From an uncultured Paracoccaceae bacterium (GTDB lineage: Bacteria > Pseudomonadota > Alphaproteobacteria > Rhodobacterales > Rhodobacteraceae), in the NCBI GenBank assembly GCA_947503765.1, contig CANNFA010000006.1:124001-188000 (forward strand): a DNA stretch of 64,000 nt. The letters are read 5' to 3'. Shown piece after piece: positions 1 through 64,000 of the stretch (its first letter is position 1; every line of letters begins with the position of its first letter). A program made the translations under genes and the position numbers. The notes under the pieces were generated by a model. It was not told the origin of the DNA. It was given only the letters and a program-made list of their open reading frames with translations, and did not search any database.

Positions 1-9
1 GGCTTCCAT
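1..9 (-). CDS. 5' end of a divergent gene (first three codons only)
   Basis: On the minus strand an AGGAGAG ribosome binding site is followed, six bases after AGGAG, by ATG-GAA-GCC at the window edge. This looks like the start of a gene transcribed away from the SDR/ABC operon. Only Met-Glu-Ala is visible, so the product cannot be named. A local regulator of the importer operon would be a common arrangement, but that is a guess. Confidence 0.4.
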
Positions 10-139
10 GCGGCTCTCCTGATTGTGCTGCAATGGTCGCCAAGCTGCGGGGTTTGGTCAAGTATCTTGCAAGATCACATAACGAACAAATCCGCAAAAT
101 ACTGAAAATATGTGAAAAAATTTTGCGTGCCCGAATCTC

Positions 140-166
140 TTGACAGGTTTGTAACTGAATTACAGA
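140..166 (+). promoter_or_regulatory. Candidate promoter and palindromic operator of the SDR/peptide-importer operon
   Basis: A perfect -35 TTGACA (140-145) is followed 15 bases later by TACAGA (161-166), a short but plausible -10 spacing. Between and over these lies the palindrome TGTAA-N5-TTACA (150-164). The surrounding 60-160 bp is clearly AT-richer than the rest of the window. A repressor bound here would cover the promoter. The site lies between the divergent start at 9 and the SDR gene at 273. Confidence 0.45.
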
Positions 167-272
167 CTTGGCGGCGCGGTGATCAGCTTTCGCTGCGCCC
201 ATCCGGGGCGCGGGGTGGCGGAGCGCCGCGCATGGCCGGCGGGGATGCAGGGCCGCGCAATGGGGGAGGCGC

Positions 273-1049
273 ATGAGCTATTGTTTCGATCTGTCCGGCA
301 AGCGGGCCTTCGTGACCGGCGGCAGCCGCGGGCTGGGCCGCGAGATGACGCTGGCGCTGGCCAAGGCCGGGGCCGACATCGCCATGGTCGCCCGCAAGGC
401 CGAGGCGCTGAACGAGACCGCCGCCGAGATCCGCGCGCTGGGCCGCACCTGCTGGACCTTCGAGGCGGATATGGGCGTGCCGGCCGAGGCCGAGGCGCTG
501 TGCCACCGCGCGCTGGACGAGGCGGGGCCGTTTGGCATCGTCATCAACAATGTCGGCGGCCGCCGGGTCAGCGTGCGGACAGAGGATCTGGATCTTGCCA
601 CCTGGCAGGAGCTGATCGACCTGAACCTGACCACCACATTCGTCTGCTCGCGCGTTCTGGGCGCGGCGATGATCGCGGCGGGGCAGGGCGGGCGGATCCT
701 CAACGTCGCCTCGATCAACGCGCTGATCGCCGGGCGCGGCATCGGCGGGCGGCATTACGAGGCGGCGAAAGCGGCCGTGATCCAGTTCACCCGCGCGCTG
801 GCGGTGGACTGGGCCGAGCACGGCATCACGGCGAACGCGATCTGTCCAGGCATCTTCGCCACGGCGCCGAACCTGAAGTGGAAGGAAACCCACCCCGAGA
901 TCATCGACCGTATCGTTGCGGATATCCCCATGGGAACAATGGGCGATCCGCGCGACATCGGCGCGCTGGCTGTCTATCTCGCGTCGGATCAGGCGCGTTT
1001 CATGACCGGCGCGAGCCTTGTCATCGACGGGGGCCAGACCTGTCTTTGA
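273..1049 (+). CDS. SDR family NAD(P)-dependent oxidoreductase
   Basis: A 258-aa classical short-chain dehydrogenase/reductase, a cytoplasmic NAD(P)-dependent alcohol/ketone oxidoreductase of unknown substrate. Visible hallmarks are the dinucleotide-binding TGGSRGLG (residues 15-22), NNVGG (92-96), the catalytic Ser147, Tyr162 and Lys166 (YEAAK), and the ICPG segment near 190. The length is typical. The ATG is preceded by GGGGGAGGCGC. It is the first gene of a run that continues 30 bases later with a peptide-type binding protein, so it probably acts on the imported compound or a derivative. The fold and cofactor class are secure; the substrate is not. Confidence 0.9.
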   Translation: MSYCFDLSGKRAFVTGGSRGLGREMTLALAKAGADIAMVARKAEALNETAAEIRALGRTCWTFEADMGVPAEAEALCHRALDEAGPFGIVINNVGGRRVSVRTEDLDLATWQELIDLNLTTTFVCSRVLGAAMIAAGQGGRILNVASINALIAGRGIGGRHYEAAKAAVIQFTRALAVDWAEHGITANAICPGIFATAPNLKWKETHPEIIDRIVADIPMGTMGDPRDIGALAVYLASDQARFMTGASLVIDGGQTCL

Positions 1050-1079
1050 CCACCATTCATCAACAGGGAGACTGAATAG

Positions 1080-2603
1080 ATGAAACTGGGTAAACTGCTG
1101 GGCGGAATTGCGCTTGCCGCGCTGATGGCCGCACCGGTATCGGCGCAGACCCTGCGCTATGCCACGATCGGCGAGCCGCCGAGCCTGGACTCGCAGATGG
1201 GCACGGCCACGCTGGCCTCGACCATCTCGCAGCACATGTTCGAAACGCTATACGCCTTCGACGCGGCCTTTGCACCGCAGCCCTATCTCGTGACCGGAGA
1301 GACGATTTCGGACGATGGCAAGACCATCGTGATGACTGTCCGCGAGGGGGTGAAGTTCCATAACGGCGACACGCTGGATGCCGCGGACGTGGCCGCCTCG
1401 CTGTCGCGCTGGGCCGAGCATGGCGCGCGCGGCAAGCTGCTGGAGCTGACCAGCGCCGAGGCGACCGGCGACATGGAAGTGACGCTGACCCTGGCAGAGC
1501 GCAACGGCGCGTGGAAAAGCATCCTGGCCTATGTGAATGGCGGGCCGGTCATCTACCCGGCCGAGATCGTCAGCGCCGCCGCAGGAGAGCCGATCGCGGC
1601 CGAGAACTATGTCGGCACCGGCCCCTACGAATTCGGCGAGGTGCGCCCGAACCGCTATGTCGAACTGACCCGGTTCGAGGGCTACACCCCGAACCCGGCC
1701 GAAAGCGACGGCGAGGCGGGCACCCGCGTGGCCAATTTCGAGACGCTGCGCTTCATCCCCGTGCCCGATGTCGGCACCCGCGTCTCGGGCGTGCAGGCCG
1801 GCGATTACGATTATGCCGAATATATCTCGGGCGACCTTTATGGTCTGGTCAAGGACGACCCGGCGATCCAGGTCAAGATCAGCACCGCGCCGATCTTCGG
1901 TCTGATGTTCATGAACTCCGATTCCGGGCCGCTGGCGACCAATACCAAGCTGCGCCAGGCGATCATGGCCGCGCTGAACATGGAACAGGCGCTTCAGGTC
2001 TCGGTCGGCGAGCCGGAACTGTTCGAGGCGGACGGCGCGTTCTTCCCCGAGGGCAATGTCTGGCACACCGAGGCCGGCACCGACGCCTACAACCAGGGCG
2101 ACCCGGAAAAGGCCAGGGTGCTGGCCGAGGAAGCGGGCTATGACGGCACGCCGATCAAGCTGCTGGTCTCGACCAACTACAAGGCGCATTTCGACGATGC
2201 CAGCGTGTTCACCCGCCAGCTGGCGGATGCCGGCATCAACGTGCAGATGGTCGTGGTCGACTGGGCAACGCTGCTGCAACTGCGCGGCCAGCCGTCCGAA
2301 TGGGACATGTTCATGACCCATCACGGCTCGATCCCCGATCCGGTGCTGCTGACCGTGCTGAACGACAGCTATCCCGGCTGGTGGCAGACCGACGAGAAGC
2401 ACGCGCTGATGGACCGCTTCACCGGCACCTCGGATCTGGCCGAACGCCAGGCCGCCTGGGAAGAGCTTCAGGCGCTGATCTACGAACAGCTTCCGGTGGT
2501 GAAGGTGGGCAACATCCTGTCCTACGACATCGCGTCGCCCGACCTGACGACGCCGTGGGAACGGGCCCCGGCCTTCCCGCATTTCTGGGGCGCCTCGAAG
2601 TAG
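1080..2603 (+). CDS. ABC transporter substrate-binding protein, peptide/nickel family (SBP_bac_5)
   Basis: A 507-aa periplasmic binding protein with a clear signal peptide (MKLGKLLGGIALAALMAAPVSA, cleaved before Gln). The mature N-terminus starts with an RYATIGEPPSLD-type strand, and the segment FHNGDTLDAADVAASLSRW (near residue 90) is typical of the DppA/OppA family. The length matches the family. An AACAGGGAGA ribosome site precedes ATG. It delivers substrate to the permease/ATPase genes that follow directly (gap of 10 bases to the first permease). Dpp/Opp-type proteins bind peptides but also sugars, nickel and opines, so the substrate is open. Confidence 0.9.
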   Translation: MKLGKLLGGIALAALMAAPVSAQTLRYATIGEPPSLDSQMGTATLASTISQHMFETLYAFDAAFAPQPYLVTGETISDDGKTIVMTVREGVKFHNGDTLDAADVAASLSRWAEHGARGKLLELTSAEATGDMEVTLTLAERNGAWKSILAYVNGGPVIYPAEIVSAAAGEPIAAENYVGTGPYEFGEVRPNRYVELTRFEGYTPNPAESDGEAGTRVANFETLRFIPVPDVGTRVSGVQAGDYDYAEYISGDLYGLVKDDPAIQVKISTAPIFGLMFMNSDSGPLATNTKLRQAIMAALNMEQALQVSVGEPELFEADGAFFPEGNVWHTEAGTDAYNQGDPEKARVLAEEAGYDGTPIKLLVSTNYKAHFDDASVFTRQLADAGINVQMVVVDWATLLQLRGQPSEWDMFMTHHGSIPDPVLLTVLNDSYPGWWQTDEKHALMDRFTGTSDLAERQAAWEELQALIYEQLPVVKVGNILSYDIASPDLTTPWERAPAFPHFWGASK

Positions 2604-2613
2604 GTCCGCAGAA

Positions 2614-3561
2614 GTGGGACGTTACGTCATAAGACGCACCGGCGCGGCGATCATGACCCTGATCGCCGCGTCGATTGTCATTTTCGCCTTCATCCACCTG
2701 ATACCGGGCGATCCGGTCTATGTGATGCTGGGCGACGGGGCGACGCCCGAACAGGTCGCCGCGCTGCGCGACCGCATGGGCCTGGATGAGCCGGTGGTGG
2801 TGCAATACCTGATCTGGGCCGGCAATGCGCTGCAGGGCGATCTGGGCCAGTCGATCTTTTTCGACACGCCGGTGACACAGGTGATCCGCGAGGGCGCGGA
2901 AACCTCGATCCTGCTGGCGCTGATCACCATGGTCTGGATCGTCGCCTTCGGCGTGCCGGTGGGCATCCTGGCCGCGATCCGGCAGGGCACGGTGATCGAC
3001 CAGGGGCTGTCCGGGCTGGCGATGCTGCTGGCCTCGGTGCCGACCTTCTGGGTCGGGCTGTACCTGATCCTGATCTTCGCGGCCGGGCTGGGCTGGTTTC
3101 CAAGCTCGGGCTATCCGTCGATCTTCGAGGAGGGCGGGCTGGCGAACCTGCGCTACCTGATCCTGCCCAGCCTGGCGCTGGCCGCGCCCAACGCGGCGCT
3201 GATCTTGCGGCTGACGCGGGCCTCGATGCTGGATGTCGCGCGCGAGGATTACGTGCGCACTGCCCGCGCCAAGGGCATCGCGCCGTCGCGCGTGGTGCTG
3301 CGGCACATCCTGCGCAACGCGCTGCTGGCGGTGGTGTCGGCCTTCGGCTTCACCTTTGCCGCGCTGATTTCCGAGGCGGTCGTGACCGAGACCGTCTTTG
3401 CCCTGCCCGGCGTGGGGCGCACCGTGGTGCAGTCGATCCTGCGCCGCGACTACCCGGTGATCCAGGGGGTGATCCTGATCATCGTGTGCATGTACCTTGT
3501 CATCAACCTGGCCGTGGACCTGTCCTACCGCCTGCTCGATCCGAGGGTGGAACTGGAATGA
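2614..3561 (+). CDS. ABC transporter permease, DppB/OppB type
   Basis: A 315-aa inner-membrane permease with about six transmembrane segments. The N-terminal segment followed by HLIPGDPVYVMLGD (28-41) is the DppB/OppB signature. The cytoplasmic EAA loop that docks on the ATPase is at about 203-236 (AREDYVRTARAKG). I chose the GTG at 2614, 10 bases after the binding-protein stop, because it gives the conserved GRYVIRR start. It forms the heterodimeric channel with the next gene, whose ATG overlaps its stop (ATGA). Confidence 0.92.
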   Translation: MGRYVIRRTGAAIMTLIAASIVIFAFIHLIPGDPVYVMLGDGATPEQVAALRDRMGLDEPVVVQYLIWAGNALQGDLGQSIFFDTPVTQVIREGAETSILLALITMVWIVAFGVPVGILAAIRQGTVIDQGLSGLAMLLASVPTFWVGLYLILIFAAGLGWFPSSGYPSIFEEGGLANLRYLILPSLALAAPNAALILRLTRASMLDVAREDYVRTARAKGIAPSRVVLRHILRNALLAVVSAFGFTFAALISEAVVTETVFALPGVGRTVVQSILRRDYPVIQGVILIIVCMYLVINLAVDLSYRLLDPRVELE

Positions 3562-4409
3562 GACAGATCCTGATGACCTGGGCGCGCCCGATGGCGGCCC
3601 GCCCGATGACGGCCCTCGGCATCGCGTTCCTGCTGCTGATCGTGCTGTTCGCCGCCGCCTCGCCGTGGATCGCGCCCTTCCCGCCGGATCAGATCGACCC
3701 GGTGAACCGCCTGCTGGAGCCGGGAGGCGCGCATCTGCTGGGCACCGACCATTTCGGCCGCGACACGTTCAGCCGGGTGGTCTATGGCGCGCGTCTGGCG
3801 CTGCTGATCGGGGTGGGCGTGGTCGCCTTCGCGCTGGCCTCGGGCGTGCCGATCGGCATCCTGTCGGCGCTTTATCCCAACCTCGGCAAGGTGCTGATGC
3901 GCATGGTCGACGTGCTGATGAGCTTTCCGTCGCTGCTGCTGGCGCTGGGGCTGATCGTTATCCTGGGGCAGGGGGTGTTCAACGCGATCCTGGCCATCGG
4001 GCTGATCTACCTGACCACCACGGCGCGGATCGTCTATGGCGTGGCGCTGCGGCTCAAGGCGGAGCCGTATGTCGAGGCCGCGCGCAGCGCCGGGGCCGGG
4101 CCGTGGTGGATCGTCACCCGGCACATATTGCCGAACATGATCTCGCCGCTGCTGGTGCAGGCCAGTTTCGTCTTCGCCTTCGCGCAGCTTGGCGCGGCGT
4201 CGCTGGATTTCCTCGGCCTCGGCGCGCCGCCCGACATTCCGTCCTGGGGCAACATGCTGGCCGAATCGCGGATCTACATCACCCGCGCGTCGTGGCTGCT
4301 GCAGTGGCCGGGGCTGATGATCGTGCTGACCGCGTTCTCGCTGAACCTTGTCGGTGACGCGCTGCGCGACCGGATGGATCCGCGTTTCCGCGAGATGGTG
4401 GGGAAATGA
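3558..4409 (+). CDS. ABC transporter permease, DppC/OppC type
   Basis: A 283-aa permease, partner of the DppB-type protein. The N-terminal OppC signature LGTDHFGRDTFSRVVYG lies at about 61-77, followed by five or so membrane segments and an EAA loop (YVEAARSAGAGPWWIVTRH). The start was set at 3558 because it overlaps the upstream stop by ATGA and gives a family-typical N-terminus; longer readings lack support. A 229-bp gap separates its stop from the ATPase genes, and that gap is filled by an inverted-repeat element. Confidence 0.92.
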   Translation: MRQILMTWARPMAARPMTALGIAFLLLIVLFAAASPWIAPFPPDQIDPVNRLLEPGGAHLLGTDHFGRDTFSRVVYGARLALLIGVGVVAFALASGVPIGILSALYPNLGKVLMRMVDVLMSFPSLLLALGLIVILGQGVFNAILAIGLIYLTTTARIVYGVALRLKAEPYVEAARSAGAGPWWIVTRHILPNMISPLLVQASFVFAFAQLGAASLDFLGLGAPPDIPSWGNMLAESRIYITRASWLLQWPGLMIVLTAFSLNLVGDALRDRMDPRFREMVGK

Positions 4410-4442
4410 TGGTGCGGGAATGGTTGAAACCGGGGCGTAGAG

Positions 4443-4585
4443 CCGCAGGCCGGGCAGCGCCGACCCGGCGGGGCGGGGTTGAGCTGTACACGCCGCACAC
4501 GAAAGCATCCAAGACTGGTGCTTTGAAATGCCATCGCCAAAAGCGCCGCCCCGTGGGGGGCGGGTCGGCGCTGCCCGGCCTGCGG
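4443..4585. repeat. 143-bp inverted-repeat element inside the peptide-importer operon
   Basis: Two perfect 25-bp arms, 4443-4467 (starts CCGCAGGCCGGG) and 4561-4585 (ends CCCGGCCTGCGG), are exact reverse complements. Inside them GC-rich tracts (CGGGGCGG at left, CCGCCCCG at right) extend the pairing with a small offset, enclosing a less GC-rich core. No credible coding frame is present. The element lies between the DppC-type permease and DppD-type ATPase genes, which are usually contiguous, so it looks like an insertion (MITE or REP/BIME type) or an intercistronic hairpin. Confidence 0.7.
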
Positions 4586-4638
4586 TCGGGCGGGGCATTC
4601 GAAGTTGAGCGCAATCATGCTGAATATCAGAGTCTGTC

Positions 4639-5595
4639 ATGCTGAGCGTCGAGAACCTCGTCGTCTCGGTCGGACGCGGCCCCGACATCGTGCGCGGCGT
4701 CTCCTTCGGGATCGAGCCGGGAGAGATCCTGGGCCTGGTCGGAGAATCCGGCTCTGGCAAGAGCATGACTTCGCTGGCGCTGATGGGCCTGCTGCCGCCC
4801 AAGCTGGGCATATCCGCCGGCCAAGTCGTTCTGGACGGCGCCGACATCACCCATCTTGCGCCGCATCAGCGGGTGCGCCGCAAATGCGGCAAGGTGGCGA
4901 TGATCTTTCAGGAACCGATGACCTCGCTCAACCCGGTGCTGCGGATCGGCGAGCAGATCGAGGAGGCGGTGCGCGTCCATGACCCGGATGCCGACGCCCC
5001 GGCCCGCGCGCGCGAATTGCTGGACATGGTGCGCATCCCCGATGCCGCGCACCAGCTTTCGGCCTATCCGCACCAATTGTCGGGCGGGATGCGCCAGCGG
5101 GTGATGATCGCCATCGCGCTGGCCTGCCGGCCGCAGGTGCTGATCGCGGACGAGCCGACGACGGCGCTGGACGTGACGGTGCAGCGCCAGGTGCTGGGCC
5201 TGATCCGCGAGCTGTGCGACAGCCTGCATATGGGCGTGCTGTTCATTACCCACGATCTGGGCGTCGTCGCGCAACTGGCCGACCGGGTGGCGGTGATGTA
5301 TGCCGGCAAGCTGGTGGAGACGTCGGATGTCGGCCCGCTGTTCCGCGCGCCGCTGCATCCCTACACGGCCGGGCTGATGGCCTGCCTGCCCGACCCGGAA
5401 TCGGACGATCCCGCCCTTGCCACGATCCCCGGCGCCGCCCCGCGCCCCGGCGACATCCCCGATGGCTGCCCCTTCGCGCCGCGCTGCGACCGGGCCGCCG
5501 CACCCTGCCGGTCCGGCCCGGTGCCGCTTGCCCATGGCGCGCCGGGACAGTCGGCGCGCTGCCACTTTCCGCTGAACGAAAGGGCCAGCGCATGA
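4639..5595 (+). CDS. ABC transporter ATP-binding protein, DppD/OppD type
   Basis: A 318-aa cytoplasmic ATPase of the peptide importer. Walker A GESGSGKS is at 35-42, the ABC signature LSGGMRQR near 147 and Walker [12 protein letters not shown] near 170. The C-terminal oligopeptide-importer domain carries cysteines 277, 283, 290 and 308 (C-x5-C-x6-C-x17-C), the pattern that can ligate a [4Fe-4S] cluster in some dipeptide importers. It overlaps the next ATPase gene by ATGA. The gap upstream holds the inverted-repeat element. Confidence 0.92.
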
Positions 5596-6569
5596 CGGGC
5601 ACGGCCACCGAAACGGACACGATCCTGGAGATCCGCGACCTGAAAAAGGTCTACAAGGTCCGGCGCGGCGGCGTGCAGCACGAATTGCGCGCGGTGAACG
5701 GGATTTCCCTGTCCGTCGCGCGCGGCGAAACGCTGGGCATCGTCGGAGAATCGGGCTGCGGCAAGTCCACGCTCGCGCGGGTGCTGCTGGGCCTGACGCG
5801 CGCCGATGGCGGCAGCGTGACGCTGAACGGCACCGACCTGCTGGGCCGCGGCCGCCGCGCCATGGCCGAAACAAGGCTGAACCTGCGGATGGTGTTCCAG
5901 GATCCCTATGCCTCGCTGAACCCGCGCCGGTCGGTCGGCGATTCCGTGGCCGAAACGGGGGATATCCACCGCATCTTCTCCGGCCGGCGCGACCGCGCCG
6001 CGCGGATCGGCGAGGCGCTGGACCGCGTCGGGCTCGGGGCCGGCTTCGCCTCCAGCTACCCGCACGAATTGTCTGGCGGGCAGCGCCAGCGCGTCGGCAT
6101 CGCCCGCGCCATCCTGCCCGAGCCGGAACTGGTGATCGCGGACGAGCCGGTTTCCGCGCTGGACGTGTCGATCCAGGCGCAGGTGCTGAACCTGCTGGCC
6201 GAGCTCAAGGCGCGGCTGGGGCTGACGCTGATGTTCATCAGCCACGATCTGGGCGTGGTGGCCAAGATATCCGACCGGGTGGCGGTGCTGTACATGGGCG
6301 AGGTGGTCGAGATCGCGCCGGCCCGCGCGCTGTTCACCGATCCGCGCCATCCTTATACCGAGCTGTTGATCGACGCGATCCCGCGCCCGGACCCCGCGCA
6401 CCGGATCACCGGCGCGATCGAGGCGGACGAGCCGCCCAGCCGGATCGGCGCGGCGCAGGGTTGCCCGTTCCGCGACCGCTGCCCGCGCGCCACCGACATC
6501 TGCGCCGCCGAGGCGCCGAAACTGCGCGAGGTGGCGCCGGGGCGGTTCGTGTCCTGCCACCACGCCTGA
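5592..6569 (+). CDS. ABC transporter ATP-binding protein, DppF/OppF type
   Basis: A 325-aa ATPase that pairs with the DppD-type subunit. It has Walker A GESGCGKST, signature LSGGQRQR, Walker B LVIADEPVSALD and the switch histidine in FISHDLGVVA. Its C-terminal domain repeats the cysteine quartet (291, 297, 304, 322) with the same spacing as its partner. The start at 5592 (MTGTATETD) overlaps the upstream stop; longer in-frame readings run through the DppD gene and are not credible. It completes the five-component importer. Confidence 0.92.
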   Translation: MTGTATETDTILEIRDLKKVYKVRRGGVQHELRAVNGISLSVARGETLGIVGESGCGKSTLARVLLGLTRADGGSVTLNGTDLLGRGRRAMAETRLNLRMVFQDPYASLNPRRSVGDSVAETGDIHRIFSGRRDRAARIGEALDRVGLGAGFASSYPHELSGGQRQRVGIARAILPEPELVIADEPVSALDVSIQAQVLNLLAELKARLGLTLMFISHDLGVVAKISDRVAVLYMGEVVEIAPARALFTDPRHPYTELLIDAIPRPDPAHRITGAIEADEPPSRIGAAQGCPFRDRCPRATDICAAEAPKLREVAPGRFVSCHHA

Positions 6570-6720
6570 GAGTTGCGGCGCCGCAAATGACGGACGCCGC
6601 ATAACGCGCGGCCAGGCCCCGGCGCGTCCGCCCCTGGGCGGGCGCTGTCAGGACGGGTGAGCGGTGCGGTTTATGGCGGCCTTCTCGCATGACATCGCTT
6701 CGGTGCGGGACGGAGACCAT

Positions 6721-6770
6721 GCGCCCGCCCTCGGGAAGGGGCGGGCGCGGCGGGGGCTGGTCGCCCCCGC
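6721..6770 (+). repeat. Two adjacent GC-rich hairpins between DppF-type ATPase and aminopeptidase genes
   Basis: GCGCCCGCCC (6721-6730) pairs with GGGCGGGCGC (6739-6748), and GCGGGGGC (6750-6757) pairs with GCCCCCGC (6763-6770). There is no T-run, so these are more likely mRNA-stabilising or rho-linked structures than intrinsic terminators. They sit in the 287-bp gap upstream of the aminopeptidase gene, where I see no other feature apart from its ribosome site. Confidence 0.5.
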
Positions 6771-6856
6771 ACGCATCGCACGCAGTCCGCCTTCGCCCCC
6801 TTGCACCCGGCCGCGATCCGCCGCAGCTTGCGGCCCGAGCGCAGCAGGAGAGCGAC

Positions 6857-8098
6857 ATGAGCAAGGCGACAATCGACGAGACGATGCTGGACAGGCTGGC
6901 CGAGGTGGCGGTGCGCGTCGGCGTGAACATCCAGCAGGGCCAGGACCTGGTGCTGACCGCCCCCGCCGAGGCGCTGCCGCTGGTGCGCCGCGTGGCCGCC
7001 GCCGCCTACCGGGCCGGGGCCGGGCTGGTCACGCCGATCCTGTCGGACGGCGATGTCACGCGCGCGCGTTACCTGCATGCCGGCGAGGACAGTTTCGACC
7101 GCGCGCCCGGCTGGCTTTACGACGGGATGGCCGCCGCCTTTGCCGGGGGCGCCGCGCGCATGGCCATTGCCGGGGACGACCCGATGCTGCTGTCCGACAT
7201 CGACGCGGCGAAGGTGTCGCGCGCCGGCAAGGCCAATTCGATGGCCTACAAGCCGGCGATGGAGCATATCGTCAATTTCGACGTCAACTGGGCGATCGCC
7301 AGCTACCCGCATCCGGGCTGGGCGCGGCGCGTCTTCCCCGACTTGCCCGAGGACGAGGCGGTGGTGCGGCTGGCCGACGCGATCTTCGCGGCCAGCCGGG
7401 TGGACACCCCCGACCCGGTCGCCGCCTGGGCGGACCACAACGCCGCGTTGCGCGCGCGGACCGACTGGCTGAACGAACGGCGCTTCGCCGCGCTTCATTT
7501 CCGCGGGCCCGGCACCGACCTGACGGTGGGCCTTGCCGACGGGCATGAATGGATGGGCGGCGCGTCCCGCGCGAAGAACGGCGTGATCTGCAACCCGAAC
7601 ATCCCCAGCGAGGAGGTGTTCACCACCCCCCACGCGGAGAAGACCGAGGGAACGGTGCGCGCCACCAAGCCGCTGGCGCACCAGGGCAGCCTGATCGAGG
7701 GGATCGAGGTGCGCTTCGAGAAGGGCCGCATCACCGAGGCCCGCGCCAGCCGCGGCGAGGATGTGCTGCGCGAGCTGATCGCCACCGACGAGGGCGCGCG
7801 CCGCCTGGGCGAGGTGGCGCTGGTCCCGCACGGATCGCCGATCTCGCAATCGGGGCTGCTGTTCTACAACACCCTGTTCGACGAGAACGCGGCCTGCCAC
7901 ATCGCGCTGGGCCAGTGCTATTCCAAGTGCTTCGTGGATGGCGGCGACCTGTCGGCCGACCAGATCGCGGCGCAGGGCGGCAATTCCAGCATGATCCATG
8001 TCGACTGGATGATCGGCAGCGCCGAGACCGACATCGACGGCATCACCGATACGGGCGACCGCGTGCCGGTCTTCCGCGCCGGCGAATGGGCGGACTGA
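6857..8098 (+). CDS. M29 family metallo-aminopeptidase
   Basis: A 413-aa cytoplasmic aminopeptidase of the AmpS/AmpT (M29) family, which removes N-terminal residues with a two-metal centre. The metal-ligand regions are recognisable: NPNIPSEEVFTTPH, EVALVPHGSPIS, LFDENAACHIALG and the late HVDWMIGS. The length matches the family (about 410). The start at 6857 follows a good CAGGAG site seven bases away; the longer frame to 6689 is GC-rich leader. Its position behind a peptide importer suggests it digests imported short peptides, though it is 287 bp downstream and could also serve the Ehu-type importer that follows. Confidence 0.9.
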   Translation: MSKATIDETMLDRLAEVAVRVGVNIQQGQDLVLTAPAEALPLVRRVAAAAYRAGAGLVTPILSDGDVTRARYLHAGEDSFDRAPGWLYDGMAAAFAGGAARMAIAGDDPMLLSDIDAAKVSRAGKANSMAYKPAMEHIVNFDVNWAIASYPHPGWARRVFPDLPEDEAVVRLADAIFAASRVDTPDPVAAWADHNAALRARTDWLNERRFAALHFRGPGTDLTVGLADGHEWMGGASRAKNGVICNPNIPSEEVFTTPHAEKTEGTVRATKPLAHQGSLIEGIEVRFEKGRITEARASRGEDVLRELIATDEGARRLGEVALVPHGSPISQSGLLFYNTLFDENAACHIALGQCYSKCFVDGGDLSADQIAAQGGNSSMIHVDWMIGSAETDIDGITDTGDRVPVFRAGEWAD

Positions 8099-8435
8099 CG
8101 CCCGCGCCTCTATCCGCATCTTGCCGGGGCTGCGGCCGCGGGCAAGACGCGGTGCCGGCTTTTGCAGAAGATCGGAGACGGGCGAGCAGGCAGAAAAACG
8201 ACATCAGGTGACGCTTTTGGGCCCGGATCGGTTGATGACCCGGAAGAAAACCGGCATGGTAAAGGCCGAAAGTCCGAGAGTGACACCTCGGTCTGCCGGG
8301 CCCGATAACCGCGCCGGTGCCGGTGGCTGGACGTTTCAAGCGCGATTGTAGGCCAGGGCGGATGCACATCCGATTGTAGGGCGGCCCGACCATCGTCTTC
8401 AGGGCGCACCGCAGAGGCCACGACAAGGATATCCC
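8099..8435 (+). promoter_or_regulatory. 337-bp intergenic region with candidate control site for the Ehu-type operon
   Basis: No credible gene is seen here. About 60-90 bases before the binding-protein start lie two direct copies of CGATTGTAGG (8343-8352 and 8371-8380), and the second overlaps a perfect palindrome CGGATG-CA-CATCCG (8359-8372). Near the left end CTTGCC (8120-8125) pairs with GGCAAG (8141-8146) around a GCGGCCGC core, a possible end structure for the aminopeptidase mRNA without a T-run. Confidence 0.45.
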
Positions 8436-9284
8436 ATGAACTTCATGCAGAACACGATCACCCGCTCGCTGGTGCTGGCGCTCGGCGCGGCCATTGCGAC
8501 CCCCGCGGTGCAGGCCGGCCCGCTTGCCGACCGCATCGAGGCCGGAGAGCCCATTCGCCTGGGCTTCGCCGCCGCGCCGCCCTGGGCCTATGCCGGCGAT
8601 GACGGGTCGGCCAAGGGCTTTGTCAACGACATCACCATCGGCGTGCTCGAAAAGATGGGCTACACCGATATCGAGCCTGTGCTGACCGACTGGGCCGGCC
8701 TGATCCCGAGCATCAACGCCGAGCGCGTGGATATCGTCACCGGCGGCATGTACATCCTGCCGGCGCGCTGCGCGAACATGGACTTTTCCGAGCCGATCGG
8801 CGTGTTCGGCGATGCCTTTGTCGTGCCCGCGGGCAACCCCAAGGGCGTGAGCACCTACCAGGAGATCATCGACCAGGGCCTGATCATGGTCGCGCCCGCG
8901 GGCTACAACACCATTGCCGACGCCAAGGAGGCCGGCGTGCCGGCGGGCAACATCATGGAGGTGCCGGGCACCACCGAGATGCTGGCCGCCATCCGCGCGG
9001 GCCGGGCCGATGCCGGCGCGACCAACGCGCTTGAGGCGCAGCGCGTGCAGGACATGTCGGACGAGGTCGAGATGACCGATCCGCTGGCCTTCCCGGCCGA
9101 GAACCGCACGCCGGTCGGCGTCGGCTTTCACCCCGATGACGATGCGTTCCGCGAGGAATTCAACGCCGCCCTGGCAGAATATCTCGGCTCTGACGAGATG
9201 ATGGAGAAAGTGGCGTCCGAGAGCTACATCGCGGCCTTCCTGCCCGATGGCCAGACCACGGAAGCGGCCTGCAACGCCGAGTGA
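8436..9284 (+). CDS. Amino-acid/ectoine-type ABC substrate-binding protein (EhuB-like)
   Basis: A 282-aa periplasmic binding protein (SBP_bac_3 family) with a signal peptide ending ATPAVQA. The N-lobe begins IRLGFAAAPPWAYAG; the stretch GGMYILPARCANMDFSEP resembles the Y-I-(T/L)-P-x-R-C segment of EhuB ectoine/hydroxyectoine binding proteins. It is followed by two permeases and one ATPase, as in ehu loci, but no ectoine-degradation gene (eut/doe) is nearby. I therefore call it Ehu-like and leave the ligand open (ectoine, another compatible solute, or a polar amino acid). A terminator-like hairpin lies just after its stop. Confidence 0.8.
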   Translation: MNFMQNTITRSLVLALGAAIATPAVQAGPLADRIEAGEPIRLGFAAAPPWAYAGDDGSAKGFVNDITIGVLEKMGYTDIEPVLTDWAGLIPSINAERVDIVTGGMYILPARCANMDFSEPIGVFGDAFVVPAGNPKGVSTYQEIIDQGLIMVAPAGYNTIADAKEAGVPAGNIMEVPGTTEMLAAIRAGRADAGATNALEAQRVQDMSDEVEMTDPLAFPAENRTPVGVGFHPDDDAFREEFNAALAEYLGSDEMMEKVASESYIAAFLPDGQTTEAACNAE

Positions 9285-9308
9285 CCGGCATCGACAGCAA
9301 CAGCACAA

Positions 9309-9346
9309 AGCCGGACGGCGACACCCCGCCGTCCGGCTTTTTCTTT
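9309..9346 (+). terminator. Intrinsic terminator/attenuator between binding-protein and permease genes
   Basis: A 12-bp perfect stem AGCCGGACGGCG (9309-9320) / CGCCGTCCGGCT (9327-9338) with a six-base loop is followed by a TTTTCTTT tract. It lies 24 bases after the EhuB-like stop and 25 bases before the next ATG. Such a partial terminator would give more binding protein than membrane components. Confidence 0.85.
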
Positions 9347-9370
9347 CCCCTCCAAGGATCTTGATCCGCG

Positions 9371-10036
9371 ATGTCCTATCTGGATTTCCTTGCTGCCCAC
9401 AGTGACCGGCTGATCAGCGGCACGCTGATCACCCTGGCGCAATTCGTGCTGGCGGCCCTGGTGGCCGTGGCGGCGGCGCTGATCTCTGGGCTGATGAAGC
9501 TTGCCCCGCTCAAGCCCGTGCGCGGCGTGGCCACCGTCTATATCGAGATTTTCCGCGGCACCTCGCTGCTGGTGCAGCTTTACTGGATCTTCTTTGCGCT
9601 GCCGCTGTTCGGGATCAGCCTTGATAAATTCACCGCCGGCTTCGTCACGGTCGGGCTGTGCTACGGCGCCTACGGGGGCGAACTGGTGCGCGGCGCGGTG
9701 GTGTCGGTGCCCAAGGGCCAGTGGGAGGCGGCGCTGGCGTTGAACATGTCGCCCCTGCGGCGCATGTGGCGCATCATCCTGCCGCAGGCTTTGGTGGGGA
9801 TGCTGCCGCCCTGGGGCAACCTGATGGTCGAAATCCTCAAGGGTACGGCGCTGGTCGCGCTGATCTCGGTCACCGACCTGATGTTCGAGACCCGCCAGAT
9901 CAACAACAACACCTTCCTGTCGGCGCAGGCCTTCGGCTCGGCGCTGATCATCTACTACGTGTTCGCCCGCTTCATGGTCACGCCGCTGATGCGCTGGCTG
10001 GAACGGGTGATGGCGCGCAAGATCGGGAGGGCCTAG
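9371..10036 (+). CDS. Polar amino-acid-type ABC permease (EhuC-like)
   Basis: A 221-aa inner-membrane permease of the HisM/GlnP family. It has an early membrane segment, the EIFRGTSLLVQLYW segment typical of this family, and the EAA docking loop GAYGGELVRGAVVSVPKGQW followed by LRRMWRIILPQAL. The length is normal. Its stop is only three bases from the start of the second permease, so the two are co-translated and form the heterodimeric channel for the EhuB-like protein. Confidence 0.9.
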   Translation: MSYLDFLAAHSDRLISGTLITLAQFVLAALVAVAAALISGLMKLAPLKPVRGVATVYIEIFRGTSLLVQLYWIFFALPLFGISLDKFTAGFVTVGLCYGAYGGELVRGAVVSVPKGQWEAALALNMSPLRRMWRIILPQALVGMLPPWGNLMVEILKGTALVALISVTDLMFETRQINNNTFLSAQAFGSALIIYYVFARFMVTPLMRWLERVMARKIGRA

Positions 10037-10039
10037 GCC

Positions 10040-10711
10040 ATGATCGGCTGGAAATGGGACTTCACCGCCGAAATCCTGCCACGCCTTGGCCTGGCCACGC
10101 TGAACACGCTGATGGCGGCAGGGGGCGGTTATGCCGTGGCGCTGGTGCTGGGCCTGATCTTTGCGCTGGCGCAGCGCACACCGTTCCGCCCGCTGACGGT
10201 GGTGACGCGCGAGGTGGTGGAGTTCATCCGCTCGACCCCGCTGCTGCTGCAGATCTTCTTCATCTACTATGTCGGCCCGCAATTCGGCATACGCCTGTCG
10301 CCGTGGACCGCCGGGCTGATGGCGATCGGCCTGCATTATGCCGCCTACCTGTCCGAGGTCTATCGCGGCGGCATAGAGGGCGTGCCCAAGGGCCAGTGGG
10401 AGGCCGCGCGCGCCATCAACCTGTCGACGGTGCAGACCTATCGGCGCATCGTCATCCCCCAGGCGCTGCCGCCGGCGCTGGCGGGGATCGGCAATTACCT
10501 GGTGGGCATCTTCAAGGACACGCCGATGCTGTCGGTGATCGGGGTCGCCGAACTGATGCATGCCGCCAATTCCATCGGTGCCGAACATTACCGCTATCTT
10601 GAACCCTACACGATGGTGGGGCTCATCTTTCTCGCGATATCGCTGCCGACCGCCTGGCTCGTCCGCCGGTTCGAGACGGCGGTGCGCCGCAAACTGGGAC
10701 TGATCAAATGA
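10040..10711 (+). CDS. Polar amino-acid-type ABC permease (EhuD-like)
   Basis: A 223-aa permease of the same family as its neighbour, with EFIRSTPLLLQIFFIYY and an EAA loop HYAAYLSEVYRGGIEGVPKG followed by QTYRRIVIPQALPPALAG. About five membrane segments are predicted by hydrophobicity. It overlaps the ATPase gene by ATGA at 10708. It pairs with the EhuC-like protein. Confidence 0.9.
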   Translation: MIGWKWDFTAEILPRLGLATLNTLMAAGGGYAVALVLGLIFALAQRTPFRPLTVVTREVVEFIRSTPLLLQIFFIYYVGPQFGIRLSPWTAGLMAIGLHYAAYLSEVYRGGIEGVPKGQWEAARAINLSTVQTYRRIVIPQALPPALAGIGNYLVGIFKDTPMLSVIGVAELMHAANSIGAEHYRYLEPYTMVGLIFLAISLPTAWLVRRFETAVRRKLGLIK

Positions 10712-11526
10712 CCGACGACATGAGCCGATACCCCCTGACGCTGGAGGGCGACGACGCCCCGATGGTGCGGTTCCAGAACGTCACCAAGAAATACGGCGAC
10801 CTGACCGTGCTCGACCGGCTGGATCTTGACGTGGGCGCCGGCGAGATGGTCACGATCATCGGCCCGTCCGGGTCCGGCAAGACGACCGTGCTGCGGATGC
10901 TGATGACGCTGGAGACGATCGACAGCGGCGTGATCTATGTCGACGGCGAACCGCTGACCCACATGGAAAGGAACGGCCGCCTGGTGCGCGCCAACGCCGC
11001 GCATATGCGCCGGATGCGGTCCAAGATCGGCATGTGTTTCCAGCATTTCAACCTGTTTCCGCACATGACGGCGCTGGGCAACTGCATGGAAGGGCCGGTT
11101 CAGGTTCTGGGCATGTCGAAGAAGGAGGCCGAGGAACGCGCGCTGGAACTTCTCGACATGGTGGGCATGGCCGAGAAACGCGACCAGCATCCCGCCCGGC
11201 TGTCCGGCGGCCAGCAGCAGCGCGTGGCGATCGCCCGCGCGCTTGCCATGCGCCCCAAGGTGATGCTGTTCGACGAGGTGACATCGGCGCTCGACCCCGA
11301 GGTGATCAGCGAGGTGACCGGCGTGATCCGCGCGCTGGTCGACCAGCACAACCTGACCATGCTGATGGTCACGCACCAGATGGGCTTTGCGCGGGAAATC
11401 TCGGACCGGGTGTGTTTCTTCTTCGATGGCAGCATCGAGGAGCAGGGAACGCCGGAAATGCTGTTCGACAGCCCCGAAAAGGAACGCACCCAGCAATTCC
11501 TGAGCGCCGTCCTCGAAGCCAATTGA
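10708..11526 (+). CDS. Polar amino-acid-type ABC ATPase (EhuA-like)
   Basis: A 272-aa ATPase. Walker A GPSGSGKTT lies at 52-60, signature LSGGQQQRVAIARALA in the middle, Walker B VMLFDEVTSALD, and the switch histidine in MVTHQMGFA. The FDEVTSALDPE form is typical of HisP/GlnQ/EhuA importers. The N-terminal extension of about 20 residues before the ABC fold also fits EhuA. It is the last gene of the four-gene importer; the next gene starts after a 130-bp regulatory gap. Confidence 0.92.
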   Translation: MTDDMSRYPLTLEGDDAPMVRFQNVTKKYGDLTVLDRLDLDVGAGEMVTIIGPSGSGKTTVLRMLMTLETIDSGVIYVDGEPLTHMERNGRLVRANAAHMRRMRSKIGMCFQHFNLFPHMTALGNCMEGPVQVLGMSKKEAEERALELLDMVGMAEKRDQHPARLSGGQQQRVAIARALAMRPKVMLFDEVTSALDPEVISEVTGVIRALVDQHNLTMLMVTHQMGFAREISDRVCFFFDGSIEEQGTPEMLFDSPEKERTQQFLSAVLEAN

Positions 11527-11606
11527 AGCGCGCCAGACGGTAAATTGGCGGCATGCCGCGCCCCCGGCGGCGGCGATGTTCGCGCCATGTGCGGGCCGGA
11601 TCACTA

Positions 11607-11650
11607 TGTCAGACATTGCAGATTGACTTTGTCCGACATTGTGACACGAT
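11607..11650 (+). promoter_or_regulatory. Promoter with paired TGTCnGACA operators upstream of the GntR gene
   Basis: Two nine-base palindromes, TGTCAGACA (11607-11615) and TGTCCGACA (11630-11638), both followed by TTG, are spaced 23 bases apart, about two helical turns. A -35-like TTGACT (11623-11628) lies between them, and CACGAT (11645-11650) could serve as a weak -10. The second palindrome would fall in the promoter spacer, so bound protein should repress. The downstream FadR-type regulator is the obvious candidate ligand-responsive repressor. Confidence 0.6.
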
Positions 11651-11656
11651 CCCGCC

Positions 11657-12370
11657 ATGGACGGCGATGGAGGCGAATATGGATCCGGCAAGCCGCGCGA
11701 GGTGCTCGACGCGGTGGCCGAGATGATCGTGGCACGCCAGATCGGCGTCGGCGACCGCCTTCCGCCGGAGCTGGAGCTTGCGCGCGATCTCGGCGTCGGC
11801 CGCTCGACGGTGCGCGAGGCGCTGCGGTCCTGGCAGAGCATGGGCATCGTCACGCGCAACAAGGGCGCGGGCACGGTCCTGCGCGTGCTGATCCCGGCGC
11901 AATCGCGGCAATACCCGCTGTCGATCTCGCTCGAGGCGCACAGCCTGATGCGCACCCTCGAAGTGCGCCGCCCGCTCGAGGTGGACGCCGCCCGGCTGGC
12001 CGCGATCCGCGCAACGGGGCGCCAGCGCCACCAGATCATGGACCGGATGTACGCGCTGATGGACGCGATGGAGACGGGAAAGGACTGGCGCCCGCAGGAT
12101 CACGATTTTCACGCCGCGATCCACGATGCCACGGGCAACCCGCTCTACCGGCAGCTCATCGACCAGCTGCTGCACGCCTTCAAGGCGGTCTACGAGGCAC
12201 CGTTCGGCGAGCCGCAGCTGGGCACTGATTCGATCCCGCTGCACCGCCCGCTGGCCGAGGCGGTGCATGGCGGCGACCCGGATGAGGCGGCGCGGGTGAT
12301 GACCGCGATCCTGGACCTGACCGAAAAGGCCGCCCACGCCAAGATGAAAGAGATCGGCGAAGATGACTGA
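11657..12370 (+). CDS. GntR family transcriptional regulator, FadR/FCD subfamily
   Basis: A 237-aa DNA-binding regulator. The N-terminal winged helix contains LPPELELARDLGVGRSTVREAL; the C-terminal all-helical FCD domain shows metal/ligand histidines in DHDFHAAIHDATGN and LHRPLAEAVHGGD. No Shine-Dalgarno sequence is visible before ATG, and the putative -10 ends six bases upstream, so the mRNA may be leaderless. It overlaps the PLP-enzyme gene by eight bases (ATGACTGA), indicating translational coupling. It probably controls itself, the PLP enzyme and the CUT1 importer downstream. Confidence 0.9.
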   Translation: MDGDGGEYGSGKPREVLDAVAEMIVARQIGVGDRLPPELELARDLGVGRSTVREALRSWQSMGIVTRNKGAGTVLRVLIPAQSRQYPLSISLEAHSLMRTLEVRRPLEVDAARLAAIRATGRQRHQIMDRMYALMDAMETGKDWRPQDHDFHAAIHDATGNPLYRQLIDQLLHAFKAVYEAPFGEPQLGTDSIPLHRPLAEAVHGGDPDEAARVMTAILDLTEKAAHAKMKEIGEDD

Positions 12371-13511
12371 CGAGAACATCGAAACCCTGTTGGCCCAGCC
12401 CCATGGCGGGGCCGAAGGCAGTGTGACGCCGCCGATCTACCAGTCGTCGCTGTTCACCTTCGACGATTTCGCCGCCTTCGAGGCGCGCATGTCCGGGCGC
12501 GGCAACCGCACGCTCTATTCGCGCGTCCAGAACCCCACCACCGCCAGTTTCGAGGCGCTGATGGCCAAGCTGGAAAACGGCGCGGCGGCGGTCGGGTTCG
12601 CATCCGGCATGGCGGCGATTTCCTCGACGCTGTTCGCGCTGCTCAAACCCGGCGACCGGCTGGCTTGCGTGCGCCACGTCTATCCCGACGCCTACCGGCT
12701 GATGGAACGGCTGCTGCGCCCCTGGGGGGTGACGATCACCTATCACGATCCCGCCGAGCTGGAGAATGACGCGGACCTGCTGAAGGGCGCGGCGGTCGCC
12801 TATCTCGAAAGCCCCAACTCGATGATGATGCAGGTGATGGACCTGCGAAAGGTGGCTGCCCATGCAAGCGCGCATGGCGCGATCAGCGTGGTCGACAATT
12901 CCTGGGCGACGCCGGTCTTCCAGAAACCGCTGGATCTGGGCATCGACATCGTCCTGCACTCGGCCTCCAAGTATATCTGCGGCCATTCCGACACCGTGGC
13001 GGGGGTCGTCGTGTCCTCTGACGAGTTGATCGACCGGATCCGCGATCTGACCCTGCCGCTGCTGGGCGGCAAGCTGGCCCCGTTCGAGGCGTGGCTGCTG
13101 GTGCGCGGGCTGCGCACGCTGCCCGCCCGGATGCGCGAGCATCAGCGCACCGCCGATCTGTTCGTGGACCGCCTGAGCGCGCTGCCGCAGGTGGCGGCGG
13201 TGCATTCGCCGGGGCCGAACGCGGTGCCGGGCCTGACCGGCCGGGCCGGGCTGATGTCGGTGGAATTCACGCGCGACGTGGATGTGCGCCGCTTTGCCGA
13301 CGCGCTTGGGATGTTCCATTTCGGCGTCAGCTGGGGCGGCTTCGAAAGCCTGATCGTGCCCGCCGCGATCACGCTGGCGCAGGCCGGGCCGGAAAATTCG
13401 CTGCGGGCGTTCGGCGTGCCGGACACGCTGGTGCGCATATCGCTCGGACTGGAAGACGCCGAAGAGCTTTGGCGCGATTTCGAATCCGCCCTGGCGCAAG
13501 CCACGGGCTGA
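12363..13511 (+). CDS. Cys/Met metabolism PLP-dependent enzyme (cystathionine gamma-lyase/beta-lyase-like)
   Basis: A 382-aa fold-type I pyridoxal-phosphate enzyme of the trans-sulfuration family. YSRVQNPTT (52-60) is the cofactor-phosphate region, Asp178 (VVDNSWATP) contacts the PLP ring nitrogen, and Lys203 in SASKYICGHSD forms the internal aldimine. Length and motifs fit cystathionine lyases, O-acetylhomoserine sulfhydrylases and methionine gamma-lyases, which sequence alone does not separate well. Its location between a GntR regulator and a sugar-type ABC importer points to a catabolic elimination reaction on an imported amino-acid-like substrate rather than methionine synthesis. Confidence 0.85.
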   Translation: MTDENIETLLAQPHGGAEGSVTPPIYQSSLFTFDDFAAFEARMSGRGNRTLYSRVQNPTTASFEALMAKLENGAAAVGFASGMAAISSTLFALLKPGDRLACVRHVYPDAYRLMERLLRPWGVTITYHDPAELENDADLLKGAAVAYLESPNSMMMQVMDLRKVAAHASAHGAISVVDNSWATPVFQKPLDLGIDIVLHSASKYICGHSDTVAGVVVSSDELIDRIRDLTLPLLGGKLAPFEAWLLVRGLRTLPARMREHQRTADLFVDRLSALPQVAAVHSPGPNAVPGLTGRAGLMSVEFTRDVDVRRFADALGMFHFGVSWGGFESLIVPAAITLAQAGPENSLRAFGVPDTLVRISLGLEDAEELWRDFESALAQATG

Positions 13512-13567
13512 CAAGGGCACCGGCAGAACCGGCGCCGAATCATCCACCAACCGACAGGGAGAGAGAC

Positions 13568-14818
13568 ATGAGACGATTGACGACAAGCACGGCGCTGGCG
13601 CTGCTGCTGGCCACCGGCGCGCAGGCGGCCGATCTCAGGCTGGTCGAGGTGATCACCAGCCCCGAGCGGACCGAAACGCTCAAGGGAATGGTCGCCGAAT
13701 GGGAGGAGGCGACCGGCAACAGCGTCGAGATCATCTCGCTTCCCTGGGGGCAGGCCTTCGAGAAATTCGCCACCATGGTTGCCGGCGGCGACATTCCCGA
13801 CCTGGTCGAGATGCCCGAACGCTGGCTGGCGCTGTACAATGATCGGCTGATGGATCTGGGCCCTCGCGTCGCCGAATGGGAACATGGCGACTCGCTGACC
13901 GATGCGACCATCGAAATGGGCTCGGCCACCGCCGAGGGCAAGCTGAAGCAGATCCCCTACGGCTTCTACCTGCGGGCGATGTTCTACAACAAGGACCTGC
14001 TGGAAGAGGCCGGCGTCGACGGCCCGCCCGAGACGCTGGAAGAGTTCCGCGCCGCATCCGAGGCGATTTCGGCACTGGACGGCAAGTACGGCTATTGCCT
14101 GCGCGGCGGCCCCGGCGGTCTGAACGGCTGGATGATGATGGCCGCGACCATGATGGGCTCGGACACCTTCTTCGACGAGGACGGCAACAGCACGATCAAC
14201 ACCCCCGAGGCGGTGGCCGGGCTGCAATTCCTGATCGACCTCTATCAGGACGGTCTGGCGCCGCGCGATTCGGTCTCCTGGGGCTTCAACGAGATCGTGG
14301 CCGGCTTCTATTCGGGCACCTGCGCGTTCCTTGACCAGGACCCGGACGCGCTGATCGCGGTGGCCAGCCGGATGGACGAAGGCAGCTTTGCCGTCGCGCC
14401 GATGCCCAAGGGGCCGGACGGCAAGTCCTTCCCGACGATCGGCTATGCCGGCTGGTCCGCTTTCGACAGCTCGGAGCACAAGGACGAGACGTGGTCGCTG
14501 ATCGCGCATCTGTCCAGCCCCGAGCAGAACAAGGTCTGGGCCAAGCGTGTCGGCGTGATCCCGATCCACAAGGGCGCCGATCAGGATCCCTATTTCCAGT
14601 CCGAACAATTCGCCGGCTGGTTCACGGAGCTGAACGATCCCGCCTGGACGCCGCTGGTCATGCCGAGCTACCTGGAAGGCTTCGGCTATTTCGCCGACTC
14701 GCTGGCACTTGAAACCTCGCAAGAGGCGCTGCTGGGCGACATTACGGCGCAGGAGATGGCCGATCAGTGGGCCGAATTCCTGACCGAGGAATACGCCAAG
14801 TACCAGGCCGCGCAGTGA
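13568..14818 (+). CDS. CUT1-type ABC substrate-binding protein (SBP_bac_1)
   Basis: A 416-aa periplasmic binding protein with signal peptide MRRLTTSTALALLLATGAQA. The fold is of the maltose/glycerol-phosphate type: EWEEATGNSVEIISLPWGQA, then GGDIPDLVEMPERW and the domain-linking YGFYLRAMFYNKDLLEEAG. The start follows GGGAGAGAGAC. It heads the importer with two MalF/MalG-type permeases and an MsmX-type ATPase, and its stop overlaps the first permease start. CUT1 proteins usually bind oligosaccharides, polyols or phosphorylated polyols, but amino-acid conjugates are possible given the PLP enzyme upstream. Confidence 0.9.
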   Translation: MRRLTTSTALALLLATGAQAADLRLVEVITSPERTETLKGMVAEWEEATGNSVEIISLPWGQAFEKFATMVAGGDIPDLVEMPERWLALYNDRLMDLGPRVAEWEHGDSLTDATIEMGSATAEGKLKQIPYGFYLRAMFYNKDLLEEAGVDGPPETLEEFRAASEAISALDGKYGYCLRGGPGGLNGWMMMAATMMGSDTFFDEDGNSTINTPEAVAGLQFLIDLYQDGLAPRDSVSWGFNEIVAGFYSGTCAFLDQDPDALIAVASRMDEGSFAVAPMPKGPDGKSFPTIGYAGWSAFDSSEHKDETWSLIAHLSSPEQNKVWAKRVGVIPIHKGADQDPYFQSEQFAGWFTELNDPAWTPLVMPSYLEGFGYFADSLALETSQEALLGDITAQEMADQWAEFLTEEYAKYQAAQ

Positions 14819-15750
14819 CCACGGCCCATGACAACCACGCGACCGGGATGCCCCGGTCGCGTTTCGGCCGGGCGTATTTCCGCTACGCGGTCGAGCCGTG
14901 GCTGTACTTGTCGCCGGCGGTGCTGCTGATCTGTTTCGTGATGATGATCCCGCTGGCGATCGGCATCGCCTATTCGGTGCAGTCGATCAACCTGCTGAAA
15001 CCCTTCGATACCGGTTACGTCGGGCTGGAGAACTTTGCCGAACTGGGCGACGACCGGAAATTCTGGCGGGCGATGACCAACACCTTCTGGTGGACCTTCG
15101 GGTCGGTCACGCTGCAATTCTTCCTGGGCCTCGGGCTGGCGCTGCTGCTGTCGCGCCCGTTTCACGGCAAGCGCGCGGTGCAGGCGCTGGTGTTCCTGCC
15201 CTGGGCGGTGCCGACCTTCCTGATCGCGCTGACCTGGTCCTGGCTGCTGAACCCGGTGATCGGGCCGCTGCCGCATTGGTGGGCGGCGATGGGCATCCTG
15301 GAGGAGCCCTACAATATCCTGTCGAACCCCGACACGGCGATGTGGGGGCCGATCATGGCGAATGTCTGGTACGGGGTGCCGTTCTTTGCCATCACCCTGC
15401 TGGCCGCGCTGCAATCCATCCCGCACGAGCTTTACGAGGCGGCAGAGATCGACGGCGCCTCGCGCTGGCAGAGTTTCACCAAGATCACGCTGCCATTTCT
15501 GGGGCCGATGATCGCCATCACGGTGATGCTGCGCGCGATCTGGATCGCCAATTTCGCCGACCTGATCTATGTGATGACCGGCGGCGGGCCGGCCAATTCC
15601 ACGCAGATCCTGTCGACCTACATCTTCACGACCGCGTTCCGCGCGCTCGATTTCGGCTATGCCTCGGCCATCGCGGTGGCGCTTTTGGGCGTGCTGCTGG
15701 TCTATGCCGCGATCCTGCTGTTCGTGCGCGCCAAGCTGGTGAAGACCTGA
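14815..15750 (+). CDS. CUT1-type ABC permease (MalF/UgpA-like)
   Basis: A 311-aa permease with six predicted membrane segments. The EAA loop YEAAEIDGASRWQSFTKITL is clear. I chose the GTG at 14815, overlapping the upstream stop as GTGA; an in-frame ATG at 14848 is the alternative and would remove 11 residues. Its stop overlaps the next start (TGATG). It forms the channel with the MalG-like protein. Confidence 0.9.
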   Translation: MTTAHDNHATGMPRSRFGRAYFRYAVEPWLYLSPAVLLICFVMMIPLAIGIAYSVQSINLLKPFDTGYVGLENFAELGDDRKFWRAMTNTFWWTFGSVTLQFFLGLGLALLLSRPFHGKRAVQALVFLPWAVPTFLIALTWSWLLNPVIGPLPHWWAAMGILEEPYNILSNPDTAMWGPIMANVWYGVPFFAITLLAALQSIPHELYEAAEIDGASRWQSFTKITLPFLGPMIAITVMLRAIWIANFADLIYVMTGGGPANSTQILSTYIFTTAFRALDFGYASAIAVALLGVLLVYAAILLFVRAKLVKT

Positions 15751-16592
15751 TGGCCGCCCGCACCCGCAACGCGCCCGTCCTGAGCGCGGGCAAGTATCTG
15801 GCGGTGGCGTTCTACGTCGCCTTCGCGTTGTTCCCGCTTTACTGGCTCTTGAAGATCGCGCTGACGCCCGAGCGGCTGATCTATTCGGACGGCACGGCGC
15901 TCTGGCCCTCGACCGTGACGCTGGACAACTTTCGCACCGTGATCTTCGCGTCGGATTTCCTGGGCTATTTCGGCAATTCGGTGATCGTGTCGCTGACCAC
16001 GGCGGCGGCGACCTCGATGATCGCGGCGGCGGCGGGATATGCATTCTCGCGGTTCGCGTTCCGCGGCAAGCGCTGGGTGGTGGTGCTGATGCTGCTGACC
16101 CAGATGTTCCCGCTCTTGATGATCATCGCGCCGATCTACAAGATCGTCGCCTCGCTGGGGATGCTCAATTCGCTGACCAGCCTGATCGTGGTCTACACCG
16201 CGTTCAACATCCCCTTCGCCACCTTCCTGATGCAAAGCTTCTTCGACGGCATCCCCAAGGACCTGGAAGAGGCAGCGATGATCGACGGCTGCACCCGGTT
16301 CCAGGCGCTGCGCAAGGTGATCCTGCCGCTGACCCTGCCGGGGCTGGCGGCGACGCTGGGCTTCGTGTTCACCGCCGCGTGGTCGGAATTGCTGTTCGCG
16401 CTGATGCTGATCAACTCGAACGACGCGATGACCTTCCCGGTGGGTCTGCTGACCTTCGTCAGCAAGTTCTCCGTCGATTGGGGGCAGATGATGGCCGCCG
16501 GCGTGCTGGCGCTGATCCCGTCCTGTCTCTTTTTCCTGTTCATCCAGAGGTACCTTGTCCAGGGCCTGACCAGCGGCGCCGTGAAAGGATAG
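15750..16592 (+). CDS. CUT1-type ABC permease (MalG/UgpE-like)
   Basis: A 280-aa permease with six membrane segments and the EAA loop EEAAMIDGCTRFQALRKVIL. The end IQRYLVQGLTSGAVKG is the characteristic MalG-family C-terminus. The start shares one base with the upstream stop. The ATPase gene begins three bases after its stop, so the importer genes form one tight operon. Confidence 0.92.
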   Translation: MAARTRNAPVLSAGKYLAVAFYVAFALFPLYWLLKIALTPERLIYSDGTALWPSTVTLDNFRTVIFASDFLGYFGNSVIVSLTTAAATSMIAAAAGYAFSRFAFRGKRWVVVLMLLTQMFPLLMIIAPIYKIVASLGMLNSLTSLIVVYTAFNIPFATFLMQSFFDGIPKDLEEAAMIDGCTRFQALRKVILPLTLPGLAATLGFVFTAAWSELLFALMLINSNDAMTFPVGLLTFVSKFSVDWGQMMAAGVLALIPSCLFFLFIQRYLVQGLTSGAVKG

Positions 16593-16595
16593 ACC

Positions 16596-17657
16596 ATGGC
16601 CGAGATGGAACTTAAATCCGTGCGCAAGGCCTACGGGCGCGTCGAGGTGCTGCGCGATATCGACCTGACGATCGGGGATGGCGAATTCGTCGTGCTGGTC
16701 GGCCCGTCCGGTTGCGGCAAGTCCACGCTTCTGCGGATGATCGCGGGGCTGGAGCCGATCACGGGGGGCGAGTTTTCCATCGGCGGGCGCTGCATGAACG
16801 ATGTGGCCCCGCGCGACCGCGACATCGCCATGGTGTTCCAGAGCTATGCGCTCTACCCGCACATGTCGGTGGAACGGAACATGGGCTTTTCCATGGAAAT
16901 CCGGCGCGAGCCGACCGCGCGGCGCAAGGGGCCGGTGGCCGAGGCGGCGAAGACGCTGGGGCTGGACAGGCTGCTGGACCGCTTTCCCAAGGCGCTGTCG
17001 GGCGGCCAGCGCCAGCGCGTCGCCATGGGAAGGGCGATCGTGCGCGATCCCAAGGCGTTCCTGTTCGACGAGCCGCTTTCGAACCTCGACGCCGCGCTGC
17101 GTGTCGAGATGCGGCTGGAAATCGCGCGGCTGCACCAGCGGCTCGGCTCGACCATGGTCTATGTCACCCATGACCAGGTCGAGGCGATGACGCTGGCCGA
17201 CCGGATCGTGGTGCTGAATGCCGGCGACATCCAGCAGGTCGGCACACCGCTGGATCTCTACGAGCGGCCCGAGAACCTGTTCGTCGCGCAATTCATCGGC
17301 TCGCCCAACATGAACGTGATGGACGCGGCGCCGGGGCAGGGCGGGCTGATCCTTGGCAGCGGCGCGGTGCTCGCCGGCCCCGAAGACGCGCGCCATGTCG
17401 GCATACGGCCCGAACATATCGAGATCGTGGAGGGCGGCGGTGACGTGACGGCCGAGGCGCAGGTGGTCGAACGGCTGGGCTCGGACACCAACATCTACAC
17501 CGAAGTCAAGGATATCGGGCCGCTGCTGGTCCGGGTCAGCGGCAATATCGCGCTGTCGCCGGGCGACAAGGTGCATCTGCGGTTTCCGCCCGGCAAGGTG
17601 CATTTCTTCGATGCGGGCGGCCGCGCGATCCGGGCTGCGCGGGACAAGGTGCAGTAG
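16596..17657 (+). CDS. CUT1-type ABC ATPase (MsmX/UgpC/MalK-like)
   Basis: A 353-aa ATPase. Walker A GPSGCGKST, the AMVFQSYALYPHM Q-loop, signature LSGGQRQRVAMGRAIVR, Walker B FLFDEPLSNLDA and the VTHDQVEAM switch are all intact. A C-terminal TOBE-type regulatory domain of roughly 110 residues follows, including GIRPEHIE, as in MalK and UgpC. It is the last gene of the CUT1 importer and meets the minus-strand cyclophilin genes tail to tail. Confidence 0.93.
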   Translation: MAEMELKSVRKAYGRVEVLRDIDLTIGDGEFVVLVGPSGCGKSTLLRMIAGLEPITGGEFSIGGRCMNDVAPRDRDIAMVFQSYALYPHMSVERNMGFSMEIRREPTARRKGPVAEAAKTLGLDRLLDRFPKALSGGQRQRVAMGRAIVRDPKAFLFDEPLSNLDAALRVEMRLEIARLHQRLGSTMVYVTHDQVEAMTLADRIVVLNAGDIQQVGTPLDLYERPENLFVAQFIGSPNMNVMDAAPGQGGLILGSGAVLAGPEDARHVGIRPEHIEIVEGGGDVTAEAQVVERLGSDTNIYTEVKDIGPLLVRVSGNIALSPGDKVHLRFPPGKVHFFDAGGRAIRAARDKVQ

Positions 17658-17706
17658 GCGGCGCACGGATGATGCGGGGCAGATGTTCCGCCGCGCACCG
17701 GGAATG

Positions 17707-18255
17707 CTATTCGATCACCTCGACATCCAGCATCGCGTCGGGGCGACCGATCACGGCGCCGTTCGGGCCGCGGCCAAGCTTGATCGCGTCCACCACATCC
17801 ATCCCCGAGGTGACGCGCCCGACCACCGTGTACTGGCCGTTCAGGTGGTGGCCTTCGTCGAACATGATGAAGAACTGGCTGTTGGCGGAATTCGGGTCGG
17901 CGGTGCGGGCCATGCCGACCACGCCGCGGTCGAACGGGATATCCGAGAATTCCGCCTTCAGATCCGGCAGATCCGACCCGCCCGATCCGGCGCGGCGCAT
18001 GTCGCCGCCGTCGATCCGGCCGAACTGGCCGTCGCCGGTCTGCGCCATGAACCCGTCCATCACGCGGTGGAAGGCCACCCCGTCATAGAACCCGCGCTCG
18101 GCAAGGGTGGTGATCTGCTCGACGGCGTTCGGGGCCACATCCTCCAGCAGGTCGATCTCGATCACGCCGTTGGCCTCGCCCTCGACCGTGATCTTCAGGC
18201 CGGTCGCCGCGGCGGGCGCCGCGAGCAGGCACAGCGCAAAGGCAAGCTTACGCAT
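17707..18255 (-). CDS. Periplasmic cyclophilin-type peptidyl-prolyl cis-trans isomerase
   Basis: A 182-aa cyclophilin with an N-terminal signal peptide ([17 protein letters not shown]). The catalytic core shows [20 protein letters not shown] and [11 protein letters not shown], so the proline-isomerase active site is present. I place the start at 18255, which gives the signal peptide and an eight-base overlap with the upstream cytoplasmic paralogue; a start at 18327 would only add a poor leader. It assists folding of exported proteins. PpiA would be the closest E. coli analogue. Confidence 0.9.
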
Positions 18256-18754
18256 CGGCGGCCACCTTGACCGACAGCATCTTGTCGGGATTCGCCGGCG
18301 GCTCGCCGCGGGTGATAGTATCGACATGGTCCATCCCGTCGATCACGCGGCCGAAGACCGTGTATTGCCGGTTCAGGAAATGGTTGTCGGAAAAGTTGAT
18401 GAAAAACTGCGAGTTGGCCGAGTTCGGGTTCTGCGAGCGGGCGGCGCCCAGCGTGCCCCGGTCATGCGGCACACCCGAGAATTCGGCCGGCAGGTCGGGC
18501 TTGGACGAGGCGCCCGTGCCCGCCCGGCGCAGATCGAAGCCGGTCTCGGTATTGCCGTTCTCGACGTCGCCCGATTGTGCCATGAATCCGTCGATCACCC
18601 GGTGGAAGATCACGTTGTCATAGGCACCCTCGCGCGCAAGCTCCTTGATCCGGGTGCAATGCTGCGGGGCGATGTCGGGCAGAAGCTCGATCGCGACCGT
18701 GCCGGTCTTCAGCTCGATCAGGATGGTGTTCTCGGGGTCCTTGTAGGCGGCCAT
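18248..18754 (-). CDS. ppiB: Cytoplasmic cyclophilin-type peptidyl-prolyl cis-trans isomerase
   Basis: A 168-aa cyclophilin without signal peptide, containing [19 protein letters not shown] and [14 protein letters not shown] with the catalytic Arg, Phe and Gln residues of active cyclophilins. It overlaps the periplasmic paralogue by eight bases, so the two isomerases, one for each compartment, are translationally coupled. It is divergent from pgk across a 141-bp spacer containing GCACCT (18820-18825), AGGTGC (18835-18840) and a second AGGTGC (18844-18849). Confidence 0.9.
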
Positions 18755-18895
18755 GATGGTCCTCTCGTCAATGTCGCGCGCAGCCTATGCCCTGCCGCGC
18801 CCAAGGAAAAGCGCCGATTGCACCTTGTCTTCACAGGTGCGGCAGGTGCACTAGTTCACGAGGACATGACTGGATCACGGGACCGGGAGGCACCG

Positions 18896-20086
18896 ATGGA
18901 TTTCAAGACGCTGGACGACATGGACCTGGGCGGCAAGGTGGTGCTGACGCGGGTCGACATCAACGTGCCGGTCGAGAACGGGAAGGTGACCGACACCACC
19001 CGCATCGACCGCATCGTGCCGACCGTCCGCGACATCCTGGACGAGGGCGGCAAGCCGGTGCTGCTGGCGCATTTCGGCCGGCCCAAGGGCGAGGCGCGCG
19101 AGGACATGTCGCTGGCGCAGGTGGTGCCCGCGCTGGAGGCGGCGCTGGGATGCACCGTCACCTTCGCCGAGAACTGCATCGGCGGGCCGGCGAAGATCGC
19201 CGTGTCGAAGATGCAGACCGGCGACGTGGTGCTGCTGGAAAACACCCGCTTCCATGCGGGCGAGGAAAAGAACGACGCGCTGTTCGCCGCCTCGCTGGCT
19301 GCGCTGGGCGAGGTCTATTGCAACGACGCCTTTTCCGCCGCGCACCGTGCCCATGCCTCGACCGAGGGGCTGGCGCGGCTGCTGCCGTCCTGCGCCGGGC
19401 GGCTGATGCAGGCGGAGCTGACCGCGCTGGAGGCCGCGCTTGGCGATCCGGCCCGCCCGCTGGTGGCGGTGGTCGGCGGCGCCAAGGTGTCAAGCAAGCT
19501 CGACCTGCTGGGCAACCTGGTGGAAAAGGTCGACACGCTGGTGATCGGCGGCGGCATGGCCAACACGTTCCTCGCGGCGAAGGGCGTGGGCGTGGGCAAA
19601 TCGCTGGCCGAGCATGACATGACCGGCACCGCCAGCGAGATCCTGCAGAAGGCCGAGGCGACCGGCTGCACCATCCTGCTGCCCGAGGACGTCGTGGTGG
19701 CGCGCGAATTCCGCGAAGGCGCCGAGGCCGAGACGGTGGCCGCCGATGCCTGCCCGCCGGATGCCATGATCCTCGATGCCGGGCCGCAGACGGTGGCGCG
19801 CATCGCCGAGGTGCTGGAGGGGGCCAGGACGCTGATCTGGAACGGCCCGCTCGGCGCGTTCGAGATCGCCCCCTTCGACGCGGCCACGGTGGCGGCGGCC
19901 CGCAAGGCGGCGGAGCTGACCGAGGCCGGCAGCCTGACATCGGTGGCCGGCGGCGGCGACACGGTGGCCGCGCTGAACCGTGCGGGCGTGGCGGACAGGT
20001 TCAGCTACGTGTCGACGGCGGGGGGCGCGTTCCTCGAATGGATGGAGGGCAAGGATCTGCCCGGTGTCGCCGCGCTGACCGCATAG
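18896..20086 (+). CDS. pgk: Phosphoglycerate kinase
   Basis: A 396-aa glycolytic/gluconeogenic and Calvin-cycle kinase interconverting 1,3-bisphosphoglycerate and 3-phosphoglycerate. Visible are [13 protein letters not shown] (substrate loop), [48 protein letters not shown] and the nucleotide-binding [12 protein letters not shown]. Length is standard. The start follows GGGAGGCACCG; a much longer frame upstream overlaps the cyclophilin gene antisense and is not real. It is a single-gene unit, unlike gap-pgk operons in many bacteria. Confidence 0.97.
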
Positions 20087-20202
20087 ACCGGACGCACGCA
20101 TGCGGGCGGGCGCGCTGCGCGACGTCATGCAGGCTTGATTTTCGGGCGCGCAAGCGGTCTGATCCGTCTTGCTGCTTTTCATTTCCACGAGAGGATTTCC
20201 CG

Positions 20203-21798
20203 ATGCGCCGCCTGCTTGCCACATCCGCCGCTCTTTGCGCCCTTGTCCCCGCCGCCGGCCTTGCCCAGGACCGGGTCAGCTGGTGGGACGTGATCACCAT
20301 CGACCGCGTTGTGCAATCCTTCCTGAACAGCGGCATCGCCATGATCCGCACCCAGATGGATCTGCAATACGGCGACCTTGCGGTGGACCTGCGCCGGTCA
20401 CGGATCACCATGTCCGAGATCAAGGCCTATCCGCTGCTCGACTGGGATCCGGACGGCGACTGCGTCATCGCGGTCGGCCGCATCGGCCTGCGCGCGACGC
20501 CGATCCAGGCCGCCGACAGGATCAGCTTCCGCGGCCGGGTGGCCGGGCTCAAGGTGCCGATGGCCTGTTTCCCCGAGGACGTCCGCGTCGGGCTGGAAAT
20601 GGCGCAGCTGAACGGCGTGAACATCCCCCGGCTGACCTTCGATGTCGATTACGGGATGCCGAAATCGGACGCGATGGTCCGGCTTTATGCCGAGGTCACC
20701 GATCTTGCCACCGTCGATGCCAGCGCCGATTTCACCTATTTCTGGTTCGACGGACGCCGCAACATGGAGAACCCCAAGCCGGTCTGGTTCCTCGACCAGG
20801 CGACGCTGGCGGTCGAGAATGGCGGCGCATGGGCCGCGCTGGAGCCGGTATTGCCGCCGTCCCTCACCGGCGAGACGGCGCAGGAGGCGGCGGCGGACAT
20901 GCTGACCGGCCTGCTGACCGACCTGAACCGGTCCGCCTGGCAGACCGAGGATGCCTCGCTCAACCCCGAGCAGGAGGCATTCCGCGCCTCGGCCGCCGCG
21001 GCCTGGGCGTCCTTCGTGGCGGATCCCGACACGCTGGTGCTGGAAACCGCGATCGACGGGGATGTGTTCCTCGATTTCGAAGCGATGGAATCCGACCCGC
21101 GCGAGGCGTTCGCGGCGCTTGGCCCGGTGGTGTCGCTGACCCCGGCGCGGCTGGAGGATGCGCTGCCGTCCAAGCTGGTTGGCCGCGCGCTGGGCGAGGA
21201 ATTGTCCGACTTGTCGGACGCGCAGCGGCTGGATGTGGGCCGCGCGCTGATCACCGGCACCGGCGCGCCGCGCAACATCGCGGCGGGGATGGAGATCCTT
21301 GCCCCGGTGGCCGATGCCGGCGGCGGCGAGGCGGCGCTGCTGATGGCCGAGGCGCTGGCCGCGACCGCGCCGCAAGAGGCGTATCTGTGGGCGCTGAAGG
21401 CGGGCGCGGCCGAACAGCCCGGCGCGGTGGCCATGCTGGACCGGCTGGAGGATGGGCTGCCGTTCGCGCAGGTGCTGAAGGTGCAGGCGGACCTTTCGGG
21501 CAACGACAATCATCCCGGCGCCGCGCTGGAAAGCATCGCGGGCATCCGCGAGCAGGCGGTGATGCGGATGACCGGCGACGGCCTTGCGCGGTCCTACGGG
21601 ATCGCCGCGATGTGGGCGATGCTGGCCAAGGCGGCCGGCGACCCCGAGGCGGCGGATATCCTGCAGGAGATCGACGAGCTGGTCGCCCTCGAAGGGGCAG
21701 AGGCGCGCGCCGCCTGGGCCGAGACCGAGGCCGGCTATGCCGATCTGGCGATGCAGGTCTGGGTCGGGCAGGATCTGCCGGGCCGCTACCGGCAATAG
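20203..21798 (+). CDS. Secreted protein of unknown function
   Basis: A 531-aa protein I do not recognise. It has a clear signal peptide (MRRLLATSAALCALVPAAGLAQ), an N-terminal region beginning DRVSWWDVITIDRVVQSF with alternating hydrophobic strands (to about 200), and an alanine-rich, mostly helical C-terminal half (about 250-531) whose AALLMAEALAATAPQEAYLW and similar stretches suggest TPR/Sel1-like helical repeats. The start follows GAGAGGATTTCCCG. It is monocistronic between pgk and the SulP gene, with a copy of the 3' hairpin/TATTT element 14 bases after its stop. Confidence 0.75.
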   Translation: MRRLLATSAALCALVPAAGLAQDRVSWWDVITIDRVVQSFLNSGIAMIRTQMDLQYGDLAVDLRRSRITMSEIKAYPLLDWDPDGDCVIAVGRIGLRATPIQAADRISFRGRVAGLKVPMACFPEDVRVGLEMAQLNGVNIPRLTFDVDYGMPKSDAMVRLYAEVTDLATVDASADFTYFWFDGRRNMENPKPVWFLDQATLAVENGGAWAALEPVLPPSLTGETAQEAAADMLTGLLTDLNRSAWQTEDASLNPEQEAFRASAAAAWASFVADPDTLVLETAIDGDVFLDFEAMESDPREAFAALGPVVSLTPARLEDALPSKLVGRALGEELSDLSDAQRLDVGRALITGTGAPRNIAAGMEILAPVADAGGGEAALLMAEALAATAPQEAYLWALKAGAAEQPGAVAMLDRLEDGLPFAQVLKVQADLSGNDNHPGAALESIAGIREQAVMRMTGDGLARSYGIAAMWAMLAKAAGDPEAADILQEIDELVALEGAEARAAWAETEAGYADLAMQVWVGQDLPGRYRQ

Positions 21799-21811
21799 GC
21801 GGGCGGCGCAG

Positions 21812-21882
21812 CGGGGGCTCTGCCCCCGTCCCGGCCCCTGCGGGCCGAGACTCCCCCGGGATATTTGCGAAACCGAAGAAGG
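21812..21882 (+). repeat. 3'-end hairpin/TATTT element, copy A
   Basis: CGGGGGC (21812-21818) / GCCCCCG (21822-21828) with a three-base loop is followed by CCCCCGGGATATTTGCGAAA and GAAGAAGG (to 21882). It starts 14 bases after the stop of the secreted-protein gene and has the same orientation. Three further copies with the same architecture occur at 24989, 40912 (minus strand) and 61796. Confidence 0.65.
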
Positions 21883-21890
21883 GGTGCGGA

Positions 21891-23153
21891 TCAGCGGTCC
21901 GGCGGTGTCCAGTCGGCGGGCGGCACGTCGCGGCGGCGCAGGCGCAGCGCAAGGCCGACGCCGACCCCGACCCCGATCGCCACGGCGAGGTCGGCAAAGA
22001 CCGTCAGTCCCAGCGTGAGCAGCAGCAGCAGCTTGTCCGAATGGCGCCCGGCCATGTAGCCGCGCCACTTGTGCGGCTCGCTCATGTTCCAGGCGGTGAC
22101 CATCAGCAGCCCCGCCAGCGCCGGCATGGCCAGGTATCCGGCCAGCGGCGCGGCCAGCATCATCACCGCCAGCACCCCCAGCGCGTGGACCACGCCCGCG
22201 ACCGGGGTGCGCCCGCCGGCCCGCACATTGGTGGCGGTGCGCGCGATGGCGCCCGTGGCCGGCAGGCCGCCGAACATGGCCGAGCCGAGATTTGCCGCGC
22301 CCTGGGCGGCGAGTTCGGCATTGGGCCGGTGGCTACCGCCGATCATCCGGTCCGCGACGATCGCAGAAAGCAGCGATTCGACCCCGGCCAGGAAGGCGAT
22401 GACGAAGGCCGAGGGCAGCAGCTCGATCAGCCGCGAATAGGACAGGTCGGGCAGGGCGGGGACCGGCAGCCGCGACGGCAATTCGCCGAACCGCGAATAC
22501 AGCGTGTCGATGCCGCCGCCGCCCAGCCAGACCAGCGCCGAGGCGGCCGCGATCGCCACGATCAGGCCGGGAAAGCGCGGGAACAGCCGGCGCAGCCCGA
22601 CGATCAGCGCGATGCACAGCAGCCCGATCCCCAGGCTTGGCAGATCCAGCGTGGCGCGCGCCGCCCAGAGCGTCTGCATCTTGGCGGAGAAATCGGCGGG
22701 AACCGCGCCGGTGTCCAGCCCGAGCAGATCCTTGATCTGGCTGGCGGCGATGATGATCGCGATACCGATGGTGAAGCCGTTGATCACCGGCTCGGGGATC
22801 AGCGCGATCAGGTTGCCGGCGCGCAGCCAGCCGGCGACCAGCAGGATCACCCCGGCCATCAGCGTCGCGGTGACCAGCCCGTCATAGCCGTACTCGGCGA
22901 TCACGCCGTAGACCACGACGATGAAGGCCCCGGTCGGCCCGCCGACCTGCACCCGGCTGCCGCCCAGGAGCGAGATCAGCAGCCCCGCCACCACCGCCGT
23001 CACCAGGCCCTGCGCCGGCTCTGCCCCCGAGGCGATGGCGATGGCCAGGCTCAGCGGCACGGCGACCATCGCCACGGTCACGCCCGCCATGGCATCGGCG
23101 GCGAAGGTTCGGCGGTCGTAGTCGCGCAGGGTGGTCAGGATCTTGGGCTTCAT
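21891..23153 (-). CDS. SulP family anion transporter without STAS domain
   Basis: A 420-aa inner-membrane carrier of the SulP/SLC26 family. After a short KPKILTTLRDYDRRTFAADA leader come about 11-12 membrane segments, including VPLSLAIAIASG, GPTGAFIVVVYG and AGVESLLSAIVADRMIGG with the downstream N-AELAAQGAANLG segment that marks the family core. Typical bacterial SulP proteins are 480-600 aa and end in a cytoplasmic STAS domain; this one stops about 15 residues after the last membrane segment, so STAS is missing. Substrate could be sulfate, bicarbonate or a dicarboxylate. Reading beyond 23153 on the same frame is spurious. Confidence 0.88.
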   Translation of the reverse strand: MKPKILTTLRDYDRRTFAADAMAGVTVAMVAVPLSLAIAIASGAEPAQGLVTAVVAGLLISLLGGSRVQVGGPTGAFIVVVYGVIAEYGYDGLVTATLMAGVILLVAGWLRAGNLIALIPEPVINGFTIGIAIIIAASQIKDLLGLDTGAVPADFSAKMQTLWAARATLDLPSLGIGLLCIALIVGLRRLFPRFPGLIVAIAAASALVWLGGGGIDTLYSRFGELPSRLPVPALPDLSYSRLIELLPSAFVIAFLAGVESLLSAIVADRMIGGSHRPNAELAAQGAANLGSAMFGGLPATGAIARTATNVRAGGRTPVAGVVHALGVLAVMMLAAPLAGYLAMPALAGLLMVTAWNMSEPHKWRGYMAGRHSDKLLLLLTLGLTVFADLAVAIGVGVGVGLALRLRRRDVPPADWTPPDR

Positions 23154-23172
23154 CGCGTGGGGCCTTGCAACG

Positions 23173-23190
23173 CCCGCGCGGCCGCGCGGG
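23173..23190. repeat. Perfect 18-bp GC palindrome in the SulP/aldolase divergent spacer
   Basis: The sequence CCCGCGCGG-CCGCGCGGG is a perfect palindrome, and a second GCGGCCGC-centred inverted repeat follows within 15 bases. The 261-bp spacer between the SulP and aldolase starts shows no gene. A further pair CCCGGTC/GACCGGG lies just before the aldolase ribosome site. These could be operators or hairpins; in DNA this GC-rich, chance palindromes are not rare. Confidence 0.35.
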
Positions 23191-23414
23191 CCGGAACGCC
23201 GCGCGGCCGCGCCGGGCCGGGAATGGGATACGCGCCTGCATTGCGCCTGGCCGCGCCCCGGTTCAAGCGGACATCCGGCCGCAGGGGCGGCCCGCGCGTC
23301 CGGCGTGGCGATTTGGCGGCGCACGGCGGCGGCGTTAGCGATACCAGAGATTGGTTTTGCCCGCCCGGTCCCGTAAAGGAGACCGGGACAGACATAGCGC
23401 AGAGGAGCCCCGCC

Positions 23415-24344
23415 ATGAAAGCCACCGGAATCGTCAAGAAGATCCTTGCCAATTACGAGGGCGAAACGCCCGGCGTGAAGGGCAAGCTGTGCGCGATGCT
23501 GATGCACGGCAAGCTGGGCGGCAGCGGCAAGATGATCATCCTGCCGGTCGACCAGGGGTTCGAGCATGGCCCGGCCCGGTCCTTTGCGGTCAACCCGGCC
23601 TCCTACGATCCGCATTACCACTACAAGCTGGCGATCGATGCGGGCCTGAACGCCTATGCCGCGCCGCTCGGCCCGCTGGAGGCGGGGGCGGACACCTTTG
23701 CCGGGCAGATCCCCACGATCCTGAAGGTGAACTCGGCCAATTCGCTGATGTCGGACACGGCCGGCAAGAACCAGGCGGTGACGGCGAGCGTGGACGACGC
23801 GCTGCGGCTGGGCTGCGCGGCGATCGGGTTCACGATCTATCCCGGCTCCGACACGGCGCTGGACATGATGGAAGAGATCGTCGAGATGCGCCGCGAGGCC
23901 GCCGCCAAGGGCGTTGCCACGGTGATCTGGTCCTATCCGCGCGGCGAGGCGCTGACCAAGGCCGGCGAGACGGCGATGGATGTGACCGCCTATGCGGCAC
24001 ATATGGCCGCGCTGCTGGGCGCGCATGTCATCAAGGTCAAGCTGTGCACCGATCACCTGGAACAGCCCGAGGCGAAGAAGGCGTTCGAGGCGGGCGGCAT
24101 CGACATTTCCACCCAGGCGGCCCGGGTCGCCGAATGCGTGCGCTCCGCCTTTGACGGGCGGCGGCTGATCGTGTTCTCGGGCGGCGCGTCGAAGGGGACG
24201 GATGCCGTCTATGACGACGCGCGGGCGATCCGCGACGGCGGCGGCGGCGGCTCGATCATCGGGCGCAACTCGTTCCAGCGGCCGCGCGAGGAGGCGCTGG
24301 AGATGCTGGGCAAGCTGATCGAGATCTACAAGGGCCGCGACTGA
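23415..24344 (+). CDS. fbaB: Class I fructose-bisphosphate aldolase (DhnA/FbaB type)
   Basis: A 309-aa Schiff-base aldolase of the archaeal-type DhnA family, cleaving fructose-1,6-bisphosphate to triose phosphates. Characteristic parts are MIILPVDQGFEHGP near the N-terminus, the lysine-bearing VIKVKLCTD segment, VFSGGASKG and the phosphate-binding GGGGGSIIGRNSFQR. Length fits. The start has an AGAGGAG site. It acts with Pgk, Gap and Eno of this window in glycolysis or gluconeogenesis. A strong terminator follows. Confidence 0.92.
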   Translation: MKATGIVKKILANYEGETPGVKGKLCAMLMHGKLGGSGKMIILPVDQGFEHGPARSFAVNPASYDPHYHYKLAIDAGLNAYAAPLGPLEAGADTFAGQIPTILKVNSANSLMSDTAGKNQAVTASVDDALRLGCAAIGFTIYPGSDTALDMMEEIVEMRREAAAKGVATVIWSYPRGEALTKAGETAMDVTAYAAHMAALLGAHVIKVKLCTDHLEQPEAKKAFEAGGIDISTQAARVAECVRSAFDGRRLIVFSGGASKGTDAVYDDARAIRDGGGGGSIIGRNSFQRPREEALEMLGKLIEIYKGRD

Positions 24345-24375
24345 GGCACCGGCCCCGCGGGGCGCGTGGCAATCG

Positions 24376-24410
24376 GGGGGCGCATCCGGCGGCGGGGCGC
24401 CCCCTTTTTC
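24376..24410 (+). terminator. Intrinsic terminator of the aldolase gene
   Basis: GGGGGCGC (24376-24383) pairs with GCGCCCCC (24397-24404) around a 13-base loop and is followed by TTTTT. It lies 31 bases downstream of the aldolase stop and upstream of the PRC-barrel gene. Confidence 0.8.
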
Positions 24411-24488
24411 CATGCCGCGCGCATGGGTGCCGGGAACCCGGCCGGGCGCGGCGGCGTTGGGATCCGAACGCCATTCATTCGCGAGGAC

Positions 24489-24971
24489 ATGATGACCCGA
24501 ACCAGCCTGATCGCCATTGCCCTGCTGATCGCCGCGCCGGCCACCGCCCAGGACAGCGCGCCCGACACGAAGCCGGACACGAAGCCGGACACGGCCGCGC
24601 CGGCGATGATGTCCGCGACCGGCGCGCTGATCCGCGCCGAAGCGGTCGAGGACGCGCAGGTCTATGCGCTGGGCGAGACCTATGACGCCACGTTCTGGGA
24701 CAGCGGCGAGCCGTTTGCCCGGATCGCCGCCGGCTGGGAGGAACTGGGCGAGGTCGAGGACCTGGTGCTGGACGCATCCGCCAGCGTGGTCGGCGTCACC
24801 GTGGATGTCGGCGGATTCCTGGGGATCGGCGAGCGGGCCGTGCTGTTGCCGGTGGCGGATCTGCGGCTGGTGGACCTGCCCGATCAGAGCGATTTCGTCA
24901 TCGTCACGCGGATGTCGCGCGAGCGGATCGAAGCGGCCGAGGAGGTTGGCCCGCTGGTCGGCGACGACTGA
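24489..24971 (+). CDS. Exported PRC-barrel domain protein
   Basis: A 160-aa protein with a signal peptide (MTRTSLIAIALLIAAPATAQ), a short acidic/proline linker with the tandem repeat DTKPDTKPDT (about 26-35), and a PRC-barrel-like domain (GEVEDLVLDASASVVGVTVDVGGFLGIGERAVLLPV). PRC-barrel proteins of this exported type are common in Rhodobacteraceae, of unknown role, perhaps envelope or stress related. Two adjacent ATGs (24489, 24492) are both possible; the second has better spacing to GCGAGG. The 3' hairpin/TATTT element follows. Confidence 0.8.
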   Translation: MMTRTSLIAIALLIAAPATAQDSAPDTKPDTKPDTAAPAMMSATGALIRAEAVEDAQVYALGETYDATFWDSGEPFARIAAGWEELGEVEDLVLDASASVVGVTVDVGGFLGIGERAVLLPVADLRLVDLPDQSDFVIVTRMSRERIEAAEEVGPLVGDD

Positions 24972-24988
24972 TCCCCACCGCGAACCGG

Positions 24989-25040
24989 CCGGGGGCGTTG
25001 CCCCCGGACCCCCAAGGTATTTTTCGCAAGATGAGGATCA
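24989..25040 (+). repeat. 3'-end hairpin/TATTT element, copy B
   Basis: CCGGGGGC-GTT-GCCCCCGG (24989-25007) is followed by ACCCCCAAGGTATTTTTCGC and AAGATGAGGATCA. It begins 18 bases after the PRC-barrel stop, in the same orientation, and is 52 bp long, the same length as copy C near tkt. The T-run suggests it can act as a terminator; the conserved AAGATGAGG tail is not needed for that. Confidence 0.7.
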
Positions 25041-25092
25041 TGCGCAGCAAGGAGCGACCCAAAGGGGCCGCACCTTCCGGCCTGCCGGCGGC

Positions 25093-27381
<2,289 letters not shown>

Positions 27382-27385
<4 letters not shown>

Positions 27386-27798
27386 GCCCGCGGCTTTCGC
27401 CGCACGCCGTAAAGCTCCAGCCGGTGGCCGCGCAATTCGTATCCCAGCTTTTCGGCGATACGCTCCTGCAGGGCCTCGATCTCGGGATCGCAGAACTCGA
27501 TCACCTCGCCGGTGGCAAGGTCGATCAGGTGGTCGTGATGGTCGCGGTCGGCATCCTCGTAGCGGGCGCGCCCGTCGCCGAATTCCAGCTTGTCGACGAT
27601 CCCCGCTTCCTCGAACAGCTTGACGGTCCGGTACACCGTGGCCAGCGAGATGTTGGGATCGGCGCGGCTGGCGCGGGCATACAGCTCCTCGACATCGGGG
27701 TGATCGTCCGACGCCTGAAGCACCGCGGCGATGGTGCGCCGCTGCTCGGTCATGCGCAGACCGCGCGCCTCGCAGCGGTCCAGAATGGTGTCGGTCAT
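27382..27798 (-). CDS. fur: Fur family metalloregulator (Fur/Mur type)
   Basis: A 138-aa metal-dependent repressor. The winged helix contains NISLATVYRTVKLFEEAGIV (50-69); metal-ligand clusters are HHDH (87-90), nearby acidic residues and His125. Only Cys9 and Cys103 are present, so the CxxC structural zinc pairs of gamma-proteobacterial Fur are missing, as is common in alphaproteobacteria, where this subfamily often senses manganese (Mur) or iron. The product of the gene is secure; the metal is not. Confidence 0.88.
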
Positions 27799-27992
27799 CG
27801 CGGCCTCCTGTTCCCGAGGGTCTTAGGACACGGCGGCGCGGACGGAAAGGCCCCCGGCGCGGCGGCCGGCGGCACCGGGCGCGGCGCGGATGCGAAAAAG
27901 TTTGAACCGAGGCGGGGGCCGGCGCGACCCATTCCTGAAACCGCCCGATGCGGCGGTGCCGAAACCGAAACACAAGCATCCGGGGGGTTGCC

Positions 27993-28091
27993 ATGTTTTC
28001 CATCGTCGCCATTGCGTTTGTCATGATCGGCTGCGCGCTGTTCCCGCTCATCGCCGCTGCCACGCTTGTCTGGCCGGGCGACAGGCGCTGA
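27993..28091 (+). CDS. Predicted 32-aa single-pass membrane protein
   Basis: The small frame reads MFSIVAIAFVMIGCALFPLI followed by AAATLVWPGDRR, a hydrophobic segment covering residues 2-27 with a charged GDRR tail. A CGGGGGGTTGCC ribosome-site-like stretch precedes ATG. It is divergent from fur, and the next strong terminator on the plus strand is at 28223-28257, which defines a short transcript with no other gene. I do not know the family. It could be a small envelope protein or a leader for a small RNA in the 3' part of the transcript. Confidence 0.5.
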   Translation: MFSIVAIAFVMIGCALFPLIAAATLVWPGDRR

Positions 28092-28222
28092 TCGATACAG
28101 AATTACGTAAGCCTTTTCAGCACCTAAGCATTTTCTGAACGCCTGCCTGCCGCGTCCCGCATCCCCAGAAAGGCAGAGCAGAGGGGTGGCCAAGGGGTTT
28201 CGTCCCTCCCCGAGCTGCCCGG

Positions 28223-28257
28223 CCGCGCGGCCGCCTGTCCCGGCCGCGCGGTTTTTT
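28223..28257 (+). terminator. Strong intrinsic terminator of the small-protein transcript
   Basis: CCGCGCGGCCG (28223-28233) pairs with CGGCCGCGCGG (28241-28251) across a seven-base loop and is followed by TTTTTT. The only plus-strand gene upstream is the 32-aa ORF ending at 28091, leaving about 130 bases of untranslated RNA. Confidence 0.85.
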
Positions 28258-28279
28258 CGTTCAGGGAACATGCCGGCGC

Positions 28280-29410
28280 CTACAGATCCTGGGTGAATTC
28301 CGCGACCATGGCGTTCAGAACCGCGCGCATGGCGCTTTCCTCGCTGCCCGAGATTTCCAGCTCCGCCGCGCGGACGGCACGCTGGCGGTCCGCGCCGTTG
28401 CCCAGCGCGACGATGTCGCGGGCGCCGGCAACCTCGGCAAGGCAGCCCAGATACTCGGCATCCTCGGCCAGCAACTCGACCCATTCCTCCAGAAGTTCGG
28501 CGAAATCCACCACCGCGCCCCGGCCGAAATCGATCAGCCCCTCCGACATGCCGTAGCGCTGGGCGCGCCAGCGGTTTTCGCCCACCAGAAAGGCGTCGTA
28601 GATCCGCCAGCGCTGGTTCTTCAGGCGCAGCCGCCACAGCATCCGCATCGTCGCCTGGGTCAGCGCGGCGATGGTCAGCGCGTGTTCCAGCCGGGGGGAA
28701 TTGTCGCATATCCGCGCCTCCAGCGTCGGAAAGCGCGACGAGGGGCGCAGATCCCACCAGATCTTGCTGGCATCCCCGATCGCGCCGGTGGCGACGATCG
28801 CCCGCACCGAGCGGTCGAATTCCCCGAAGGCGGTGAACCGCGGCGGCAGGCCGGTCCGCGGCAGGTTGTCGAAGATCGTCAGCCGGTAGCTGGACAGCCC
28901 GGTATCCTGCCCCTGCCAGAACGGCGAGGAACAGGACAGGGCCAGGAGGTGCGGCAGGAAGTAGCTGAACTGGTTCATCAGGTCGATGCGCAGGTCGTCA
29001 TCCTCGATCCCGACATGGACATGCATCCCCGAAATCAGCATCCGCCGCACCACGCCCGCCAGATCCTGCGCCAGCGTGTTGTAGCGGTCGCGGTCGGTAT
29101 GCTGGCGCTGTTTCCATTCGGCCGTGGGGTGGCAGGAGATCGCCAGCGGCGCCAGCCCGTGCCGCTCGGCCACCGCCGCGATCGTGCCGCGCAGCCGGCG
29201 CAGATCGTCGCGCGCCTCGCCGATGCTCCGGCACACTGAAGTGCCGATTTCCACCTGGCAGCGCAGGAATTCGGGCGACACCTGCCCGCCGAGCGCGATC
29301 TTGCACTCATCCATCAGGCTGTCGGGCGCATCGGCAAGGTCCAGCGTGTCCCGGTCGACGAGCAGATACTCCTCTTCGATCCCGATGGTGAAACTCGGCT
29401 CGTCCGGCAT
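28280..29410 (-). CDS. Carboxylate-amine ligase, GCS2/YbdK family
   Basis: A 376-aa ATP-grasp-like ligase of the glutamate-cysteine ligase 2 (YbdK) family, which shows weak gamma-glutamylcysteine synthetase activity in E. coli. The N-terminal [40 protein letters not shown] and the later [17 protein letters not shown] segments are diagnostic. The start at 29410 gives the family-typical N-terminus; the extension to 29602 is unlikely. It is monocistronic and divergent from a membrane protein gene. Confidence 0.88.
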
Positions 29411-29617
29411 CTGCGCCCCCTGTTTGATGCAAGAAAAGCAAAGCGGGGCGGTCCGGGCAAGTGCGCTGTGCGCCGGCGGGGGGCAAGCGGGCGCGCATTC
29501 TTCGCGGTGCCACGCCACATTCCGCTTTGAAAACACCGGGGAATGGAACGCATTGCGCCGAATTTCGGTCATATTCCCCGCCGAGGTTGTTAACCAATAC
29601 AACCGGAGGGGTTCACC

Positions 29618-30286
29618 ATGAACAAGACCATACCGCCATCAATGCCGCCGGATCCCGACTGGCGCGACCTGATCCTGGAACGGGACGATGCCGGATACGC
29701 GGTAAGCGAGCGTCCGGCCGGCCGGTGCTGCGTGCAGCGGCGGCTGAGCGTGCGCCGCACCGGGCTGGCGCTGGTCGCCGCCAGCGGGCTGTCCTGGCTG
29801 GTCGCCCCTGTCATGAGCGCGGGCGGGATCGCGGCGCATGGCGTGCTTGCGGCGGTGCTGTGCGCGATGGGGCTGCTGTGCCTCGCCGCGTCCTGGACCT
29901 GCGTCGTGCGCACGATGCGGCTTGATCTGCGCCTGATGCACCTGCGCATCTCGACCCGCGATGCCGGCGGCCGCGAGCGGCTGCAACATCTGGTTCCGCT
30001 GGATGCGATCGCCACGCTGTACCTGCGCCGCCCGGATCATGGAACGCAGGCGGCCCTGGTGCTGCGCACGGTGGTGGAGAGCGGCGAGATCGCCGTGATC
30101 GGCGGGCCGGCGGCCGAGCTTGAGGCGCTGCACCGCAAATTGTCGCGCGACATCTCGGATGCGCTTGCAGCGGGGCAGGATGCGGTGGTGACGATGCCCA
30201 AGCCGGCGATCCGCCCGCGCCGGGTGACCCCCGCGCCCGCCGCACGCGAAAGCGCGCCGCGTCAGGCGGTCTGCATCGGCGGCTGA
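29618..30286 (+). CDS. Two-segment membrane protein of unknown function
   Basis: A 222-aa protein not recognised. It has a soluble N-terminus (1-46) with a [20 protein letters not shown] stretch, two membrane segments (about 48-68 and 71-97), and a cytoplasmic C-terminal domain with strand/helix character ([33 protein letters not shown]) before a proline/arginine-rich tail. A CCGGAGGGG site precedes ATG. It ends four bases before the end of the convergent minus-strand gene, leaving no room for a separate terminator. Confidence 0.7.
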
Positions 30287-30290
30287 TCCC

Positions 30291-30707
30291 TCAGCCGCCG
30301 CGCGCGGCCAGCGCATCGAGGCTTGGCGCCGCGATGCCCAGCAAGGCCAGCGCCTCGGCCTCGTCGTCATGGATCAGCGGCACCAGAAACCCCAGATCCT
30401 TCCACGAGCGGACGATCAGCCGGGCCAGGGTCAGCGCCGGCTCTGACGGGGCGTAGTAGACCACCAGGCTTTGCGGGCCGGTTCGGAACGCGTCCAGTTT
30501 GCGGGCCTGCAATTCCAGCAGCCGGGCATAATCCTGCTCGTGCCCGGTGACGGCGGACAGGTCGACAAGCTGCTTCTGGCCCGGCGCGAAGTCGGGATCG
30601 CGCATGTAGCGGTCAATGATGTCGAAACTGTCGGCCAGCCGGACAAAGCCCGAATACCTTACATGAACGAGGCCGAGATGGGGGTGGATCCGATAGCTGA
30701 CAGGCAT
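30291..30707 (-). CDS. Conserved hypothetical protein, STAS/SpoIIAA-like size
   Basis: A 138-aa soluble protein. It opens with MPVSYRIHPHLGLVHVRYSG, then a helix with DSFDIIDRYMRDPDF and a strand QKQLVDLSAVTG, an alternation resembling SpoIIAA/STAS-like folds, but I cannot assign it with confidence. The start at 30707 was preferred over 30761, which lies in a hairpin region. It is 125 bp downstream of mmsA on the same strand, behind a probable terminator. Confidence 0.65.
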   Translation of the reverse strand: MPVSYRIHPHLGLVHVRYSGFVRLADSFDIIDRYMRDPDFAPGQKQLVDLSAVTGHEQDYARLLELQARKLDAFRTGPQSLVVYYAPSEPALTLARLIVRSWKDLGFLVPLIHDDEAEALALLGIAAPSLDALAARGG

Positions 30708-30733
30708 GAACGCTCGGGCAGTGACAAAGGCGA

Positions 30734-30757
30734 ACGCCCGGCCCAGGGGCCGGGCGT
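30734..30757 (-). terminator. Probable terminator downstream of mmsA
   Basis: ACGCCCGGCC (30734-30743) pairs with GGCCGGGCGT (30748-30757) across four bases. Reading on the minus strand it is followed by a weak T-rich TCGCCTTTGTC stretch. It lies about 75 bases past the mmsA stop and just before the hypothetical gene starting at 30707. Confidence 0.55.
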
Positions 30758-30832
30758 CCACAGGTTAAGCCGATTCCACTTGCGGATGCAGCAAATACTT
30801 GCCGCGAGTGCGCGGAAGCCGGTCCGCGCGGT

Positions 30833-32332
30833 TCAGTCCATCGCCTTGAAATTGAACTCGCCGCCATCCTTGATGCCCGAGAACCAGCGCGCGGTGACGG
30901 TCTTGGTCTTGGTATAGAACCGGAACGCGTCGGGACCGTACTGGTTGAGATCGCCGAAGGCCGATTTCTTCCAGCCGCCGAAGGTGTGGTAGGATAGCGG
31001 GACCGGGATCGGAAAGTTGATGCCGACCATGCCCACATTCACCCGGTGCGCGAAATCGCGCGCCGTGTCGCCATCGGCGGTGTAGATCGCGGTGCCGTTG
31101 CCATAGGGGTTGTCCATGGTCAGCTTCAGCGCCTCTTCATAGCTGCCGGCGCGCACCTGGCTGAGGACGGGGCCAAAGATCTCCTCCTTGTAGATCTCCA
31201 TGTCCGGCGTGACGTTGTCGAACAGCGAAGGGCCGATGAAATGGCCGTTCTCGTACCCCTGAAGCGAGAAACCGCGCCCGTCGATCACCAGTTCCGCGCC
31301 CTGCTCGACGCCGCTGTCGATCAGGCCGAGGATCCGCTCCTTGGCCTGCGCCGTGATGACCGGGCCGTAATCCACATCCTCGCCGGCGGTGTAGGGGCCG
31401 ACCTTCAGCTTCTCGATCCGCGGCACCAGCCGTTCGATCAGCGCATCGGCCGTCTCCTTGCCGACCGGCACCGCGACCGAGATCGCCATGCACCGCTCGC
31501 CCGCCGCGCCGTAGCCGGCGCCGACCAGCGCGTCCGCGGCCTTGTCCAGATCGGCATCGGGCATGATGATCATGTGGTTCTTGGCGCCGCCGAAGCACTG
31601 GGCGCGCTTGCCGTTCGTGGCGGCGCGGCCATAGATGTACTGCGCGATCGGGGTCGATCCGACGAAGCCGACCGCCTGGATCGTCTCGTTGTCGAGAAGC
31701 GCGTCCACCGCCTCCTTGTCGCCGTTCACCACCTGAAGCACGCCGTCCGGCAGCCCCGCCTCGGTCAGAAGCTCGGCCAGCCGCAGCGCGGTGGACGGGC
31801 AGCGTTCCGACGGCTTCAGGATCATCGCGTTGCCGCAGGTCAGGGCGGGGGCCAGCTTCCACAGCGGGATCATCGCGGGAAAGTTGAACGGGGTGATGCC
31901 CGCGACCACGCCCAGCGGCTGGCGCATCGAATAAAGGTCGATGCCGGGGCCGCCATTGTCGGTGAATTCGCCCTTGAGCAGGCTCGGCCCGCCCATGCAG
32001 ACCTCGACCACTTCCAGCCCGCGCTGCACGTCGCCGCGCGCATCGGGCAGGGTCTTGCCATGCTCGCGGCTGACCAGCTCGGCCAGCTCGTCCATGTGCT
32101 CGACGATCAGCGCGCCGAACTTCATCATCACCCGCGCGCGGCGCTGCGGGTTGGTGGCGGCCCAGCCGACCTGCGCCTCGGCGGCGCGGGCGACCGCGTT
32201 GTCAAGCTCGGCCGCGCTGGCCAGCGGCACGCGCGCCTGCACCTCGCCGGTGGCCGGGTTCATCACGTCGGCAAAGCGGCCCGAGCCGCCCTTGGCGTGC
32301 TTTCCGTCGATATAGTGGCTGAGTTCCTGCAT
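30833..32332 (-). CDS. mmsA: CoA-acylating methylmalonate-semialdehyde dehydrogenase
   Basis: A 499-aa aldehyde dehydrogenase that converts methylmalonate semialdehyde (valine catabolism) or malonate semialdehyde (inositol, beta-alanine) to propionyl- or acetyl-CoA with NAD+. It shows GITPFNFPAMIPLWKLAPA, the nucleotide loop GFVGSTPIAQYIY, CFGGAKNHMIIMPDAD and the nucleophile in GAAGERCMAIS (near residue 285). Length and GAKNH motif separate MmsA from other ALDHs. The start at 32332 follows GAAAGGAACCGAC; it is divergent from a LysR regulator that probably controls it. Confidence 0.93.
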   Translation of the reverse strand: MQELSHYIDGKHAKGGSGRFADVMNPATGEVQARVPLASAAELDNAVARAAEAQVGWAATNPQRRARVMMKFGALIVEHMDELAELVSREHGKTLPDARGDVQRGLEVVEVCMGGPSLLKGEFTDNGGPGIDLYSMRQPLGVVAGITPFNFPAMIPLWKLAPALTCGNAMILKPSERCPSTALRLAELLTEAGLPDGVLQVVNGDKEAVDALLDNETIQAVGFVGSTPIAQYIYGRAATNGKRAQCFGGAKNHMIIMPDADLDKAADALVGAGYGAAGERCMAISVAVPVGKETADALIERLVPRIEKLKVGPYTAGEDVDYGPVITAQAKERILGLIDSGVEQGAELVIDGRGFSLQGYENGHFIGPSLFDNVTPDMEIYKEEIFGPVLSQVRAGSYEEALKLTMDNPYGNGTAIYTADGDTARDFAHRVNVGMVGINFPIPVPLSYHTFGGWKKSAFGDLNQYGPDAFRFYTKTKTVTARWFSGIKDGGEFNFKAMD

Positions 32333-32348
32333 GTCGGTTCCTTTCGAG

Positions 32349-32422
32349 AATTCACCGCCCATCATAGGCTTGCATAATTCACGGAAAAAGGGTGAGTTTT
32401 CCAAAAGCGTTTTGCGTGAATT
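32349..32422. promoter_or_regulatory. Candidate LysR-type operator between mmsA and its divergent regulator
   Basis: AATTCAC occurs at 32349-32355 and 32376-32382; its inverse GTGAATT is at 32416-32422 and a near copy GTGAGTT at 32392-32398. The pair AATTCAC-N9-GTGAGTT (32376-32398) is an imperfect palindrome of LysR-box dimensions. The 100-bp divergent spacer is also relatively AT-rich. Confidence 0.55.
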
Positions 32423-32432
32423 GAGGGGCGGC

Positions 32433-33332
32433 ATGGATATTCACTGGGACGACCTTCGCGTGTTCCTTGCCGTCGCCCGCTCCGAAAGCCTGAGCGGGGC
32501 AGGCCGGACGCTGCGGCTGGACCCGGCCACCGTGGGCCGCCGCATCCAGCGGCTGGAGACGGCGATGGGCGCGCCGCTATTCGCCAAGTCGCCGCAGGGC
32601 TACGCGCTGACGGTGGATGGCCAGCGGCTGCTGAACCACGCCGAACATGCCGAACAGGCGGTGACCGGCGCCGCCGAGGAGATCGGCGGCCAGGCCGGGC
32701 AGTTGACCGGGCAGGTGCGCATCGGGGCGCCCGACGGCTGCGCCAACTACCTGCTGCCGCAGATCTGCGCGCGTATCTCGGCCGACAATCCGGGGCTGGA
32801 AATCCAGATCGTCGCGCTGCCGCGGGTGGTCAACCTGTCGAAGCGCGAGGCCGACATGGCGATCACCGTCTCGGCGCCCGCCGCCGGCCGGCTGACGGTG
32901 CAGAAGATCACCGATTACAAGCTGCACCTCGCCGCGCATCGCGGCTATCTGCGCGAGGCGCCGCCGATCGCGTCGCTGACCGACCTGCGCACGCATCCGA
33001 TCATCGGCTACATCCCCGACATGATCTACGACAAGGAACTGGACTACCTGGCCGAGGCGGGGCTGGACGATGTCGCGCTGGCCTCGAATTCGATCATGGT
33101 GCAGCTTCACCTGATCCGGCAGGCGGCGGGCGTTGGAATCGTTCACGATTTCGCGCTGGCCTTCGCGCCGCGCGTGCAGCGGCTGCTGACCGATGCGTTT
33201 TCGCTGAGCCGCAGTTTCTACCTGATCCGGCATCCCGACGACCGGCGCGTGGAGCGGCTGAACCGCGTCGCCGAGGCGCTGGTGGCGGGGCTTCGTGCCG
33301 AAGTCGCCCGGCTGGAGGACGCCGCGGCTTGA
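32433..33332 (+). CDS. LysR family transcriptional regulator
   Basis: A 299-aa regulator. The N-terminal helix-turn-helix reads MDIHWDDLRVFLAVARSESL with GAGRTLRLDPATVGRRIQRLE next, followed by a periplasmic-binding-protein-like effector domain from about residue 90. The start at 32433 was chosen by homology to the family; the frame is open upstream into the mmsA start. Divergent orientation and repeated AATTCAC boxes suggest control of mmsA, with a valine- or inositol-pathway intermediate as likely effector. Confidence 0.9.
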   Translation: MDIHWDDLRVFLAVARSESLSGAGRTLRLDPATVGRRIQRLETAMGAPLFAKSPQGYALTVDGQRLLNHAEHAEQAVTGAAEEIGGQAGQLTGQVRIGAPDGCANYLLPQICARISADNPGLEIQIVALPRVVNLSKREADMAITVSAPAAGRLTVQKITDYKLHLAAHRGYLREAPPIASLTDLRTHPIIGYIPDMIYDKELDYLAEAGLDDVALASNSIMVQLHLIRQAAGVGIVHDFALAFAPRVQRLLTDAFSLSRSFYLIRHPDDRRVERLNRVAEALVAGLRAEVARLEDAAA

Positions 33333-33408
33333 CACGCGACGCCGCGGCGGGGACGCTGGCCGGGACAGGATGCGCCGAAAGGCGCCGCAAGGTTCGGAGG
33401 AAACGGTC

Positions 33409-33843
33409 ATGCTGGTCCATCAGATACTCAAATCCAAGCCCGAGGCAGGTGTCATCACGATCAAGCCGGGCACCACGGTGTCGAGCGCGGCGTCGCTGAT
33501 CTCGGAAAAGCGGATCGGCGCGGTGATCGTGTCGACCGATGGGGCCGTGCCGCTTGGCATCCTGTCCGAGCGCGACATCGTGCGCGAACTGGGCCGGCGC
33601 GGATCGGGCTGCCTTGACGACAAGGTGGACGATCTGATGACCGCCGACCTGGTATGCTGCGTGCCCGACGAATCCGCCGAAAGCGTCGTCACCAAGATGA
33701 CCGAGGGGCGGTTCCGCCACATGCCGGTGATGCAGGGCGACACGATGATCGGCCTGATCTCGATCGGCGACGTGGTCAAGGCGCGGCTGTCGGAACTGGC
33801 GATGGAAAAGCAGGCGCTCGAAGGCATGATCATGGGGCATTGA
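33409..33843 (+). CDS. Tandem CBS-domain protein
   Basis: A 144-aa soluble protein made of two CBS motifs: first around TVSSAASLISEKRIGAVIVS with GILSERDIVREL, second around ESAESVVTKMTEGRFRHMPV with IGLISIGDVVKARL. Stand-alone CBS pairs bind adenine nucleotides and often act as energy sensors. The start follows GGAGGAAACGGTC. It is a single gene between the LysR regulator and coaD; partner unknown. Confidence 0.88.
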   Translation: MLVHQILKSKPEAGVITIKPGTTVSSAASLISEKRIGAVIVSTDGAVPLGILSERDIVRELGRRGSGCLDDKVDDLMTADLVCCVPDESAESVVTKMTEGRFRHMPVMQGDTMIGLISIGDVVKARLSELAMEKQALEGMIMGH

Positions 33844-33919
33844 GGCCGGACATCGCCGTTGCCCCTTGTAATTCCGCGCGCAATATCGTTGCGTGCGCGA
33901 ATGGAAAACGGGGGGTATC

Positions 33920-34420
33920 ATGCGCATCGGTTTATATGCGGGCACGTTCGATCCGCTGACGCTGGGTCATATCGACATCATCAAGCGCGCCGTGACGCTG
34001 GTCGACCGGCTGGTGATCGGCGTGGCGATCAACCGCGACAAGGGCCCGCTGTTCGATCTGGACGAACGGGTGGAGATGATCGCCCCCGAGGTGCAGAACC
34101 TGCGCGATGGCGGGGCCGAGATCGTGGTGCATCCGTTCGAGAACCTGCTGATAGATTGCGCCAACGATGTCGGCGCGTCGATGATCATCCGCGGCCTGCG
34201 CGCCGTGTCCGATTTCGAATACGAGTACCAGATGGTCGGGATGAACCGCGCGCTCGATGACAGCATCGAGACGGTGTTCCTGACGGCCGAGTCGCGCTAC
34301 CAGGCGATCGCGTCGAAACTGGTCAAGGAAATCGCCCGGCTGGGCGGTGACGTTTCCCCCTTCGTGACCCCGGCCGTGCGCGAGAGGCTGGTGCAGCGCG
34401 TGGGCCGGAACAATGGATAA
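33920..34420 (+). CDS. coaD: Phosphopantetheine adenylyltransferase
   Basis: A 166-aa nucleotidyltransferase of coenzyme A biosynthesis, transferring AMP from ATP to 4'-phosphopantetheine. It has GLYAGTFDPLTLGHIDII (the T/HxGH motif), GVAINRDKGPLF, IRGLRAVSDFEYEYQM and the ATP-binding C-terminal SRYQAIASKLVKEIARLGGD. Length is typical. The start at 33920 follows a GGGGGG stretch; a nine-codon extension is not supported. Confidence 0.95.
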   Translation: MRIGLYAGTFDPLTLGHIDIIKRAVTLVDRLVIGVAINRDKGPLFDLDERVEMIAPEVQNLRDGGAEIVVHPFENLLIDCANDVGASMIIRGLRAVSDFEYEYQMVGMNRALDDSIETVFLTAESRYQAIASKLVKEIARLGGDVSPFVTPAVRERLVQRVGRNNG

Positions 34421-34463
34421 GCTTTGCGCCCCATAACTTTGATGAAAAACGATTTATGCCTCT

Positions 34464-34499
34464 GGCAATTAATCTGACATGTCAGGTGGACAGATTGCC
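34464..34499. promoter_or_regulatory. Palindromic operator candidate upstream of the DapA-like/GntR/TRAP cluster
   Basis: A perfect palindrome CTGACATGTCAG occupies 34474-34485. It is flanked by further inverse pairs, GGCAAT (34464-34469) / ATTGCC (34494-34499) and AATCTG (34471-34476) / CAGATT (34491-34496). The 139-bp gap after coaD is AT-rich here. The FCD-type GntR protein encoded second in the cluster is the likely binder. Confidence 0.6.
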
Positions 34500-34559
34500 G
34501 TTCAGCCGCTAGCATGATGCGCAGTGCCGGCCGTGCCGGGGATGCCAGAAGGGGATGAA

Positions 34560-35420
34560 ATGGCCGATTTCGGAATATCCGTGGCAATGGTCACGCCGTT
34601 CAACGCGGACCTGTCGGTCGATTTCGACACCTTGGCGGCACATGCCGCCGCGATGCTGGACCGGGGCGCTGACGGCGTGACGCTGTTCGGCACCACGGGC
34701 GAGGGGGCCTCGATCTCGGAGGCGGAGCGCGCCGACGGTCTTGCGGCGCTGCTCAAGGCCGGCATTCCGGCGGACCGGATCACGCTGTGCCTGTATGCCA
34801 ACGCCGCCGACGACGCCGTGCGCCTTGTGCGCGAATCGGTCGCGCGGGGCGTGACCTCGTTCCTTGCGCCGCCGCCGTTCTTCTACCCCGCGCCCGAGGA
34901 CGAAGGGCTGCATGGCTGGTACGCGCGGGTGATCGGGCAAAGCGACCCGGCGGCGCGGTTCATCCTGTACCACATCCCGCAGGTCACCGGCGTTGCGCTG
35001 TCCGCCGCGCTGGTGGCGCGGCTGGCAGGCGAATTCCCCAGCCGGATCCGGGCGGTCAAGGACAGCTCCGGCGACTGGCCTACGGCCGAGCGGTTCCTTG
35101 GGATCAAGGGGCTGTCGGTGCTGGTCGGCGATGAACGGCTGCTGCACCGCGCGGTCGCGCTGGGCGGGGCCGGCTCGATCACCGGCTGCGCCAACCTGTA
35201 TCCCGAACGGCTGAAACAGGTGGTCGAGACCGGGCAGGAGGATCCGGGGCTGTCCGCGATCATCACCTCGGTCAACGACCTGCCGGTGATCGGCGCGATC
35301 AAGGTGCTGGTCGCGCGGGCCGCGAACAAACCCGGCTGGGAGGCGCTGCGCCCGCCGCTGACGCCGCTTGATGCGGCCGGCCGGGACAGCCTGCTGAACG
35401 CGGTACCGCCGGATGGCTGA
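34560..35420 (+). CDS. DapA/NAL family Schiff-base aldolase-dehydratase
   Basis: A 286-aa class I aldolase-fold enzyme. GTTGEG at 44-49 binds the pyruvoyl carboxylate, Tyr137 (LYHIP) is the proton relay and Lys167 (RAVKDSSGD) forms the imine. True DapA condenses pyruvate with aspartate semialdehyde, but this gene is coupled (eight-base overlap) to a GntR regulator and then a TRAP importer, which points to catabolism of an imported 2-keto-3-deoxy sugar acid, sialic acid or hydroxyproline-like compound. I therefore do not name it dapA. Confidence 0.88.
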   Translation: MADFGISVAMVTPFNADLSVDFDTLAAHAAAMLDRGADGVTLFGTTGEGASISEAERADGLAALLKAGIPADRITLCLYANAADDAVRLVRESVARGVTSFLAPPPFFYPAPEDEGLHGWYARVIGQSDPAARFILYHIPQVTGVALSAALVARLAGEFPSRIRAVKDSSGDWPTAERFLGIKGLSVLVGDERLLHRAVALGGAGSITGCANLYPERLKQVVETGQEDPGLSAIITSVNDLPVIGAIKVLVARAANKPGWEALRPPLTPLDAAGRDSLLNAVPPDG

Positions 35421-36063
35421 CGCCGAGCCGCTGCGCGATCACGCCTATTCCAGCTTTACCCAGAAGCTGCTGTCGCGCGACATCGCGCCGGGTCAGATCG
35501 TGTCGCAGCGCGAATTGGTCGAGATCACCGGCATGCCGCTTGGCGCCATCCGCGAGATGATCCCGCGGCTGGAGGCGGAGGGGCTGATCAAGACGGTGCC
35601 CAAGCGCGGGCTTCAGGTACTGTCCATCGACCTCGACCTGATCCGCAATGCGTTCCAGGTGCGCCGGATCGTCGAGCGCGAGGCGTTCGAGCAATTCTGC
35701 GCCCATGCGCCCGATGCAGAGATCGCGCGCCTCGCCGCCGAGCATCGCGCGATCCGCCAAGAGGCGCTGGCCGGCGTCGATTCGGACCTTCTGACGCGGG
35801 CGCAGCACATGGATTGGGCGTTCCACGATCACGTCATCGACGCGCTGGGCAACCGGATCATCGCCGACATCCACCGGGTCAACGCGATCCGCATCCGGCT
35901 GATCGCCAATCCCGACACGCGGATGTTTCCCGAAATCGTGGTATCGGTGCTGGATGAGCATCTGGCGATCATCGACGCGTTGCAGGCCCGCGACGCGCCG
36001 CGCACGGTGCGCGCCATCGGCGCCCATGTCGAAAGCGCGCGGCGCCGGGCGCTGGGCGTATGA
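35413..36063 (+). CDS. GntR family transcriptional regulator, FCD type
   Basis: A 216-aa regulator. The N-terminal wHTH contains APGQIVSQRELVEITGMPLG and AIREMIPRLEAEGLI; the C-terminal FCD domain has MDWAFHDHVIDALGN and VLDEHLAIIDALQARD with the usual histidines. It overlaps the aldolase gene and is followed 51 bases later by the TRAP binding protein, so it most likely controls the cluster through the CTGACATGTCAG palindrome. Confidence 0.9.
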   Translation: MADAEPLRDHAYSSFTQKLLSRDIAPGQIVSQRELVEITGMPLGAIREMIPRLEAEGLIKTVPKRGLQVLSIDLDLIRNAFQVRRIVEREAFEQFCAHAPDAEIARLAAEHRAIRQEALAGVDSDLLTRAQHMDWAFHDHVIDALGNRIIADIHRVNAIRIRLIANPDTRMFPEIVVSVLDEHLAIIDALQARDAPRTVRAIGAHVESARRRALGV

Positions 36064-36113
36064 AACACAGAAGACCCGACAACCATCGTTCAACCAAGGG
36101 AGAGGAGACGATA

Positions 36114-37124
36114 ATGACCCTGAAACTGACGCGCCGCATGGCGCTTTCCACCGCGGCCGCGGCCCTGATGAGCGCCGGCGCGGCGTTCGCGGCCTCGCAT
36201 TCCGACAAGGTGACGCTGCGGATGTCCACCCCGGCCTCGGAAACCGACCAGCGCTCGATCGCGCTGGCCGAGGTGTTCGCGCCCGAAGTGGCCGAATTCA
36301 CCACTTACGAGCCGCATTACAACGGCTCGCTGATCGCGCAAGGCTCCGAGCTGGAGGCGATCGCGTCCGGCGATCTGGAAATGTCGATCACCTCGGCGCA
36401 GGAACTGGCGACGTTCTTCCCCGAATTCTCGATCTTCGCCACCGGCTATGTGCACCAGTCGGCCGAGCATCAGGTCGCCGTGTTCAACGACGAGCTGATG
36501 GAGCCGTTCAAGCAGAAGGTCGAGGACGAGCTTGGCGTCAAGCTGCTGGCGGTGATGTATCTGGGCAAGCGGCATGTGAACCTGCGCCAGACCAAGGACG
36601 AGCTGACGGTGATGACCCCCGACGATCTGGCCGGCGTGAACCTGCGGATGCCGGGCACCGATGCGTGGCAGTTCCTGGGCAAGGCGCTGGGCGCAAACCC
36701 GACGCCGATGGCCTTCACCGAGATCTACACCGCGCTTCAGACCGGGTCGGTCGACGGGCAGGACAACCCGCTGCCGACCGTGGTGGACGCCAAGTTCTAC
36801 GAGGTGACGAACCAGGTCGCGCTGACCGCGCATCTGGTCGATCTGAACTATGTCGCCTTCTCCAAGGCGGTCTGGGACGACCTGAGCGCCGAGCAGCAGC
36901 AACAGGTCGAGGCCGCGGCTGTCGCGGCGGCGGATTCCGCCCGCGCCCGCCAACTGGAGCTTGAATCGGAGCTGGTATCGTTCCTCGAAGGCGAGGGGAT
37001 GGCGATCTACGAGCCCGACCTCGCGGCGTTCCGCAGCCATGTGCAGGAGCAATATGTCGGCAGCGAGTTCGCCGCCTCCTGGCCCGAGGGCGTGTTGGAC
37101 AAGATCAACGCGCTGGGCAACTGA
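36114..37124 (+). CDS. TRAP transporter substrate-binding protein (DctP family)
   Basis: A 336-aa periplasmic solute receptor with a signal sequence bearing a TRR motif (MTLKLTRRMALSTAAAALMS, ending GAAFA), possibly Tat-compatible. The NLRMPGTDAW segment carries the arginine that binds a carboxylate in DctP proteins, and the FTEIYTALQTGSVDGQDNPL helix is diagnostic. The start at 36114 follows GGGAGAGGAGACGATA. It feeds the DctQ/DctM permeases downstream and probably binds an organic acid used by the DapA-like enzyme. Confidence 0.92.
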   Translation: MTLKLTRRMALSTAAAALMSAGAAFAASHSDKVTLRMSTPASETDQRSIALAEVFAPEVAEFTTYEPHYNGSLIAQGSELEAIASGDLEMSITSAQELATFFPEFSIFATGYVHQSAEHQVAVFNDELMEPFKQKVEDELGVKLLAVMYLGKRHVNLRQTKDELTVMTPDDLAGVNLRMPGTDAWQFLGKALGANPTPMAFTEIYTALQTGSVDGQDNPLPTVVDAKFYEVTNQVALTAHLVDLNYVAFSKAVWDDLSAEQQQQVEAAAVAAADSARARQLELESELVSFLEGEGMAIYEPDLAAFRSHVQEQYVGSEFAASWPEGVLDKINALGN

Positions 37125-37130
37125 CCCGGA

Positions 37131-37233
37131 CGGGCCGGGCAGGGGCATGCCCCCCGATCCCGGCCCGGCGGACAGGTCCGCGCGGGTGCGACAACCCCAG
37201 CCAAAAGGGGCGGCGGCGACAGCGCGCCGCCCC
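37131..37233 (+). repeat. Two intercistronic hairpins between TRAP receptor and permease genes
   Basis: CGGGCCGGG (37131-37139) pairs with CCCGGCCCG (37159-37167), enclosing a second self-paired GGGGCATGCCCC. Downstream, GGGGCGGCG (37207-37215) pairs with CGCCGCCCC (37225-37233). No T-run follows either. They fill the 147-bp gap between the receptor stop and the DctQ start and probably protect the receptor mRNA or reduce read-through. Confidence 0.65.
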
Positions 37234-37271
37234 CTCCTGCCAATACCGCCATCAGCCTGACCGGAAGAGCC

Positions 37272-37832
37272 ATGCACCGGACGCTTCACTTCCTTCGAAC
37301 CTGTGCCGAGGGCTTTGCCGCGCTGATGATGGCGGCAATGTTCCTGACCTTCGTGTTGCAGATCACCATCCGCTACACCGCGCGGCTGGCCTGGCTGCCG
37401 GAGATGTTCCCGATCCTCGAGCCGTCGCAATATGGCTGGACGCTGGAATTCTGCCTGCTGCTCTGGGTCTGGATCATCTTTTTCGGCAATGCCTTCGTGG
37501 TGCGCGACCGCGATCACGTCACCTTCGACATCCTCTATAACGGCGTGGGGCCGAACATGCGGCGCGCCTTCGCCATAATCGGCGGGCTGGCGGTGTGCAT
37601 CGGCCTGCTGCTGGCCATCGGCCCGACCTGGGAGAAATTCGCGATCCTGCGGCTGAAGCGCACCGCGACGCTGTCGCAGATCTTCGGCGACTGGATCCGC
37701 ATGCGGCATGTCTATGCCGTGTTCTTCGTGTTCCTCGGCATGGGTGCGCTGCGCTATGCGTGGTCCGTCCTGCAGGCGATCCGCCGCCCCCCCGAGATCG
37801 AGGAACACGGACCGGGAAGGCTGGACGAATGA
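37272..37832 (+). CDS. TRAP transporter small permease (DctQ family)
   Basis: A 186-aa membrane protein with four hydrophobic segments: around MMAAMFLTFVLQITIRYTAR, WTLEFCLLLWVWIIFFGNAF, AFAIIGGLAVCIGLLLAIGP and MRHVYAVFFVFLGMGALRYA. The WTLEFCLLLWVWIIFFG segment is typical of DctQ. It overlaps the large permease start by ATGA, and the two form the membrane complex. Confidence 0.9.
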   Translation: MHRTLHFLRTCAEGFAALMMAAMFLTFVLQITIRYTARLAWLPEMFPILEPSQYGWTLEFCLLLWVWIIFFGNAFVVRDRDHVTFDILYNGVGPNMRRAFAIIGGLAVCIGLLLAIGPTWEKFAILRLKRTATLSQIFGDWIRMRHVYAVFFVFLGMGALRYAWSVLQAIRRPPEIEEHGPGRLDE

Positions 37833-39124
37833 GCGTGGCCTTCCTTCTGTGCCTCGGTGCACTGTTCACGCTGGCGGCGATCGGCATTCCCATCGCCTAC
37901 GCGATCATCGTCGGCTCGTTCGTCTACCTCGCCGCTGCCGGGCAAAGCGTCGGTGTGGCCAGCAAGCAGCTGATGGACGGGCTTTACAACTCCTTCATCC
38001 TGCTGGCCGTGCCGCTGTTCATCGTCGCCGCGAACATCATGAATGCGGGCACGATCAGCGACCGGCTGCTGCGGTTCTGCATCGCGCTGGTCGGGCGGTT
38101 CCGCGGCGGCATGGGCCATGTGAACGTCGTCGCCTCGCTGATCTTCTCGGGGATGAGCGGGTCGGCCGTCGCCGATGCCGCCGGGATCGGCAAGATCATC
38201 ATCGAGATGATGACCCGCTCGGGCCATTACACCCGCGGCTATGCCGCCGCCATAACGGCGGCCAGCGCCACCATCGGCCCGATCATCCCGCCGTCGATCC
38301 CGATGGTGCTCTATGCGCTCGTGTCGAACACCTCGATCGGCTACCTGTTCCTGGGCGGCATCGTGCCGGGCCTGTTCATGGGTGTGGTGCTGATGGGCAT
38401 GAATTGGTGGATCTCGTGGCGCCGGAACTTCGCGGTCGAGGACGCGGTGCCGCTGGTCCATCTGCCGGGCCTGACGGTGCGGGCCTTCCCCGCGCTGCTG
38501 ATGCCGGCGATCCTGCTTTACGGCATCTACGGCGGCGTGACGACCCCGACCGAGGCGGCGGCGGTGGCCGCGTTCTATGCGCTGGTGCTGGCGGGGTTCT
38601 TCTACCGGGCGCTGTCGATGCGCTCGCTGTTCGAGATCCTGGTCGACTCGGCGCGCTCCTCTGCCGCGGTCGGGCTGGTGATCGGCGGCGCGCTGATCCT
38701 GAACTACGTCGTCGCGTCCGAGAATATCCCCAACATCCTGGCCGCGCGGATGGTCGGCCTCGACGTGCACCCGCTGATCTTCCTGCTGGGCGTCAACGTG
38801 CTGCTGCTGCTGCTGGGCTGCCTGCTGGATGCGACCACGATCATCCTGGTCATCATCCCGCTGTTCCTGCCGACCTGCCGCGAGCTGGGGATCGACCTGG
38901 TGCATTTCGGCGTGGTGGCGGTGGTGAACTGCATGATCGGGCTGATCACGCCGCCCTACGGCATCCTGCTGTTCGTGATCAACGCGGTGACGCGCATTCC
39001 CCTGGGCGAGATCATCCGCGAGATCTGGCTGTTCCTTGCGGTGCTGCTGGTGGCGCTGGGGGTGCTGATCCTGTTTCCGGGACTGGTCCTGTGGCTGCCG
39101 CGGATGTTCGGTTACGCCGGATAG
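37829..39124 (+). CDS. TRAP transporter large permease (DctM family)
   Basis: A 431-aa, roughly 12-segment carrier subunit. It contains FVAANIMN-like PLFIVAANIMNAG, SLIFSGMSGSAVADAAGIG, ITAASATIGPIIPPSIPMV and GVTTPTEAAAVAAFYAL, all DctM signatures. The start at 37829 overlaps dctQ (ATGA). It completes the three-component importer that uses a sodium or proton gradient rather than ATP. A terminator follows. Confidence 0.93.
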   Translation: MSVAFLLCLGALFTLAAIGIPIAYAIIVGSFVYLAAAGQSVGVASKQLMDGLYNSFILLAVPLFIVAANIMNAGTISDRLLRFCIALVGRFRGGMGHVNVVASLIFSGMSGSAVADAAGIGKIIIEMMTRSGHYTRGYAAAITAASATIGPIIPPSIPMVLYALVSNTSIGYLFLGGIVPGLFMGVVLMGMNWWISWRRNFAVEDAVPLVHLPGLTVRAFPALLMPAILLYGIYGGVTTPTEAAAVAAFYALVLAGFFYRALSMRSLFEILVDSARSSAAVGLVIGGALILNYVVASENIPNILAARMVGLDVHPLIFLLGVNVLLLLLGCLLDATTIILVIIPLFLPTCRELGIDLVHFGVVAVVNCMIGLITPPYGILLFVINAVTRIPLGEIIREIWLFLAVLLVALGVLILFPGLVLWLPRMFGYAG

Positions 39125-39138
39125 CAGGCCCGGAAAGC

Positions 39139-39178
39139 ACGACGGGCCGTCTCCTGATGAGCGGCCCGTCGTTTCTTC
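39139..39178. terminator. Terminator after the TRAP operon, possibly bidirectional
   Basis: ACGACGGGCCG (39139-39149) pairs with CGGCCCGTCGT (39162-39172), followed on the plus strand by TTCTT. Read on the minus strand the same stem ends the DUF1127 transcript, with a weaker GCTTTCC tail. Confidence 0.75.
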
Positions 39179-39226
39179 GGCTCTGAATTGTCCCCGAGCG
39201 GCGGGATGTCCCCGCGCGCTGCCCGT

Positions 39227-39385
39227 TCAGCCATAGACGGCGTCATGGGCGATGCGGCGCGCGTCCTCGGGGAAGATGCCCAGGTCCATCGCGACATCGC
39301 GCGGCAGGGACTGGATTTCCGCGACGGTGCGGTTGTACATGCGGCGTTTCGCACGGGATTCGCGAACGCGGTCGAAAAAGGTCAT
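39227..39385 (-). CDS. DUF1127 (YjiS-type) mini-protein
   Basis: A 52-aa arginine-rich protein: MTFFDRVRESRAKRRMYNRT then VAEIQSLPRDVAMDLGIFPE and DARRIAHDAVYG. The YNRTVAEIQSLPRDVAMDLGI core is the DUF1127 consensus (usually L-x-x-L-x-x-R-x-L-x-D-I-G). GGAG is spaced eight bases before ATG. In Rhodobacter such a protein (CcaF1) is encoded just upstream of stress-induced CcsR small RNAs and acts in RNA metabolism; whether this one does is inference. The 3' untranslated region holds a small hairpin and two GGGGACA copies before the terminator. Confidence 0.85.
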   Translation of the reverse strand: MTFFDRVRESRAKRRMYNRTVAEIQSLPRDVAMDLGIFPEDARRIAHDAVYG

Positions 39386-39517
39386 TGGTCACTCCATCTT
39401 TCATGTCATCATCGACACCGCCTAGATGGACCCGTTGTTAGCGCCGGACAACGCCCGTTTCTGCAGGGCCGTCATGCAGTTTCTGCAACGCAGCATGAAT
39501 TGCCAAGTCACTCTGCA

Positions 39518-39554
39518 AAAAAGAAAAAAGGCGCCGGCGGAAACCGGCGCCCTT
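39518..39554 (-). terminator. Intrinsic terminator of gap
   Basis: On the minus strand the stem GGCGCCGG/CCGGCGCC (39530-39537 and 39544-39551, six-base loop) is followed by a long TTTTTTCTTTTTT tract (39518-39529). It lies about 40 bases beyond the gap stop, closing the tkt-small protein-gap transcription unit. Confidence 0.9.
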
Positions 39555-39587
39555 TTGGGCTGGCTGCGGGCCGCGCGCGGCGCCGCG

Positions 39588-40592
39588 TCAGATCAGCTTG
39601 CCCATCGCGACCGCGGTGTCGGCCATACGGTTCGAAAAGCCCCACTCGTTGTCGTACCAGGTCAGGATGCGGCACATCGTGCCCTCCATCACCTTGGTCT
39701 GGTCGGTATGGAACACGGACGAATGCGGATCGTGGTTGAAGTCGACCGAGACCAGCTTTTCGTCGGTATAGCCCAGGATGTTCTTCAGCGGCCCGTCCTT
39801 TGCGGCGGCGCGGATCGTGTCGTTGATCTCGTCGACGCTGGTGGCGCGGCCGGCCTCGAAGGTCAGGTCGACAACCGACACGTTCGGCGTCGGCACCCGG
39901 ATCGCCACGCCGTCCAGCTTGCCGTCAAGCTCGGGCATCACCAGCCCCACGGCCTTGGCCGCCCCGGTCGAGGTCGGGATCATCGACAGCGCCGCGGCGC
40001 GCGCGCGGTAGAGATCCTTGTGCATCGTGTCCAGCGTCGGCTGGTCGCCGGTATAGGAATGGATCGTGGTCATGAACCCCTTGGAGATGCCGATCGAGTC
40101 GTTCAGCACCTTGGCCACGGGCGCCAGGCAGTTCGTGGTGCAGGACGCGTTGGACACCACGATGTCATCGGCGGTCAGCAGGTCGTGGTTCACGCCGTAG
40201 ACGATGGTCTTGTCCGCGCCCGCGCCCGGGGCCGAGATCAGCACCCGCTTCGAGCCGTTCTCGAGATGCGGCTGGCACTTTTCCTTGGTGGCGAAGATGC
40301 CGGTGCATTCCAGCACGATGTCCACATCCGACCACGGCAGGTCGGCCGGGTTGCGGATCGCCGTGACGCGGATCGGCCCGCGCCCGACATCGATGCTGTC
40401 CTCGGCAGTGGTCACCGTGGCGGGAAACCGCCCGTGAACGCTGTCATAGCGCAACAGGTGGGCGTTGGTCTCGACCGGGCCGAGATCGTTGATCGCGATG
40501 ACCTCGATATCGGTGCGTCCCGATTCGATGATCGCGCGCAGGACGTTGCGCCCGATGCGCCCGAATCCGTTGATTGCGACTTTGACGGCCAT
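39588..40592 (-). CDS. gap: Type I glyceraldehyde-3-phosphate dehydrogenase
   Basis: A 334-aa NAD(P)-dependent GAPDH interconverting glyceraldehyde-3-phosphate and 1,3-bisphosphoglycerate. It starts with [16 protein letters not shown], has the catalytic Cys151 in [12 protein letters not shown], and the C-terminal [19 protein letters not shown] at 33-36 suggests NAD+ preference. A very good TAAGGAGG site precedes ATG. It lies downstream of tkt with a 47-aa ORF between, and a strong terminator follows. Confidence 0.96.
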
Positions 40593-40674
40593 GGGAACCT
40601 CCTTAGGGGTAATGCGGGTCTGGTTCGGTTTGAATGGCTTTTTGACGCCTTAGTCAACCGCAAGGCGGCGGCGC

Positions 40675-40818
40675 TCAGCGCCAGAATGCCAGCCATTCGA
40701 TAAAGTCCATGCCCTTGCGGCCCAGAAAGACCGTGGCCGCCCAGTCCTGCCGCACCGCGTCATAGGCCAGCAGAAGCACGATCAGCAGACCCAGTCCGAT
40801 GGCGATGCGGTTGGTCAT
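40675..40818 (-). CDS. 47-aa single-pass membrane protein between tkt and gap
   Basis: The frame reads MTNRIAIGLGLLIVLLLAYD, then AVRQDWAATVFLGRKGMDFI and EWLAFWR. A single membrane segment spans about residues 5-20, followed by an amphipathic tail rich in W/F/R. It sits in the same direction as tkt and gap, 82 bases before gap. The compact hydrophobic-plus-aromatic design and conserved-looking tail suggest a real small protein; function unknown. Confidence 0.7.
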   Translation of the reverse strand: MTNRIAIGLGLLIVLLLAYDAVRQDWAATVFLGRKGMDFIEWLAFWR

Positions 40819-40860
40819 GGCAAGGGTGTCCCGGCTCCGGCCATGCCAGGGCACATGGCT

Positions 40861-40912
40861 TCCTCATCTTGCCGAAAATACCTTGGGGAGCGCGAGGGGC
40901 AAGGCCCCTCGC
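40861..40912 (-). repeat. 3'-end hairpin/TATTT element, copy C
   Basis: On the minus strand a nine-base stem GCGAGGGGC/GCCCCTCGC (40892-40900 / 40904-40912, three-base loop) is followed by a CCCCAAGGTATTTTCGGC stretch and AAGATGAGGA. It starts 40 bases after the tkt stop, in tkt orientation, and is 52 bp like copy B, which it matches closely. Confidence 0.7.
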
Positions 40913-40951
40913 CGGACCCGCATCGCCGCAGGCGATCGGGCCGTCTTCCCG

Positions 40952-42967
40952 TCAGAGCAGCGCCATCACGGCCTCGGCGGTCTTCTCGGGCGTGATGCCG
41001 AAATGCTCGAACAGCTCGCCGGCCGGGGCCGACGCGCCGAACGAGTGCATGCCGACGAAGCCCGCCTTGGCCTCGCGGCCGCGCTCGCCCATCAGCCACT
41101 GGTCCCAGCCCTGGCGCACGCCCGCCTCGACGGCGACGCGCACCGCGCCGCCCGGCAGCACGCGGCGGCGATAGCTGTCCTCCTGCGCCGCGAACAGCTC
41201 CCAGCAGGGCATCGACACGACGCGGGTGCCGATCCCCTCGGCCTGAAGCGCCTCGCGCGCGGCCAGTGCCACCGACACTTCGGATCCGGTAGCCAGCAGG
41301 ATCGCCTGCCGCTTGCCCTCGGCCTCGGCCAGCACATAGGCGCCCTGCGCGGTCAGGTTCTTCGTCTTGTGCTCGGCCCGCACGGTCGGCACGCCCTGCC
41401 GGGTCAGCACCAGAACGGTGGGCCGGTCGGTCGCGGTCATCGCGATTTCCCAGGCCTCGGCGGTCTCGACCGCGTCGGCGGGACGGATGACCTGCATGTT
41501 CGGCGTCGCGCGCAGCATCGCCAGGTGTTCCACCGGCTGGTGGGTCGGCCCGTCTTCGCCCAGGCCGATGGAATCGTGGGTCATCACGTAGGTCACCGGC
41601 GCATGCGACAGCGCCGACAGCCGCATCGCGGGGCGGGCGTAATCGGTGAAGCACATGAAGGTGCCGCCATAGGGCTTCACCCCGCCATGCAGCGCCATGC
41701 CGTTCATCGCGGCGGCCATGCCGTGTTCGCGGATGCCGAAATGGATGTAGCGGCCGCCGCGATTGTCCGGCCCGAACAGGCCCAGATCGGGCGTGTCCGT
41801 GTTGTTCGAGCCGGTCAGGTCGGCCGAGCCGCCGATGGTTTCCGGCAGGATCGGGTTGATCACCTCAAGCGCCTTCTGGCTGGCGGCGCGGGTGGCGATC
41901 TTCGGGGCGTCCTCGGACAGCTCCTGTTTCAGCTTGCGCAGCGCGCCGGCCAGCTTCTTGGGCACCTCGCCGGACAATTCGCGCTCGAACGCGGCGCGCT
42001 TGCCGGCGGGAAGGGCGTCGAAACGCTCTTTCCAGGCCAGATGCGCCGCCTGGCCGCGCTGCCCGATGGCTTCCCAGGCGGCCTTGATGTCGCCGGGCAC
42101 CTCGAAGGGTCCGTGATCCCAGCCATAGGCGGCCTTGGTGTCGGCGATCAGTTGCGCGTCGGTCAGCGCGCCGTGCCCCTTGGCGGTGTCCTGCGCCGAC
42201 GATCCCAGCGCGATATGCGTCTCGCAGACGATCAGCGACGGCTCCGGTGCGGCGCGGGCCGCCTCGGTCGCGGCGTCGATCGCCTCGGGGTCGTGGCCGT
42301 CGATCTCCTGCACATGCCAGCCGGCGGCGCGGAACCGCATCGCCTGGTCGGTGATGTCGGCCAGCGCCACCTTGCCGTCGATGGTGATCGAGTTGTGGTC
42401 GAAGAACACCACCAGCCGGCCCAGCTTGTTGCGCCCGGCAAGGCCGATCGCCTCGTGGCTGATCCCTTCCATCAGGCAGCCGTCGCCGGCGAAGACATAG
42501 GTGTGGTGATCGACGATCTTCTTGCCGTGGCGGGCGCGCAGCACCTCTTCGGCGATCGCCATGCCGACGGCGTTGGAAATGCCCTGGCCCAGCGGGCCGG
42601 TCGTCACCTCGATCCCGCTTGCCAGGAAATTCTCGGGGTGGCCGGCGGTCTTCGCGCCGAGCTGGCGGAAATCCTTGATCTGGTCCAGCGTGATGTCCGG
42701 GTTGCCGGTCAGGTACAAGAGCGCGTAGAGCAGCATCGAGCCATGCCCGTTCGACACGATGAACCGGTCGCGATCGGGCCAGTCCGGCGCGGCCGCGTCG
42801 AATTTCATATGCTTTTCGAACAGCACCGTGGCGATGTCGGCCATGCCCATCGGCATGCCGGAATGGCCCGAATTGGCCGCCGCGACGGCATCCATCGCCA
42901 GCGCGCGGATCGCGGCCGCCTTCATCCAGTGTTCGGGGTGCTTGGCCTTCAACGCGGAGATTTCCAT
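40952..42967 (-). CDS. tkt: Transketolase
   Basis: A 671-aa thiamine-diphosphate enzyme of the pentose-phosphate and Calvin pathways. The N-terminal [16 protein letters not shown], the ThDP motif [13 protein letters not shown], the central pyrimidine-binding [14 protein letters not shown] and the [20 protein letters not shown] segment are all present. Length is standard. The 5' leader carries two tandem 15-bp repeats ending 10 bases before ATG. It is transcribed toward gap and divergent from the zapA cluster. Confidence 0.96.
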
Positions 42968-42977
42968 GGCAGGCGTC

Positions 42978-43007
42978 CTTGTGTCAGTCGGGCTTGTGTC
43001 AGCCGGG
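42978..43007 (-). repeat. Tandem 15-bp repeat in the tkt leader
   Basis: On the minus strand CCCGGCTGACACAAG and CCCGACTGACACAAG stand head to tail (one mismatch), ending 10 bases upstream of the tkt start codon. No good Shine-Dalgarno sequence lies between. The repeat overlaps the region a ribosome or a translational regulator would occupy. Confidence 0.75.
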
Positions 43008-43234
43008 GCGGGTTGCGAAAGGTGATACCAGCCCGGTGGGCAAGTTCAAGCTCGGCCCGTAAGTGCTTGGCGAAAAACGGGGGCAGCATTTTGCCAAACG
43101 CGCCGCTAGAATTGCCGAAACCGTGCCGGCGGCTTGATTCGGGTGGCTGCGGCCGGCCCGTGCGGCATCCGCCATGCCCGGACGGCGGCCCGGCAGGGAC
43201 GAACGGCGAGAACGAGAGGTAAGAAACGAGCGAC

Positions 43235-43726
43235 ATGAGCGAAATCGCAGACATTCAGCGCCGCCTGGGCGACGCGCTGGAGCGGATCGGCGCCGGGATC
43301 GACGGGCTGGAGCGGCCGCGCCCCGCGCCGCCCGCTTTGGACCCGGCCGAGCTGGACCGGCTGACCGAGGCGCTGGAGGCCGAGCGCGCGGCGAGCGCCC
43401 AGCTCGAGGAGCGGGTGCGCGCCCAGAAGGAAAAGGCCGACAAGCAGGGCCGCGAGGCGCAGGCGGAGATCGACCGTTTGCAGCAGGAACTGGCCGATGC
43501 CGAGATCCAGGCGCAGCGGATGCGGCGCACCAACACCCAGCTGCGCCAGTCGATCCAGGCGCTGCGCGAGGCCGCCGAGGACGGCGCGGTGGAGCCGCAC
43601 CTGATCAACGAGGCGGTGATGTCCGAGCTCGAGGGGCTGCGCGTAGCGCGCGAGGGCGACCGCGCCGAGATGGACGCGATCCTGGGCGAGCTGAAACCGC
43701 TGCTGGAGGAGAAGAGCGATGCCTGA
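43235..43726 (+). CDS. Coiled-coil protein encoded next to zapA
   Basis: A 163-aa, highly charged, mostly helical protein. A coiled coil runs from about 45 to 115 (AQLEERVRAQKEKADKQGRE onward, then RRTNTQLRQSIQALREAAED). It ends with a second helix MDAILGELKPLLEEK. Conserved small coiled-coil proteins occupy this position beside zapA in many alphaproteobacteria. The gene overlaps zapA by eight bases, so it probably acts in or near the divisome. Start follows GAGAGGTAAGAAACGAGCGAC. Confidence 0.75.
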   Translation: MSEIADIQRRLGDALERIGAGIDGLERPRPAPPALDPAELDRLTEALEAERAASAQLEERVRAQKEKADKQGREAQAEIDRLQQELADAEIQAQRMRRTNTQLRQSIQALREAAEDGAVEPHLINEAVMSELEGLRVAREGDRAEMDAILGELKPLLEEKSDA

Positions 43727-44132
43727 CGTCACCGTGTCGATCGGCGGGCGCGAATATCCCGTCGCCTGCCAGGAGGGCGAGGAACAGTTCCTGCATGCGG
43801 CCGCGCGAATGCTGGACACCGAGGCGTCGGCGCTGGCCGGGCAGACCGGGCGGCTGCCGGAATCGCGGATGCTGCTGATGGCCGGGCTGATGCTGGCCGA
43901 CAAGGCGGCCGGGATCGAGGAACAGCTGAAATCCGCCGAGGCGCGGCTGGGCGCGCAGGAGGCCGAACTGGAAGCCCTGCGCGCGGCACCGCCGCCCGAA
44001 CCCGCCGCACCGCCCGAGCCGGTGCGCGTCGAGGTGCCGGTACTGCCCGAGGGGCTGGCCGAGGATCTGGAAACGCTGGCCGTGCGGGCCGAATACATCG
44101 CCGCCCAGGTCGAGGAAAAGGCGGCGGGGTAG
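43719..44132 (+). CDS. zapA: Cell division protein ZapA
   Basis: A 137-aa FtsZ-ring-associated protein. The globular N-terminal domain reads VTVSIGGREYPVACQEGEEQ, followed by FLHAAARMLDTEASALAGQT, which matches ZapA; the central helix LMAGLMLADKAAGIEEQLKS leads into a coiled coil that dimerises, then a Pro/Glu-rich linker and a final helix. It is somewhat longer than the ~110-aa norm because of the C-terminal AAPPPEPAAPPEPVRVEVPV linker. Coupled to the coiled-coil gene upstream. Confidence 0.87.
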   Translation: MPDVTVSIGGREYPVACQEGEEQFLHAAARMLDTEASALAGQTGRLPESRMLLMAGLMLADKAAGIEEQLKSAEARLGAQEAELEALRAAPPPEPAAPPEPVRVEVPVLPEGLAEDLETLAVRAEYIAAQVEEKAAG

Positions 44133-44172
44133 GCGCGGCCCCGGTCGGATCACTCAAGGCTATCCGATACCG

Positions 44173-45309
44173 TCAGTGCCCGCGCCAGATCCAGCCGCCG
44201 CCAAAGACGCGGCTGCCTTCGGGGTCGTAGAACACGCAGGCCTGGCCCGGCGACACGCCCTCTTCGGGGGTCAGCAATTCCACCTCGGCCTCGGTCTCCG
44301 ACAGCGGCCGCAGGATCGCCTCCTGCGGCGGCCGGGTGGAGCGCAGCTTGACCGCCAGCGGCCACTCGGCGCGGCTGGCAAAGGGGGCATCGCCCAGCCA
44401 GTTGATCTCGCGCACCGGCACGGTGCGGGTCGACAGCATCTCGCGCGGGCCGACGATCACGCGCCGCGCCTCCACGTCCAGCTTCACCACGTAAAGCGGC
44501 TCGTCCAGCCCGCCGATGCCAAGGCCGCGCCGCTGTCCGACCGTGTAGTGGATCACGCCCGGATGCGCGCCCAGTACGCGCCCGTCCGCATGCACGATCT
44601 CGCCCGGCTCGGCCGCGCCGGGGCGCAGCTTCTCGATCACGCCGGCATAATCGCCGTCGGGCACGAAACAGATGTCCTGGCTGTCGGGCTTGTCCGCCAC
44701 CGCGAGCCCGTGGCGGGCGGCCAGCGCGCGGGTCTCGGCCTTGGACACCAGGTGCCCCAGCGGGAAGCGCAGGAATTCGAGCTGGTCGGGCGTGGTCGAG
44801 AACAGGAAATACGACTGGTCGCGCGCCGGATCGGCGGCGCGGTGCAGCTCGGCCCCGTGCGCGCCCGTCTTGCGCTGGATGTAATGCCCGGTCGCCATGC
44901 AGTCCGCGTCCAGATCCTTCGCCGTCTCCAGCAGGTCGCGGAACTTCACCCGTTCGTTGCAGCGGATGCACGGCACCGGCGTCGCGCCCGCGAGGTAGCT
45001 GTCGGCGAACTCGTCGATCACCGCGTCGCGGAACACGTTCTCGTAATCCAGCACGTAATGCGGAAAGCCCATCTCCTCGGCCACGCGGCGTGCATCGTGG
45101 ATGTCGATCCCGGCGCAGCACGCGCCCTTTTTCGCCAGCGCCGCGCCGTGATCGTAAAGTTGCAGCGTCACGCCCACCACGTCATAGCCCTCGCGCGCCA
45201 GTTCGGCGGCGACGACGGACGAATCCACGCCCCCCGACATCGCCACGACGACGCGGGTATCTGCCGGGGCCTTGGCCAGGCCCAGCGAGTTCAGCTTCTG
45301 ATCCAGCAT
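44173..45309 (-). CDS. mnmA: tRNA-specific 2-thiouridylase MnmA
   Basis: A 378-aa ATP-pyrophosphatase that thiolates U34 of tRNA-Glu/Gln/Lys. The PP-loop [20 protein letters not shown] is at the N-terminus; the catalytic cysteines are in [13 protein letters not shown] and [23 protein letters not shown] and the C-terminal [10 protein letters not shown] are also typical. It converges on zapA and is divergent from sciP. Confidence 0.95.
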
Positions 45310-45435
45310 TGCGGAATCCTTTCGGGAGTCGCGCGGAATATAGGCAAATACGAGATACTCTCAAGGCCCCGCTTCACCGAACCTTAAGCGCGGTGCGGCC
45401 ACCTTTTCGGCGTCAAATCCGAGGGGGACAAGGCT

Positions 45436-45708
45436 ATGTATCTGCAAAAGGTTGACGGGCCGCGCACCGTCACATTACCCGACGGCACGGTGATGAGCCG
45501 CGCCGACCTGCCGGCGCCGGACACGCGGCGCTGGGTGGCCAGCCGCAAGGCCGCGGTGGTGCGCGGCGTCGCCGCCGGGCTGATCTCGCGCGAGGAGGCG
45601 CGCGATCTCTACGGGCTGTCGGACGACGAGCTTGACGCCTGGGCGATGGCCGTCGAACGCCACGGCGAGGCGGCGCTGAAGGCGACCGCGCTGCAGAAGT
45701 ATCGCTGA
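45436..45708 (+). CDS. sciP: SciP-type CtrA inhibitor (DUF1153)
   Basis: A 90-aa helix-turn-helix protein. The LPDGTVMSRADLPAPDTRRW start, VASRKAAVVRGVAAGLISRE and LYGLSDDELDAWAMAVERHG segments match the DUF1153/SciP family, in which the protein binds CtrA and blocks its activation of transcription in Caulobacter. A GAGGGGGAC site precedes ATG. It lies 284 bp upstream of ctrA, placing regulator and antagonist together. A single TTAA (in ACCTTAAGC, about 45380) lies upstream, but no full CtrA box. Confidence 0.88.
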   Translation: MYLQKVDGPRTVTLPDGTVMSRADLPAPDTRRWVASRKAAVVRGVAAGLISREEARDLYGLSDDELDAWAMAVERHGEAALKATALQKYR

Positions 45709-45992
45709 GCGCCCGGCGCGATCCCGCGAAACGTGTGTTGCAGCGGCTTCCGGTGTCGGTTGGCCCCGTCCGGCCGGGGCAATCATGTATAAAAATGACA
45801 CTTTTTCGGCGACCCGATTCGACGCGAATCTCCGGCATCCGGCAAGTTTCTGCTTGCCCGGTTCGTTGAAATACAGGTATTTATTTCCTGTTAGCGGCCG
45901 GTGCGGCAAATTTCCGCCGATCTGGTAACCGGTGATTAACCTTTCTTGGTCAGGGTCGCCGTATCGGTAAGGTTGAAAGTGGAGAACCCGGC
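45709..45992 (+). promoter_or_regulatory. 284-bp ctrA upstream region with small palindromes
   Basis: The region between sciP and ctrA is AT-richer than its surroundings. It contains AAATAC-AG-GTATTT (45869-45882), GGCAAG/CTTGCC around 45841-45858, and GGTAACC next to a GATTAACC half-site near 45925-45943. A complete TTAA-N7-TTAA box is not present. No additional gene is seen. Confidence 0.45.
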
Positions 45993-51146
<5,154 letters not shown>

Positions 51147-51163
51147 CCGCCCGCTGCCGTTTT

Positions 51164-51188
51164 GTTCACGAATGTTCTTAAAAAGTTC
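51164..51188 (+). promoter_or_regulatory. LexA box (GTTC-N7-GTTC), with a third GTTC upstream
   Basis: GTTC occurs at 51164-51167, 51174-51177 and 51185-51188. The last two are separated by exactly seven bases (TTAAAAA), giving the canonical alphaproteobacterial LexA site GTTC-N7-GTTC. It lies 28 bases after the recG stop and 55 bases before the 40-codon ORF, within a short AT-rich stretch suited to a promoter. Confidence 0.8.
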
Positions 51189-51242
51189 TTTACATATTGT
51201 CGGAAATTTGAGAACAAAGTGGCAACAAGAGGGAACATCGAC

Positions 51243-51365
51243 ATGCTGTCCGACATCAAGGCCATCTTCGCCCGCTCTTCCGCAACGATCCTGCAGGATG
51301 CCGCCGGCGCTGCCGCGCTGGTGCTGATGCTGGTGGTGGCGCTGAACCTGTCCGCCCCGATCTGA
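51243..51365 (+). CDS. SOS-controlled 40-aa single-pass membrane peptide
   Basis: The frame MLSDIKAIFARSSATILQDA followed by AGAAALVLMLVVALNLSAPI gives an amphipathic N-terminal helix (1-20) and one membrane segment (about 19-38). AGAGGGAACATCGAC before ATG can serve as ribosome site. A longer frame to 51162 is open but would overlap the LexA box and add an unusual basic leader. The perfect LexA box upstream and strong terminator downstream define a dedicated damage-induced transcript. Size and topology recall SidA, the 29-aa SOS division inhibitor of Caulobacter, but I see no sequence match I can claim. Confidence 0.65.
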   Translation: MLSDIKAIFARSSATILQDAAGAAALVLMLVVALNLSAPI

Positions 51366-51473
51366 GGAAACCCGTTCCGACCTGCCTGCGTTCTGTCATT
51401 CCGCCGGCTTGCGCATCTGTCCCCACAGACCCCGCGCGGCCAACTGCCTGACCGGATCGAACAGACGCCCCTG

Positions 51474-51512
51474 ACCGCCGCCTCCTCGTCCCGGGAGCGC
51501 GGCGGTTTTTTT
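51474..51512 (+). terminator. Intrinsic terminator of the SOS-peptide transcript
   Basis: ACCGCCGC (51474-51481) pairs with GCGGCGGT (51499-51506), with an inner CTCC/GGAG extension, and is followed by a run of seven T. It lies 109 bases after the 40-codon ORF; the sequence between holds no other gene. Confidence 0.85.
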
Positions 51513-51543
51513 GTCTCTGGCGTCGGGAAGGTCGGCCCGCGGC

Positions 51544-51993
51544 TCAGGCGCAGGCGGATTTTTCGGCCTCGGCAAAGGCTTCGGACGCGGCCTCGATCGC
51601 CAGCAGGATCGACGCGTGGCGGTTGCGGAAATCGCGCGCGGGCAGCAGTACCTCGAGCCCGTCGAACGGCGCATCGGGCACCGGGCCGCCGGATTTGAGC
51701 ATCGCGCGCAACTGGTCGCGCGCGGTTTCCACCTGGGCGCGGGTGCAGCCGACGATATTCGCGCCGACGATCGCCGAGGACGCCTGGCCAAGCGCGCAGG
51801 CCTTCACGTCCTGCGCGTAATCGGTCACGCGCCCGTCTTCGGTGCACAGGTCGACCGTCACGGTCGATCCGCACAGCGGCGAGCGTTTCTTGACCGTCGC
51901 CTGCGGCGCGTTCAGCCGGCCGGTGCGCGGGATGTCTGCGGCCAGCTCCAGGATGCGGCCGGAATACAGGTTGATGAGGTCGCTGTCGCTCAT
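51544..51993 (-). CDS. Iron-sulfur cluster scaffold protein, IscU/SufU type
   Basis: A 149-aa NifU N-terminal-type scaffold. The ligand cysteines are in SPLCGSTVTVDL, KACALGQASSAIV and the middle NIVGCTRAQVE region, as in SufU/IscU-like proteins. Length is right. The start at 51993 follows GGGGAAAGCC; an extension to 52095 would run into the hisI region and is rejected. It is divergent from hisI across 65 bases. Confidence 0.85.
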   Translation of the reverse strand: MSDSDLINLYSGRILELAADIPRTGRLNAPQATVKKRSPLCGSTVTVDLCTEDGRVTDYAQDVKACALGQASSAIVGANIVGCTRAQVETARDQLRAMLKSGGPVPDAPFDGLEVLLPARDFRNRHASILLAIEAASEAFAEAEKSACA

Positions 51994-52058
51994 GGCTTTC
52001 CCCGGTGTCTCGATTTCCCTACATAGGGCGCGGGCCGGGATGAGGGAAGGACTTGTTG

Positions 52059-52412
52059 ATGACGTTCGATGCGGACAGCCTGAAATTCGACGCAAGCGGT
52101 TTGCTGCCCGTCATCGCGCAGGAGGCGGAGACGGGCGAAGTCCTGATGCTCGCCTGGATGAATGCCGAGGCGGTGCGCCGCACGCTGGACACCGGCCGCG
52201 TCACCTATTGGTCGCGCTCGCGGCAGGAATACTGGGTCAAGGGCGAGACCAGCGGCAATGTGCAGCACCTGCTGGAGTTGCGCCTGGATTGCGACCGCGA
52301 CTGCCTGCTGGTGCGGGTGCGGCAGACCGGCCCGGCCTGCCATACCGGGCGGCGCAGCTGTTTCTACACCGCGATTCGGAACGGCGAGGAGGTTGAGCTT
52401 CTGGCCCTGTAG
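52059..52412 (+). CDS. hisI: Phosphoribosyl-AMP cyclohydrolase
   Basis: A 117-aa enzyme opening the purine ring of phosphoribosyl-AMP in histidine biosynthesis. It has [38 protein letters not shown], the metal site in [12 protein letters not shown] and the terminal [14 protein letters not shown]. Stand-alone HisI without a HisE domain is normal in alphaproteobacteria. The ATG at 52059 is eight bases from GAGGGAAGGA; two TTG codons just upstream are possible but less likely. Confidence 0.95.
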
Positions 52413-52417
52413 CGCGG

Positions 52418-53266
52418 CTACAGCCCGACCATGTCGCGGATCGCGGCGGGGCCGAGCCCCTCGGCCCGAAAGGCGCACAGGGCGCGGGCATCGTCGCGCT
52501 TGGCCAGCCGCTTGCCATCCGCGTCGCGCACGAGATCGTGATGGTGATAGGCCGGCACCGGCAGGCCCAGCAGCGCCTGCAGCAGGACATGCACCTGCGT
52601 CGCCTCGAACAGGTCGGCGCCGCGCACCACCTCGGTGATGCCCTGCGCGGCATCGTCCACCACCACCGACAGATGATAGGACGTGCCCATCGCGCGGCGC
52701 GCCAGCACCGCGTCGCCGACCCCGCCGATCAGCGCGGCGGCGTCAAGCGCGTGGCGGCCGGGATGGATCGGGCCGGTTTCCTCGAACGAGGGCAGCTGCC
52801 CGAGATGCGCCGCCGCGCGCGCCATGTCGAGCCGGATCGAATCGTCCGGCCCCGCCTGCGCCATCGGACGGCCGCGGCAGGTGCCCGGATAGACCGGGCC
52901 GTCGGGGCCGATCGCCGGCGCGCCTTCCTGCGGGGCGGACAGGACGGCGCGGATGTCGCCCCGTGAACAGCGGCACGGATAGCACAGACCCATCGCCGCC
53001 AGCCGGTCCAGCGCGGCGCGGTAGGCGTCCATCCGCTCCGATTGGCGCATCGGCGGGCGCGGCCAGTCGAGGCCGAGCCAGCGCAGATCGGTCTCGATGA
53101 GCGCCTCGAATTCGGGGCGCGACCGGTCGCGGTCGATATCCTCGATCCGCAGCAGAAAGCGTCCGCCGCGCGCCTGCACCCGGTCCCACGCGGTCAGCGC
53201 GGAAAAGGCGTGGCCCAGATGCAGCGGGCCGGTCGGCGACGGGGCAAAGCGGGTGGTGTAGCGCAT
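52418..53266 (-). CDS. gluQ: Glutamyl-Q tRNA(Asp) synthetase
   Basis: A 282-aa truncated glutamyl-tRNA synthetase paralogue (GluQ-RS) that attaches glutamate to queuosine in tRNA-Asp. RFAPSPTGPLHLGHAFSALT is the class I HIGH motif; zinc ligands appear in CYPCRCSRGDI; KRLAKRDDA is the KMSKS equivalent; the anticodon-binding domain of full GluRS is absent. I start at 53266 (MRYTTRFAPSPTG). An ATG at 53287 is also in frame but lies in a strong hairpin. Downstream of the methyltransferase gene on the same strand. Confidence 0.9.
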   Translation of the reverse strand: MRYTTRFAPSPTGPLHLGHAFSALTAWDRVQARGGRFLLRIEDIDRDRSRPEFEALIETDLRWLGLDWPRPPMRQSERMDAYRAALDRLAAMGLCYPCRCSRGDIRAVLSAPQEGAPAIGPDGPVYPGTCRGRPMAQAGPDDSIRLDMARAAAHLGQLPSFEETGPIHPGRHALDAAALIGGVGDAVLARRAMGTSYHLSVVVDDAAQGITEVVRGADLFEATQVHVLLQALLGLPVPAYHHHDLVRDADGKRLAKRDDARALCAFRAEGLGPAAIRDMVGL

Positions 53267-53281
53267 GTCGCGTTCAATCGA

Positions 53282-53305
53282 ATTCATCCGCCAAGGCGGA
53301 TGAAT
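53282..53305. repeat. 24-bp near-perfect inverted repeat before gluQ
   Basis: ATTCATCCGCC (53282-53292) and GGCGGATGAAT (53295-53305) are exact reverse complements separated by AA. The site lies in the 72-bp gap between the methyltransferase stop and the gluQ start. With no T-run it is a candidate protein-binding site or a leader hairpin that would sequester the upstream in-frame ATG at 53287. Confidence 0.65.
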
Positions 53306-53338
53306 GTACGACTCCGAAAGACCGCGACACGCTGTCGC

Positions 53339-53962
53339 TCACGCTTTCTCGATGACGTAGACCGTCGCGTTCAGTCCGATCGCCGGCAGGTGCGGCCCGT
53401 GTTCCTGAAACAGGATCTGCACAATCCCGTCCTCGACCGCGCGGCGCAGGCGGCCTTCGTATTCGGGATCGTCCAGCGCGTGGTCGTTGAAGCTGAAGGC
53501 CAGCAGGCCGCCGGGGGCCAGATTGTCCAGCAGCAGATCAAGCGTTTCTGGCGGCGCGGCGCCGCTGCCGATCACACCGGCGGCGGTGATGGCGGCATAG
53601 TCGCCCGGATCGAACGGCAGGTCGGACCCGGCATGAACCTGCCACAGATCGCGGTAGACGCCCTTGGCACGCGCCTCGGCCAGCATGTCGGCGGACAGGT
53701 CGGCCCCGTCGATGGCGGTAAAGCCGGATTGGATCAATGCCGCGCCGCAAAGTCCTGTACCGCAACCGAAATCCAGGACCGGCCGGTCGAGGTTCTTGAC
53801 CTGGGCCGCCAATGCGCGCGCCACCCGCAGCGGCGTGGCATAGCCGTTGTCCATGATTTCGGCATCGTAGGTTTCGGCCCATTCGTCATACAGCGCGCGG
53901 GTCTCGGCGGGGGTGCTGAGCGAATAGACCTGTTCGAGGTAGTCTTTGTCTTTGTTTTCCAT
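53339..53962 (-). CDS. Class I SAM-dependent methyltransferase
   Basis: A 207-aa methyltransferase. The N-terminal helix YDEWAETYDAEIMDNGYATP precedes the SAM-binding glycine loop PVLDFGCGTGLCGAAL, the acidic strand end in GADLSADMLAEARAKG and a post-III segment. Similar proteins act on small molecules or proteins; no substrate is evident. The start at 53962 is typical; the open frame continuing upstream is antisense to nothing but overlaps trmFO out of frame. Located between trmFO and gluQ, all minus strand, hinting at but not proving a tRNA link. Confidence 0.85.
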   Translation of the reverse strand: MENKDKDYLEQVYSLSTPAETRALYDEWAETYDAEIMDNGYATPLRVARALAAQVKNLDRPVLDFGCGTGLCGAALIQSGFTAIDGADLSADMLAEARAKGVYRDLWQVHAGSDLPFDPGDYAAITAAGVIGSGAAPPETLDLLLDNLAPGGLLAFSFNDHALDDPEYEGRLRRAVEDGIVQILFQEHGPHLPAIGLNATVYVIEKA

Positions 53963-54036
53963 GCCCCGGAACCTAGTGCGCAACGGCCGCAGGGGGAAGC
54001 GGGGATGCGCAAGTTGCGCGTTTGGCGGGGCGTGGA

Positions 54037-55401
54037 TCAGGCCGGCGCGTGTTCGCTCGCGGCCAGCCAGCCCTGCCACGCCGCCTTGGCGCGGTCGGTA
54101 TAGGCCTTGTAGCGGGCCGGGCGGTTGCGGCGGCCGCCCTTCAGGTCGACCGGGGGGAACAGCCCGAAATTGACGTTCATCGGCTGGAACGTCTTTGCCT
54201 CGGCGCCGCCTGTGATGTGGTGCACCAGCGCGCCCATCGCGGTTTCCGGCGGCGGCGGCGGCAGGGTGCGGCCCGTCAGCTCGGCCGCGGCCAGGCGTCC
54301 CGCCAGCAGCCCCATCGCGGCGGATTCGACATAGCCCTCGACGCCGGTGATCTGTCCGGCAAAGCGGATATTGGGGCGCGAGCGCAGGCGCAGCCCGGCA
54401 TCCAGCAGGGTCGGCGCGTTCAGGAAGGTGTTGCGGTGGATCCCGCCCAGCCGTGCGAAACGCGCCTCCTCCAGCCCCGGAATCATCCGCAGAACAGAGG
54501 TTTGCGCGCCATACTTCATCTTGGTCTGAAAGCCGACGATGTTGTAGAGTGTGCCCAGTGCGTTGTCGCGGCGCAGTTGCACGATGGCGTGGGGTTTGAC
54601 ATCGGGTGCATGCGGATTGGTCAGGCCCACCGGCTTCATCGGGCCGTGGCGCAGGGTCTCGCGGCCGCGCTCGGCCATCACCTCGATCGGCAGGCAGCCG
54701 TCGAAATACTGCGCCGTCTCGCCCTCGTGGAACTCGGTCTTGTCGGCGGCCAGCAGGGCGTCGATGAACGCCTCGTAGGTGGCCTTGTCCATCGGGCAGT
54801 TGAGATAGGCGCGGCGTTCCGCCTCGGTCTCGCCCTTGTCGTAGCGCGACTGGAACCACGCCTTGGACATGTCGATGCTGTCGGCATGGACGATGGGGGC
54901 GATGGCGTCGAAGAAGGCCAGCGCCTCGGCCCCGGTCTCGGCGCGGATCGCCTCGGCCAGCGCGCCCGAGGTCAGCGGCCCGGTGGCGATGATCCAGGTG
55001 CCGGACTCGGGCAGACGGTCGATCTCGGCGGTCTGGACGGTGATGTTGGGATGCGCGCGCAGGGCATCGGTCACGCTTTCCGCGAACGGATCGCGGTCGA
55101 CGGCCAGCGCGCCGCCGGCGGGCAGGCGGTGCGCGTCGGCCATGCGCATGATCAGCCCGTCCGCCGCGCGCATTTCCCAGTGCAGCAGCCCGACCGCGTT
55201 CTGCTCGTCATCGTCCGACCGGAAGGAATTGGAGCAGACCATTTCCGCCAGGTGGCCAGTGCGGTGGGCGAAGGTGCCGACCTCGGGGCGCATTTCGTGC
55301 AGGATCACGCGGATGCCCGCATTGGCGGCCTGCCATGCGGCCTCGGACCCGGCCATGCCGCCGCCGACGATGTTCAGGGTTCTGTCTGTGCGATGTTCCA
55401 T
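54037..55401 (-). CDS. trmFO: Methylenetetrahydrofolate-tRNA (uracil-5)-methyltransferase TrmFO
   Basis: A 454-aa FAD-dependent enzyme forming ribothymidine-54 in tRNA with methylenetetrahydrofolate as carbon donor. The FAD motif [20 protein letters not shown] is at the N-terminus; [40 protein letters not shown] and [20 protein letters not shown] are diagnostic of the Gid/TrmFO family. Length is normal. The first residues MEHRTDRTL fit the family. Separate minus-strand gene upstream of the methyltransferase. Confidence 0.95.
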
Positions 55402-55450
55402 GCGCGCCGGTCTATCCTGTGCGCCGCGCGATGGGAAGGCGTGGCGGCGG

Positions 55451-55939
55451 TCAGGCGGTGCGGGGCTGGCGTTCGGCGCGGGATCGGCTGTCCGCCGGGG
55501 CGGCGGCAGCGGCGCGGCGCCGGATCCGCAGGCGAAGGCCGGGGCGGCGCGGCTCTGCCGCGGCCAGCAGCAGCAGCGCGGTCAGCAGCAGCATGTCCGC
55601 CGCCAGCACGTCGAAGGCGGCGCCCGCCCCGATCCGCGCCGTGCCGGTGATCAGGACGTAACCCGCAAGGATCAGCGCGGCGGGACGCACGGCCCGGCGC
55701 AGCAGAATCGCCACCGAGGTCAGCAGCAGCAGCAGCGCGGTCAGGTTCTGCGCCGCGACGTCGCCCAGCAGCGCGGCGAACAGGGCCGGGCCGGCCTCGA
55801 CGATCATGATCGCGGCCGAGCTGGCCAGAAAGAACGCGCCGGTCAGGATGCGCGTGATCGACAGCGCGGCCTCCGCGGCGCGGTTGGGGGGCGCGGCATT
55901 CGTGCCCGCCGTTGCGTTCTGCATCATCTGATCCGACAT
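55451..55939 (-). CDS. Four-segment membrane protein of unknown function
   Basis: A 162-aa protein with membrane segments at about 30-49, 63-81, 86-103 and 107-127, a short polar N-terminus and an Arg/Ala-rich cytoplasmic tail (130-162). The size recalls DoxX-like or other four-helix membrane proteins, but I cannot assign it. GGAGGGACAGACCC precedes ATG. It lies between gyrA and trmFO on the same strand, separately spaced. Confidence 0.65.
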
Positions 55940-56048
55940 GGGTCTGTCCCTCCGCCTGCAACCACAAGGTTAACGACGGGTTTGGCGGCGGAGGGGCCGG
56001 ATTGCGGCGCGCACGCGGCAATTGCGGGGAATTGAACCTGACGTAAGG

Positions 56049-58808
56049 TCAGTCCTCGGCGGGCGTATCCGGGGCATCCGGCAAGTCCGCTTCGCCGTTC
56101 TCCTGGTCGGCGATCCAGGCGACGGACACGACCTCTTCGCCGGGCGCGGTGTTGAACACCTTGACCCCGCCCGCGCCGCGCGAGCGGAACGAGATGTCGT
56201 CCACCGGACAGCGGATCGACTGCCCGCGCGAGGTGACCAGCATGATCTGGTCGTCCATCTCGACCGGGAAGGACGCCACCAGCAGCCCGCCGCGCATCGC
56301 GCGGTCCATCGCCGCCACGCCCTGGCCGCCGCGCCCGCGCACCGGGTAGTCGTGGCTCGACGACAGCTTGCCCGAGCCGCCCGCGGTCAGCGTCAGGATC
56401 AGGTCCTCGGCCGCCGACATTTCCGCGTAGCGTTCCTGCGGCAGGGCGACATCGGCCACCGCCTCGTCATCCTCGTCGGCCTCGGCGTCGTCGGCCATGC
56501 CGGCCACGGCGCGGCGCATCTTCAGATAGGCCGCGCGTTCCTCGGGCGTCGCCTCGAAATGGCGGATTACCGCCATCGACACTACGCTGTCGCCCGCACC
56601 CAGCCGGATGCCGCGCACGCCGGTCGAATCGCGTCCCTTGAACACCCGCACGTCGGTGGTCCGAAAGCGGATCGCGCGGCCCTTGGCGGTGACCAGCATC
56701 ACGTCGTCATCCTCGGTGCAGATGCGCGCGTTCACCAGGCTGACATCCTCGGGCAGCTTCATCGCGATCTTGCCGTTCGACCTGACCGAGGTGAAATCGG
56801 ACAGCGCGTTGCGCCGCACATCGCCCTGCGAGGTGGCGAACACGATCTGAAGATCGTTCCAGTCCTCCTCGGGGACGTCCACGGGCATGATCGCGGCGAT
56901 CGACACGCCGGTCGGGATCGGCAGGATGTTGACGATCGCCTTGCCGCGCGAGGTGCGCCCGCCCGCCGGCAGCCGCCAGGTCTTGAGCTTGTAGGCCATC
57001 CCGTCGGTGGTGAAGACCAGAAGCGGCGTGTGGGTATTCGCCACGAACAGCGTCGTGACCACGTCCTCTTCCTTCAGCCCGCCGCCCGACAGCCCCTTGC
57101 CGCCGCGCTTCTGCTCGCGGAAATCGACCAGCGGGGTGCGCTTGATATAGCCGCCCTGGGTGACGGTGACGACCATGTCCTCGCGCTCGATCAGGTCCTC
57201 GTCTTCCATGTCGCCCGACCAGTCGAGGATCTCGGACCGGCGCGGCACCGCGAACAGCTCGCGCACCTCGTTCAGCTCGGCCGAGATGATGCCCATGATC
57301 CGGTCGCGCGAGCGCAGGATGTCCAGATAATCGCGGATCTTGCCGGCCAGCTCCTGCAATTCGTCGGTGACTTCCTTGACGCCGATCTGGGTCAGGCGTT
57401 GCAGCCGCAGATCGAGAATCGCGCGGGCCTGGGTCTCGGACAGGTTGTAGGTGCCGTCCTCGTTCATCTTGTGCGACGGGTCGTCGATCAGCTGGATGTA
57501 CTCGGCGATGTCGCCGGCCGGCCAACGGCGGGTCATCAGCTTCTCGCGCGCCTCGGCGGCATCGGCAGAGGCGCGGATCGTCGCCACCACCTCGTCCACG
57601 TTCGACACGGCGACGGCCAGACCGCACAGCACATGGCTGCGCTCGCGCGCCTTGCGCAGTTCGAACGCGGTGCGGCGCGCAACAACTTCCTCTCGGAAGG
57701 TAATGAAATGACGCAGGAAATCGCGCAGGGTCAGCTGCTCGGGCCGCCCGCCGTTCAGCGCCAGCATGTTGCAGCCGAACGAGGTCTGCATCGAGGTGAA
57801 GCGGTAAAGCTGGTTCAGCACCACCTCGGGCGTCGCGTCGCGCCGCAACTCGATCACCACGCGCACCCCCACGCGGTCGGATTCGTCCTGCACGCCAGAG
57901 ATGCCGTCGATCTTCTTTTCCCGAGCGAGATCCGCGATCTGCTCGACCATCTTCATCTTGTTGACCTGGTAGGGGACATCATCGACGATGATCGCAAAAC
58001 GGTCCTTGCGGATCTCCTCGACCCGGGTGCGGGCGCGCAGGATGACGCTGCCGCGTCCCTCGAGATACGCCTTGCGCGCGCCGGAGCGGCCAAGGATCTG
58101 CCCGCCGGTGGGGAAATCCGGGGCCGGGACATATTCCATCAGCTGCATCGAATCGAGGTCGGGATTCTCGATCAGCGCCTGGGTGGCGTCGATCACCTCG
58201 CCCAGGTTGTGCGGCGGAATGTTGGTGGCCATGCCGACCGCGATGCCGCCGGCGCCATTGACCAGCATGTTCGGAAAGCGCGCGGGCAGCACCGTCGGCT
58301 CGGTGTCCTTGCCGTCGTAATTGTCCTGGAAATCGACGGTGTCCTTGTCGATATCGGCCAGCAGGAAATTCGCGGCGCGGGCCATCCGCACCTCGGTATA
58401 GCGGAAAGCGGCGGGCGGATCGCCGTCCATCGAGCCGAAATTGCCCTGCCCGTCGAGCAGCGGCAGCGACATCGAGAAATCCTGCGCCATCCGCACCAGC
58501 GCGTCGTAGATCGCGCTGTCGCCATGCGGGTGATACTTGCCCATCGTGTCGGCCACGGGGCGCGACGACTTGCGGTAGGACTTGTCGTGGGTATTGCCCA
58601 CCTCGTTCATCGCATAGAGAATCCGGCGGTGCACCGGTTTCAGCCCGTCGCGCAGATCGGGAATCGCGCGGCTGACGATGACCGACATCGCATAGTCGAG
58701 ATAGGCGGTGCGCATCTCGCTTTCGATGGTGATCGTCGGGCCTGTCGGCTCCGGCCGTTCGGGCGGAAGTTCGCCTTCGGTTTCAGGGGGTTCGGGCGTA
58801 TCGCTCAA
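56049..58808 (-). CDS. gyrA: DNA gyrase subunit A
   Basis: A 919-aa type IIA topoisomerase subunit that breaks and rejoins DNA during negative supercoiling. The catalytic tyrosine is Tyr137 ([11 protein letters not shown]). The quinolone-resistance region [20 protein letters not shown] keeps Ser98 and Asp102, the susceptible residues equivalent to E. coli Ser83 and Asp87. The C-terminal beta-pinwheel starts with the GyrA box QKRGGKG. An acidic region with [15 protein letters not shown] is inserted in the C-terminal part, and the tail is acidic. Slightly longer than E. coli GyrA (875). Confidence 0.96.
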
Positions 58809-58857
58809 TTGCCTGCGGGCCTTCTGTCGGAGGGGCTACATCTTGTTGCGATGCAGT

Positions 58858-58875
58858 ATAGACCGCGCGGTATAT
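58858..58875. promoter_or_regulatory. Near-palindrome in the gyrA/usg divergent spacer
   Basis: ACCGCGCGGT (58862-58871) is a perfect palindrome, with flanks ATA/TAT extending it to 18 bases with one mismatched pair. TATAGA next to it could act as a promoter element. It lies 50 bases upstream of the gyrA start. Confidence 0.35.
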
Positions 58876-58942
58876 GGGGTACAACCGTGACTTTCCGGCC
58901 CGCAAGCAGCCACGCGGGCAGAGTGCCAACATGTTGTTTTCG

Positions 58943-58957
58943 TTGATTGTTAATCAA
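58943..58957. promoter_or_regulatory. TTGATT-GTT-AATCAA palindrome upstream of usg
   Basis: A perfect 6+3+6 inverted repeat 45 bases upstream of the usg start, in an AT-rich stretch. It resembles the FNR/FnrL box TTGAT-N4-ATCAA but has one extra central base. A dimeric regulator or a promoter-proximal site is plausible. Confidence 0.45.
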
Positions 58958-59001
58958 AGTGCGGCATCATGTCCAAGGCAGGCTGCAAAGGAGGGCGCGC
59001 A

Positions 59002-59283
59002 ATGACCGCGAAGGAGCCGATGACCGAGACCGAGCTGATGCTGAAGGGATACGGGCTGACCACCGCCGAATTCTTCTACCGGATGCCCGATTACCGCAAC
59101 GTGCTGAACACCTATGTCTGGCAGGATTACGACCTTGCGCCGGACCATCCGAAACTGTTCGGCTTCATCGAATTCTGGCAGGAAAGCATCGAGGGGCCGC
59201 TGCACTCGGTGCGGTTCGTGCACCGCAAGATGATCGCGCCCGGCGAATGGCGCAACGTGACGGGCGAATTCACGCTGCACTGA
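59002..59283 (+). CDS. usg: Usg family protein
   Basis: A 93-aa protein of the alphaproteobacterial Usg family, first noted near tryptophan-synthesis genes; biochemical role unknown. ELMLKGYGLTTAEFFYRMPD, YRNVLNTYVWQDYDLAPDHP and the terminal GEWRNVTGEFTLH are the conserved core. The start was set at 59002 because AAAGGAGG is seven bases upstream; earlier ATGs give a poor leader. Divergent from gyrA. Confidence 0.88.
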   Translation: MTAKEPMTETELMLKGYGLTTAEFFYRMPDYRNVLNTYVWQDYDLAPDHPKLFGFIEFWQESIEGPLHSVRFVHRKMIAPGEWRNVTGEFTLH

Positions 59284-59388
59284 GGCACGGGGCCGCCACG
59301 CGCGCGCGCCGACCGGGCGGGCAATATGCCCGCCCGATCCGAGATGTTGCAAGGGGACAGTGACTTGCAGGTCGATCTTCACCTGAGA

Positions 59389-59946
59389 TCAGGGGATGAT
59401 CCGGGTGTATTTCGTGCCTTTCAGCGTGGCGCCGGCGATCAGACCGGCCTGCCCGAAGATCACCGCGATCACCGGCGAGGTGGTGGTCGTGGTGTCGGCG
59501 GACAGGTTCTCTCCGGTCTGGTTCAGCGCGTATTCCACATCCGCCCCGGCGGCCCAGCCGGGCGAGCGGCGGAACCGCTCCAGCGCGTCGGAGGTCATGA
59601 AGAACAGGACGTGCGAATATTGCTGCGCGCCGATCTGCAACCCGAACGAGCCGGACGCGGCGGAGTAGTAATCCACCGTCGCGCCCTGCACCCTGAGCGC
59701 GCCGCGCCCATAGGCCGCGCCGACGCCGAAGCCGGCCTTGGTCACCAGCGGCATGACCAGCATGCCGGCCGACTTGTCGCGCAGATCGCCGGTCGCGGGA
59801 TAGGTGCTGAACAGGTAGTTCAGCGTGCGGTCGACACGCGCGTCGATGGTGCGCGCGCCGCTCGATCCGATGCCGTTGCCGCAGGCGGCCAGCAGCGACG
59901 CGCCGGCGGCGCCCGCAAGAAAGGTGCGGCGGGGGAGGAATGTCAT
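59389..59946 (-). CDS. SYLF-domain (YSC84-type) lipoprotein
   Basis: A 185-aa envelope protein. The N-terminus MTFLPRRTFLAGAAGASLLA leads to the lipobox cysteine Cys22 (LLAAC), with a twin-arginine pair before the hydrophobic segment. The rest is a lipid-binding SYLF/Ysc84 domain: KSAGMLVMPLVTKAGFGVGA, YYSAASGSFGLQIGAQQYSH and FFMTSDALERFRRSPGW. Bacterial members bind lipids or act in envelope homeostasis; exact role unknown. Monocistronic, tail-to-tail with usg. Confidence 0.87.
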   Translation of the reverse strand: MTFLPRRTFLAGAAGASLLAACGNGIGSSGARTIDARVDRTLNYLFSTYPATGDLRDKSAGMLVMPLVTKAGFGVGAAYGRGALRVQGATVDYYSAASGSFGLQIGAQQYSHVLFFMTSDALERFRRSPGWAAGADVEYALNQTGENLSADTTTTTSPVIAVIFGQAGLIAGATLKGTKYTRIIP

Positions 59947-60088
59947 GGAAACTGCCCTTGTTCTACCGTTCTGCCTCTGGCGCCGTTATGTTCCGGCGCT
60001 CTGGCGGGCAGAATAGCGCAAAGCCGCCCGCCTGTCACGGGCCTCGGAAGGGCGCGCGGCGGCAAGGCGGCATCGCGCCGAGAACCGC

Positions 60089-61189
<1,101 letters not shown>

Positions 61190-61239
61190 TTAGGGTTCCG
61201 GCAAAACGAAAACGGGCGTGCAAAGGGCGGACAGGCGGC

Positions 61240-61779
61240 GTGGACTGGTACAGCACGGTTTTCGAACTGATCGACATGCGATCCTTTTCCAACCTCTGGT
61301 ACTGGATCGCGCTGGCCGTCGTGTGGTCCTCGGCCAGCCACTGGGTGCTGGGCGTACCCTACGACCTGGTGCTGAGCGCCGCGCGCCACGAGGGCCAGCG
61401 GCAGGCCGATCTCGAGGCGCTGGTGCGGATCAACTGCAACCGGATCGTGCATATCGGCGAGGTGTCGGGGCTGTGGATCGTCGGCTTTGCCTCTGCGGTG
61501 CTGTCGGGGCTGGCGGTGCTGGGCTTCGGCTACTGGATCGAATTCGCGCAGGCGGTGTTCCTGATCGCCTTTCCGCTGGGCATCGTCGGTGCGCTGAGCA
61601 TGCTGGCGGCGCGCGGCATCATGCGGCGCGAGCTGGCCGGAGAGGCGCTGCGCCGGCGGATCCGGATCCAGCGGCTCTACATCCAGATGATCGGGCTGGT
61701 GGCGATCTTCGTCACCGCGATGTGGGGGATGTGGCAGAACATGGCGACCGGGCCGCTGGGCGGATTGTTCATTCACTGA
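61240..61779 (+). CDS. Rhodobacteraceae membrane protein, often labelled component of SufBCD complex
   Basis: A 179-aa inner-membrane protein with a recognisable N-terminus DWYSTVFELIDMRSFSNLWY and about four membrane segments (near 19-38, 80-105, 108-130, 150-168). Homologues in Roseobacter-group genomes carry the label component of SufBCD complex, for which I know no experimental basis. The GTG at 61240 gives the conserved start; no other start nearby does. It is divergent from hemB and followed by the 3' hairpin/TATTT element and mfd. Confidence 0.75.
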   Translation: MDWYSTVFELIDMRSFSNLWYWIALAVVWSSASHWVLGVPYDLVLSAARHEGQRQADLEALVRINCNRIVHIGEVSGLWIVGFASAVLSGLAVLGFGYWIEFAQAVFLIAFPLGIVGALSMLAARGIMRRELAGEALRRRIRIQRLYIQMIGLVAIFVTAMWGMWQNMATGPLGGLFIH

Positions 61780-61795
61780 GCTTGCACGGGATGAA

Positions 61796-61844
61796 CGCGC
61801 CTGCGGCGCGTGCCTTCGGCGAGCGTATTTGGCCGAGAAGAAGG
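61796..61844 (+). repeat. 3'-end hairpin/TATTT element, copy D
   Basis: CGCGCC-TGC-GGCGCG (61796-61810) is followed by CTTCGGCGAGCGTATTTGGC and CGAGAAGAAGG. It starts 17 bases after the preceding stop in the same orientation, and shares the stem with three-base loop, TATTT and GAAGAAGG features of copy A but is the most divergent of the four. Confidence 0.55.
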
Positions 61845-61867
61845 CGGGGTGGAATTCATTTGGGCGG

Positions 61868-61895
61868 TTGACACCGGGGCCGCGCTCTTTACCTG
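61868..61895 (+). promoter_or_regulatory. Candidate mfd promoter
   Basis: A perfect TTGACA (61868-61873) is followed after 16 bases by TACCTG (61890-61895), a weak -10. The mfd start is at 61905, so a transcript from here would have almost no leader. Confidence 0.4.
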
Positions 61896-61904
61896 AATGC
61901 GGCC

Positions 61905-64000
<2,096 letters not shown>

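Follow-up and report, generated by a model that had tools for sequence, protein, structure and literature searches.

The locus directly downstream of recG in this uncultured Paracoccaceae bacterium raises the question of whether a very short ORF behind a LexA-type box is a gene in its own right and, if so, what its product would do when DNA is damaged. A sequence-only reading of the window (the whole 64,000-nt stretch of DNA analyzed here) had proposed a dedicated, damage-induced micropeptide. All of the parts it described were found in place, namely a GTTC at 51164, the box GTTCTTAAAAAGTTC at 51174-51188, the 40-codon ORF, and a stem-loop followed by seven T residues (Table 1). It had missed the inverted operator and the -35 element, also listed in Table 1, as well as the structured 3′UTR.

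Table 1. Features of the recG-micropeptide locus, in positions of the window.
Feature	Position	Strand	Basis or remark
recG, upstream neighbor	48675..51146	+	NCBIfam RecG equivalog NF008164, 1116 bits
Operator O1, GTTC-N6-GTTC-N7-GTTC	51164..51188	+	conserved across loci
-35 element, TTTACA	51189..51194	+	near-invariant TTTAC; TTGAC in some relatives
Probable -10 element, GAGAAC	51210..51215	+	register inferred
Operator O2, GAAC-N7-CAAC, a LexA-type site in inverted orientation covering the -10 and start region	51212..51226	-	
Ribosome-binding site, AGAGGG	51229..51234	+	conserved Shine-Dalgarno-like motif
40-codon ORF, putative single-pass membrane micropeptide, MLSDIKAIFARSSATILQDAAGAAALVLMLVVALNLSAPI	51243..51365	+	homologues, pS/pN, predicted helix
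3′UTR hairpin with TGTCCC (51418-51423) in the loop	51409..51439	+	compensatory stems in relatives
Intrinsic terminator, G+C-rich stem and T7	51474..51512	+	folding

Homologues of the peptide were found in 20 of 60 relatives with a single-sequence query, all belonging to the same family, and a 21-row profile search recovered them in 259 of a family-wide set of 298 Rhodobacteraceae genomes. The profile gave no match, at E values up to 0.001, in about 285 alphaproteobacterial genomes outside the Rhodobacteraceae. Conservation was counted over 118 loci read in detail (116 distinct loci), and a subset of closer relatives yielded 17 related loci. An ATG start was present in 115 of the 116 distinct loci and a Shine-Dalgarno-like motif preceded the ORF in 103, compared with none in a reverse-complement control; the ORF was exactly 40 codons long in 84 loci and 36-42 codons long in all. 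Synonymous and non-synonymous change were compared, as the sequence-only reading had suggested, and among pairs of sequences at least 60% identical the mean pS (0.64) exceeded the mean pN (0.26). Variability was highest at codon position 3 and lowest at position 2. In these respects the ORF resembles a translated gene subject to purifying selection, and a spurious ORF is rejected by the ribosome-binding site, the fixed length, and the excess of pS over pN.

Database searches placed the locus in no known family. Neither Pfam nor NCBIfam held a family for the peptide at E values up to 1, and no Rfam model came near its gathering score for the locus, by which a known RNA family was rejected. A tblastn search with the family consensus returned no phage or plasmid relatives; as it also missed the Paracoccus chromid copies, divergent members are invisible to that search.

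Upstream of the ORF, the last two units of O1 form a perfect alphaproteobacterial LexA box just 5′ of the -35 element. GTTCN7GTTC occurred in 115 of the 116 distinct loci and the triple GTTC array in 105; both box and ORF are conserved in relatives, and the proposal was not refuted by the lack of such conservation that the sequence-only reading had named as its test. Around the -10 element, TGAGAAC showed 95-100% identity per position at a fixed spacing over the 116 loci. By analogy with the TAGAAC of lexA promoters the -10 element is probably GAGAAC, and transcription is expected to start near 51222. The inverted operator O2 was found as GAACN7CAAC in 107 of the 116 loci and as GAACN7GAAC in six, and a perfect GAAC-N7-GAAC was present in the divergent relatives G005, G159, G154, G276, G112, G119, G306, and G061. 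The C of the CAAC half-site is conserved at about 92%, which the plain LexA consensus does not explain. As a whole, the composite promoter reads GTTC-N6-GTTC-N7-GTTCTTTACA-N17-GAACAAAGnGGCAACA, with the consensus GTTC-rCAAAT-GTTC-TCAAAAA-GTTCTTTACA-(about 14 variable)-TGAGAACAAAGnGGCAACA, many positions of which are 95-100% conserved. When promoters were aligned on the third GTTC, the spacing to GAAC was identical in 108 of 116, and in the 116-locus alignment conserved 5′ sequence started only at the operator.

GTTC-N7-GTTC alone is expected 1.14 times by chance in a 64-kb window, so a lone box proves nothing; the source genome held 112 matches vs. 47 for the reversed pattern. When the 96-nt intergenic stretch was shuffled, the box had a P of about 0.0007 and the triple GTTC-N6-GTTC-N7-GTTC appeared in 0 of 20,000. 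The core pattern of the composite promoter was present in 178 of 298 Rhodobacteraceae genomes, at most once per genome, with 0 matches for the reversed control. A chance occurrence of the box is rejected through this conservation across loci and genomes and not through the rarity of the box itself. Simple scans of the window flagged neither the promoter nor the long, bulged terminator stem, and both calls rest on conservation and on folding. As a separate observation, an ORF for a BglII-type restriction endonuclease (L149; G000:C2 near 272278) has GTTC-N7-GTTC boxes both at its start region and inside it, possibly by chance.

The same box precedes lexA, recA, imuB (IMS-family polymerase), uvrD, and mmcB in the source genome. 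In six genomes, recA and lexA carry the same elements at similar positions, and the recA promoters of these genomes contain GAACAAGAGGCGAAC, or a near variant of it, 3′ of a GTTC near the -35 element and at the position corresponding to O2. LexA control of the micropeptide promoter is predicted with near certainty. The conserved operators, promoter, start codon, ribosome-binding site, and length, the purifying selection, and the near-universal presence in the Rhodobacteraceae together give strong comparative-genomic support to the proposal of a dedicated micropeptide with predicted induction by damage, and it is very probable that the product is LexA-regulated, translated, and a membrane peptide.

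Residues 20-37 were uncharged in all 84 of the forty-residue members, with K6 and R11 on the N-terminal side of the hydrophobic stretch, so that by the positive-inside rule the N-terminus would be cytoplasmic. AlphaFold2 returned one helix (residues 2-36; mean pLDDT 83.8), which for a lone helix adds little beyond the sequence. D19, G22, and L34 were invariant, and T15, L26, L30, and P37 were kept at 94-97%. Conservation tracked one helix face, formed by residues 19, 22, 23, 26, 30, 33, and 37 (p 0.0006) and extended by residues 5, 8, 12, and 15. One-sided conservation of this kind would be expected if the helix packed against a protein partner, and less so for a generic membrane-disturbing peptide. 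Such a face would fit any membrane partner and does not name one.

Our main reading, to which we assign a probability of roughly 0.57, is that LexA represses an SOS micropeptide whose conserved helix face would contact a partner in the inner membrane, with the divisome as the likeliest candidate, and would thereby hold division back during repair. In the course of events that we infer, from LexA binding and induction through topology and target to division arrest, LexA would occupy a pair of operators that face each other, O1 at the -35 element and O2 across the -10 element and start region, and would hold the promoter shut until DNA damage gave rise to RecA filaments and LexA self-cleavage. 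The derepressed promoter would then yield an mRNA of about 290 nt. Its 40-residue product would enter the inner membrane as one helix, with the basic N-terminus inside and a short tail outside, and a face made up of D19, G22, A23, L26, L30, G/A33, and P37 would dock on one particular membrane protein. FtsW and its partners, which carry out septal wall synthesis within the divisome, would be the likeliest target, and division would be delayed until repair.

The divisome is favored since SidA and YneA, the nearest analogues in function, act there. SidA binds FtsW (PMC4211646), the transmembrane (TM) helix of YneA binds TM7 of FtsW, and AlphaFold3 places SidA, SosA, and ChiZ on FtsW too (PMC13396833). 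In addition, deletion of lexA in Caulobacter leads to filamentation owing to SidA (PMC12700426), and the open-access papers that we searched describe no further SOS division inhibitor from the Rhodobacteraceae. On this analogy and from the conserved helix face, action on the divisome and a likeness to SidA are plausible, the former being slightly better than an even bet.

Single-pass micropeptides induced by the SOS response are already known as a functional kind. An SOS-type promoter and one TM helix in a very small protein, which mark the class of small SOS-induced membrane division inhibitors, are both found here. SidA of Caulobacter crescentus (29 aa; PMC4211646) is also a tiny, single-pass, inner-membrane protein of an alphaproteobacterium under LexA control, whereas the micropeptide is about 40 residues long and occupies another genomic place in a different clade, and its profile matched nothing in the roughly 285 alphaproteobacterial genomes from outside the Rhodobacteraceae. 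DidA of Caulobacter (71 aa; FtsN) is a damage-induced, single-pass division inhibitor, as proposed for the micropeptide, but is SOS-independent (DriD), whereas the micropeptide has a LexA-type promoter and is without a periplasmic domain. The Gram-positive SOS division inhibitors YneA, SosA, and ChiZ share SOS control and one TM helix with it. However, all three also have an extracytoplasmic part, a LysM domain in YneA and ChiZ and an extension in SosA, whereas the micropeptide stops about three residues past the helix. For the sequence family, the near-universal promoter, and the structured 3′UTR, no description was found in the open literature, though closed papers or supplementary tables may mention them. 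The gene occurs in nearly all sampled Rhodobacteraceae genera with a very constant LexA-type promoter, yet is without a curated protein family, and as a single gene that can readily be deleted it is a candidate for a damage-linked stop of division in the Rhodobacteraceae.

A different role is suggested by two E. coli peptides, TisB and DinQ, both of them SOS-induced, single-TM, and comparable in size. In this role a hydrophobic peptide would depolarize the inner membrane and slow growth with no protein partner, possibly under antisense control. The likeness extends to size, single helix, and LexA control, and DinQ, which is SOS-regulated and has a single TM segment, depolarizes the membrane (PMC3567139). 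TisB and DinQ are, however, type I toxins with antisense RNAs, and at the micropeptide locus there was no sign of a type I antitoxin: antisense sigma-70-like promoters were found at 2 of 118 loci, near the shuffled level of 1 of 118, in a weak test that covered only that promoter type. Since conservation begins only at the operator, little room is left upstream for an IstR-like RNA. The micropeptide also shows stronger positional conservation than TisB or DinQ, and its helix face with the invariant D19, G22, and L34 points to a specific partner. We regard a role of the TisB or DinQ type as unlikely.

The conserved face would equally suit an SOS-induced accessory subunit that tunes a membrane protein outside the divisome, such as a respiratory complex, a transporter, a protease, or an envelope sensor. 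Many single-pass micropeptides tune transporters or oxidases, which speaks for this possibility. On the other hand, the neighboring recG and iron-sulfur scaffold genes suggest no such target, and LexA-controlled membrane micropeptides of known role are often division inhibitors (PMC13396833), leaving an accessory subunit distinctly improbable.

The transcript itself may have a second role. A terminator was recognized in 92 of 116 loci, and the median distance from stop codon to T-run was 174.5 nt. CTGCCTG and CTGTCCC recurred in the 3′UTR (51366-51512 in the window) far above shuffled counts over the 116 loci. In the hairpin that holds TGTCCC in its loop, the stem sequence varied among species while pairing was kept: a locus's own flanks scored 6.56 vs. 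4.38 for flanks redistributed among species (z 8.5), and stems of at least 5 bp were found in 51 of 71 (37 distinct). Copies of TGTCCC further 3′ showed no such covarying pairing. The hairpin is less pronounced in the window, where the 3′UTR pairs differently in its minimum-energy fold; this 3′UTR nevertheless folds better than its shuffles (z -2.74). The covarying hairpin implies that the transcript may also serve as a regulatory RNA, and a small RNA derived from the 3′UTR is possible. In some bacterial small RNAs it is a C-rich loop that pairs with ribosome-binding sites, and pairing of this sort by the UGUCCC loop is a lead only. The locus is in any case an example of a micropeptide mRNA carrying a structured 3′UTR.

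Precedents in Rhodobacter sphaeroides are CcaF1/CcsR and RSP_7527/UdsC, in which the mRNA of a small protein has a 3′UTR with small RNAs (PMC8625941, PMC9779115). The promoter of UdsC is of the RpoHII type, whereas that of the micropeptide is of the LexA type, and for this reason UdsC/RSP_7527 was set aside as the R. sphaeroides version of the micropeptide gene. One might, from these precedents, the hairpin with its constant loop, the recurrent motifs, and the 3′UTR fold, take the transcript mainly as the precursor of a small RNA whose UGUCCC loop pairs with mRNAs, the peptide being secondary. However, the ORF is under clear selection of its own and has a ribosome-binding site, the 3′UTR of Paracoccus looks different though promoter and ORF are kept, and the hairpin is weak in the window, all of which make an RNA-first gene highly improbable. 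We tentatively suggest, as a possible though doubtful combination, a dual-function SOS gene in which one LexA-controlled transcript would provide both a division-arresting micropeptide and a UGUCCC-hairpin RNA that regulates mRNAs. If true, this would amount to a two-armed, family-wide damage checkpoint for the Rhodobacteraceae.

Thirty-nine of the 298 genomes had no profile match, and the recG locus was read in 29 of them. At least 20 of these 39 apparent absences were divergent peptides of about 36-44 residues, built on the same plan and mostly located behind LexA-type boxes (sixteen genomes together with G084, G306, G311, and G061); they are assigned by position, promoter, and pattern, the profile scores not being significant. 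In the other nine of the 29 loci, nothing recognizable lay behind recG in seven (G223, G195, G012, G138, G222, G082, and G021), the promoter was at a contig end in G248, and G190 fell in neither class. With divergent copies in 20 of the 39 and none behind recG in seven, a patchy presence of the peptide was rejected.

Among the seven peptide-less genomes, LexA was not found in three (G223, G195, and G012), all of which have recG, and it was likewise not found in one of about 46 peptide-bearing genomes, that one being 74% complete. Peptide absence tends to accompany LexA absence (Fisher p about 0.005, with 46 used and 45 in the final tally), a correlation that is post hoc and ignores relatedness, and is therefore supporting only. 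LexA is kept without a detectable peptide behind recG in G138, G222, G082, and G021, which counts against a LexA-division reading. That the GTTC/GAAC array belongs to a non-LexA regulator and the gene is not SOS, as the N6 spacing of the third GTTC and the conservation of the CAAC half-site might suggest by departing from the classical LexA consensus, is extremely improbable given the elements shared with recA and lexA in six genomes, the divergent relatives with a perfect GAAC-N7-GAAC, and the tendency of peptide loss to follow LexA loss.

The synteny with recG that the sequence-only reading had pointed to is conserved, recG being recognized immediately 5′ of the ORF in 116 of the 118 loci read in detail; recG is probably not part of the SOS unit. 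In G084 (L180, contig C21 near 20140), a divergent peptide ORF and the promoter are found side by side at a distance from recG, and the unit is thus able to move in one piece. A terminator-like stem-loop over the recG stop codon (51136-51156), just 5′ of the first operator, might separate recG from the SOS unit. The annotation of Paracoccus ferrooxidans, the one annotated relative examined, is empty from recG to the iron-sulfur scaffold gene, although the operator, promoter, and a short membrane ORF are present in that gap. The Paracoccus micropeptide is shorter, at about 31 residues. In Paracoccus denitrificans, P. ferrooxidans, and Pseudorhodobacter turbinis (L222, L223, and L224, respectively), recG and the unit are located on large replicons of plasmid type (1.5-1.7 Mb).
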